Made by a program: the position numbers and the translations under genes. Below are positions 1-35,878 of a stretch of DNA of 35,878 bases, piece after piece (position 1 is the stretch's first letter; the number at the start of each line of letters is the position of its first letter). Under the pieces are notes generated by a model. It worked only from the letters and a program-made list of their open reading frames with translations. It searched no databases and was not told the origin of the DNA. Origin of the DNA: a virus; IMG/VR virus record IMGVR_UViG_3300037468_000444, positions 1 to 35,878 of that record; one strand, written 5' to 3'.

Positions 1-144
1 GTGGAAGGAAACCAGAATCCCCCCCCTCCGGCCTTACGGCCTCCAAGACGAAAACCAAGACCCCCACACGCCTCGACCTGAAAGACCAACTCCAGGCCGC
101 CGAGTCCTACTTGACCCGCCTCCGGGCAAACCCAAGCCGCAACT
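1..144. repeat. Terminal direct repeat, left copy
   Basis: Bases 1-144 match bases 35734-35878 throughout, except that the C run after GAAT is 8 long here (19-26) and 9 long in the right copy (35752-35760). Such an overlap is what a circular or circularly permuted genome gives when assembled as a line. The 9-C copy keeps the surrounding gene in frame, so the 8-C version is probably a sequencing or assembly error. Confidence 0.95.
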
Positions 145-227
145 TCAACGAGATCCGGCGCGCCAAGGCCAAGCGCGACCAAGTCCAGCAGGCCCTGGCC
201 CTGTACGATGACGGAGGCCAGCCATGA
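1..227 (+). CDS. Replication-type phage protein, 3' part
   Basis: This is the end of the gene that begins at 35080. The frame through TCC at 27 and AAC at 141 continues to TGA at 225-227, which overlaps the next start at 224. It encodes a basic, probably helical tail (KDQLQAAESYLTRLRAN and then a Lys/Arg-rich stretch). Read from base 1 the gene is frameshifted because only eight Cs are present at 19-26. With nine, as in the right-hand copy, it is intact. No separate start codon is proposed here. Confidence 0.7.
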   Translation, partial: GRKPESPPSGLTASKTKTKTPTRLDLKDQLQAAESYLTRLRANPSRNFNEIRRAKAKRDQVQQALALYDDGGQP

Positions 228-553
228 CCGCCGCGCAGCTTGACCTCCCACTGGCGCCACCACCCGACCACGTCGCCGCCGCCTTTGACGCCTGGGCGGC
301 CACGCCGGACGGGAAAGAGGCCCTCCGGGAAGTCGAGGCCCGCGCCGTCCGCCTACACCAGGCCGGTCACCGCTCATGGGGAATCGCGGCCATCTGGGAG
401 GCGATACGATACGACCGCGCCGTCCAGATAGCCCCGGACCGCGAAGGATGGCGACTGAACAACAACCACCGCGCGCTTGCCAGCCGGCACATCGAGGCGC
501 GCAACCCGTACCTCCGCGGCTTTTTCACCACCCGAGAAAGGACAGCGACATGA
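224..553 (+). CDS. Conserved phage protein of unknown function
   Basis: The product has 109 residues. The ATG overlaps the upstream stop (ATGA). The core (WGIAAIWEAIRYDR, then LNNNHRALASRHIEARNP and GFFTTRER) matches a widespread small phage family with a Trp-rich helix followed by an L-N-N-N motif and a closing Phe-Phe. No enzyme function is known to me for it. Its place between a replication gene and a nuclease suggests a role in early DNA metabolism. The next gene overlaps by four bases. Confidence 0.75.
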   Translation: MTAAQLDLPLAPPPDHVAAAFDAWAATPDGKEALREVEARAVRLHQAGHRSWGIAAIWEAIRYDRAVQIAPDREGWRLNNNHRALASRHIEARNPYLRGFFTTRERTAT

Positions 554-816
554 CAGACGACAACCCTTTTCCGAACGCCACGCCCAAGCCGGAGGCCCCG
601 CGCATCGTCCCCAAGCCGCCGCGCAGCCGCATCGCCCGCGTCGTGCTCTTTTGCCTTTCGGCCGTTGCCTTTGCCCCGTTGGCCGTCGTCATCCTGGCGG
701 CCGCGGCTATAGGACACGCCACCGGAGCCGTGCAGAGCATCCCGACTCGATACCGCCGCGCCCGCGAACGATTCAACGAGGCACGCGACCGACTCGGCCG
801 AGGACATGCGCCGTGA
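550..816 (+). CDS. Small single-pass membrane protein
   Basis: The product has 88 residues. The start overlaps the previous stop. The N-terminal 30 residues are Pro- and Arg-rich, followed by one strong hydrophobic segment at about residues 30-55 (VVLFCLSAVAFAPLAVVILA) and a basic, Arg-rich tail of about 30 residues. The topology fits a membrane-anchored protein with its charged ends in the cytoplasm. I do not recognise a family. It is coupled to the nuclease gene downstream by a GTGA overlap. Confidence 0.65.
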   Translation: MTDDNPFPNATPKPEAPRIVPKPPRSRIARVVLFCLSAVAFAPLAVVILAAAAIGHATGAVQSIPTRYRRARERFNEARDRLGRGHAP

Positions 817-1250
817 CCAACTGGACGGAAGACGACCTCACCGCATACCGGGCGCGCCGCGCCGCCAAGGAACGCAGCCTGCACGCAACGCCGCTCGTCG
901 GCACGCCAGCGAAGCAACCGAAGACGCCCGACGAGCGCAACCGCGCCGACGAGTCCCAGGAGCGCGACCTCCTGCGGCTTTGCCAGTGGGAACTGCACCG
1001 CCGCGGCATTGAGAGCCTGCACCTCAGCACGCGCGCGCGCGAAAAAAAGGGATGGCCTGACTTGACCTTCTCCATGCCGGCAAAGCCGCACGGCCGGCCG
1101 TTCGCCGTTGAACTCAAGACCAGCACCGGGCGCCTGAGCGACGACCAAGCGAAGATGCTGCATGACCTCGCACAAGACGGCTGGATAACAGCCATTGTCC
1201 GCAGCATTGAGTCCTTTATTGACCTCATCGGACTTGATGAAAGGGGCTGA
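813..1250 (+). CDS. VRR-NUC domain nuclease
   Basis: The product is 145 residues from a GTG overlapping the previous stop. The C-terminal half carries a VRR-NUC/PD-(D/E)xK signature: GWPDL (D83), then AVELKT (E100, K102) and a Gln in the helix after it (Q112). The first 50 residues are basic and probably disordered. Stand-alone VRR-NUC proteins are common in phages and are thought to act as structure-specific or Holliday-junction nucleases. All core catalytic residues are visible. The substrate is inferred. Confidence 0.85.
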   Translation: MTNWTEDDLTAYRARRAAKERSLHATPLVGTPAKQPKTPDERNRADESQERDLLRLCQWELHRRGIESLHLSTRAREKKGWPDLTFSMPAKPHGRPFAVELKTSTGRLSDDQAKMLHDLAQDGWITAIVRSIESFIDLIGLDERG

Positions 1251-1256
1251 GCGACC

Positions 1257-1343
1257 ATGAGCCTGGTGCGGTTTCTCGCCAATTTCGACGCCAGCCAATA
1301 CCGATGGACCCGCTCGAAGATGCACACGCAGAAAGGACCGTGA
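1257..1343 (+). CDS. Possible 28-residue peptide
   Basis: A short frame (MSLVRFLANFDASQYRW, then a basic end) starts at an ATG six bases after the nuclease stop and ends two bases before the next ATG, with a GTGA overlap if that gene starts at 1340. Its fit between two coding frames supports translation, either as a peptide or as a coupling leader. There is no homology I can recognise. Confidence 0.35.
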   Translation: MSLVRFLANFDASQYRWTRSKMHTQKGP

Positions 1344-1345
1344 CC

Positions 1346-1792
1346 ATGCCGGAGTGCCACACCTGCCGACACCGCCCCAAGCCGGGAACCGACTGGCGCC
1401 GCTCCGCTTGCCGCCGATGTACCCTGCCCGACACCCCGAGCCACAAATGCCGCACACACGTCGACATTGACGGCCACGAAAACCGCGACGTGGAGAGCCT
1501 CATCCTGCCCGAAGCCGACCCGCGCCGCCAAGACCACGCAGACGGCCGCCGCCCATTGCGCCCGGCCCTTCTGAAGGTCACGGCCGCCCTGCTGGCCATG
1601 CCGCCAGTCGCACGCGAAATCCTGCTTTTCCGCGTTGCACGGCCGGACGCCCCCCTGCGCGAGATCGCCGCGCGCTTGAGTATCACGGTCCAGGCGGCAC
1701 ACGACGCCCTGCACCGCGTGAGGCGCAAACACGCCTTTGTCGCCCGAATCATCCCCGCCCCCCACCACCGCGCCAGGAGTAAGCAGCCATGA
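1346..1792 (+). CDS. Zinc-knuckle protein with sigma-region-4-like helix-turn-helix
   Basis: The product has 148 residues from ATG 1346. A GTG six bases upstream is an alternative start. The N-terminus has a Cys cluster (C4, C7, C22, C25, C35) typical of zinc binding. Residues about 85-135 (PPVAREILLFRV, PLREIAARLSITVQAAHDAL) resemble sigma-70 region 4 or a LuxR-like helix-turn-helix, in which the cell-wide rule is recognition of promoter DNA. No region 2 is present, so this is not a full sigma factor. It is a candidate late-gene activator. It overlaps the methyltransferase start (ATGA). Confidence 0.6.
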   Translation: MPECHTCRHRPKPGTDWRRSACRRCTLPDTPSHKCRTHVDIDGHENRDVESLILPEADPRRQDHADGRRPLRPALLKVTAALLAMPPVAREILLFRVARPDAPLREIAARLSITVQAAHDALHRVRRKHAFVARIIPAPHHRARSKQP

Positions 1793-3240
1793 GCGACGCC
1801 CAGGCCCAGGAACCGCCCGCGACACCCGCGGCGCCCGTCCCCGCCCCGACCGTGGAGCACGTCCCGATCAGCAGCCTGACGCCCTGCGCCCGCAACAGCC
1901 GGAAGCACACCCGGAAGCAGATCGAGCAGATCGCCGAGTCAATCCGCACGTTTGGCTTTCTTCGCGCGGTCGTGGTTGACGCCGCCGGCGAGATCGTCGC
2001 CGGGCACGCCTCAGTCCTTGCGGCAGAGCGCGCCGGCCTGAAGACCGTGCCGGTCCTGCGCGCCGCCCACCTGACCCCGGAACAGCGCCGCGCGTTTCTG
2101 GTCGCGGACAACGCCCTGGCAGAGCGCAGCCGATGGGACAAAGACCTCCTGCTCGCCGACGTGCAGGCCATACTTGCAGCCGGGATCCCGGCAGACGCCT
2201 TTGGATTCAGCGAGCAAGACCTCGCCCGGCTCATGCGGACCTTTCAGCCGGCGAGCAAAGACCCCGGCGCTATGCGGCAGCCGGACTGCCCCACCCGCGT
2301 CAGCCCCGGCGACCGTTGGACGCTCGGACAGCACACGCTCGTCTGCGGCGACGCGCAAGACCCGGCGACAGTCGAACGCGCCACCCGGCGCCGCGCCGCG
2401 GACCTGGTATGGCTCGACCCGCCCTACAACGTCGACAACGCCGGCGTCGCGGCCGCGCACGTCAACCGGAAGGAATGGGACGGCCTCGCCGGCGACGCCA
2501 TGGATCCAGCCGCCTTTGAGGCGTTCATCGCCAAGGCCCTGCAGGCGGCCGCGGCGTCGGCACAGGAGGCCGCCGCCTGGTACGTTTGCCACGCCAGCGC
2601 CAGCCGGCGACAGTTTGAGCGAGCACTCGACCGCGCCGGCCTTGTCGAAAGGCAATATATCACCTGGGTCAAAGACAACTTCGTCCAAGGCCGCCAGCAC
2701 TACCACTGGCAGACCGAACCGATCTTTTACGCCGCCCGCGCCGGGCAGACGCCGGCCTGGTACGGCGGCCGCGACCAGACCACGGTCTGGCGGATCGACA
2801 CCGCCCTGGCCGGCCTGAACGAATACGACCTCGCCGACGGCCTTATCGTCACCGGCCCCGACGGGCACAGCATCGCCGTGACGCCAGCCACAGGCCGCGG
2901 AGGCCGGCGCCTGCGGACGATCCAACTCGAGGCCGGGCAGGAACTGCAGGTCGCCGGATTCAGGCCACAGAGCGACGCGTGGCGCTTTCGGCGCGACCCG
3001 ATGCAGGAGAACATCCACCCGACGCAGAAGCCCGTCGCCCTGGTACGCCGGGCAATCGAGAACCACACGCTCGCCGGCGGCCTCGTCCTTGACACGTTCG
3101 CCGGCAGCGGCAGCACCGTGATCGCGGCAGAGCAGACAGGCCGGCGCGCGGCCGTGGTCGAGATTTCGCCGAAGTACGCCAGCGCCATTGTGGAGCGATG
3201 GGAACAGACAACCGGCCAGGAAGCCACAAGGGAGGATTGA
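1789..3240 (+). CDS. ParB-domain/DNA methyltransferase fusion
   Basis: The product has 483 residues. The N-terminal part (about 24-150) is a ParB/Srx-like nuclease-fold domain (VPISSLTPCARNSR, GEIVAGHASVLAA). The C-terminal part is a DNA N4-cytosine/N6-adenine methyltransferase with DPPY at residues 210-213 and the SAM-binding FAGSGS at about 437-442, the order seen in beta-class enzymes. It transfers a methyl group from SAM to DNA. In phages this architecture is common and may protect phage DNA from restriction or act in packaging-linked processes. The target sequence cannot be read from the protein. The large block between the motifs is the likely target-recognition region. Confidence 0.93.
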   Translation: MSDAQAQEPPATPAAPVPAPTVEHVPISSLTPCARNSRKHTRKQIEQIAESIRTFGFLRAVVVDAAGEIVAGHASVLAAERAGLKTVPVLRAAHLTPEQRRAFLVADNALAERSRWDKDLLLADVQAILAAGIPADAFGFSEQDLARLMRTFQPASKDPGAMRQPDCPTRVSPGDRWTLGQHTLVCGDAQDPATVERATRRRAADLVWLDPPYNVDNAGVAAAHVNRKEWDGLAGDAMDPAAFEAFIAKALQAAAASAQEAAAWYVCHASASRRQFERALDRAGLVERQYITWVKDNFVQGRQHYHWQTEPIFYAARAGQTPAWYGGRDQTTVWRIDTALAGLNEYDLADGLIVTGPDGHSIAVTPATGRGGRRLRTIQLEAGQELQVAGFRPQSDAWRFRRDPMQENIHPTQKPVALVRRAIENHTLAGGLVLDTFAGSGSTVIAAEQTGRRAAVVEISPKYASAIVERWEQTTGQEATRED

Positions 3241-3245
3241 CCGCC

Positions 3246-3605
3246 ATGCCGCACGTCATCGTGACCACCTACCGCCAAGTCCTGCACAGCCTGAGCAGCA
3301 CCGGCGGCTTTCCATACGACCAGGTCGTCGAAGCGTTTGAACGCTTGCACCTAAGCCTCGCGCTGACGGCCGGCGCTATACGCCTCGCCAACCAGACGCC
3401 CGGCACCAGCCTGCGCGAGGCGACGACCTGCATGCTCCTGGCGATCCAGCACCAGGCCAGCGGAGCGCCGGGATTGCCGGAAGGCGCGCAACTGTTCGCG
3501 CCCGAGGAACTCGCCGAACTGAAGACGACCCTGCACCCGACGAAGGCGACGCGGCCGCGATTCACGTGGCCCGGTTTCGGCCGCGGCGGACGCAGGAGGA
3601 ACTGA
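3246..3605 (+). CDS. Hypothetical protein
   Basis: The product is 119 residues from ATG 3246, five bases after the methyltransferase stop. The first 80 residues are predicted mostly helical (VIVTTYRQVLHSLSS, FPYDQVVEAFERLHLSLALT). The C-terminus is basic and glycine-rich. It belongs to the methyltransferase operon by position. I do not recognise a family. Confidence 0.6.
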   Translation: MPHVIVTTYRQVLHSLSSTGGFPYDQVVEAFERLHLSLALTAGAIRLANQTPGTSLREATTCMLLAIQHQASGAPGLPEGAQLFAPEELAELKTTLHPTKATRPRFTWPGFGRGGRRRN

Positions 3606-3608
3606 GCC

Positions 3609-3941
3609 ATGGAAACCGGACAGAACGGAATCGGCCTCGAAATACCAGCCTGGGCAGGCATACCAGCCCGGCCGGCCGGATGGGCAGGACCAGGATCAAT
3701 GCCGTTTGGGATTGCAGAGACCATCCCGCCCCTGGCCGGCTTTCCGCCCGGCCGGACGCGCGTGCGGCAGCGACATGACAGCTACCCGGTCGTCCACGTC
3801 TTCACCGCGACCGGGATCCGAGCTTTCCACGTCGATAAGTGGACGGACGGAAGCTGGCGCCCGTATTGCGAGATCGGCAGCAACACGACGGTCAAACAGG
3901 CCCCGGCCTTTGAGCCGCCGCCATGCGGAGACGCGCAGTGA
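3609..3941 (+). CDS. Hypothetical protein
   Basis: The product is 110 residues. The ATG at 3609 follows the previous stop by three bases. The first half is rich in Pro, Gly and Ala (EIPAWAGIPARPAGWAG) and low in complexity. The second half (YPVVHVFTATGIRAFHVDKW, then CEIGSN) looks like a small beta-rich domain. It is coupled to the second ParB-like gene through a GTGA overlap at 3938-3941. No function can be assigned. Confidence 0.55.
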   Translation: METGQNGIGLEIPAWAGIPARPAGWAGPGSMPFGIAETIPPLAGFPPGRTRVRQRHDSYPVVHVFTATGIRAFHVDKWTDGSWRPYCEIGSNTTVKQAPAFEPPPCGDAQ

Positions 3942-4693
3942 CCCGCCCCGCCAAACAGCCGCCCTCCCCGCCCCCGGCCCTTGAGACCAGCACCATGCGG
4001 CTCGCCGACCTCATGCCGGCAGACTACAACCCCCGCACGATCACCAAGGCAGCCCGCCGCGGCCTCAAGGCCAGCCTGCAGCGATACGGCCTCGCCTCGT
4101 CGTTGACGTGGAACCGCAGGACCGGGCGCATCGTCGGCGGCCACCAGCGCGCCGCCGTGCTACGCGAAGACCTCGGCATCGAGGAAGCCGCCGTCACCGT
4201 GGTCGACCTTGACGAGACCGACGAGGCCGCCCTGAACGTCGCACTCAACAGCCCCGAGATCGCCGGCGACTTTGACCGCGCGAAGCTGGCCGCCCTGCTT
4301 GACGGGATCCAGGCCGCCGCCGCGGACACCTACAAGGCCCTGCGCCTCGGCACCATTGACCCCACACTTGACCGGATCCGCCATGAGCAGATCGTCGCCG
4401 GGATCGCCACCACCCTGGCAACCGAGGCCGAACACGCCGAGGCCGCCGGGATCGCCACGGAAGTCGCCGACGCGATCCGCGGGCACCTTGAGCGCGCCGC
4501 CGCCCGAGACCCCAAGGCGATAAACGCCGCTTTTGCCATCGTGGTCCCGTTGCGCCGCGGCCGCGACCTGCTGGTCTTTGGAGACCCGGATCTTGCCGAC
4601 GCCGTTGAGGAAATACGCCAGGGAGGAATCGACCGCCTGATGACCGCCGTCACGATAGGCCGCGACGGCACGAAAGGAGAAAAGGAACCATGA
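3938..4693 (+). CDS. ParB-like nuclease-domain protein
   Basis: The product is 251 residues from GTG 3938, which overlaps the upstream stop. An ATG at 3923 in the same frame is an alternative. Residues about 20-120 are a ParB-like domain: RLADLMPADYNPR, then GRIVGGHQRAAVL with the GGHQR motif at 67-71, and an acidic segment DLDETDEAAL. Unlike the gene at 1789 it has no methyltransferase part. The C-terminal half is helical and Ala-rich without a clear family. Phage proteins of this kind are usually DNA-binding and often sit beside modification enzymes, as here. Confidence 0.8.
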   Translation: MTRPAKQPPSPPPALETSTMRLADLMPADYNPRTITKAARRGLKASLQRYGLASSLTWNRRTGRIVGGHQRAAVLREDLGIEEAAVTVVDLDETDEAALNVALNSPEIAGDFDRAKLAALLDGIQAAAADTYKALRLGTIDPTLDRIRHEQIVAGIATTLATEAEHAEAAGIATEVADAIRGHLERAAARDPKAINAAFAIVVPLRRGRDLLVFGDPDLADAVEEIRQGGIDRLMTAVTIGRDGTKGEKEP

Positions 4694-4890
4694 CTTTCAC
4701 CCCGAGACAAGCACTGATGATCCTCGCCGCCGTTGACGCCCTCGCGCGCCACATGCGCCGATGGACGCCAGCCATGCGCCGGCGATACGAGCGCGCGGTC
4801 GCGGCCCTGAACCGCGCCCTTACGCGAGCCGAAACCGAAGCCGCCGACGTGCGCGCACGGACCCCGCACGCGAAAGGCAAGCGAGCGTGA
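4690..4890 (+). CDS. Small basic helical protein
   Basis: The product has 66 residues with a strong ribosome site (AAAGGAGAAAAGGAACC before the ATG). It is predicted almost wholly helical and very rich in Arg and Ala (ALARHMRRWTPAMRRRYERA), consistent with nucleic-acid binding. It overlaps both neighbours by four bases. No family is recognised. Confidence 0.6.
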   Translation: MTFTPRQALMILAAVDALARHMRRWTPAMRRRYERAVAALNRALTRAETEAADVRARTPHAKGKRA

Positions 4891-5207
4891 GCACCCCCGA
4901 CGCCGTCCGCGATGCCAACGGCAACCCCATGACGATGACGGCCACCGGGCGCAGCATGAGCATCCCCATCCCCGAACTGCCGCCGGCGACCTGCGCGAAC
5001 TGCGCGCACAGTTTCGCGGATGGTCCTGGAGGAGCTTTGGTCTGCCGCCGATACCCGCCGACGTTTCACCTGCGCCCGGTCCCCGCCGCCGGCGTCCAGC
5101 GCCCCGGAGCGCCGCCACCCGGCGCCCTGGTCGCGGCTGTAGGCTTTCCAAGCGTCCACGGCCTTATGTTTTGCGGCGAGTTTGAGCGATACCGGCGCGC
5201 GTTGTGA
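4887..5207 (+). CDS. Small cysteine-rich, probably zinc-binding protein
   Basis: The product is 106 residues from GTG 4887, coupled to the gene before it. The Cys pattern CANCAH at about 37-42, a further Cys before RRYPPTF and a late Cys in FCGEFE match small phage proteins with a C-x2-C...C...C zinc site that start with a similar 'C..C' and end with an aromatic-rich segment. Function is unknown. It is coupled by GTGA to the PP-loop gene. Confidence 0.6.
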   Translation: MSTPDAVRDANGNPMTMTATGRSMSIPIPELPPATCANCAHSFADGPGGALVCRRYPPTFHLRPVPAAGVQRPGAPPPGALVAAVGFPSVHGLMFCGEFERYRRAL

Positions 5208-6181
5208 CGCTTGAGCGACCAGCGAACCCCGACCGATGGCCAGGCATGTGCCGCGCCGTGGACGTGATCAACCGCGTTTGCGCGGATCACCCCGGCCGTA
5301 CCGGCATCGCCATCTCGGGAGGCACGGACAGCAGCATCGTCACCGACATCGCCTACAGGTACACCGAGCACCGCCCGCCATTGTTCGCCGGCATGTACGC
5401 CCGGAAGTGGCCAGAGACACGCGAGCACAACGACGCCACCGCGCGACGGTACGGCGCGACGATTCACCACCTGCCCGACGTGCGGCCGCCGGACCCGGCC
5501 GACTGGCAGCAACACGGATGGCCCTACCTCGGCAAGATGCTCGACCAGGCGTGGAACAAGGCGCACCGCGGCCGCGGAATGGGGTTTGATCTTTGCACAA
5601 CCGGCTGCTGCCAGCGCACCCTGGTCGAACCGAAACGCGCAGCCATGAAGGCCGCCGGCATGACCGCCCAGATCACCGGCGCCCGCGGATCCCAGGAGAA
5701 CAAGCCCCGAGCGATGCACGCGAAGAACCGCGGCCTGATCTACTACCACGCCGGCCACGACATCACGGTCGCCAACCCGCTCACCGGATGGACCGAACTT
5801 ATGCGCCGCCGATACGTTCAGACCCACGCCCTGCCCCTACATCCGCGCCGATACCAGGGCGCCACCAGCATCGGCTGCGTGACCTGCGGAGGCGGCAGCA
5901 GCCGGATCGGCTCCTGCGCCCAGATTCTGCGAAAACTTGACCCGGCCTGGTGGAGGCGACACATCGTCGAACACGGCGCCGGCCGGATAACGCTCGCCAT
6001 ACGGTTTGACGTGCCCCTGGACGTCATAGACGAAGCGGTCGCCCGCGCCGGCGGCCTTGAGCACCTCGCCGCAACCAGGCCGTGGCTATTCGACTTCACA
6101 ACCGTGCCGCCCTACCCCGGCCTCTCGCCGGACGAGCGCCCGACGTGGGCAGCCGCGGCCGCGACCGGAGGCACGCCGTGA
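5204..6181 (+). CDS. PAPS-reductase/DndC-like PP-loop protein with Fe-S-type cysteines
   Basis: The product is 325 residues from GTG 5204. The PP-loop SGGTDSS lies at residues 38-44, as in adenine-nucleotide alpha-hydrolases such as PAPS reductase and DndC. Further on is CTTGCC (C131, C135, C136) and EPKRAAM, then CVTCGG (C225, C228) and C238. These resemble the iron-sulfur ligands of CysH/DndC/TtcA-type enzymes. Family members activate a substrate with ATP or reduce sulfate esters. DndC acts in DNA phosphorothioation. Lying between a methyltransferase block and terminase, it may act on phage DNA or nucleotides, but assimilatory sulfur metabolism is also possible. Confidence 0.8.
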   Translation: MTLERPANPDRWPGMCRAVDVINRVCADHPGRTGIAISGGTDSSIVTDIAYRYTEHRPPLFAGMYARKWPETREHNDATARRYGATIHHLPDVRPPDPADWQQHGWPYLGKMLDQAWNKAHRGRGMGFDLCTTGCCQRTLVEPKRAAMKAAGMTAQITGARGSQENKPRAMHAKNRGLIYYHAGHDITVANPLTGWTELMRRRYVQTHALPLHPRRYQGATSIGCVTCGGGSSRIGSCAQILRKLDPAWWRRHIVEHGAGRITLAIRFDVPLDVIDEAVARAGGLEHLAATRPWLFDFTTVPPYPGLSPDERPTWAAAAATGGTP

Positions 6182-6681
6182 GCCGCAAGACCATGAAGAA
6201 AATCGCCTCCGTTTCCAGCGACACCGTCCGCGCGCTTGCGGCCGTCCAATGCACGCCGGAGGAAATCGCCCAGGTCGTCGGGACCACGCCGAAGCGGATC
6301 CGGCACGCCTACGCGGACGACATCGAAGCCGGCCGCCAACAGTCATGCGCGAGTTTGAAGCGCAAGCAATTTGAGATGGCCATGGCCGGCGACAAGACCA
6401 TGCTGATCTGGCTCGGCAAGCAGTACCTCGGCCAGGCGGACCGTACCGAGAACCGGCACGTCCTCGGCAGCGAAGCGGGCAAGCCCAAAGCCGTGGACGC
6501 GATGACCGCGGAGGAAATACAGGATGAACTCGCGCGAATGGACGAACGAAGACAGAGCCGCACGCTTGAGGCTACGGCAACACCACCTGCAGGCGACGAA
6601 CAACCTCCTGACCTTTGCGCGACTGAACTCGCCCGGCTACCAGATCCCGACGCACCTGCAGGCCCTGGCATCAGCACTTGA
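6178..6681 (+). CDS. Terminase small subunit
   Basis: The product is 167 residues from GTG 6178, overlapping the PP-loop gene. Residues about 10-60 form a helix-turn-helix (VRALAAVQCTPEEIAQVVGT, then a conserved IRHAYADD) of the kind that recognises the packaging site. The middle (FEMAMAGDKTMLIWLGKQYL) is characteristic of small terminase proteins, where an oligomerisation region precedes the tail. The last 50 residues are low in complexity and lie in a 158-base overlap with the large subunit gene. The call rests on motif and position. Confidence 0.82.
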   Translation: MSRKTMKKIASVSSDTVRALAAVQCTPEEIAQVVGTTPKRIRHAYADDIEAGRQQSCASLKRKQFEMAMAGDKTMLIWLGKQYLGQADRTENRHVLGSEAGKPKAVDAMTAEEIQDELARMDERRQSRTLEATATPPAGDEQPPDLCATELARLPDPDAPAGPGIST

Positions 6682-7993
6682 GGACATCGAAGCCGGCCGG
6701 ATTCACCGCCTCATGGTTTCCATGCCGCCGCGCCACGGCAAGAGCCTCCTGGCCGCAACGATTTTCCCGGCGTGGTTTCTCGGCCGGCACCCCGGCGCCC
6801 AGGTCGTAACGGCCACCTACGCCGAAAGCCTGGCGCTATACCACTCGCGGCAGGCCCGCCGGATCGTTGCGGAACCGACCTACGCGCGCATCTTCCCCGG
6901 CGTCCAGGGCGCCCGCGACGACAAGACCGCCGCGGCCGAATGGCAGACGAGCGCCGGCGGCAGCTACTACGCGGTCGGCGTCGGCGGCAGCCTGACCGGC
7001 CGCGGCATGGACCTCGGAATCCTTGACGACACGATCCGCGACCGCGCCACGGCCAACAGCGAGCGTTATCGCCGCGCCATTCTCGACTGGTATCGGTCCA
7101 CCTTCTACACCCGCCTCGCGCCCGGCGGACGGATCGTGGTCATCCAAACCCGATGGCACCCCCAAGACCTCCCCGGCACGCTACTCGCGGAGGCCGCAGA
7201 CGGAGAGCCGTGGACCGTTCTCGACTTCCCTGCCGTGGATGACGCCGGCGCCGCACTTTGGCCGGACCGTTGGCCGCGCGAGCGCCTCGCCGCCATTGAA
7301 CAGGCCGTCGGCAAATACGAATGGGCGTGCCTATACCAAGGCCGCCCCACGGTACGCGGAGGCAACATCCTGCGCGTCGTGACAGACGGCGGCCCGGCAG
7401 ACACAATCCGCTTTCACGACCGCCTCGAAGACTTCCCCGCGATCCCCTACCGCCGAGTCTGGGACGTTGCCAGCAGCGCCAAGCAGCGCGCGAAAGACGA
7501 CCCCGACTGGACGTGGGGCACCCTGGGCGCCGTCCAGCACGTCACCGACCCCACCACGCGCCAGCAGATACCGCACCTGTGGATCCGCGACTGCGCCTAC
7601 TGCCGCGAGGAAGCCCCCAAGCGCAACGCCCTGATTCAGCGCGTCGCCGAGCAAGACGGCCCAAGCGTCGAGATCGTGGTTGAGACTTTCGGAGCCTACA
7701 AGGACGCCGCCGCGACCCTTGAGCAGATCCTCCGCGGGCGCCGGATGATACGGCGCATCACCCTGCCAGGAGACAAGCTGGTGAAAGTTTCACCGGCCGA
7801 ACCGATATTCGAGGCCGGCAACGTCCACCTCTTCCGGGCACCCTGGAACGCCGAATGGATACGACAACACGCGGACTTCACCGGCCTCGATGGCGCCGGG
7901 CACGATGACGCGGTCGACACCACCGGGATCCTCGTCCAGCTTTCCCGAGCGCCGCGCGCCGGGATCGCGCACCCCGGCATGATGACGGCTTGA
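6524..7993 (+). CDS. terL: Terminase large subunit
   Basis: The product has 489 residues. It is the packaging motor: ATPase and nuclease that cuts and threads DNA into the prohead. Walker A is MPPRHGKS (residues 67-74) and Walker B ILDD (166-169). The C-terminal nuclease has acidic motifs around VWDVASS (about 309), VETFGAYKD and GHDDAVDT (about 458). The conserved N-terminus (SPGYQIPTHLQALASALEDI) begins inside the small-subunit gene, so the long overlap appears real. The stop TGA at 7991 lies within the repeated late motif preceding the portal gene. Confidence 0.96.
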   Translation: MNSREWTNEDRAARLRLRQHHLQATNNLLTFARLNSPGYQIPTHLQALASALEDIEAGRIHRLMVSMPPRHGKSLLAATIFPAWFLGRHPGAQVVTATYAESLALYHSRQARRIVAEPTYARIFPGVQGARDDKTAAAEWQTSAGGSYYAVGVGGSLTGRGMDLGILDDTIRDRATANSERYRRAILDWYRSTFYTRLAPGGRIVVIQTRWHPQDLPGTLLAEAADGEPWTVLDFPAVDDAGAALWPDRWPRERLAAIEQAVGKYEWACLYQGRPTVRGGNILRVVTDGGPADTIRFHDRLEDFPAIPYRRVWDVASSAKQRAKDDPDWTWGTLGAVQHVTDPTTRQQIPHLWIRDCAYCREEAPKRNALIQRVAEQDGPSVEIVVETFGAYKDAAATLEQILRGRRMIRRITLPGDKLVKVSPAEPIFEAGNVHLFRAPWNAEWIRQHADFTGLDGAGHDDAVDTTGILVQLSRAPRAGIAHPGMMTA

Positions 7994-8010
7994 ACGGATA
8001 GCCTCCGACG
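7989..8010 (+). promoter_or_regulatory. Late-gene motif, copy 1 (before portal)
   Basis: The copy has CTTGAAC, three bases (GGA), and TAGCCTCCGACG, which runs straight into the portal ATG. The terL stop codon is the TGA inside it. It matches five other copies, with the spacer always exactly three bases. There is no usable Shine-Dalgarno between motif and start, unlike copies 4-6. Confidence 0.65.
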
Positions 8011-9582
8011 ATGGCCCTCACCACCGAACAACTACAGATCGCCGCGACGCGCGTCCACCCGTCCCTGAAGGCGCGCGAGATCGAACTGCAGAATAACCTG
8101 CTTTGCCTTTACGGCGGCCGCCCGTACATTGACGCCCGGCTATCACGCGCCCCCTGCGAGCCGGAGACATCCTGGTCCGGCCGCCTTGAGAGCGCCGCAA
8201 CCGAAGGATTCTGGAACAACAGCACCGCGACGGAAGGCGTGATCGGCCGAAAAGGCCGCGCTTTCACGATCAACTACGCGAGCCGCGCGGTCTCGAAATT
8301 CCTGCAGTACGTTTTCGGCGCGGAGATTCAGCGCACCGGCATCCTGCCGGCCTTTCAGCGCGACGCGACCCGCACGCAACTGGACGTCAACGCGGCTTTC
8401 CGCCAGGCCGCCGCCTACTACCTGGTCTGCGGCTGGTCGTGGATCGGCGTTGACCGGCTCGCCTCCCGCATTGACCCGGCGACCGGGAAGCCAACGCAGC
8501 AGAGCCTGGCAGAGAAAGAAGCCCGCGGCGACCGATGCTGGCTGACGATTTGGCCGGCCACGGAAGTGATCGACTGGCAGTACGGACCCGACGGCCGGCT
8601 CGACTGGTTGATCACCGAGCAGGAGGCCGAACAGGACGCCGGACCGTTTGCAGAGCGCAAGACCGAAGGCATCCGCACCGTCTGGTCGCGCGGCGAATAC
8701 CTGCGGATTCGCACCGTGACGGAGAAAGGCAAGCGCACCGTTGTCGGCTCCACCGCCGGCACCTTGAGCGCCCGCGTCGTGCCGTTCGCCCTAATGGGAT
8801 CCCCAAGCCCGCGGCCGTGGTTCTTTGACGACCTCGAACGCGTGCAGGCCAGCATCCTGAACCTTGAGAGCCTCCACGACACGAACCTGGCTGAAGCCGT
8901 TTTCCCGCAGCTTGTCCTCCCGCACGAATTGATCGAAACGATTATGAACCTGGCCAAGTGCCAGTATGACCGCGCCGTGGAGATCGCCCGCGGCCTGAGC
9001 TACCCGATCCTTGAGCCGCCTGACAGCAAAGGGATCACGCGCTACATCCAGCCGAACGCGACAGACCTCGCCGCCATTCCGAACGAGATCATCCGCCGGC
9101 GCCGCGAGCTTTACGAAGTCGCCGGCCTGGGATTCAGCAACCGCGACAGCGCCGCCCCGGAGAGCGCGGAGGCGAAGGAATGGAACCACCTCGACCTAGG
9201 CGCCAGCCTGCGCGACAAAGCCCACGCGTGGCAGTCGGCCGAAACCCAGGCCGTTGAAATCGCCCGCGCGCTTGACAGCAGCTTCCCCGTCTACGCGCCG
9301 GCCTACCCGATGACGTTTGACACCGGCGACGTGAAGACCAAGATGGAAAGCCTGCTGATGGCGCAGCAGCTTGACCTCCCGCCGTCCGCCGTCCGCGAGA
9401 CCTTGCACGCGGCCGTTGACGTGCTGCACCGGCTGAACCCGATCCCGAGCGAGCGCCGCGCGGAGATTCACGCCGCGATTGACCAGATGCCCGACGAAAG
9501 CCTCAACACGGTCGAAGCGATGACCGCCGCTGTGAGCGCCGCAGCCTCCCGCGCCCGCACCGACCTCCTGCCGCCCGCTTGA
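8011..9582 (+). CDS. Portal protein (probable)
   Basis: The product has 523 residues. It lies directly after terminase and before a coiled-coil scaffold, the usual place of the portal, the dodecameric ring through which DNA enters the head. Length fits. The N-terminal part (VHPSLKAREIELQNNLLCLY, SAATEGFWNNSTATEG) and the middle (LYEVAGLGFSNRDSAAPES) are typical of portal-like phage proteins, but I see no single diagnostic motif. A DUF4055-type portal is my best guess. The ATG follows late-motif copy 1 with no spacing. Confidence 0.72.
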   Translation: MALTTEQLQIAATRVHPSLKAREIELQNNLLCLYGGRPYIDARLSRAPCEPETSWSGRLESAATEGFWNNSTATEGVIGRKGRAFTINYASRAVSKFLQYVFGAEIQRTGILPAFQRDATRTQLDVNAAFRQAAAYYLVCGWSWIGVDRLASRIDPATGKPTQQSLAEKEARGDRCWLTIWPATEVIDWQYGPDGRLDWLITEQEAEQDAGPFAERKTEGIRTVWSRGEYLRIRTVTEKGKRTVVGSTAGTLSARVVPFALMGSPSPRPWFFDDLERVQASILNLESLHDTNLAEAVFPQLVLPHELIETIMNLAKCQYDRAVEIARGLSYPILEPPDSKGITRYIQPNATDLAAIPNEIIRRRRELYEVAGLGFSNRDSAAPESAEAKEWNHLDLGASLRDKAHAWQSAETQAVEIARALDSSFPVYAPAYPMTFDTGDVKTKMESLLMAQQLDLPPSAVRETLHAAVDVLHRLNPIPSERRAEIHAAIDQMPDESLNTVEAMTAAVSAAASRARTDLLPPA

Positions 9583-9600
9583 ACCCGTAGCCTCCGACGG
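9578..9600 (+). promoter_or_regulatory. Late-gene motif, copy 2 (before scaffold)
   Basis: The copy has CTTGAAC, CCG, and TAGCCTCCGACGG. The portal stop codon is the TGA within it. The scaffold ATG is 91 bases downstream, so here the motif cannot supply the ribosome site. The gap 9583-9691 otherwise holds no gene that I can see. Confidence 0.65.
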
Positions 9601-9691
9601 GAAACACGCGGCCCCCACCCGCGACGGCTCGCCGGCCACTAAACGGCGCAAGGCCTCGTCCGGCCTGAATAGGACGGCAGGAACCGAAGAC

Positions 9692-10384
9692 ATGACCATC
9701 AAAGAACTCCTCGCCAAGGCAGCCCGCGGAGAAACCCTCACCCCCGAGGAACGCGACGCCCTCGCCAAGTACGACCCTGACGCCGCCGCGGCCGCCGCGC
9801 GCAAGAAGTCCGAAAGCGAAGCCGAGGAAGCCCGCAAGGCAGCCGAGAAAGCCGCCGCAGACCTCAAGGCCCTCCAGGAACAGATCGAAAACGGCAAGCG
9901 CGCGCAGCAGACCGACGTGCAGCGCCTGCAGGAAACCCTGAAGGCGGTCCAGGCCCAACTCGAAACGCAGCAGCGCGAGGCCACCGCCCTGAAGGAACAG
10001 AACGCCAAATCCGCGCGCAGCGCCCGGATCCAGCAGATCGCCCAGACCGCCGGGATCCGCTTTGTGCCCGGCGTGGACGGGCGCATCATGGCCCGCGCGT
10101 TTGAGGACAGCCTCGCCACCCTCAAGGACTCCGAACTCGAAGACGCCGCCAGCTTCACCCCGCACGTGGAAGCTTTCCGCGGCGCGAACAAGGCCGTCCT
10201 CGCCGACACGACCGGATCCGGCAGCGGAGGCGCAGCGCACGACGGGACCTCCCACGGCACCAAGACGACGATCAGCGGACAGGGACTCATCGACCTGGCC
10301 AGCCGCGGCGACATTGCAGCCGCGGAGAAGGCCATCGGCGAAGCGAGCGCGGCCTCGCGCGCCGGAACGTTGAAACTGACTTGA
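9692..10384 (+). CDS. Head scaffolding protein (probable)
   Basis: The product has 230 residues. The ATG follows an AGGAA site. The central 130 residues are a long charged helix rich in Ala, Glu, Lys and Gln (AEEARKAAEKAAADLKALQEQ), strongly coiled-coil, with the start TLTPEERDALAKYDP. The C-terminal 60 residues are Gly/Ser/Thr-rich and end in a basic helix. A coiled-coil protein between portal and capsid is the usual scaffold that guides prohead assembly and then leaves. A minor-capsid role is possible. Confidence 0.68.
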   Translation: MTIKELLAKAARGETLTPEERDALAKYDPDAAAAAARKKSESEAEEARKAAEKAAADLKALQEQIENGKRAQQTDVQRLQETLKAVQAQLETQQREATALKEQNAKSARSARIQQIAQTAGIRFVPGVDGRIMARAFEDSLATLKDSELEDAASFTPHVEAFRGANKAVLADTTGSGSGGAAHDGTSHGTKTTISGQGLIDLASRGDIAAAEKAIGEASAASRAGTLKLT

Positions 10385-10437
10385 TCGGGATCGGGACCAG
10401 AACAGAAACGAGAAACAGAAAAGGAGCACGCACCGAA

Positions 10438-10908
10438 ATGAAGAAGCACCTCACCCGCCTGGCCGTCGCTATTCTGGCCCTGTTCGCCGCCGTCGGCATT
10501 GCCGCGGCCGGGATCACTGGCCTCTACAACGTGGACGGCACCGCGACGATCCCGGCAGACGGAGTCGACGCCGGCACCACGAACTGGCTGACCATTGCGA
10601 CGATCCCGCCGAACGCAACGACAGAGGCCAGCACCAACGACCTCGCCCTGTGCTTGGCGGTCTATGTCAACAACGCCTACACCGGCACCGTGACCCGCGT
10701 GAAGATCGGCGAACTGCGGTGTCGCGTAACGGACCCCAACAAGGCGACCGAGGACGGCGTGTGGGAGATGTACAGCATGGTCGCCGGAGCGAACACCCTG
10801 GTCTGGTCCAGCGGCGACGGATGGAGCGGCATCATAACGAACAAGCCCACGCTCACCAACCGAATCACCGTGGTCCGCGGGCGCATCACGAACAAGACGC
10901 AGCCCTGA
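10438..10908 (+). CDS. Signal-peptide-bearing structural protein (decoration candidate)
   Basis: The product is 156 residues from ATG 10438. The N-terminus is a convincing Sec signal: KKH, then the hydrophobic VAILALFAAVGIAAAG, with an AAA-G cleavage point near residue 24. The mature part (GITGLYNVDGTATIPADGV, then a beta-rich Thr/Asn-rich domain) is unlike any family I know. It lies between scaffold and capsid, where a decoration or head-fibre protein is often found. Export before virion assembly would be unusual for a phage head protein. Confidence 0.6.
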   Translation: MKKHLTRLAVAILALFAAVGIAAAGITGLYNVDGTATIPADGVDAGTTNWLTIATIPPNATTEASTNDLALCLAVYVNNAYTGTVTRVKIGELRCRVTDPNKATEDGVWEMYSMVAGANTLVWSSGDGWSGIITNKPTLTNRITVVRGRITNKTQP

Positions 10909-10920
10909 CGAAAGGCCACC

Positions 10921-10957
10921 CGTCGGAGGCGTGCGCTTGAAAGCCTAGCCTCCGACG
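10921..10957 (+). terminator. Hairpin with inverted late-motif arm
   Basis: CGTCGGAGGC (10921-10930) and GCCTCCGACG (10948-10957) are perfect reverse complements separated by 17 bases, giving a 10-bp stem. The right arm belongs to late-motif copy 3. There is no U run after it, so it may be a regulatory or mRNA-processing hairpin, not a terminator. Confidence 0.4.
10936..10957 (+). promoter_or_regulatory. Late-gene motif, copy 3 (before capsid)
   Basis: The copy has CTTGAAA, GCC, and TAGCCTCCGACG. It stands 36 bases before the capsid start, which has its own GGAGG site. It differs from copy 1 only at the last base of the first block (A for C) and in the spacer. Confidence 0.65.
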
Positions 10958-10993
10958 AAAGGCCGCAGACAACAAAAACCGGAGGACAACACC

Positions 10994-11866
10994 GTGGCCA
11001 ACTACGCAGACTTCAAGCCCACCCTGATGGTCGCCCAGATCATTCTCCTGGCGAGGAAGAACCTCGTCGGCTCAGGCTTCTGCAACACCGACATCGCCGC
11101 CGGACTTGTCCGCAAGGGCAAGAAGCTGACGATCAACGTCCTGGCGGACGTTTCCACGGTGAACACGAACGAAGCCGTCGCCATGACCTACGCGGACGGC
11201 GACGCGACGCCTTACGACTTGGAGATCACCCTCGACAAGACGGTGACCCTCAAGCTGCGCGACTCGGACGCCACCGAGATCGCCGCGGACCGGACCACGC
11301 TCGAAGCGGCCTACGCCGACCTGTTCTTCTACGCCCTCGCCAACGACGTGGACGTGTTGATCGCCGGCGAGTACGCGAACGCCAGCCTCAACGACTACGA
11401 GACCGGCACCACGCCCTGGCAGTGGGGTGCGACCGCGACCGACGTGCCGACGTTCCTCGCCCACCTGCACAAGACCATGGACGACGCCGGCCTGCCGAAC
11501 GTGCCCGGCAAGGCGCGCTTTGCGAGCCTGCCGAACGTGGCCATTCAGGGCTTGCGCCTGTACACGGCCGGCCGCGCAACGGCCCTCGGCGACCAGGTCG
11601 CCCTGAACGGCAAGGTCGGATCCCTGATGGGATTCAACATCTACCAGAACGGCAACAGCGTCAGCACCGGAGGCGTGACGCACGGCATCGGCGGCATCGA
11701 GAAGGAAGCCATCGCCCTGGCGGTCCGCATTTCGCCGGCCATCGAGAAGCTGCGCCTGGAAGGATTCTGGGCGGACGGCCTGCGCGCCCGCGTCACCGCC
11801 GGCGTGAAGACCTACAAGCCCGGCGAGAGCGTCGACATCAACCTCAACGACAGCCTCCTGGCCTGA
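10994..11866 (+). CDS. Major capsid protein
   Basis: The product is 290 residues from GTG 10994, behind GGAGGA. It begins MANYADFKPTLMVAQIIL and continues with a P22-coat/HK97-fold-like pattern: a basic strand (RKGKKLTINVLADV), a domain with ITLDKTVTLKLRD, a long helix (LEAAYADLFFYALANDVDVLI) and a conserved glycine-rich hairpin (LMGFNIYQNG). The protein lacks a proteolytic delta domain, which fits the separate scaffold gene upstream. Position after portal and scaffold and the moderate size support the call. Coat protein builds the icosahedral shell. Confidence 0.85.
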   Translation: MANYADFKPTLMVAQIILLARKNLVGSGFCNTDIAAGLVRKGKKLTINVLADVSTVNTNEAVAMTYADGDATPYDLEITLDKTVTLKLRDSDATEIAADRTTLEAAYADLFFYALANDVDVLIAGEYANASLNDYETGTTPWQWGATATDVPTFLAHLHKTMDDAGLPNVPGKARFASLPNVAIQGLRLYTAGRATALGDQVALNGKVGSLMGFNIYQNGNSVSTGGVTHGIGGIEKEAIALAVRISPAIEKLRLEGFWADGLRARVTAGVKTYKPGESVDINLNDSLLA

Positions 11867-11886
11867 CCGAAGTCCTGACGCACCCC

Positions 11887-11934
11887 GCGGGCGCCGCACC
11901 TGTAGTCGCGCACAGGCCGGCGCCCGCCCCTTTT
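11887..11934 (+). terminator. Rho-independent terminator candidate
   Basis: GCGGGCGCCG (11887-11896) pairs perfectly with CGGCGCCCGC (11918-11927). Inside lies a second stem CCTGT/ACAGG. The hairpin is followed by CCCCTTTT. It stands 20 bases after the capsid stop and just before late-motif copy 4, so it probably ends or attenuates capsid transcription. Confidence 0.75.
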
Positions 11935-11938
11935 CGGG

Positions 11939-11965
11939 TTTGAACCGATAGCCTCCGACGGAGGC
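11939..11965 (+). promoter_or_regulatory. Late-gene motif, copy 4
   Basis: The copy has TTTGAAC, CGA, and TAGCCTCCGACGGAGGC. The last 15 bases are an inverted repeat (GCCTCCGACGGAGGC) whose right half holds the Shine-Dalgarno GGAGG of the gene at 11972. Folding of the RNA (GCCTC with GAGGC) could hide that site. It directly follows a terminator-like hairpin. Confidence 0.7.
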
Positions 11966-11971
11966 ACCGCC

Positions 11972-12418
11972 ATGACCAGCAAGACCAGACTCGTCACAAC
12001 CACCGCGGCCTGGTCCGCCGGCGTGGCGGTCCTCTTTGCTTTGACAGCGGCCGCAGACGTTCAGCCCCGCACCGCCGCCGTGAACCTGTACCGCACCCCG
12101 GGATGGTACGCGGCGCCCATGGCCGCGGCTTTCTTCCCGGCGGAAACGGTCCGGCTGACAAACTGCACGGCTTACGCGGACGCCGACGGCGCCACCACGC
12201 AAGACCTGACGGCCGTCGCTATAACGATCCGCGCCGGCAACTACAGGGACGGCTGGCAAGGCCCGTACACCGGCAGGGTCAACAACGCGACCGCAGGCAC
12301 CTGGTCGGCGAGTTTCACCGCCCCGACAAACCGGCCGGCCTACCTGCGGATCACCCTGACGCACACCAACGGCAACGCCTACACCTACCCCCTGCAGCCC
12401 TTGAGCTTGATCGAATGA
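11972..12418 (+). CDS. Signal-peptide-bearing virion protein, possibly BppU-like domain
   Basis: The product has 148 residues. The N-terminal segment is basic then hydrophobic (AAWSAGVAVLFALTAAADV), a likely Sec signal cut near residue 28. The rest is a beta-rich domain (LYRTPGWYAAPMAAAFF, AVAITIRAGN, TWSASFTAPTN, YLRITLTHTNG) whose strand pattern recalls BppU-like N-terminal domains of baseplate or fibre proteins. It is controlled by late-motif copy 4. Function inferred only from fold impression and position among head genes. Confidence 0.55.
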   Translation: MTSKTRLVTTTAAWSAGVAVLFALTAAADVQPRTAAVNLYRTPGWYAAPMAAAFFPAETVRLTNCTAYADADGATTQDLTAVAITIRAGNYRDGWQGPYTGRVNNATAGTWSASFTAPTNRPAYLRITLTHTNGNAYTYPLQPLSLIE

Positions 12419-12450
12419 ACGCGAAACCGAAAACCAGAAAGGAACACGCC

Positions 12451-12648
12451 ATGCCGAAGCCCGAGCAGCCCGCCGTCGTTGCGCCGCCCGCCCCCGCCGC
12501 CCCGGAAACGCCGCCCGCCCCCGCCGCCCCCAAGCCGTGGGATCCCGTCACGATCACCAACGGAGCGCGCATCCGGCAGTGCAACCGCACGGATCTGCCG
12601 GCTTTTGAGCGCGCCGGCTACAAGAAGGTCGAAGCGCCGCAGTCGTGA
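12451..12648 (+). CDS. Small head-completion-type protein
   Basis: The product is 65 residues from ATG 12451, chosen for the ribosome site GAAAGGAACACGCC. An in-frame ATG at 12415 overlaps the prior stop but lacks a site. The first 30 residues are Pro/Ala repeats (PAPAAPETPPAPAAPKP). The end (DPVTITNGARIRQCNRTDLP, FERAGYKKVE) resembles short connector proteins next to capsid genes. The function is a guess. Confidence 0.5.
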   Translation: MPKPEQPAVVAPPAPAAPETPPAPAAPKPWDPVTITNGARIRQCNRTDLPAFERAGYKKVEAPQS

Positions 12649-13058
12649 GCATCGGCCTGGCAAAGGCAGACGCTTTCTTTACCCCGGCGAACCACGTCCG
12701 GGCAGGCGTATGGTCGGCCGTTGCGGATCCGAACCGCCGCACGGCCGCCATCGCCCAAGCCAAGCGGCAACTGCAGCGCCTCCTGGCCTTTGAGAACGAA
12801 TGGAGCGACGAAGACACGACTGAAGCCGACTTCCCGCGGCTCGACCTGGCCACATACGAGCAGGCCCTGCACATCCTCGAAAACAGCCCGGACATCGGCG
12901 ACGGCTCGGCCCCCTTCCCGCGCCAGCTTGCCACCAACCCGGACGCCGCGAGCCGCGTCGCCCAGGCGCGCGAGCAGATAAGCCCCGAGGCCCTGCGGTG
13001 GATGCTTTGCGCCCCGGAAGGCCGCGGCGCCTCGATGATCCGGCTGGTGCGAGGATAA
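12645..13058 (+). CDS. Head-tail connector protein (DnaT-like family candidate)
   Basis: The product is 137 residues from GTG 12645, overlapping the previous stop. The pattern of a start with ADAFFTPANHVRAGVWSA, a long helix (AIAQAKRQLQRLLAFENEW), an acidic loop and DLATYEQALHILENSPDI resembles gp6-type adaptor proteins that sit under the portal. Position right after the capsid block and before MuF agrees. The exact family is not certain. Confidence 0.6.
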   Translation: MSIGLAKADAFFTPANHVRAGVWSAVADPNRRTAAIAQAKRQLQRLLAFENEWSDEDTTEADFPRLDLATYEQALHILENSPDIGDGSAPFPRQLATNPDAASRVAQAREQISPEALRWMLCAPEGRGASMIRLVRG

Positions 13059-13061
13059 GCC

Positions 13062-15221
13062 GTGGCCACGCGCGCCAAGCGCACCATTGAACGGATGCGC
13101 CGGCGGCAGGCGGTCGGCACCCAGGAACTCGGCCGGCTCTTGGACGGCGCGCGCCGGCACGTTTCCGCGGCCGTGACCGGAGCGGCCGAGAACCCGAGGA
13201 CCGCGGCATCCTTCCGCGCGCGCGAAGCCACCTACGCGACCGTCGCCAGCATAAACGACGTCCTGCGCGAAGGCCTCAACGCCTGGCTGCTGCGCGAGGC
13301 CGGCGAGCTTGCCTTGACCGGGCATGAGCACGCCGTCGCGGATCTCCGCGAGTTTGGCACCCAAGACGTCACCGGCCGCGTCCTTGAGTTTGACCCCAAC
13401 CGGACCCGTCGCTATTTGGAAATCCTCTCGCCCGACAACGCCAAAGACCTGGCGGCCGTCTTTACCGAGCAGATGACCCGCAAGCAGGTCGGCGACCTGC
13501 GCCAGGCTTTCCTGCAGGTCGAGCGCAGTGCGGACCTCGAAGCCAAGCCCCTGCGCGAGCGCGCCAAAGACCTGCGCGCCGCCTGGCAGGAGAAGGCCGG
13601 CGACCAAGACCCGGCCCGCTTCATTGACCGCGCCGGGCGCCGATGGGACAACGACCGATACGTGGAGATGCTTTCCCGCACCACCAGCGCCCGGGTCGAG
13701 CGGGAGTCCTACATTGACACCGTGACCGCCGGCGGCATGGACGTCGTGCGCGTGCGCGCCGTCGGCGACACTTGCCCCACCTGCCTGGCGTGGGACGGCC
13801 TGCTCCTGAGCGTTTCCGGCAACACGAAAGACCTGCCGACATACAACCAGGCCCTCGCCGCCGGCCTATACCACCCGAACTGCGACTGCCTGCTTGAGGC
13901 CGTGATCCCGGAACTTGAGTCTGCCGACGTTGAACGGCAGCAGGCCGCAGAGACGCCAGCGGAGATCACCAAGCCAAAGCCGGGCGCCACGGCCGCGGAC
14001 CGGATCGCCGCCCTGCATCAGTACCGGGAACAGATCGGCCGCACGGAGGCCGCCCCGGCTCGCCCGCCGGAATACGACCGCCTCACCCGCGAGATCGATG
14101 CCGAGTATGAGCGCCTGCGCGAGACCAGCGGCAAGGGCAGCCTGCCGCGCCGGCAGGAACTCAACCGCGAGATTGCAGACTTGAGCGCGCAGCGCGAGAC
14201 CATCAGCGAGAAGTACTCGGCGGTCCAGCAACGCGCTGCGGAGCGCGCCAAGGAAACCGCGGCAGCCGTGGCGGCCGCACCGGCGTCCGCAAAGCCGCCG
14301 GCGATTGAGCCAGCCCCGACGCCGCCTGCCACGCCAGCGGAACCGCCCCACGCCGCAACCGAGCGCAGCCTCGCAACGGGCAAGATCACGCGCGCCAAGC
14401 AGATCGGCGGCACGGCAGAAACCGACAACATCAACGTCGCGGTCAAGATACGCCTGGAGGACGGAACCGAGGCCATCTGGAAGCCGGCAACCGCGGCCGA
14501 GTGCCTCGGCATGACGCACAAAGAGATCCGGGAACTGGCCCGCGATATATACGCCGACGCCCCAGACGACAAGCAAACCAACCTGTGGGTCCGCAACGTA
14601 ATCCGAGGAACCCAGGCGATCCACGAAGTGGCAGCATGGGAGGCCGCAAAGGCTTTCGGCTTTGAGCGCCTCATCCCGCCAACGGTCCCGCGCACCTACA
14701 GTGGAAATGTAAAGGCCGTGAGCGGCGCCGAACGCCTCACCAACGAGCGCGGCACAGCGCAGGCATGGGTCCCTGAAGCCCTCCCATACAACAGCACCAG
14801 CGGAGAAAAGCGCCACAACGTCACCACGCAGAGCGACGCCCGCGCGCTTTCCGTGTTCGACATGTTGGCCGCCAGTACCGACCGGCACGGAGGCAACGTG
14901 CTGGTCCGCAAGGACGGCAGCCTAGTCGGAATTGACCACGGCCTGAGCTTTGACGTGGAGCAACTGAAAGGACACGGCTCGCCGGCCGTACAGACCTGCC
15001 TGACCCCGCAGTGGGGCAGAATGAGCGACGCCGAGCGCAACGGCTACGCCGAGCAGATCGAACGCGGCACAAAGGCCATCCCCGACATCGCGCGCACGGC
15101 CGGCCTCGACAAAGATGAAACCTTTGCCCTACGATCTAGAGCCAAGGACTTGATCACGGCCCTCCGCAAAGGCAACGACGCCGTCCAGGCCCTATGGGAC
15201 AAGAACAGCGACGAAAAATGA
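13062..15221 (+). CDS. MuF-type minor head protein with C-terminal PI3/4-kinase-like domain
   Basis: The product is 719 residues from GTG 13062. Residues about 150-285 form the phage Mu F-like head morphogenesis domain: RWDNDRYVEMLSRTTSARV, then the metal-site CPTC (238-241) and HPNCDC (271-276). A coiled, Pro/Ala-rich linker follows (about 300-435). Residues about 440-700 look like a protein/PI-kinase fold: ATP-site Lys in AIWKPA (K474), helix HEVAAWEAAKAFGFERLIPP, hinge-like QAWVPEA, catalytic loop DRHGGN (607-612) and metal site IDHG (624-627). MuF proteins fused to C-terminal toxins are known in temperate phages. A kinase at the end would be delivered with the head. Kinase activity is inferred. 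Confidence 0.85.
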   Translation: MATRAKRTIERMRRRQAVGTQELGRLLDGARRHVSAAVTGAAENPRTAASFRAREATYATVASINDVLREGLNAWLLREAGELALTGHEHAVADLREFGTQDVTGRVLEFDPNRTRRYLEILSPDNAKDLAAVFTEQMTRKQVGDLRQAFLQVERSADLEAKPLRERAKDLRAAWQEKAGDQDPARFIDRAGRRWDNDRYVEMLSRTTSARVERESYIDTVTAGGMDVVRVRAVGDTCPTCLAWDGLLLSVSGNTKDLPTYNQALAAGLYHPNCDCLLEAVIPELESADVERQQAAETPAEITKPKPGATAADRIAALHQYREQIGRTEAAPARPPEYDRLTREIDAEYERLRETSGKGSLPRRQELNREIADLSAQRETISEKYSAVQQRAAERAKETAAAVAAAPASAKPPAIEPAPTPPATPAEPPHAATERSLATGKITRAKQIGGTAETDNINVAVKIRLEDGTEAIWKPATAAECLGMTHKEIRELARDIYADAPDDKQTNLWVRNVIRGTQAIHEVAAWEAAKAFGFERLIPPTVPRTYSGNVKAVSGAERLTNERGTAQAWVPEALPYNSTSGEKRHNVTTQSDARALSVFDMLAASTDRHGGNVLVRKDGSLVGIDHGLSFDVEQLKGHGSPAVQTCLTPQWGRMSDAERNGYAEQIERGTKAIPDIARTAGLDKDETFALRSRAKDLITALRKGNDAVQALWDKNSDEK

Positions 15222-15487
15222 AAGCGCGCTTTTTCCACATTGACGACGACGGGAACACGCAGCCCGCCGGCCAGGCCGAAACCACCGCCACCGGCTGGCG
15301 CTTTTCCGGCGGCCTGCCTGACGACATACAGCGCCGGCTGAAAGACGGCCTCACGCTTCCGGGCAGCCCCCGGAAAATCACGCCGCGCGACAACCCGCGG
15401 CTGCTTGAGCTTGCGATCCGCGCGCGGTTTGGCGGCACCCGGATGACCGTCCAGGTCGACAGAGGACAGGGCGCCCCCGATGCCTAA
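15218..15487 (+). CDS. Small protein downstream of the MuF-kinase gene
   Basis: The product has 89 residues. It starts with an ATGA overlap with the kinase-fusion stop. It is a compact charged protein (MKARFFHIDDDGNTQPAG, GWRFSGGLPDDIQRRLKDG) ending in LLELAIRARFGG. This kind of short gene is seen near other phage head genes, so a structural role is possible. Its place straight after a possible toxin domain makes an immunity or regulator role worth testing. No family is recognised. It overlaps the next gene by eight bases. Confidence 0.55.
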   Translation: MKARFFHIDDDGNTQPAGQAETTATGWRFSGGLPDDIQRRLKDGLTLPGSPRKITPRDNPRLLELAIRARFGGTRMTVQVDRGQGAPDA

Positions 15488-15974
15488 CGCCCCCCTGAGC
15501 ATCACCGAGCACGGCCTGAGCGCCGTCCTTGCCAGCCTCGGCGCCACGCCCGCCCAGATTGACGTGGCCCGCACAACGGCCCACCGCCACATCGCGGTCC
15601 TCGTTCACAAAACCGCCCGATGGTACGCGCCGATCAGTCCGAGCCGCAACGACCTCAACAAGGCCCTGAAGCGCCGGAAGCGCACCCGCCGCAAGCTGGT
15701 CACCCCCGGCGGCCTGCAGCGCAGCGTCGGCATGCGGCACTCCCGCGACGAGGCCCGCATCTTCGTCGCCGCCAACAGCGAGGCCGGACGGTATGCGGTA
15801 AAGATTCACGACGAGCGCGGGCAGACGTGGAACAACCGCGGCCTCGGCACCGTCCGCAAAGGCCCGCAGGCCCGCGAAATGTTCATCGCCCGCGCCATTG
15901 ACGACAACCTGCCGCAGATCCGGCAGATCATAGAAGCACAGGTCGAACAGGCCCTGCGACGGGCAGGAGGATAG
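15480..15974 (+). CDS. Tail-completion/neck protein, HK97 gp10-like
   Basis: The product has 164 residues. The first 60 residues are helical (ITEHGLSAVLASLGATPAQI, HRHIAVLVHKTARWY), followed by SPSRNDLNKALKRRKRT and a basic beta part (GLQRSVGMRHSRDEARIFV, then EAGRYAVKIHDERG). The motif 'APISPSRND...GLQRSV' and the C-terminal long helix resemble HK97 gp10-type head-tail joining proteins. It overlaps the preceding gene and is followed by tail-terminator-like and tail genes, fitting a neck role. Confidence 0.65.
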   Translation: MPNAPLSITEHGLSAVLASLGATPAQIDVARTTAHRHIAVLVHKTARWYAPISPSRNDLNKALKRRKRTRRKLVTPGGLQRSVGMRHSRDEARIFVAANSEAGRYAVKIHDERGQTWNNRGLGTVRKGPQAREMFIARAIDDNLPQIRQIIEAQVEQALRRAGG

Positions 15975-15978
15975 AGCC

Positions 15979-16425
15979 GTGGGAACTTTTCCGATTCACA
16001 CCGCGTGGACGCGCGCCCTCGACACCGTGGCCAAGGCCATCGAAACCGCCACCGGCATGAAAGAAGGCCGTGACCTGTTCCGGTACTACCTGCCCGCGGC
16101 TTACGGCTGCGCGGCTATATTCGCCGGCGATGGATCGCGCGTCGAACAGACCTGGCACGGAGGCCCGGCAACGGAACTCGTCATCGACCTGCGCGTGGAA
16201 GCGCAACACGCGACCGCCAAAGAGGCAGAGGAATGGACCATGCGCCTGATCGCCGGCCTGCCGGTCCACAACCGGGACAGCGTCCAGTGGCTACGCCTCG
16301 CCGGCAGCCCAGACATCCGCGCCGGCTTTGAGGAAGTCGCCATGCAGGGACAAACGCCCCGGATGGTATACGGCACGACGATCCCCCTCCTGCTTTGTTT
16401 CAACCTGACCGCGACGACGGTCTGA
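15979..16425 (+). CDS. Tail terminator-like protein
   Basis: The product is 148 residues from GTG 15979. It has an alpha/beta make-up with a first helix (AWTRALDTVAKAIETATGM), a short loop, then strands (ELVIDLRVEAQ) and a helix (EEWTMRLIAGL), like proteins that cap siphovirus tails. No strong motif is visible. Support is mainly size and place after the neck protein and before late-motif copy 5. Confidence 0.5.
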   Translation: MGTFPIHTAWTRALDTVAKAIETATGMKEGRDLFRYYLPAAYGCAAIFAGDGSRVEQTWHGGPATELVIDLRVEAQHATAKEAEEWTMRLIAGLPVHNRDSVQWLRLAGSPDIRAGFEEVAMQGQTPRMVYGTTIPLLLCFNLTATTV

Positions 16426-16449
16426 CCGCAGGCCGGCCCCCCGCCCTCG

Positions 16450-16476
16450 CTTGAACGGATAGCCTCCGACGGAGGC
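16450..16476 (+). promoter_or_regulatory. Late-gene motif, copy 5
   Basis: The copy has CTTGAAC, GGA, and TAGCCTCCGACGGAGGC. Bases 16462-16476 are the inverted repeat GCCTCCGACGGAGGC containing the GGAGG site for the gene at 16482. It lies in the 56-base gap 16426-16481. Confidence 0.7.
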
Positions 16477-16481
16477 AACCC

Positions 16482-16829
16482 GTGGCCGGAACTCTTGAAC
16501 TTGACCTGACGCTGACCCTTACGGGAACCTACATTGACCCGGACAGCATCGGCCCGCGCCGTGTTGAGCTTACCCTCGCCGGCTATGTCCTGCGCCGCAC
16601 GGCGGACTTGACCGTCGGCAACTACACCACGCTCGATCCCGCCGATATTACCCCGGTCGTCTGGTACTTTCAGAACGTAGACGACACCAACAACCTGGTG
16701 GTCGGTTTCGGCGAAGTCGACATCCTGACCCTGCCGCCCGGCCATTGGAACCTGGTCAGCAGCGCCCTGACGCCTTACGCCACCGCCGTGGGAGGTGCGA
16801 GCCGAATCCTGTACGCCGTCTACGCCTAA
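16482..16829 (+). CDS. Tail structural protein, small
   Basis: The product is 115 residues from GTG 16482. It is rich in beta strands (MAGTLELDLTLTLTG, VELTLAGYVLRRTADLTV, VVWYFQNVDDTNNLVVGF) and Thr, with few charged residues, like tail or decoration proteins. It is expressed from behind late-motif copy 5. It could be a tail tube or completion protein. I cannot choose between these. Confidence 0.55.
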   Translation: MAGTLELDLTLTLTGTYIDPDSIGPRRVELTLAGYVLRRTADLTVGNYTTLDPADITPVVWYFQNVDDTNNLVVGFGEVDILTLPPGHWNLVSSALTPYATAVGGASRILYAVYA

Positions 16830-16850
16830 CCTAAAGGGAGGACCGCCGCA

Positions 16851-17495
16851 ATGCCGACGTTTGCACATACCAGCGCCACCGACCCCCTCGGACTCGCCAC
16901 CGACAACGTCATCGTCCTGACGGACCAGAACGGAGGCGACGCCCGCGAACACGTCGAAGTCTTGAACGCCGCCGCCCAGTATGTAACGGCAGCGACGACC
17001 GCGATCAAGATCCGCACGGAAGGCCGCAGCGCCTACGAGCTACTCGCCACCGCCAGACTGGTGGTGGACTTTGGCGTGGCCATCAACACCCACTACATCG
17101 CCACCGGCCTTACGGCGCAATACACGTCGGAAGGCTACCCGACCGCCGAAGTGACGTGGATCAAGTTTAGCGCCATTGCCAAGTACCTCGCCACCGGATC
17201 CGGACAGATCACCCTCACCGGCGGTTTCGGCCTGGTTGAGAAATTTGGCGCGACGTTCGCCCAGGGCATCAGCAGCCGCCTCTCCGTTTCCATGATGAAC
17301 TCAGAGGCCATGGCGGAAACGAGCGGCGATTTTCTAGACGCCGGATACACGCACTACGGCCTCAAGTGCGAGTACACCGTCGAGGCTTACGACGCCATCA
17401 CGATCCCCGCCGGAGCGGTCCCCGCCGGCACGGACAGCAAGACCGGCCGCACGGCGTGGGGAACCTTCAGTAAGTCGTGGTTCACTTACCTCTAA
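16851..17495 (+). CDS. Major tail protein candidate
   Basis: The product has 214 residues. The ATG at 16851 follows an AGGGAGGA-type site. Beta-rich sequence (FAHTSATDPLGLATDNV, AYELLATARLVVDFGVAIN, ITLTGGFGLVEKFGATF, YGLKCEYTVEAYDAI) and position upstream of the chaperone and tape measure suit a tail tube subunit. The family is not directly recognised. Candidate also includes the gene at 16482. Confidence 0.6.
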   Translation: MPTFAHTSATDPLGLATDNVIVLTDQNGGDAREHVEVLNAAAQYVTAATTAIKIRTEGRSAYELLATARLVVDFGVAINTHYIATGLTAQYTSEGYPTAEVTWIKFSAIAKYLATGSGQITLTGGFGLVEKFGATFAQGISSRLSVSMMNSEAMAETSGDFLDAGYTHYGLKCEYTVEAYDAITIPAGAVPAGTDSKTGRTAWGTFSKSWFTYL

Positions 17496-17539
17496 ACGCC
17501 GAAAAGGAACCGGGCGCAGCGCAGGCCCCGCAACCGTGA

Positions 17540-18307
17540 ATGAACAGGCTCGCCAGCACCGCGGTCCAGCAGATCACGGCCGAGACCGGCTGCGCGTGGG
17601 ATCCCGTCGCGGACTTCGATGACCTCGCCGAACTAGACCGGCTCGCCGCGGCCGTCACCAGCCAAACCCCGTCCGCCTACTTCCGCGCCGCTATGCGGCC
17701 CCACGTTCAAGTCGGCAACGTCACGCTTCACCGCTTGACGATGGGAGCCACCGAATGGCTGCGCGACGCCGACGCGTGGACCCCGCCCCACACCCCGGCG
17801 CGCATGGAGGCGCAGATATTCGCCCTGGCCAACGCCCGCACCCCGGAAGTCCTCTGGCGCATCCGCGGAAAGGCGGAACTCGACAAAGCCCTGCGCGCCT
17901 GGAGACGCACCGCCGGCGCCACGTTTGAAGAACTGGCCGAAGGCGCCGTGGAGATCATGGCAGACCAGGAGGAACCGCCCGCCGGACCGCCCACGCCAAA
18001 CCAGGAGGCGCAACCCCCGAGCCGCGACCACGGCTGGATGATTGAACTCCTGTGCAGCGAATACGGGCAGACCGTTGACCATTGGCTCTGGCGCGCGCCC
18101 CTGGCAGAGATCAACCTCCTGCTTTCCCACCACGCCCGCCGCCTTGAGTCGCAGCGCCGCGCCATGGCCAGAGCGCGCGGAGCCAAGGAAGCAGAAGCGC
18201 CGGACCCCTCCGACCGATACATCCAAGACCTGCGCCTGTTTCGCGTACACGAATCCGCCCTGCGCGCGCGCAAGAGCGCGGAGACACACCCACCCGAGGC
18301 CCCATGA
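17540..18307 (+). CDS. Tail assembly chaperone candidate
   Basis: The product has 255 residues. It precedes the tape measure and overlaps its start by four bases. The N-terminal part (STAVQQITAETGCAWDPV) and a helical, acid-rich middle, then GWMIELLCSEYGQTVDHWLW and LAEINLLLSHHARRLE, are reminiscent of siphovirus chaperones (lambda G/GT). No slippery sequence for a programmed frameshift was evident. Ribosome site for ATG 17540 is weak, with AAAAGGAACC about 25 bases upstream. Confidence 0.55.
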   Translation: MNRLASTAVQQITAETGCAWDPVADFDDLAELDRLAAAVTSQTPSAYFRAAMRPHVQVGNVTLHRLTMGATEWLRDADAWTPPHTPARMEAQIFALANARTPEVLWRIRGKAELDKALRAWRRTAGATFEELAEGAVEIMADQEEPPAGPPTPNQEAQPPSRDHGWMIELLCSEYGQTVDHWLWRAPLAEINLLLSHHARRLESQRRAMARARGAKEAEAPDPSDRYIQDLRLFRVHESALRARKSAETHPPEAP

Positions 18308-20139
18308 GCGGACGCGCGATCACCTACATCATCAAGGCGGAAAGCCTCGTCCAGGCCGGCGTGGATAAGGCCGTGCGCGCCCTGCGAGGCATGCGCGCCA
18401 GCCTATCCAACGTCTTTGCAGGATCCAGCGCCGGCATAGGAGGCCTCGCCCGTTTCGGCCTCCAAATGCAAGGCATCCACTACATCGCGCGCGGATTGAG
18501 CTTTGCGTTTCACCAAGTACAGACGGCAGTCTCGGCCGCTTTTCAGTTTGAACGCTACCGGATGCAGATGTCCGTCCTGCTTGGCAGCGTGGACGCCGCC
18601 CAGGCCAGGATCAAGGAGCTGCACGCTTTCGCCGCCGCAACGCCCTTCGAGATGCCCGAGATCGTCGACGCCAGCCGCCTCCTGGAAGTCCTTACCAACG
18701 GCCTGATGGGCAGCCGCGCCAGCCTGGAACTCGTCGGCGACGCCGCGGCTATAACGGGCAACCAGATCAACGAAGTGGCGATGTGGGTCGGCCGCGCGTA
18801 CACGGCGATCCGCAGCGGCCGCGAGTTTGGGATCGCGGCCCGGCGCCTGCAGGAGATGGGCATCCTGAGCGGCGAGGCGCGAAACCGGATGGAGGAACTA
18901 CAGGACAGCGGCGCCGCGGCCGCCGACGTTTGGCGAGAACTCAACGACGCCCTCATGCGGTTTTCCGGCAGCATGAAGATCGCCAGCCAGACTGGCGAAG
19001 GATTGGTCTCTACCCTGCGCGATGAGCTACACCTGGCATATGCCGACTTTGGCGAGGGAATGGTCCAGGCCACGAAGGACGCCATGCGCGAGATGATCGC
19101 GGAGATCGCCAAGCAGCGCGACGCCGGGACGTTTCACAAGGCCGGCGAAAACATGGGCTTTGTAGCCGAAGGCGCCGGCCGGCTAGGCATGGGCGCCCTC
19201 GGCGCATACAACAGGACCGTTGACAGCATGGCAGAAACATTCGCCATGCAGGCCGCAATACTAAAAGGCCCACAAGCGGCGAAAGACCAAGCCGCCATCA
19301 TCCGTGGATCGCGCCGCACCCCAGAGCAGGAAGAATCCATCGCGGCTGCCGCGGCCGCCTCCAGATTGGCCGCCGAAACCGACATCGAGAACCAGAAGAA
19401 GCGCGAACTGCTGCGGATTCAAGAAGCACTGAACCAGGCCGAAAAGGACCGCATCGACAAAGCCCGCCAAGGTCTGCGCGACCTGGTTGCAGAAGACGCG
19501 ACAAACCAGGACGTGATCGACCGGCTCAAGCGTGAGTCCGCAGCCAAAGAGGCGACCCTGCTGCAACAACGCGACTCCGAGGCCGCCAAGGCTTACCAGA
19601 ACGCATTGAACCAGGGGAAGTCTCTCGACGAAGCCGCCCAGGCCCGCGACAAGACGGCCGCCGAATACGCGCGGCGCGCGGCCGGCGCCGGCACCTCATC
19701 GGCGCAGGGACTTGAAAACCTCCTGAAAGACGCGCAGGAGGCGAACGAGAAGCGACGCACGTCCGCCCGCGACGACGCCGCGAAACTTGACGAGCGCCGC
19801 CAGGCGATGCAGGACAAGATCAACGACCTGCGCCAGCGCGGCATGAGTCCCGACGAGCAGCGCGCGGTCCTGCAACAGGGAATCTACGCCAAGAGCGGCG
19901 CGATGCAGGCAGAGCGCGACCCCACGCGCCAAGGAGAACTGGCCGGCGAGATTCTCGACATGCTCGGCCGCATGGAAGGTCTGCGCGACAAGGGCCTCGG
20001 CAGCGGCCTGCAAGACTACTTTCTCGCGGTCTACGGCCAGCAGCGCCGCCGCGAGAACCGCAAGCTGGAAGACAACACGGAGCGCATGGTCGGCTTGCTT
20101 GAGAAGATCGCCGGCAAGCCGGGAGGCATGGCCCCGTGA
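18304..20139 (+). CDS. Tail tape measure protein
   Basis: The product has 611 residues and is the second-longest protein of the genome. The first 300 residues carry the typical start (MSGRAITYIIKAESLVQAG, IARGLSFAFHQVQTAVSAAF) and a conserved segment FEMPEIVDASRLLEVLTNG, MWVGRAYTAIRSGREFGIA, of the kind seen in short siphovirus tape measures. The rest is a long coiled coil of charged helices. Length predicts a tail near 90 nm if 1.5 angstroms per residue holds. It sets tail length and helps DNA entry. Confidence 0.88.
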   Translation: MSGRAITYIIKAESLVQAGVDKAVRALRGMRASLSNVFAGSSAGIGGLARFGLQMQGIHYIARGLSFAFHQVQTAVSAAFQFERYRMQMSVLLGSVDAAQARIKELHAFAAATPFEMPEIVDASRLLEVLTNGLMGSRASLELVGDAAAITGNQINEVAMWVGRAYTAIRSGREFGIAARRLQEMGILSGEARNRMEELQDSGAAAADVWRELNDALMRFSGSMKIASQTGEGLVSTLRDELHLAYADFGEGMVQATKDAMREMIAEIAKQRDAGTFHKAGENMGFVAEGAGRLGMGALGAYNRTVDSMAETFAMQAAILKGPQAAKDQAAIIRGSRRTPEQEESIAAAAAASRLAAETDIENQKKRELLRIQEALNQAEKDRIDKARQGLRDLVAEDATNQDVIDRLKRESAAKEATLLQQRDSEAAKAYQNALNQGKSLDEAAQARDKTAAEYARRAAGAGTSSAQGLENLLKDAQEANEKRRTSARDDAAKLDERRQAMQDKINDLRQRGMSPDEQRAVLQQGIYAKSGAMQAERDPTRQGELAGEILDMLGRMEGLRDKGLGSGLQDYFLAVYGQQRRRENRKLEDNTERMVGLLEKIAGKPGGMAP

Positions 20140-20849
20140 GCTACAAGGCCCCGCCTGGCGATTACTTGCGCGACCAAGTCGTCCGTTATTCCGCCGAGCT
20201 TGAGATTACGGACATCAACATCGACACAACGTCCTGCTCTTCGCGCTCGCACTACACCCTTGTGACCGAACGCACCGAACGCGCGCGCGCTTGGGAATTG
20301 AGGCAAGGCCAACGAGCGAAACCCGTGCGCTGCTATATGGGGCCATACCCGTTAGACACGAACCCCACGCGCCTCTTTGTTTGCACGGCAGACACGGTCA
20401 CAGCGCCGGAACCGCCGGCCATTTACGCCGCGCGACAACGGACATGGGAGCACTGGACGAGGATGGCAGTGACGTCCCTGACGGCGCGAAATCCAAGCAC
20501 AGACTCAACGCGCGGAGGCCCCTGGCAGTTGGAGAGCATGAGCGGAGGCCTCGAAACCGTTGAGGAAGAAAACACGGACATCTGGCAAAGCCAAGACCAC
20601 GTGACCGTCAACTTGATCCGCACGGAAGCCTATCGCTACGACATGCGCATGAATACCGGTACGCGCGACTCCCTGCCGCAGATTGCCCTCGGAGCGACCA
20701 GGGCTGGTGTCCAGAAGCCGGACATCTTGCCGTGGATATGGGTTTGCACGTTTGAGGAATGGAGCGTCGAGAGCCGGCCGTTGCGGGCATTGACCCGCCG
20801 GCAGACGTGGGAGCACTACAGCCCCCTCGAAGACTTCTCCATCGTCTGA
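20136..20849 (+). CDS. Tail tip protein of unknown family
   Basis: The product is 237 residues from GTG 20136, overlapping the tape measure stop. It is rich in Thr, Arg and Trp with two related short segments, RQRTWEHWTRM and RRQTWEHYSPL, which may mark a repeated unit. Position after the tape measure suggests a distal tail or baseplate role, but no family is recognised. Confidence 0.55.
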   Translation: MSYKAPPGDYLRDQVVRYSAELEITDINIDTTSCSSRSHYTLVTERTERARAWELRQGQRAKPVRCYMGPYPLDTNPTRLFVCTADTVTAPEPPAIYAARQRTWEHWTRMAVTSLTARNPSTDSTRGGPWQLESMSGGLETVEEENTDIWQSQDHVTVNLIRTEAYRYDMRMNTGTRDSLPQIALGATRAGVQKPDILPWIWVCTFEEWSVESRPLRALTRRQTWEHYSPLEDFSIV

Positions 20850-20864
20850 CCAGGAGGCACCGCC

Positions 20865-21470
20865 ATGGGCGCGCGACAGTACACCGCCGGCAAACGACTC
20901 GACACCGCGCAACACGCCGGAGCGCCCGTCAGCGCGTCAGAACTGCGCCGCGTCGCCCGGCTGATTGACGGCGCCAGGATGCCACCGGGCAAGGGCACGA
21001 TCCGGCTACTTCCCACCGGGATGGAGATCGACCCCGCGGTCAGCCCTTCCGGCTCCGTGGGTGCGGTTGCGAAGGCATGGATCTCGGGAGGCACTTGGAC
21101 TGCCGCCTTTGAAACGAACGCGTCGCAGCTTGACGTTGACACGGCCAACCACCGAATCGAGATCGGCGTCGCCGGCTACTACCAAGTGACCCTGGCCGTC
21201 CTTTACCGCATTTATTCCCCCACCCCGGGAAACCAGTATGGCGAAGCAGCCGTCGTCATAAACGCTTCACACGCCACCCTGTACTGCCGGACTTTCTTCC
21301 AGGATAACCCAGGGATCCGCCAGTATGACATCCAGCTTTCCGCGACGGAGATTCTCGCAGCCAACGCCGGCGACCTCCTCACCGTTGTCACCGGCAGCGA
21401 CGGCGGAGGCATTACCACGGTCAGCCCCCTGCACATCTCGGCCGTGGCACTCGGCGCCGGCACGTCATAG
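20865..21470 (+). CDS. Tail protein with C1q/TNF-like beta domain
   Basis: The product has 201 residues. The N-terminal part is basic and helical (GAPVSASELRRVARLIDGAR). From about residue 75 the pattern (WISGGTWTAAFETNASQLDV, IEIGVAGYYQVTLAVLYRIY, GDLLTVVTGSDGG) matches C1q/TNF-type jelly-roll domains, which in phages form trimeric receptor-binding or knob parts. It lies just before late-motif copy 6 and the fibre gene. Confidence 0.6.
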   Translation: MGARQYTAGKRLDTAQHAGAPVSASELRRVARLIDGARMPPGKGTIRLLPTGMEIDPAVSPSGSVGAVAKAWISGGTWTAAFETNASQLDVDTANHRIEIGVAGYYQVTLAVLYRIYSPTPGNQYGEAAVVINASHATLYCRTFFQDNPGIRQYDIQLSATEILAANAGDLLTVVTGSDGGGITTVSPLHISAVALGAGTS

Positions 21471-21490
21471 ACGCCAGCCGCCGGCCATTC

Positions 21491-21517
21491 CTTGAACCAG
21501 TAGCCTCCGACGGAGGC
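21491..21517 (+). promoter_or_regulatory. Late-gene motif, copy 6 (before tail fibre)
   Basis: The copy has CTTGAAC, CAG, and TAGCCTCCGACGGAGGC. The inverted repeat at 21503-21517 holds the Shine-Dalgarno GGAGG six bases before the ATG at 21523. It matches copies 4 and 5 outside the first base and spacer. Confidence 0.7.
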
Positions 21518-21522
21518 AAACC

Positions 21523-23202
21523 ATGCAAATCCGCACCCTGGCGGCCCTGGCCGCCGTCGCTATAACGGCCGCCCAAGCGGTCGCCGACACAATCCCGATC
21601 ACCGGCACCGTTGACCTGGCGGCACCGGCGCGCGAGTTTCGGCACCGCATCGCGGCCGGCACGTCGCCGGAATTTCACTACACCGTCAAGAACAACGGCG
21701 CGACGGTCACCAACCTGAGCACCTACGCGGACGAAGCGCGGCTCTTCCTGGCCACCTCATGGACGTCCACGGTCGTGCTTGCCAGCGACCCCGGCACGAT
21801 CACCGGCAGCACGGCCGTCGTGCGACTCGGACCGAGCGAGACCTCGTCCAACTTCACCGCCATGGCCAGCCTGGTCCTCTACCAGAGCAACGTCGCGTGG
21901 CGAGCTTTCCGCGGGCAGATTCAGATTCAGGGAAGCCCCGGCACGATGCCCGGCACCACAAACGAATGGACCAGCGCCGTCAACATCGCGGCACACACCT
22001 GGCTCGGCACGTTTCCGCTTTCGGTAATTCCGCCGGGCGCAGGATACGGCGACATGTTAACAAGCATTTACGACGGAGACACGAACGGAATTGTTGACAA
22101 CGCCGAGGCGGTCGGAGGAATCCCCGCCGGGTCAGTCACCACAAACGGCCACACCCACGCTGGCACGGACATCACCAGCGGAACGATCCCAACGAACCAA
22201 TTTGACGCGCTGACGGACCTCGGCGGCGACTCGTCCACCGGACCAACCAACGAATTTTTGACCAAGCGCGGCACTTGGCGAGCGATGTCCAACGAAACCG
22301 GCACGGTATCATGGCCCTCGGGACGCAGCCCCGGCGTCAACTACTTCCTCGGCTCCGCTGGCACCAACGCGGTCTGGTGGACAGCCGCCGCCGCACTCAA
22401 CGTCCTCCAGTGGCCTGCGGCGTCTGCGTCGGGAGGCGACCTGACAAACAAGGTCGTGTTTGCCAGCAGCGGTACAACGACCCAGTCGTGGATCGTGGCG
22501 GTTGGATGCACCAACATTCAAGTCAAACTTTGGGGGGCGGGCGGTGGGGGAGCAACAAGCGCAGTCGGCGGATATGGCGGCTTTGTTGTTGGCTTTCTGA
22601 AAGTAACACCCCTCGAAACTCTAAGTATTAAAGTTGGCAAGGGAGGCGGAACGTCCTACCTGACATCGGCCCCATACACCGCACCGGGAGGGTTGCCCGG
22701 AGGGGGAGATGGAGATTCTAATGACGCCACATCAGGCAACTCGGGTGGTGGCGGCGGCGGGTACACGGCAATCCTGCGAGGAACAAATGTGTTGTTGTTG
22801 GCTGCTGGAGGAGGCGGCGCAGGGCTTAGTGCCGCCGGGGGATATGGAGGAGATAAAACCGGAGCAACCGGCGCAACGAATCTCGGCACAGCGGGCACCG
22901 GAGGATCACAGTCGGCAGGCGGCACGTCTGGTGGAGCATTACTAACCGGCGGCGATTCGGGAGCAGTGGGCACAGGTTCGCTCGGAGGCGGCGGAGCAGG
23001 GTACTACGGGGGAGGGGGAGCCACGACTAGCGGCGGGACAAAATCGGCCGGTGGTGGCGGCGGGTCAAACTACGACCCGTCGGGATATGCAACTGGCGAA
23101 CGCGGGAACAACGAAATCGACACCGACTGGAGTGCAACCGTTGGCCGTGGGTCTGCGGTTGGCAACATAGGCAGCGACGGTCAACTCGTCATTTATTACT
23201 AG
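21523..23202 (+). CDS. Tail fibre with signal-like N-terminus and glycine-rich C-terminal domain
   Basis: The product has 559 residues. The N-terminus (MQIRTLAALAAVAITAAQA, then VADT) is a good Sec signal. Residues about 25-160 are beta-rich and BppU-like (HYTVKNNGATVTNL, IQIQGSPG), a likely attachment domain. A linker with GHTHAGTDITSGTIPTNQF follows. From about residue 320 comes a Gly-rich receptor-binding domain (IQVKLWGAGGGG, AAGGGGAG) of the type forming polyglycine helices at phage tips. Base composition of the last 700 bases is less GC-rich with unusual codons such as repeated TTG, suggesting a separately acquired module. Confidence 0.82.
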   Translation: MQIRTLAALAAVAITAAQAVADTIPITGTVDLAAPAREFRHRIAAGTSPEFHYTVKNNGATVTNLSTYADEARLFLATSWTSTVVLASDPGTITGSTAVVRLGPSETSSNFTAMASLVLYQSNVAWRAFRGQIQIQGSPGTMPGTTNEWTSAVNIAAHTWLGTFPLSVIPPGAGYGDMLTSIYDGDTNGIVDNAEAVGGIPAGSVTTNGHTHAGTDITSGTIPTNQFDALTDLGGDSSTGPTNEFLTKRGTWRAMSNETGTVSWPSGRSPGVNYFLGSAGTNAVWWTAAAALNVLQWPAASASGGDLTNKVVFASSGTTTQSWIVAVGCTNIQVKLWGAGGGGATSAVGGYGGFVVGFLKVTPLETLSIKVGKGGGTSYLTSAPYTAPGGLPGGGDGDSNDATSGNSGGGGGGYTAILRGTNVLLLAAGGGGAGLSAAGGYGGDKTGATGATNLGTAGTGGSQSAGGTSGGALLTGGDSGAVGTGSLGGGGAGYYGGGGATTSGGTKSAGGGGGSNYDPSGYATGERGNNEIDTDWSATVGRGSAVGNIGSDGQLVIYY

Positions 23203-23211
23203 GAGCGACCC

Positions 23212-23928
23212 ATGAAACGCACAACCATCATACTTGCCCTTGCCCTTGCACTCCCCGCCCTCGCGGGATGGGAAGTTGTCCTCAACGCGCCGGACGCGAT
23301 CACCAACGGCTTGCCCGAGGGAGTCGCCGCAACGAGCCTCATGGGCAAGGCGATCCCGAAAGCAGGCGGCGGGTACATGTATGCCCTCGGCGGGGAGGGA
23401 CCGGCTCGCGACAACTGGAACCGGCTGACGGCGGCGGGCTGCGCACCCTCCGTTTTCCCGGCGTTGATCGAAACCGAAACCGGCTACACGACCACGGCCA
23501 CGGCGAGCAACATCACCAACCGCGCCACGCTCCTGCAAGCGTGGCTGGACTCGCTGCCGCCGCGCCGGTTCAACGAGCCGATACAGGCGCGGCTGGAAGT
23601 GCCTGTTGCCCCCGATCACGTCCACCGGCTGGAAATTGACCCCGAGGACGGCGGCGTGTTCGCAGTTGAAATCGAGAGCGAACGCCTGACGCCAGCGCAG
23701 TACGCCGCCGCGAAGTCTGCAAAGCTGGCGGCGCGTGCCACCGCCCGCACCGGAGCAGACGACGCCCGCAAGAAGATGGACGAGGTGATTGCGACGTTGG
23801 GCAGCGTGGATACGACGAAAACAAAAGCCGCCCTGGACGCGATCAAGGCCGCAGTCGAGAAGTTGAGCACGGCATCGAAGGACGCCACGAAACCGACATC
23901 CGACAGCGCAGCGGAGGCCCCCAAATGA
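23212..23928 (+). CDS. Signal-peptide protein with charged C-terminus, possibly fibre-linked
   Basis: The product has 238 residues. It starts MKRTTIILALALALPALAGW, a textbook Sec signal with ALA-G cleavage. The next 100 residues form a compact domain (GYMYALGGEGPARDNW, TASNITNRATLLQAWLD) unknown to me. The final 80 residues are charged, helical and Lys/Ala-rich (AKLAARATARTGADDARKK). Directly after the tail fibre, it may be a fibre chaperone or a secreted factor. It overlaps the next start (ATGA). Confidence 0.6.
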   Translation: MKRTTIILALALALPALAGWEVVLNAPDAITNGLPEGVAATSLMGKAIPKAGGGYMYALGGEGPARDNWNRLTAAGCAPSVFPALIETETGYTTTATASNITNRATLLQAWLDSLPPRRFNEPIQARLEVPVAPDHVHRLEIDPEDGGVFAVEIESERLTPAQYAAAKSAKLAARATARTGADDARKKMDEVIATLGSVDTTKTKAALDAIKAAVEKLSTASKDATKPTSDSAAEAPK

Positions 23929-24506
23929 AGCCAGCCACCAGCATCGCCATCCTTGCCGCCCTCGCCGCCCTGGCGATCACACCCGGCTGCGCGAACCTCA
24001 GCCACTGGCTCGCCAAAAAGGCCGACCAGATCACCATCCGGCTCGACCCGGCAGACCCCGGCCAACCGAGCACGCCTGACCCCACCCCGGCCGACCCTCC
24101 CGGCAGCGACCAGGACGACACCGACCGCACCCTCCGCTTCACGCGCGGAGGATGGAAGCCGGCCGCCGCTATAGAGCGCGACGGCATGGTCATCCTGAGC
24201 GGCGCCGCGTGGAGCAAGAGCGGCATCCGGTACGGAGCGACCAGCTACAAGGACTGGCCTGGCGCCAACTCCATCGCCTGCCTGTTTGTGGAGCAGGCAG
24301 ACGGAACCTGGGCCGGCGGCAAGTTTGACTGGGCGCCGGCAAATCGCCGGGAGCGCGACTGGAAGAACATCCGCGGCGGATACCCCGGATCCGGCAAGCG
24401 CGCGGACTCATGGACAGAGCCGGCCGCCGGCTCCCGTGTCCTTTTCGGCCTATTCAGCACCGACGGCCGGCTCCGGTCGAACCTTCTGGAAGGTCGCTGG
24501 CCGTGA
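23925..24506 (+). CDS. Predicted lipoprotein, unknown function
   Basis: The product has 193 residues. The N-terminus (SIAILAALAALAITPGCANL) is a hydrophobic signal ending in a lipobox-like G-C. The T-P-G before it is not ideal. A Pro/Asp-rich spacer follows (TPDPTPADPPGSDQDD), then a globular part (FTRGGWKPAAAIERDG, SIACLFVEQADGTWAGG) with Trp-rich strands. Such a lipoprotein in the lysis region could be a superinfection-exclusion or spanin-like envelope protein. I cannot decide. Confidence 0.55.
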   Translation: MKPATSIAILAALAALAITPGCANLSHWLAKKADQITIRLDPADPGQPSTPDPTPADPPGSDQDDTDRTLRFTRGGWKPAAAIERDGMVILSGAAWSKSGIRYGATSYKDWPGANSIACLFVEQADGTWAGGKFDWAPANRRERDWKNIRGGYPGSGKRADSWTEPAAGSRVLFGLFSTDGRLRSNLLEGRWP

Positions 24507-24721
24507 CACCCCGCCAAACGCCAAGGAAGGCCGTTTCCGGCATCCGGTCCCCTGACGAGGCCCGACGCCCGTCCAAGGTCGCCAGAGCGGCCGCCGCCCT
24601 GGCCATGGCAGCCCTGGCCGCCATCGGAACCGCCTGCGCGACCCGCACGGTCTACCGGGACGTGCCGCCGGGCAGCATCGTCCTGCCGCCGCCCCCCACC
24701 TTTGAGCGAGGCCAGCCGTGA
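24503..24721 (+). CDS. Small Pro-rich lipoprotein, outer-spanin-like candidate
   Basis: The product is 72 residues from GTG 24503. A basic start is followed by a hydrophobic run (AAAALAMAALAAIGTAC) with a possible lipobox Cys, then a short Pro-rich tail (VPPGSIVLPPPPTFERG). Rz1-type outer spanins look like this: a small lipoprotein with a proline-rich periplasmic part that helps disrupt the outer membrane. The inner spanin partner was not clearly identified. The gene at 25184 is a poor fit. Confidence 0.45.
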   Translation: MTPRQTPRKAVSGIRSPDEARRPSKVARAAAALAMAALAAIGTACATRTVYRDVPPGSIVLPPPPTFERGQP

Positions 24722-25158
24722 GCAAGCCCGCCCCCATGAAGGCCGTGAGCCGGGCAACCCTGGCCGGGATGTTTCCCCTCGCCCTGTCAGCCGGGAAAGC
24801 TTCCTACGCCCTGCCGAGCAAGGCGTGGATCGAAAACGAGCTTTTCCCTTGGTACAGGAAGGCCATGGACGCTTTCGGCCTGACATATCAACACGACTTC
24901 CAGTGTACAGGCTTTGCCCTCCTGTTTCGGGCAGCCGCCGTGATCGCCTACGCGCGCGGCGACCACCAGGCGCCGGACCCCGAGCAGATCGCTATCGCAG
25001 AATTCTGGTTTCTACCCACCGCCAGCCCGACCCGGCACGCCATAGACATCGCCCTGTGCGACGACGCCGTCCAGCGGTTTGTGGAGCCGCAAGGCCCGGC
25101 CTGGGTTGAGTTGACCGAAGACGAGATCGCCAGCGCACACGTCGTCCGCCTGGAGTAG
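24718..25158 (+). CDS. Papain/transglutaminase-like cysteine hydrolase candidate
   Basis: The product is 146 residues from GTG 24718, overlapping the previous stop. After a helical start comes YQHDFQCTGFALLFRAAAV (C63), then HAIDIALCDD (H107, D110) and FVEPQGPAW (E123, Q125). This Cys...His...acid order with an N-terminal helix behind the Cys is what papain- or transglutaminase-like folds show. The phage role is unclear: peptidoglycan cleavage or structural. The call depends on the motif pattern only. Confidence 0.5.
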   Translation: MSKPAPMKAVSRATLAGMFPLALSAGKASYALPSKAWIENELFPWYRKAMDAFGLTYQHDFQCTGFALLFRAAAVIAYARGDHQAPDPEQIAIAEFWFLPTASPTRHAIDIALCDDAVQRFVEPQGPAWVELTEDEIASAHVVRLE

Positions 25159-25183
25159 CGGACCGGCACAGGGAGACAGGGAC

Positions 25184-25747
25184 ATGACAGGCTGCGAACT
25201 CGCCAACAACGCCACCACCCGCCGAGAGGAAAGCCGCCGCGCGCAACACGCCCTCATGCTGGCCCTGGGCGACGCCGTGCCCACTTGCCCTCGGCACCCG
25301 GTCCTTGAGAGCAAGGTCGACACGGTAGAGGCGACCGTGACGGACATCGCTACCTGGGCCGGCAACGGGATCAAGCAGGACATCGCCGCCGGCGCGGCGC
25401 CGGTCATTCACGCCGCCGTGCTGGCCCTCGAAGCCCGCCTCGCAACCACGGCCATCGAAGCGGCGCGCACCGCCCTCGCCGCATACGACGAAACGGTCCG
25501 CAAAGGCAACCAGCCGGCGACAGAACACCCCGCGCCGGACACCCGCCCCCTGCGCGCGCGCCTCGGGCGCTTCCTCCACCTTGACGGCTACACCGCCGCA
25601 GACATCAAAGGCATCATCGCCGCCGTCGCGGCCGCCTACGCCCTCGCCGTGTTGACGGCCAACCTCGCCCGCCAGGGACGAATTGACGACCTGCTCAACC
25701 GGATCCCGGCCGGCGCTTGGAATAGCCTGCAAGGAGCGAAGCCATGA
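25184..25747 (+). CDS. Coiled-coil protein with one C-terminal membrane segment
   Basis: The product has 187 residues. The first 120 residues are helical and Ala-rich (ALVLEARLATTAIEAARTA-like heptads), and one hydrophobic segment lies at about residues 145-163 (IIAAVAAAYALAVLTANLA), followed by a basic tail. It could be a holin-like or membrane-bound lysis protein given its place before a peptidase gene. No conserved family is recognised. Confidence 0.5.
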   Translation: MTGCELANNATTRREESRRAQHALMLALGDAVPTCPRHPVLESKVDTVEATVTDIATWAGNGIKQDIAAGAAPVIHAAVLALEARLATTAIEAARTALAAYDETVRKGNQPATEHPAPDTRPLRARLGRFLHLDGYTAADIKGIIAAVAAAYALAVLTANLARQGRIDDLLNRIPAGAWNSLQGAKP

Positions 25748-26349
25748 CGACCCTGCGCGTGTTTTTCACCGCCAAACGCAACGACTTTGGAAGCCGGACC
25801 ATTTGCCGAATCACCGGCGGACAGTACAGCCACAGCGGCGTCGTGTTCGCGGACCCCGAAAGGCCGGCCGCCACCTGGCAGGCATACGAGTCGTGGATGA
25901 CGAAAGACCCGGCCACAGGCACCAACGGCGTGCGCGCGACCGAATACGGGCGCATCCTAGGATGGCAGGCCGAAGACCCGGCCAACCACATCCTGGCCAC
26001 GTTGGACGTCCAGGCGCCCGCACCCCTGACGGAGGCAGAGACCGCTAAGGCCGCCGCTATCATGCAGCACGCCGTCGGCCGGATCGGCTACGCCTACATC
26101 CAGATCGCCGGCAACTGGCTGGCCGCCCGCACCGGGATCGCGCTGACATTCCGCGCCGGCAGCCCCAATCAATGGACCTGCAGCGAGACCGTCCTGCGCG
26201 CCCTGCCGCCGCGGCTTTGGCCGGCTTTCGGGATCCCGAACTGGCGCGCGGATGACCTAGCCCCGAGCGGAACCCGCCTGCCGAGCATCGAAGCCGGACT
26301 GCTAACCCTCGCCGCGGAACCGCGCACGCCCGCCTGCAGTGAGTGCTGA
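25744..26349 (+). CDS. NlpC/P60-type (YiiX-like) hydrolase
   Basis: The product has 201 residues, overlapping the previous stop. The N-terminal GGQYSHSGVVF (H30) and later QWTCSETVLRAL (C146) have the His-before-Cys order of circularly permuted NlpC/P60 or YiiX/YebB-like papain-fold proteins. Some members cut peptidoglycan peptides or lipids. Placed near lysis-type genes, it may be the endopeptidase that opens the cell wall. The C-terminus contains a Cys pair. Activity is inferred. Confidence 0.7.
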   Translation: MTTLRVFFTAKRNDFGSRTICRITGGQYSHSGVVFADPERPAATWQAYESWMTKDPATGTNGVRATEYGRILGWQAEDPANHILATLDVQAPAPLTEAETAKAAAIMQHAVGRIGYAYIQIAGNWLAARTGIALTFRAGSPNQWTCSETVLRALPPRLWPAFGIPNWRADDLAPSGTRLPSIEAGLLTLAAEPRTPACSEC

Positions 26350-26728
26350 GGACACGCCAGCCGCACAGGCCGACAGCGCGGCCGGCGCCAGAGCAGCCCT
26401 GCGGGCACACCGCATCCGCGCCAACTTGAGCGTGGAGGAAACCGCGCGGCTTTGCGGCGTTCACGCGTGGACCCTTTACTCCATGGAGCGCGGAGGCCGG
26501 AAATACATCCAGCCCATGACGCGCGCGCGCCTTATTCGGTTCTACCCCGCCGACCTCATCGACGAGGCCTGCCCGCAGACACCCTCGGCCAAAGACCGAG
26601 TCCTGAGCACGACCGCGGTGCGCGCGCGCTTGCGCGACCTTTGCGTCCGCTTCTCCCCGGACAAGCCCACGTCCACGCTGGACGGATTGATCGCGGAGAT
26701 CAACGTCCTGCGCGCGCGCCTACGGTAA
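26339..26728 (+). CDS. XRE-type helix-turn-helix regulator
   Basis: The product is 129 residues from GTG 26339, overlapping the end of the previous gene by 11 bases. Residues about 20-60 (HRIRANLSVEETARLCGVHA, then LYSMERGGRKYI) are a helix-turn-helix of XRE/Cro type with a typical RG at the helix end. The rest is helical. In the reading direction it precedes a promoter at 26816 and could control it, or could act on late genes. Nothing else in the sequence identifies its operator. Confidence 0.7.
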   Translation: MSAEDTPAAQADSAAGARAALRAHRIRANLSVEETARLCGVHAWTLYSMERGGRKYIQPMTRARLIRFYPADLIDEACPQTPSAKDRVLSTTAVRARLRDLCVRFSPDKPTSTLDGLIAEINVLRARLR

Positions 26729-26815
26729 CGGCGGTCCATAAGTATCCGCGCGGCTTGCGGCATTTCCCAATGAACTCGGCACTTTTCACGCCCGAAAAAT
26801 AGCTGAAAATACCTG

Positions 26816-26844
26816 TTGACGCTTGGGGCACAGTGGGGCACAAT
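26816..26844 (+). promoter_or_regulatory. Promoter with two GGGGCACA operator-like repeats
   Basis: TTGACG (26816-26821), 17 bases, and CACAAT (26839-26844) make a good sigma-70-type promoter. Two GGGGCACA units at 26825-26832 and 26835-26842 are ten bases apart, and the second overlaps the -10. A related GGGGCACAAT lies at 30550. This fits a site for an RHH-type repressor encoded here or at 30226 or 30567. The rest of the 141-base gap 26729-26869 holds only AT-rich sequence. Confidence 0.7.
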
Positions 26845-26869
26845 GGGATCACGATAAGAACAGGGCCCG

Positions 26870-27157
26870 ATGAGCGAAAACCAAAACACGAAAGGCGGAA
26901 CGAAGATGAGCGCGAAGAACACCTGCGCGGCGCCCGACGCCAGCCCGGCCTTGGTGATCACACCGGACATCGAAGACATAACGGAGGCGATTAAGCACGC
27001 GCAGGCCGCGGTCGCCGCGATGACTTGCGCCCTGTTTCACGGCCGGAACCGCGACGCCCTGACGCGCGCGGAAATTGAAGCAACCACCCTCGCGGCCCGC
27101 GACTTTGAGGCCCGCGCCTCCACGTTGCGCCACCACCTCAACCACTTTGGAATGTGA
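26870..27157 (+). CDS. Small hypothetical protein, first of the accessory block
   Basis: The product is 95 residues from ATG 26870. An in-frame ATG at 26906 with AAGGCGGAACGAAG before it is a likely alternative. Sequence is helical with Ala/Thr-rich stretches (ITPDIEDITEAIKHAQAAVA, EIEATTLAARDFEARAS). It is the first gene downstream of the 26816 promoter. Function unknown. Confidence 0.6.
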   Translation: MSENQNTKGGTKMSAKNTCAAPDASPALVITPDIEDITEAIKHAQAAVAAMTCALFHGRNRDALTRAEIEATTLAARDFEARASTLRHHLNHFGM

Positions 27158-27165
27158 TTAGAACC

Positions 27166-27192
27166 GGCCGGCGCCGCAACCCGGCGCCGGCC
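27166..27192 (+). terminator. Strong GC hairpin, attenuator candidate
   Basis: GGCCGGCGCCG (27166-27176) and CGGCGCCGGCC (27182-27192) form a perfect 11-bp stem with a five-base loop. There is no T run (TAAGGG follows), so factor-independent termination is doubtful. It may attenuate or process the message between two small genes. Confidence 0.5.
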
Positions 27193-27207
27193 TAAGGGAG
27201 AACAACC

Positions 27208-27375
27208 ATGGCCACGACAGAGACCTGCTGGTGGTGCGAGAACGAGATCGCGCAGGACGACGACGACGCCGTCACGCAGGACGGCGAACTCATGCACAGC
27301 GTTTGCCGCGACGCCCACCTGCGAAGCCGCGAGCTAGAGCGGCAGGACGACATCGACACCGATCACCAGGCCTGA
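27208..27375 (+). CDS. Small zinc-finger protein
   Basis: The product has 55 residues after a GGGAG ribosome site. It starts CWWCENEI (C7, C10) and later has HSVCRDAHL, a C-x2-C...H-x2-C arrangement that fits one zinc site, with a run of Asp in between. The tail is highly charged. Phage proteins of this kind often act as small transcription or host-takeover factors, but no specific role can be assigned. Confidence 0.6.
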   Translation: MATTETCWWCENEIAQDDDDAVTQDGELMHSVCRDAHLRSRELERQDDIDTDHQA

Positions 27376-27388
27376 AAAAGGAACCCCG

Positions 27389-27703
27389 ATGCCCACCACC
27401 CGCCAGCAGATCGAACGGACCGTCGCGGAGCACCTCGCCCACCCGCACCCGCAGGTCGGCCCGGCCGCGAGCGAGGCAGACACGCCGGAGGATGAAAGCC
27501 GCCTGCGGTTTTTTTTCATCGTCAGAGAAGACGACGGAGCAACCGTCGCCACCATCGCAACCCGCGGCGACGCGCGGCAAGCAAGGCGATGCGCCGCGGC
27601 CATGGGGATCGGAGTCGGACCAAAATATAACGCGCGGGAAGTGTCCCGGCACGGATACGCAGGATCGCTTGAACGCTCTGGCTTTTTTGTGACGCAGATT
27701 TGA
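27389..27703 (+). CDS. Hypothetical small protein
   Basis: The product is 104 residues from ATG 27389 behind AAAAAGGAACC. It has a helical start (RQQIERTVAEHLAHPHPQV), a beta-rich middle (SRLRFFFIVREDDGATVATI) and ARQARRCAAAMGI. The end SLERSGFFVTQI is hydrophobic. No family is recognised. Confidence 0.6.
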   Translation: MPTTRQQIERTVAEHLAHPHPQVGPAASEADTPEDESRLRFFFIVREDDGATVATIATRGDARQARRCAAAMGIGVGPKYNAREVSRHGYAGSLERSGFFVTQI

Positions 27704-27715
27704 AAGGAACACGCC

Positions 27716-28072
27716 ATGAGACACTGGATGACCGACGAACAGCGCCGCGGATACGAAGACCAGCAGCGCGAACCATACAGCAGCCATTACGGCTCCTATG
27801 ACTACGAGCAAGGCGCGCGATACGCACGCGACGATGCATACGAGGAACGCCGCCGGGAGGAACGTCGCCAGGAGGAACGAGCCGAGGAAGAACGCGCGGA
27901 AAGACGGGCATGGGAAAACGCCCGCGATGCAGCCGCCGAACGCGACGCCGAAGAACAGCAGATCGAGGAACAGCGCCTGCAGGAGGAAGCAGCCGCCGAA
28001 CGCGAACCGGACCCGGAACAGCCGCAACCACAGGAGACCAGCCATGAGCCGACTCCACCACGCGACCGTTGA
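27716..28072 (+). CDS. Charged single-helix protein
   Basis: The product is 118 residues with a site GAAAGGAACACGCC identical to that at 12451. After a Tyr-rich start (DEQRRGYEDQQREPYSSHYG) come about 60 residues of nearly pure Glu/Arg (EERRREERRQEERAEEER), a stable single alpha-helix or coiled coil. A Pro-rich tail ends it. Function unknown. The next gene starts inside its end by 29 bases. Confidence 0.6.
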   Translation: MRHWMTDEQRRGYEDQQREPYSSHYGSYDYEQGARYARDDAYEERRREERRQEERAEEERAERRAWENARDAAAERDAEEQQIEEQRLQEEAAAEREPDPEQPQPQETSHEPTPPRDR

Positions 28073-28376
28073 AACCCAGATCCACGAAATGTTGACGGCC
28101 GTCGCCTATTGCGGCGACGAAACCGGGCAGGCCGCCGCGGACGCCCGCCGCATTGAGCGCGACCTCCGCGCGCGCCTCGAAGCGCAGGACCGGCTCGACG
28201 CAGCCGCGCCGGACCTCCTGCAGGCCGCGCGCACGTTGATCGACACCATGGAAAGAGCCGACATCATAAGCGCCATGATTGAACAGGCAGACGATGGCGA
28301 CACCCGAGCCGCCGCAGCCTACGCCGCAGTCAAGGCCGCCCGACTTGCCATCTCCGCCGCAGGAGAACAGCCGTGA
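28044..28376 (+). CDS. Hypothetical helical protein
   Basis: The product is 110 residues from ATG 28044. Almost wholly helical and Ala-rich (AADARRIERDLRARLEAQDR, LLQAARTLIDTMERADI). It overlaps the previous gene and shares a GTGA junction with the next. No family is recognised. Confidence 0.55.
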   Translation: MSRLHHATVETQIHEMLTAVAYCGDETGQAAADARRIERDLRARLEAQDRLDAAAPDLLQAARTLIDTMERADIISAMIEQADDGDTRAAAAYAAVKAARLAISAAGEQP

Positions 28377-28588
28377 CCATCTACAAAGCCGTGACCATTG
28401 ACGCCCAGGAAGGCACGGTCATCGCCTGGACCACCAGCAAGGCCGACGCCTGCCGCCGTATCCAGCAGTGGCAGCGAGAAGGCATGAGCACAACCGTCGC
28501 GGCGATCTACCGGAAGACCGTCAAGCCCACCAGGGAAGGAATTGTCGCCTTTCTCAACACGCACACCCCCGCCCGCGACAACGGCTGA
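28373..28588 (+). CDS. Small hypothetical protein, end of accessory block
   Basis: The product is 71 residues from GTG 28373. Beta-rich start (IYKAVTIDAQEGTVIAW), then helix (SKADACRRIQQWQREGM). Its last 35 bases overlap the minus-strand recombinase stop region, so the two operons are convergent and share sequence. Function unknown. Confidence 0.55.
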   Translation: MTIYKAVTIDAQEGTVIAWTTSKADACRRIQQWQREGMSTTVAAIYRKTVKPTREGIVAFLNTHTPARDNG

Positions 28589-30050
28589 CCGAAAACCGCC
28601 TTTCGATTGAGCACCCCTCTGGGGTGCCAGCAGGGCGGTCCAGTCGAACGGCGTCCGCGTAGTATTGCGCGCGCCAGGAACCGTCCGGCTCGCGGACCAC
28701 GGAACGAACGTGAGCGCGCACCCAGGCCCGACGCGTGACCGCGTCCGCCGACCCGTCGCGCAGAGAGCCGGCCACGCCGCGCCACAGCGCCGCAACCTGC
28801 TCATGGCTTGGCGGTGGGGCAGCGGACAACGCCGCCTCGGCCGCGGCCGCCTCGGACTGCCAGTGGACGCCCGCGGCTATAGCGGCATTGAGATCCACGT
28901 TGACGCGGTCCAGCGCGGCCCCCGAGAGCCGCCCGGATCCCACGGCCTCCACCAACACCCGCGCCTGCCCATCGGCCGCGGCCGCCTGCCGCCGCGCGTT
29001 TTCCGCCTTGCCGACCGCCTCCGCGCGCCCCGACTGCCACGAAGACGCGAGCGCCTCGGCCGCAAGGCGCATCGTTTCGGCGTCGTACCCGAGCGAGAGA
29101 AGCTGCCCGACAACCTCGCCCTCCAGGGCATCGGCGCGCGCGTACTGCCGATGAGGACAGCCAACCGCATCCGAGCAGCGATAATAAGCAGCCCCCGAGC
29201 ACGTCGCCGGCGACATTGCCCGGCCGCACGCGCACCGCACCAGGCCGGCGAGCAGATAGTCGTGCCGTTGCCTTTCAGGCCGCGGAGCAGCCGGCGCCCG
29301 CTTGACCTGGCAGCGCCGCCACGTTTCGGCGTCCACCAGCGCCGGCACCGCGCCGGGCACAGACACGTCAGCATACTTGAGCGTCCCGGCGTAGATCGGG
29401 TTTGCCAGAGTTTTCAGAAGCGTGTTGACCGGCCACCCCGGAAACTGCCGCCGGACTTGCGTCGGCGTCGCGCCGGCCGCCACCGCCCGAAAGACCGCAA
29501 CCACGCCCGGACCGGCGACCGGATCCACCTCCAGCCGGTTTCCCGCCGCGCGCCGATACCCACGCGGCACCTTGCCGCAAGGCCACTGCCCCTGACGCGC
29601 CATGTGGAGCATCTTGTCGCGCGTTTTCTGAGCGCCCAAGCGCGCGAAGAACTCAGCAGAGGCGACCAGCAGGAACGCCATGAACCGCCCGGCCGGCGAC
29701 GTGAAGTCGATCTCGGGACGGACGGACAGCAGCCCGCGGCCGGCCTGGTTGAGTACGCCCAAGACGTCCACGAAGCCGGACATCGAGCGCGCGAGCCGGT
29801 CCAGGTCGAGAACCGCCAGCACGTCCCACCCGCCCGAGCCGGACCGACAGTCATCCAGGAGACGTTGCAGGCCCGGCCGCACGTTGGAAAGGCCGGACCG
29901 GAACTCGTCCTCGACCGCGCACACCTCCACGGCCGCCGGATACCGGGCGCGCAGGAACGCCCGCACGGCATCGGCCTGGGCGGCGCAAGATGTTTCACCG
30001 GACCAGTCCGACCCCCGGTCAGAAACGCGCGCGTAGATCGCGACCCTCAT
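28554..30050 (-). CDS. int: Large serine recombinase (phage integrase)
   Basis: The product is 498 residues from ATG 30050 (MRVAIYARVSDRG). The N-terminal resolvase domain has Arg8 and the catalytic Ser10 in YARVS, and later VLDLDRLARSM with the conserved Arg pair. It continues into a recombinase domain (ANPIYAGTLKYAD), a zinc ribbon (RCACGRAMSP, then YRCSDAVGCPH) and a coiled coil, as in phage serine integrases. Such enzymes integrate circular phage DNA at one attachment site without needing host factors. Its start is coupled to the membrane-protein gene upstream (ATGA overlap). The attachment site was not identified. Confidence 0.92.
   Translation of the reverse strand: MRVAIYARVSDRGSDWSGETSCAAQADAVRAFLRARYPAAVEVCAVEDEFRSGLSNVRPGLQRLLDDCRSGSGGWDVLAVLDLDRLARSMSGFVDVLGVLNQAGRGLLSVRPEIDFTSPAGRFMAFLLVASAEFFARLGAQKTRDKMLHMARQGQWPCGKVPRGYRRAAGNRLEVDPVAGPGVVAVFRAVAAGATPTQVRRQFPGWPVNTLLKTLANPIYAGTLKYADVSVPGAVPALVDAETWRRCQVKRAPAAPRPERQRHDYLLAGLVRCACGRAMSPATCSGAAYYRCSDAVGCPHRQYARADALEGEVVGQLLSLGYDAETMRLAAEALASSWQSGRAEAVGKAENARRQAAAADGQARVLVEAVGSGRLSGAALDRVNVDLNAAIAAGVHWQSEAAAAEAALSAAPPPSHEQVAALWRGVAGSLRDGSADAVTRRAWVRAHVRSVVREPDGSWRAQYYADAVRLDRPAGTPEGCSIERRFSVSRCRGRGCAC
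28611..28627. terminator. Hairpin in the convergent overlap
   Basis: GCACCCC and GGGGTGC pair perfectly with a three-base loop (TCT), 22 bases beyond the stop of the plus-strand gene and inside the recombinase 3' end. Without T runs on either strand, termination is uncertain. Confidence 0.3.
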
Positions 30051-30205
30051 TGCCTCGGCGAAATACGCAACGGCACGTCCGCGCGTTGACCCTTTGAAAG
30101 CGCGACCAACTGCCGGACGGCGTCGCGCGTTTGCTTCAAGTAACGCACGGCCTCGAACACCGCGACCAGCATCACCAGACCAAAAAACCCGATGACCACG
30201 TCCAC
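30047..30205 (-). CDS. Small membrane protein coupled to integrase
   Basis: The product has 52 residues. The GTG at 30205 has a perfect GGAGG site seven bases upstream, and the stop overlaps the recombinase ATG (ATGA). A single hydrophobic segment (VVIGFFGLVMLVAVFEAV) is followed by a basic tail (RYLKQTRDAVRQLVALSKG). Tight coupling to the recombinase on one side and to an RHH gene on the other makes translation convincing. Function is unknown. A role in superinfection exclusion or integrase control is possible. Confidence 0.65.
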   Translation of the reverse strand: MDVVIGFFGLVMLVAVFEAVRYLKQTRDAVRQLVALSKGQRADVPLRISPRQ

Positions 30206-30225
30206 GGCCCACCTCCTCGCTTAGT

Positions 30226-30447
30226 TCAGACGTGCGCCGGGCGCCTCAACTTGTGGGCAACCCGCGCATCTTTCAACGCCCGGAAATCCGCGCCATGCTC
30301 ACCCCCCACGGCCCGCCGATACGCCTCAAGCAGTATTTCACATATGACTTGAGAAGCCGACCAATGACGCTCGGCTGCCAAGCCGTCAACCCACGCACGC
30401 AGGAACCCCTCAACGCGGACGTTGATGCGGCCTGTTTTCCTTTTCAC
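30226..30447 (-). CDS. Ribbon-helix-helix DNA-binding protein
   Basis: The product is 73 residues from GTG 30447, behind GAGGGGG. Start KRKTGRINVRVEGFL is a basic strand, followed by two helices (RAWVDGLAAERHW, ASQVICEILLEAYRRA), the Arc/CopG RHH plan. RHH proteins bind DNA as pairs of dimers on sites about ten bases apart. Just upstream lie GCACAAA repeats with 10-11 base spacing (30473, 30483 and 30494). It probably represses its own and nearby promoters. Confidence 0.75.
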   Translation of the reverse strand: MKRKTGRINVRVEGFLRAWVDGLAAERHWSASQVICEILLEAYRRAVGGEHGADFRALKDARVAHKLRRPAHV

Positions 30448-30472
30448 TTGGCACCCCCTCTTTACCGTTGTG

Positions 30473-30500
30473 GCACAAAGTCGCACAAACACCGCGCAAA
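30473..30500 (+). promoter_or_regulatory. Tandem GCACAAA operator-like repeats
   Basis: GCACAAA at 30473-30479 and 30483-30489 and GCGCAAA at 30494-30500 repeat with ten- and eleven-base spacing between the divergent RHH genes. The period matches one helix turn, as expected for RHH dimers side by side. The same GCACA core is in the promoters at 26825-26844 and 30550-30559. Confidence 0.6.
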
Positions 30501-30530
30501 CACAAGGCCGAACATCAATCAACTTTTCGC

Positions 30531-30559
30531 TTGCGAATCGTCACACGTTGGGGCACAAT
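30531..30559 (+). promoter_or_regulatory. Promoter for the early rightward operon
   Basis: TTGCGA (30531-30536), 17 bases, and CACAAT (30554-30559) resemble the promoter at 26816 with the same -10 and spacing. GGGGCACAAT (30550-30559) places an operator over the -10. Transcription would start near 30566, on or next to ATG 30567. Confidence 0.6.
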
Positions 30560-30566
30560 GCGCCCC

Positions 30567-30731
30567 ATGAAAACAAAGCCATCCCGCGAAACGAAACCCT
30601 ACAGCCTGCGCGTGCGGATACCGGCGGCCGTTGAGTCGTGGCTCCGGCGCGCAGCCAAGAACGCGCACGTCGACATGAGCGACATCGTGCGCCCCCTCCT
30701 AATGGCGGCCTACGAAGGCAGGCACAAGTGA
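30567..30731 (+). CDS. Ribbon-helix-helix regulator, early operon
   Basis: The product is 54 residues from ATG 30567. An in-frame ATG at 30558 lies within the promoter. After a basic start comes YSLRVRIPAAVESWL and NAHVDMSDIVRPLLMAAYEG, an RHH fold like that of the minus-strand gene at 30226. The two proteins are divergent and share GCACA-type sites, so they may be rival repressors in a lysogeny switch. The message seems nearly leaderless. Confidence 0.7.
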   Translation: MKTKPSRETKPYSLRVRIPAAVESWLRRAAKNAHVDMSDIVRPLLMAAYEGRHK

Positions 30732-30910
30732 TCGCCTACAGCCTGATTAGCGCCGACCCGGAGCGCAAAGAGCGCACCGCCCGCTTGATCGCCGACTTGA
30801 TCCAGCAGGCCGGCGCCCGGCAGCCGACGCGCAGCGAGCGCAACCAGGCCCGCACCGCACGGCGTCGTCAACTCATTGGCGGCCTCGTTGCCGCCGGAGC
30901 ACTCGCGTGA
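30728..30910 (+). CDS. Small protein with C-terminal hydrophobic end
   Basis: The product is 60 residues from GTG 30728 (GTGA overlap). Basic and helical (ERKERTARLIADLIQQAG, SERNQARTARRRQ) with a short hydrophobic end (LIGGLVAAGALA) that is too short to be a firm membrane segment. It is coupled to the lysozyme-like gene by GTGA. Function unknown. Confidence 0.5.
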   Translation: MIAYSLISADPERKERTARLIADLIQQAGARQPTRSERNQARTARRRQLIGGLVAAGALA

Positions 30911-31308
30911 CCTACGGCTGCGAGCTTGCCGTGTTGCTTGCCGCTATAGCGGCGGTTGAAACAGGGCACCTCCGCGACCCAGAAGCCGCCACTGGCGACG
31001 GAGGGAGCGCGGTCGGACCGTTGCAGATTCGACAGCCGGCACTCGACGACGCCAACAGGATCCTGCCGCGGCCTTTCGCCCTTTCAGACTGCCGCCGGCG
31101 CGCCGTCGCCGACATCGTCGCCCAGGCATACCTGCAACTCCACGCCGCAACCGACGCCGGAGAACTTACGGAAGACCAGGCCGTCCTGTATTGCGCCCGC
31201 ATTTGGAACGGCGGCCCCGCAGGCAACCGGAAGAAATCAACGACCGACTACGCCGCCCGAGTCTTAAACCTCTACCTCGACATCAAACGCGAAAGGAACG
31301 CCCGATGA
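30907..31308 (+). CDS. Lysozyme-like transglycosylase
   Basis: The product is 133 residues from GTG 30907. The start (LAAIAAVETGHLRDPEA) holds the catalytic Glu of lytic transglycosylases/lysozymes (E18), and the order VGPLQIRQPALDDANRIL, then ARIWNGGPAGN and STTDYAARVL follows the family pattern. It cuts the glycan strands of peptidoglycan. Its place in the early operon, far from the lysis-type genes, is unusual. It may be the endolysin or an entry/host-wall enzyme. There is no signal peptide. Confidence 0.8.
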   Translation: MTYGCELAVLLAAIAAVETGHLRDPEAATGDGGSAVGPLQIRQPALDDANRILPRPFALSDCRRRAVADIVAQAYLQLHAATDAGELTEDQAVLYCARIWNGGPAGNRKKSTTDYAARVLNLYLDIKRERNAR

Positions 31309-31610
31309 CCGACCAGCGCGACAACCCCGGAACGCCACCCGCCACCACAAAGCCCCGCCGCAAGCGCCGGTCCAGCCAATACCACCCGGCGCTGGTCCTG
31401 AAAGTACACGAAGGAAGCGTGGACGGCTTCATTGACCTGCGGATTTACCCTCAGACGTACCGCAGCCACAAGGCCGTGCGCGCGGCCGTTGAAACCAACC
31501 TGACCGAATACCAGGACGGCGACTGGCAAAGCGTGCGGATCGCCGGATCCTTCCCGGCACGCACCCAGGCCGTCCGCGTGACCACACCCACCCGCCGCGT
31601 CGTTGAGTAG
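31305..31610 (+). CDS. Hypothetical protein
   Basis: The product is 101 residues. The ATG overlaps the lysozyme stop, with GAAAGGAAC as the ribosome site. Basic N-terminus (KPRRKRRSSQYHPAL), then a beta-rich part (FIDLRIYPQTYRSHKAVRA, EYQDGDWQSVRIAG). Function unknown. A small basic protein next to RecT may bind DNA. Confidence 0.55.
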   Translation: MTDQRDNPGTPPATTKPRRKRRSSQYHPALVLKVHEGSVDGFIDLRIYPQTYRSHKAVRAAVETNLTEYQDGDWQSVRIAGSFPARTQAVRVTTPTRRVVE

Positions 31611-31626
31611 GAACCACGCCGGGACA

Positions 31627-31659
31627 ACCCCGGCAGAAAGAGAGCGCGACACATGAACG
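31627..31659 (+). repeat. 33-base repeat at translation start, copy A
   Basis: The stretch runs from ACCCCGGCAGAAAG to CGCGACACATGAACG and recurs at 34178-34210 with one mismatch (A at 31641, C at 34192). Here it surrounds the ATG at 31653. Just before it, GCCGGG/CCCGGC form a small hairpin (31618-31634). Read in the frame of the gene that ends at 34207, this copy still encodes PAERERDT and a stop. Confidence 0.7.
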
Positions 31660-32045
31660 CAGAGAAGAAAGCCCGAATCGTGACCGTGAAGAACACCCGC
31701 ATCCTGCGCCACACCCTGACGGACGCCGAGAAGCTGGAGCGCGGCAAAGACATGGCCGACGCCCGCGCCGAGCAGAGCGACCTCGAAGACCAACTCGACC
31801 AGGTCAAGAAGGAGATCGGCGCGCGGATCCAGCAGGCAGAGGCACGCATGAACAGCGCCGCGGCTGTATTGCGCGCCGGATACGAGCACCGCCTGACGCC
31901 CTGCACGGAAAACCGCAACTACAAGACCGGCCGCGTGATCGTCACCCGCGACGATACCGCCGACATCGTCGAAGACCGCCCCATGAGCGACAGCGAGCGC
32001 CAGCAGACCCTGCCCCTGGCAGAGGCCGAGTCCAACAACGATTGA
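31653..32045 (+). CDS. Coiled-coil protein next to RecT
   Basis: The product has 130 residues. A helical middle (AEKLERGKDMADARAEQSDL, QVKKEIGARIQQAEARM) followed by a conserved end (TGRVIVTRDDTADIVEDRPM, SERQQTL) resembles small proteins often found beside phage recT. Function of that family is unknown to me. A nuclease-inhibitor or DNA-mimic role is only a guess. Its start region is duplicated at 34178-34210. Confidence 0.65.
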   Translation: MNAEKKARIVTVKNTRILRHTLTDAEKLERGKDMADARAEQSDLEDQLDQVKKEIGARIQQAEARMNSAAAVLRAGYEHRLTPCTENRNYKTGRVIVTRDDTADIVEDRPMSDSERQQTLPLAEAESNND

Positions 32046-32098
32046 CCCGGTCACACCAGAAAACCGAGAGACAGCACAACACGAAAGGAAGCGCGACC

Positions 32099-33226
32099 AT
32101 GAACGACACCGCACGACCGCCCGCCGGACCGCCGGCAGCAACCGACCGAGCATTGACCGTCGCCGACAAGGCTCGCGCCTTGACCGGCCTCCTGGGCAAG
32201 AGCCTGCGGAGCGTAGAGAGCGTCCTGCCGAAGCACATGGACGCCGCGCGCTTTTGCCGCATGGCGATCAACGCCGTCCTCCGCAACCCGGCCCTCGCGG
32301 ATTGCGAGCCGGCGACGTTCATCATGGCCTGCATCAACTGCGCCGAGATGGGGCTCGAACCCGGCCTCGGGGAGGCCGCCCTGGTCCCCTACAAGGGACG
32401 CGTCCAGGCACAGCCGATGTTTCAGGGCCTCCTGCGTTTAGCCCGCAACGCCGGCGGCATCAAGCGCATCGAGGCGCAGGTCGTCCTGGCCGGAGAACGG
32501 TTTGAATGGAGCCTAGGACTTACCCCGACGCTGGTCCACGTCCCCGACCCTGAAGCCAACCGAGACGACGAGAAGGCGCTGCGGTTTGCCTACGCCTACG
32601 CGGTCCTTGAGGACGGCTCAGTCCAGTTTGCCGTCATGAACCGCGCGCAGATCACCGCGCGCCGCGGCGTCAGCAAGGCGGCAGAAGCCCCCGACGGCCC
32701 GTGGAAGAAATGGCCCGGCGAGATGTGGCGCAAGACCGCCCTGAAGGCCCTCTGTAAGACCCTCCCGCGGTCCACCACACTCGCCCGCGCGACGCGCCTC
32801 GATGACGAGGCCGAGACCGGCATCCCGCAGGCCCCGCAGATGGTTGACTTTGCCGGCCTTGAGATAGACGTGGCAGCCTCCGCGGCCGCCGCTGCATCCC
32901 AGGCCGCCCCGGAGCGCCCCCTGATCCCTGAGCCGCAACGCAAGAGCCTCGCGCAGCCCGAAACGCCGCCGGAGGCCGCCCCGAGCGAGCCACCGGCGCA
33001 GCCTCCGGCACCGCAGCCGCCGCCGGCGCGCACAGGCCCCGGAGGATATCCCGACCGCGCCGCCCTGCTTTCGGCCCTGAACGCCCGCGAGGCAAGCCGC
33101 ACGGACGTTGAAGTCCACGCCGGCCGCAAGGCCGCGAAGGTAAAGCCCTCCGCACGCTTGGAAGACCTGACCGACGAGGACGCCGTCCGGCTGCTCGAAT
33201 ATTACGACGTGTCCGCCCAGGGCTGA
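32099..33226 (+). CDS. recT: RecT single-strand annealing protein
   Basis: The product is 375 residues from ATG 32099 after CGAAAGGAAG. RecT-family core is seen at about 20-245: LTGLLGKSLRSVESVLPKHM, FCRMAINAVLRNPALADCEP, MGLEPGLGEAALVPYKGR, MFQGLLRLARNAGGI. It anneals complementary single strands in phage recombination with its exonuclease partner, encoded next. The C-terminus is a Pro/Ala-rich linker and a small helical end (YPDRAALLSALNAREAS). Spacing to the exonuclease is seven bases, so they form one unit. Confidence 0.95.
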   Translation: MNDTARPPAGPPAATDRALTVADKARALTGLLGKSLRSVESVLPKHMDAARFCRMAINAVLRNPALADCEPATFIMACINCAEMGLEPGLGEAALVPYKGRVQAQPMFQGLLRLARNAGGIKRIEAQVVLAGERFEWSLGLTPTLVHVPDPEANRDDEKALRFAYAYAVLEDGSVQFAVMNRAQITARRGVSKAAEAPDGPWKKWPGEMWRKTALKALCKTLPRSTTLARATRLDDEAETGIPQAPQMVDFAGLEIDVAASAAAAASQAAPERPLIPEPQRKSLAQPETPPEAAPSEPPAQPPAPQPPPARTGPGGYPDRAALLSALNAREASRTDVEVHAGRKAAKVKPSARLEDLTDEDAVRLLEYYDVSAQG

Positions 33227-33233
33227 ACGCGCC

Positions 33234-33851
33234 ATGCCGGAAGATACGGTCCAGTTTGACGCCAGCGCCCACACCTACACGGTCGGCAACCGCCGGCTGC
33301 CCGGAGTGACCACCATCCTCCGGGCGGCCGGCCTCCTTGACCAATACGACGCTATGCCGGTCACAACGCGCGAGTTTGCCTTTTCCCGCGGCCGCGCCGT
33401 TCACACAGCCACGCGGTTATACGACGAACAAGACCTCGACGAATCCACGCTCGACCCGGCCGTCGCGCCCTACCTGACCGCGTGGATCAGTTTCCGGTCA
33501 ATGTGCTGCTTTGACCCAATACACGTTGAGACGCCCGTCCACAGCGCGGCTTACCAGTACGCCGGCACGCTTGACCGGATCGGCACGATCCGCCTGCCCA
33601 ACACCAGCGCAAAGACCCGTTGCCTGTTGGACATCAAGACCGGCCCCGTCCAGCCGTGGGTGCGCTTGCAAACGGCCGCCTATCAGTACGCCGCGCGCGA
33701 GAGAGGCATCGACCCCGGCGTGATCCGCTTTGGCTTGAGCCTGCGCCAGGACGGCACCTGGCAGCTTTCCAACGTATGGATGGACCCCGCCGACTGGCAG
33801 GTCTTCGCGGCAGCAAGGCTGCTCGTTTCTTGGAAAGAGCAAAACGCGTGA
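33234..33851 (+). CDS. RecB/Cas4-type exonuclease, RecT partner
   Basis: The product has 205 residues. The motif set of PD-(D/E)xK exonucleases of the RecB/Cas4 kind is complete: GRAVHTA (H57), GTLDR (D114), LLDIKTG (D133, K135) and QTAAYQY (Q146, Y150). It would degrade one strand of double-stranded ends so that RecT can anneal the other. No iron-sulfur cysteine cluster is seen. The gene overlaps the next by four bases. Confidence 0.9.
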   Translation: MPEDTVQFDASAHTYTVGNRRLPGVTTILRAAGLLDQYDAMPVTTREFAFSRGRAVHTATRLYDEQDLDESTLDPAVAPYLTAWISFRSMCCFDPIHVETPVHSAAYQYAGTLDRIGTIRLPNTSAKTRCLLDIKTGPVQPWVRLQTAAYQYAARERGIDPGVIRFGLSLRQDGTWQLSNVWMDPADWQVFAAARLLVSWKEQNA

Positions 33852-34207
33852 AACCTGAACAAGACCTATTCGGGCAGCCAGTACCGATAGAGCCAGTCGA
33901 GTCACGCAGCACGCGCGGCCGCTTCGCGCACCCCGACAGGCCCGGCTCAGGCCCGGCCGGCGAGACCTGCAAGACCTGCGACCATTGCACGCGGACACGC
34001 GGAGGCCGGCGCCAATTCTACAAGTGCGCCAAGCTGCGCGGACATTGGACGCACGGACCAGGAACAGACATCGCCCTCAAGGATACGGCCTGCAGGTATT
34101 GGACGCCGGACCCAGAGCGCAGCCGCTTGTCGGCTGCCGCGACTTGTTCGCCGCCCACCATTTCAACAACGCCGGCGACCCCGGCAGAAAGCGAGCGCGA
34201 CACATGA
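33848..34207 (+). CDS. Small zinc-binding protein
   Basis: The product is 119 residues from GTG 33848. The Cys/His set CKTCDHC, later FYKCAKLRGHWTHG and TACRYWTP, is the plan of a common small phage protein with one or two zinc sites. The last 30 residues are low-complexity (SPPTISTTPATPAESERDT) and include the repeated junction at 34178. Function unknown. It lies within the recombination operon. Confidence 0.7.
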   Translation: MKPEQDLFGQPVPIEPVESRSTRGRFAHPDRPGSGPAGETCKTCDHCTRTRGGRRQFYKCAKLRGHWTHGPGTDIALKDTACRYWTPDPERSRLSAAATCSPPTISTTPATPAESERDT

Positions 34208-34210
34208 ACG
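34178..34210 (+). repeat. 33-base repeat at translation start, copy B
   Basis: This is the second copy, covering the last ten codons of the zinc-site gene (33848-34207) and the first codons of the coiled-coil gene at 34204. The copy suggests a local duplication of a gene junction. Confidence 0.7.
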
Positions 34211-34896
34211 AGAAAACCCCAGAGCAAATCGACGCGGAAAGAGCCGTCACCCTGGCCGTCCAGGAGGCCCGCACTTTGCAGATCACGACCGCCGGCGACT
34301 TTCAGGCCGCCGGCAACGTCCTGCTTTCAATCAAGGCAGCCGCCAAGCGCGTTGAAAACGTTTTCGGCCCGGTCGTCAAGGCCGCCCACGCGGCGTGGAA
34401 GCAGGCCACCGCAACCCGCGAACAATTCCTCGCCCCGCTTAACGAGGCTGAGTCCCGGGTCAAGCGCGCGATGGTCTCTTACGAGCAAGCCGAACGCGAG
34501 CGCGCCGAACGCGAGCGCGCCGCGGCTGAGGAAGCCGCACGCAAGGCCGCCGACGAGCAGCGCCTGCGCGAGGCCGTCGCCGTTGAACAGGTCGCCGGAC
34601 CCGAGGCCGCGCAAGCCGTCCTCGAGGCCCCCATGCCGGCCGTGACCCTTCCGCCGGCGCCGCCCCCCACGAAGGCAAGCGGCGTGAGCTTCCGCGACGT
34701 GTACACCGCCGAAGTGTACGACCTGCGCGTCCTGGCCGCCGCTATAGCCGCCGGGCAGCAGCCCACCACCCTCATCCAGGCCAACACGACGGTGATCAAC
34801 CAGATGGCCCGCGCCCTCAAGGGAGCGTTTGCCGTACCCGGCGTCCGCGTGATCGTCACCCGCACCGCAGCCGCCGCGGCCACCGCGGAACGGTAG
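34204..34896 (+). CDS. Coiled-coil protein of the recombination operon
   Basis: The product is 230 residues. A helical start (EQIDAERAVTLAVQEARTL), a domain with SIKAAAKRVENVFGPVVKAA and a long Glu/Arg/Ala coiled coil (EQAERERAERERAAAEEAAR), then a Pro-rich hinge and a C-terminal globular part (KASGVSFRDVYTAEVYDLRV, FAVPGVRVIVT). The layout is common in phage proteins next to RecT/exo, where it may scaffold a repair complex. Function unknown. Confidence 0.65.
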   Translation: MNEKTPEQIDAERAVTLAVQEARTLQITTAGDFQAAGNVLLSIKAAAKRVENVFGPVVKAAHAAWKQATATREQFLAPLNEAESRVKRAMVSYEQAERERAERERAAAEEAARKAADEQRLREAVAVEQVAGPEAAQAVLEAPMPAVTLPPAPPPTKASGVSFRDVYTAEVYDLRVLAAAIAAGQQPTTLIQANTTVINQMARALKGAFAVPGVRVIVTRTAAAAATAER

Positions 34897-34906
34897 GAGG
34901 CCAGCC

Positions 34907-35083
34907 ATGCCCCGAGATCCCGAGATCGAGGCCATGATGCAGGAGAAACTCCGCGACGACGCCCTCTGGGAGCGCGCGCAAGACCGACGCGCGCGGCGTT
35001 TCGCGGACCAGCAAGGCGATCCGATAGCCTCCGATGGGGAGGCCTGCGAGGAAGACGACGAAGACCAGGAGATGCCAGCGTGA
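34907..35083 (+). CDS. Small acidic protein
   Basis: The product is 58 residues. ATG 34907 has a GGAGG site ten bases before it, and the stop overlaps the replication gene start (GTGA). Basic middle (RAQDRRARRFADQQGD) and acidic end (EACEEDDEDQE). Bases 35023-35043 inside it hold a degenerate copy of the late motif (GATAGCCTCCGATGGGGAGG). Function unknown. Confidence 0.6.
   Translation: MPRDPEIEAMMQEKLRDDALWERAQDRRARRFADQQGDPIASDGEACEEDDEDQEMPA
35023..35043 (+). promoter_or_regulatory. Degenerate late-motif-like sequence inside a gene
   Basis: The sequence GATAGCCTCCGATGGGGAGG resembles the second half of the late motif, with GCCTCC and GGAGGC arms and changes in the centre. It lacks the CTTGAAC block and lies inside a coding frame, so it may be chance or a diverged site upstream of the replication gene at 35080. 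Confidence 0.25.
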
Positions 35084-35878
35084 CCGCAGAACCCGTCCTG
35101 CAGAACTTCCCGCCCGACCCGCCGCCCACCGTCTACCGGATCCGCGACTGGAACCGGCACTATGAGACCAGCCGAAGCCGGGAAATCGAGCGCGGCTGCT
35201 TTTGGCTGCACGTCCCGGCGAAACAGGACGGCCTCGGCCGCGGGCGCCTCCTGCAGCACCGCAGCGGAAAGGGAGAAGCGATCCTGGGCTGCTTTGTCCA
35301 GATCGCCATGGTCGCAGCCAAGCAGCCGGCCCCGCGCGCCGGATGGTTGACGCACAACGGCCAGCCCGACGGCGAGCCGCTCACCGCCGGAGACCTCGCC
35401 ATCAAGACCGGATACAGCGCCGAAACCATCGCCCTGACCCTGCGCGCGGCCAGCGGCCAGGACGGCACGCGGTGCGACTGGATCGACGCCTCCCCCCCTC
35501 CCCCCCTCCCTGCAACCGCCGGCGACGCGCCGAAACCGCCGGAAAGCGCCGATGACGCGCCGCCGAGCCGTCAACACCAACCTCCGCAACCGAGCACAAG
35601 CGGCCACGCGGTAACGGATTGTGAGCACACCGGAGAAACACCTGCCGACGCGGTGCCGACCGCCTGCCGCCCGCCTGCCGACGTGCCGCCGAAGGAAGGA
35701 AGGAAGGAAGAAAGAAAGGGGAGGAAGGAAGGTGTGGAAGGAAACCAGAATCCCCCCCCCTCCGGCCTTACGGCCTCCAAGACGAAAACCAAGACCCCCA
35801 CACGCCTCGACCTGAAAGACCAACTCCAGGCCGCCGAGTCCTACTTGACCCGCCTCCGGGCAAACCCAAGCCGCAACT
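35080..35878 (+). CDS. Replication-type phage protein, 5' part (continues across the circular junction)
   Basis: This GTG start overlaps the stop of the upstream gene (GTGA). Joined through the terminal repeat, the reading frame runs to the stop at 225-227 and gives about 293 residues. The first 130 residues (DWNRHYETSRSREIERG, later GWLTHNGQP and LAIKTGYS) resemble the N-terminal domain of phage replication-initiation or replisome-organiser proteins, with a winged-helix-like segment near residues 105-130. A proline-rich linker follows, then a Lys/Glu/Gly-rich tract encoded by GGAA repeats, and a C-terminal helix rich in Gln and Arg. It sits just downstream of the recombination genes, where phage replication genes are often found. 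The role is inferred from family resemblance and position. Confidence 0.6.
   Translation, partial: MTAEPVLQNFPPDPPPTVYRIRDWNRHYETSRSREIERGCFWLHVPAKQDGLGRGRLLQHRSGKGEAILGCFVQIAMVAAKQPAPRAGWLTHNGQPDGEPLTAGDLAIKTGYSAETIALTLRAASGQDGTRCDWIDASPPPPLPATAGDAPKPPESADDAPPSRQHQPPQPSTSGHAVTDCEHTGETPADAVPTACRPPADVPPKEGRKEERKGRKEGVEGNQNPPPSGLTASKTKTKTPTRLDLKDQLQAAESYLTRLRANPSRN
35491..35514 (+). other. C-rich low-complexity tract (G-rich on the minus strand)
   Basis: A run of two long C blocks separated by single Ts, ending in CCC, lies within the proline-rich linker of the replication-type gene. The minus strand carries three to four G runs and could form a G-quadruplex. It may be only codon-level proline repetition. 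Confidence 0.55.
35688..35750 (+). repeat. GGAA-type polypurine tract
   Basis: About 60 bases are nearly all purine on the plus strand, made of imperfect GGAA/GAAA units, inside the replication-type gene and directly before the C9 run. Some phages (lambda O) place the replication origin inside the initiator gene, so an origin function is possible but not shown. The run is also a likely source of assembly and homopolymer errors. Confidence 0.6.
35734..35878. repeat. Terminal direct repeat, right copy
   Basis: This is the second copy of the 144-base end sequence, 145 bases here because of one extra C. Joining the two copies closes a circle of about 35.73 kb. The copy lies inside a protein-coding gene that starts at 35080 and ends at 227, so the ends are unlikely to be a natural genome terminus. 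Confidence 0.95.

Follow-up and report, generated by a model that had tools for sequence, protein, structure and literature searches.

The open reading frame (ORF) at positions 5204-6181 of a 35,878-base IMG/VR virus record (66.9% G+C), the whole of which is called the window here, looks like an expressed gene of the PAPS-reductase superfamily whose product, on its residues, has an intact ATP loop and a conserved quartet of cysteines of the 4Fe-4S type, without the machinery of sulfate reduction. The reading that we favour, at a probability of roughly 0.4, is that the protein belongs, as a divergent member, to the phage PAPS-reductase-like family and is an ATP-dependent 4Fe-4S enzyme acting on a substrate other than sulfate.

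The gene and its surroundings in the window

The ORF matches PF01507 (E=4.4e-16; 59.8 bits against a Pfam gathering cut-off of 22.5), with sub-threshold PF00733 as the only other Pfam hit, and phrog_424, phosphoadenosine phosphosulfate reductase (E=5.4e-14). Its GC3 (0.84) is the same as that of its neighbours, and the two matches together with this neighbour-like composition indicate that the gene is real. Cysteines lie at residues 16, 26, 131, 135, 136, 225, 228 and 238. The preliminary description had named an SGGTDSS motif and the last six of these cysteines, and had placed the gene between a ParB-methyltransferase block and the terminase; all of these are present, in the following order:

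1789..3240, + strand: fusion of ParB_N and N6/N4 DNA methyltransferase (PF01555, E=1.8e-23; PF02195, E=3.4e-7; phrog_498, E=4e-124)
3923..4693, + strand: stand-alone ParB-like protein of 256 aa (phrog_9353, E=7.8e-27; phrog_620, ParB-like, E=1.1e-24; no Pfam match)
4887..5207, + strand: cysteine-containing ORF of 106 aa (CANC...C...C, from the sequence), overlapping the start of the PAPS-like ORF by GTGA
5204..6181, + strand: PAPS-reductase-like PP-loop / 4Fe-4S protein, 325 aa, GTG start (PF01507, phrog_424, AlphaFold2, Foldseek)
5315..5335, + strand: codons for SGGTDSS (residues 38-44), the ATP-pyrophosphatase P-loop; S38, G39, G40, D42 and S43 invariant in 94 sequences
5606..5611, + strand: codons for C135 and C136, first half of the predicted 4Fe-4S site; invariant in 94 sequences
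5876..5887, + strand: codons for C225-x-x-C228, second half of the predicted 4Fe-4S site; invariant in 94 sequences
6178..6681, + strand: probable terminase small subunit, its start overlapping the stop of the PAPS-like ORF by GTGA; precedes the large subunit
6524..7993, + strand: terminase large subunit (phrog_38, E=2.8e-85; PF03237)

The GTGA overlaps with both neighbours suggest that these genes are translated as one run. The 106-aa ORF has no Pfam match and is possibly a zinc ribbon, its zinc binding being read from the cysteines. A longer version of the putative small subunit (6082-6681) matches phrog_12540, of unknown function (E=4.8e-5), and phrog_309, terminase small subunit (E=0.0069). 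Among the 45 other proteins of the window, in a record that may be a fragment, no DndA, DndD or DndE Pfam domain was found, nor was any cysteine desulfurase, sulfate-assimilation or other sulfur-pathway gene. Relatives of the window terminase occur in phages at 34-39% identity, all of which are without a PAPS-like gene, and a search for relatives of the portal protein gave none.

Three other genes of the window deserve mention. A large serine recombinase-like ORF (28554-30212, - strand), with a resolvase-type start and a zinc ribbon, makes it probable that the phage is temperate. Directly upstream of the ParB-methyltransferase gene, a protein with several cysteines (1304-1792, + strand) has a weak match to sigma-70 region 4 (E=3e-4) and is a possible late-gene regulator. 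The phage minor capsid protein at 13062-15221 (+ strand) carries a C-terminal PI3/PI4-kinase-like motif, DRHGGN...GIDHG, at residues ~595-636 (PF00454, E=4e-7), which suggests a kinase-like domain fused to a head protein.

Viral relatives and their neighbourhoods

Searches of viral contig, phage, plasmid and genome collections found no close relative of the protein. Distant ones occur widely in phages: an alignment of 11 diverse relatives was too divergent to serve as a scan query, so four subfamily queries were run against viral contigs instead, and several hundred loci were obtained. With the phage PAPS-reductase-like proteins (phrog_424; Burkholderia phage JC1-type, Enterobacter phage Tyrion-type and NatCom_17901-type) the protein shares the SGGxDS loop, the CC and CxxC pairs and the absence of a C-terminal ECG[LI]H, but it is distant from them, at ~13-23% identity and with 3.29 changes per column on its very long branch. 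The PP-loop and CC...CxxC occur together in 203 of the 219 viral relatives extracted, the exceptions in the first relative set, where these were listed, being mostly short or truncated ORFs; ECG[LI]H occurs in none of the 219. A PAPS-reductase-family protein of Rhodococcus plasmid pRHL3, encoded near a CRISPR RAMP gene, has an SGGKDS loop and PF01507-type similarity in common with the query but, unlike it, neither CC nor CxxC. One relative's locus, in a record labelled as a bacteriophage (MT838064.1, 542-4064), has what appear to be DndD- and DndC-like genes next to a PAPS-like gene of the phage type.

When the query was aligned with 93 viral relatives, the sole invariant columns were S38, G39, G40, D42, S43, C135, C136, C225 and C228, an invariance favoured by the pre-selection of these relatives for carrying the motifs. 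An earlier alignment with 10 other phage-record proteins, made without a motif filter, returned all nine of these columns as invariant and, in addition, G105, P107 and P192. The invariance of C135, C136, C225 and C228 argues that these cysteines are not there by chance. In the 94-sequence alignment C131 and C238 are not conserved and no further cysteine is shared between the query and its relatives; some members of the nearest group, the JC1-type, have just the four. The set of six possible iron-sulfur ligands proposed earlier is thus probably reduced to four of its members.

An AlphaFold2 model built from the 94-row alignment (mean pLDDT 78.4, pTM 0.78) predicts a PP-loop fold of the PAPS-reductase type, as had been expected. 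The top Foldseek match of the model is APS reductase 2goy (E=5.9e-8). With VIA-align, the model is matched to the PAPS domain of FAD synthase 8rom (Z 18.9, 2.5 A, 172 aligned), to CysD 1zun_A (Z 17.8, 2.6 A, 167 aligned) and to APS reductase 2goy_A (Z 16.2, 3.6 A, 189 aligned), while the sulfurtransferases LarE and TtuA score lower (Z about 13-14). The fold is common to all PP-loop enzymes, and such matches say nothing on the substrate. DndC does not appear among the structural matches listed, an absence that carries no weight as evidence.

The genes around the relatives were compared by within-locus permutation, and the resulting p-values are nominal, several tests having been made. In family A (91 dereplicated loci), ParB lies within two genes in 8 cases against 3.1 expected (p=0.005), N6/N4 methyltransferase within three genes in 14 against 9.4 (p=0.04), and a radical-SAM-like protein within two genes in 4 against 1.3 (p=0.02); C5 methyltransferases are not enriched by this test. 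Pfam matches in the 148 genes within two positions comprise N6/N4 methyltransferase (6), ParB_N (6), C5 methyltransferase (4), D12 (2), EcoRI methylase (1) and Mom (1), whereas the 148 control genes six to nine positions away gave C5 2 and at most one each of the other methyltransferase, ParB_N and Mom domains. Taken together, there are 13 methyltransferase domains in the near genes against 2 among the control matches listed. A ParB-methyltransferase fusion of the same kind as that of the window lies at most three genes from the PAPS-like gene in 5 family-A loci. The radical-SAM-like phage protein, of ~300 aa (L160:2131-3030; also in L165, L048, L122 and L175), is at most three genes from the PAPS-like gene in 5 of the 7 loci that have it.

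Neighbourhood enrichment was not seen in the NatCom group (42 loci). In the 54 loci of the JC1-type group, the one nearest in sequence, the PAPS-like gene is embedded in virion modules, and neither a methyltransferase nor a ParB gene was found within about 7 kb. These JC1-type genes (L229-L308) adjoin virion structural genes, and the genes closest to them come back at fixed positions from locus to locus. The idea that PAPS-like genes lie beside methyltransferase genes as a rule was accordingly weakened, given the p=0.04 for N6/N4, the lack of a C5 effect and the absence of any signal in the two other groups. Enrichment in family A and none in the NatCom or JC1-type groups make the link with DNA modification real yet partial: it is real where ParB is concerned and modest where methyltransferases are, and the nearest sequence group lacks it.

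Comparison with CysH and DndC

Six annotated CysH proteins were used as controls. In all six the P-loop is altered (SSFGTE, SGAED or SSMGD), the CC...CxxC quartet is complete, a lysine follows CC at a distance of four positions, and both xGRW and the catalytic ECG[LI]H are present. The 5204-6181 protein resembles assimilatory APS/PAPS reductases (CysH, e.g. 2goy) in its PP-loop fold, its CC...CxxC 4Fe-4S motif and its side of the tree, and the spacing within the motif is 89 residues against 88 in Acinetobacter CysH. Its loop, however, is of the intact ATP type, and the reductase P-loop, the lysine after CC, RxGRW and the catalytic cysteine with its ECG[LI]H are absent. CysH and DndC both keep the lysine, whereas the query and members of the nearest group have a leucine in its place, and their catalytic site may therefore be different or weaker. 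NCBIfam CysH models score at most 43 bits against cut-offs of at least 154 (NF002537: 43 against 154; others lower). Judged by these residues, the protein is not a working sulfate-assimilation reductase. The role in sulfur assimilation that the preliminary description held as its alternative is therefore disfavoured, since the catalytic features of CysH are missing. That the gene is a genuine APS/PAPS reductase, carried as an auxiliary metabolic gene (AMG), is very improbable despite the PF01507 domain, the matching quartet spacing, the best Foldseek match, a position beside CysH that the tree test did not reject (p-AU 0.455, the query being on a long branch), and the publication of similar viral genes as cysH AMGs (PMC8725595); besides the missing residues and the low CysH scores, other sulfur-assimilation genes were not found in the record.

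The protein had also been likened to DndC, and sulfur in the phage DNA had been raised as a possibility. DndC/SspD phosphorothioation proteins do combine an ATP-type SGGxDS loop with a 4Fe-4S site in the same region as in the query. E. coli B7A DndC uses C146, C273, C280 and C283, with C262 and C273 special to DndC (PMC12193691), a cysteine dyad noted as well in PMC10853773. Between C136 and C225 the query has no cysteine, and the DndC dyad is thus absent; it has an APS-reductase-type CC where DndC has a single cysteine, and it is 325 aa long against 465-540. No DndC model is among its NCBIfam hits. In a maximum-likelihood tree a split with support 100/99 puts it on the same side as JC1-type phage proteins and CysH, apart from DndC and the remaining phage groups. 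A clade with DndC was rejected (p-AU 0.01, from one DndC sequence and long branches), and a single DndC with long branches for both DndC and the query makes the evidence of the tree against DndC moderate. We regard it as improbable that the protein is a DndC-type subunit and phosphorothioates the phage DNA with the help of host IscS and unrecognised phage partners, although a little less so than a true reductase: IscS is able to stand in for DndA (PMC10853773) and a DndC-like role has been proposed for a Mycobacterium prophage PAPS-like protein (PMC8092301), but the dyad is absent, no DndC model is hit, and DndA, DndD and DndE domains were not found in the window. Of the earlier comparison, the PAPS-reductase half is supported and the DndC half is not.

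Proposed function and its significance

In the mechanism that we favour, ATP would be bound by the intact SGGxDS loop and hydrolysed to AMP and pyrophosphate, and a 4Fe-4S cluster would be carried on C135, C136, C225 and C228. A non-sulfate substrate would be activated by adenylation, after which an oxygen on it would be replaced, the likeliest sulfur donor being a host cysteine desulfurase; APS or PAPS would not be reduced. The substrate would most plausibly be a nucleic acid or nucleotide, possibly the phage DNA before packaging, and sulfur- or base-modified phage DNA is possible. What the data show directly is the gene, its fold family, the invariance of the loop and cysteines and the loss of the reductase features; cluster assembly, pyrophosphatase activity, sulfur transfer and DNA as the substrate are inferred. 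The case for this enzyme is built on PF01507, the model matches, the invariant loop and quartet, the lost CysH features, the relatives free of ECG[LI]H and the ParB/methyltransferase context of family A. Counting against it are the JC1-type virion modules without methyltransferase or ParB, the NatCom and C5 nulls, and a desulfurase not found in the record. Thiolases such as TtuA and LarE ligate their cluster by three cysteines and leave one iron free for sulfur. A four-cysteine cluster without such a free iron is a poorer fit to sulfur transfer, and the lost lysine after CC and the lack of an additional conserved cysteine are further points against it.

The strongest competitor to this proposal, possible but unlikely, is a tRNA thiolase-like or base-modifying PP-loop enzyme whose target for adenylation or modification would be a base, a nucleotide or tRNA, with no phosphorothioation involved. 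Structural matches to TtuA, NcsA, TilS, LarE and FAD synthase are consistent with it, as are the radical-SAM-like genes near 4 family-A members and a neighbour of one relative that belongs to the Mom family; the generality of the PP-loop fold, however, leaves those matches uninformative on the substrate, and no RNA-binding domain was seen in the protein. It is rather doubtful that the fold has been kept without its chemistry, in a regulator or virion-associated protein such as a ParB-partnered co-activator like IbrA/IbrB. ParB-like proteins nearby in the window and enriched near family A, the virion genes around the nearest group and the loss of the conserved lysine would suit such a role, but the strictly invariant ATP loop and cluster cysteines argue for retained chemistry. 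IbrA has a C-terminal DUF3440, a domain that Pfam did not match in the 5204-6181 protein. Bolder still, and slightly more doubtful, is the proposal of a third, viral PP-loop/4Fe-4S branch, neither sulfonucleotide reductase nor DndC, which would work with ParB-family and methyltransferase proteins to put sulfur or another hypermodification into phage DNA at packaging.

Phage homologs of PAPS reductase without an assigned role have been described before and marked out as worth study (PMC11437467), and the 5204-6181 protein adds a divergent member to this known, unexplained family. Phage genes of this type are often labelled cysH and counted as auxiliary genes of sulfur assimilation. The catalytic cysteine is missing in every viral relative collected and the ATP loop and Fe-S cysteines are present in nearly all, so many of these cysH labels may be wrong, and may stand for a widespread viral enzyme family with a testable activity.
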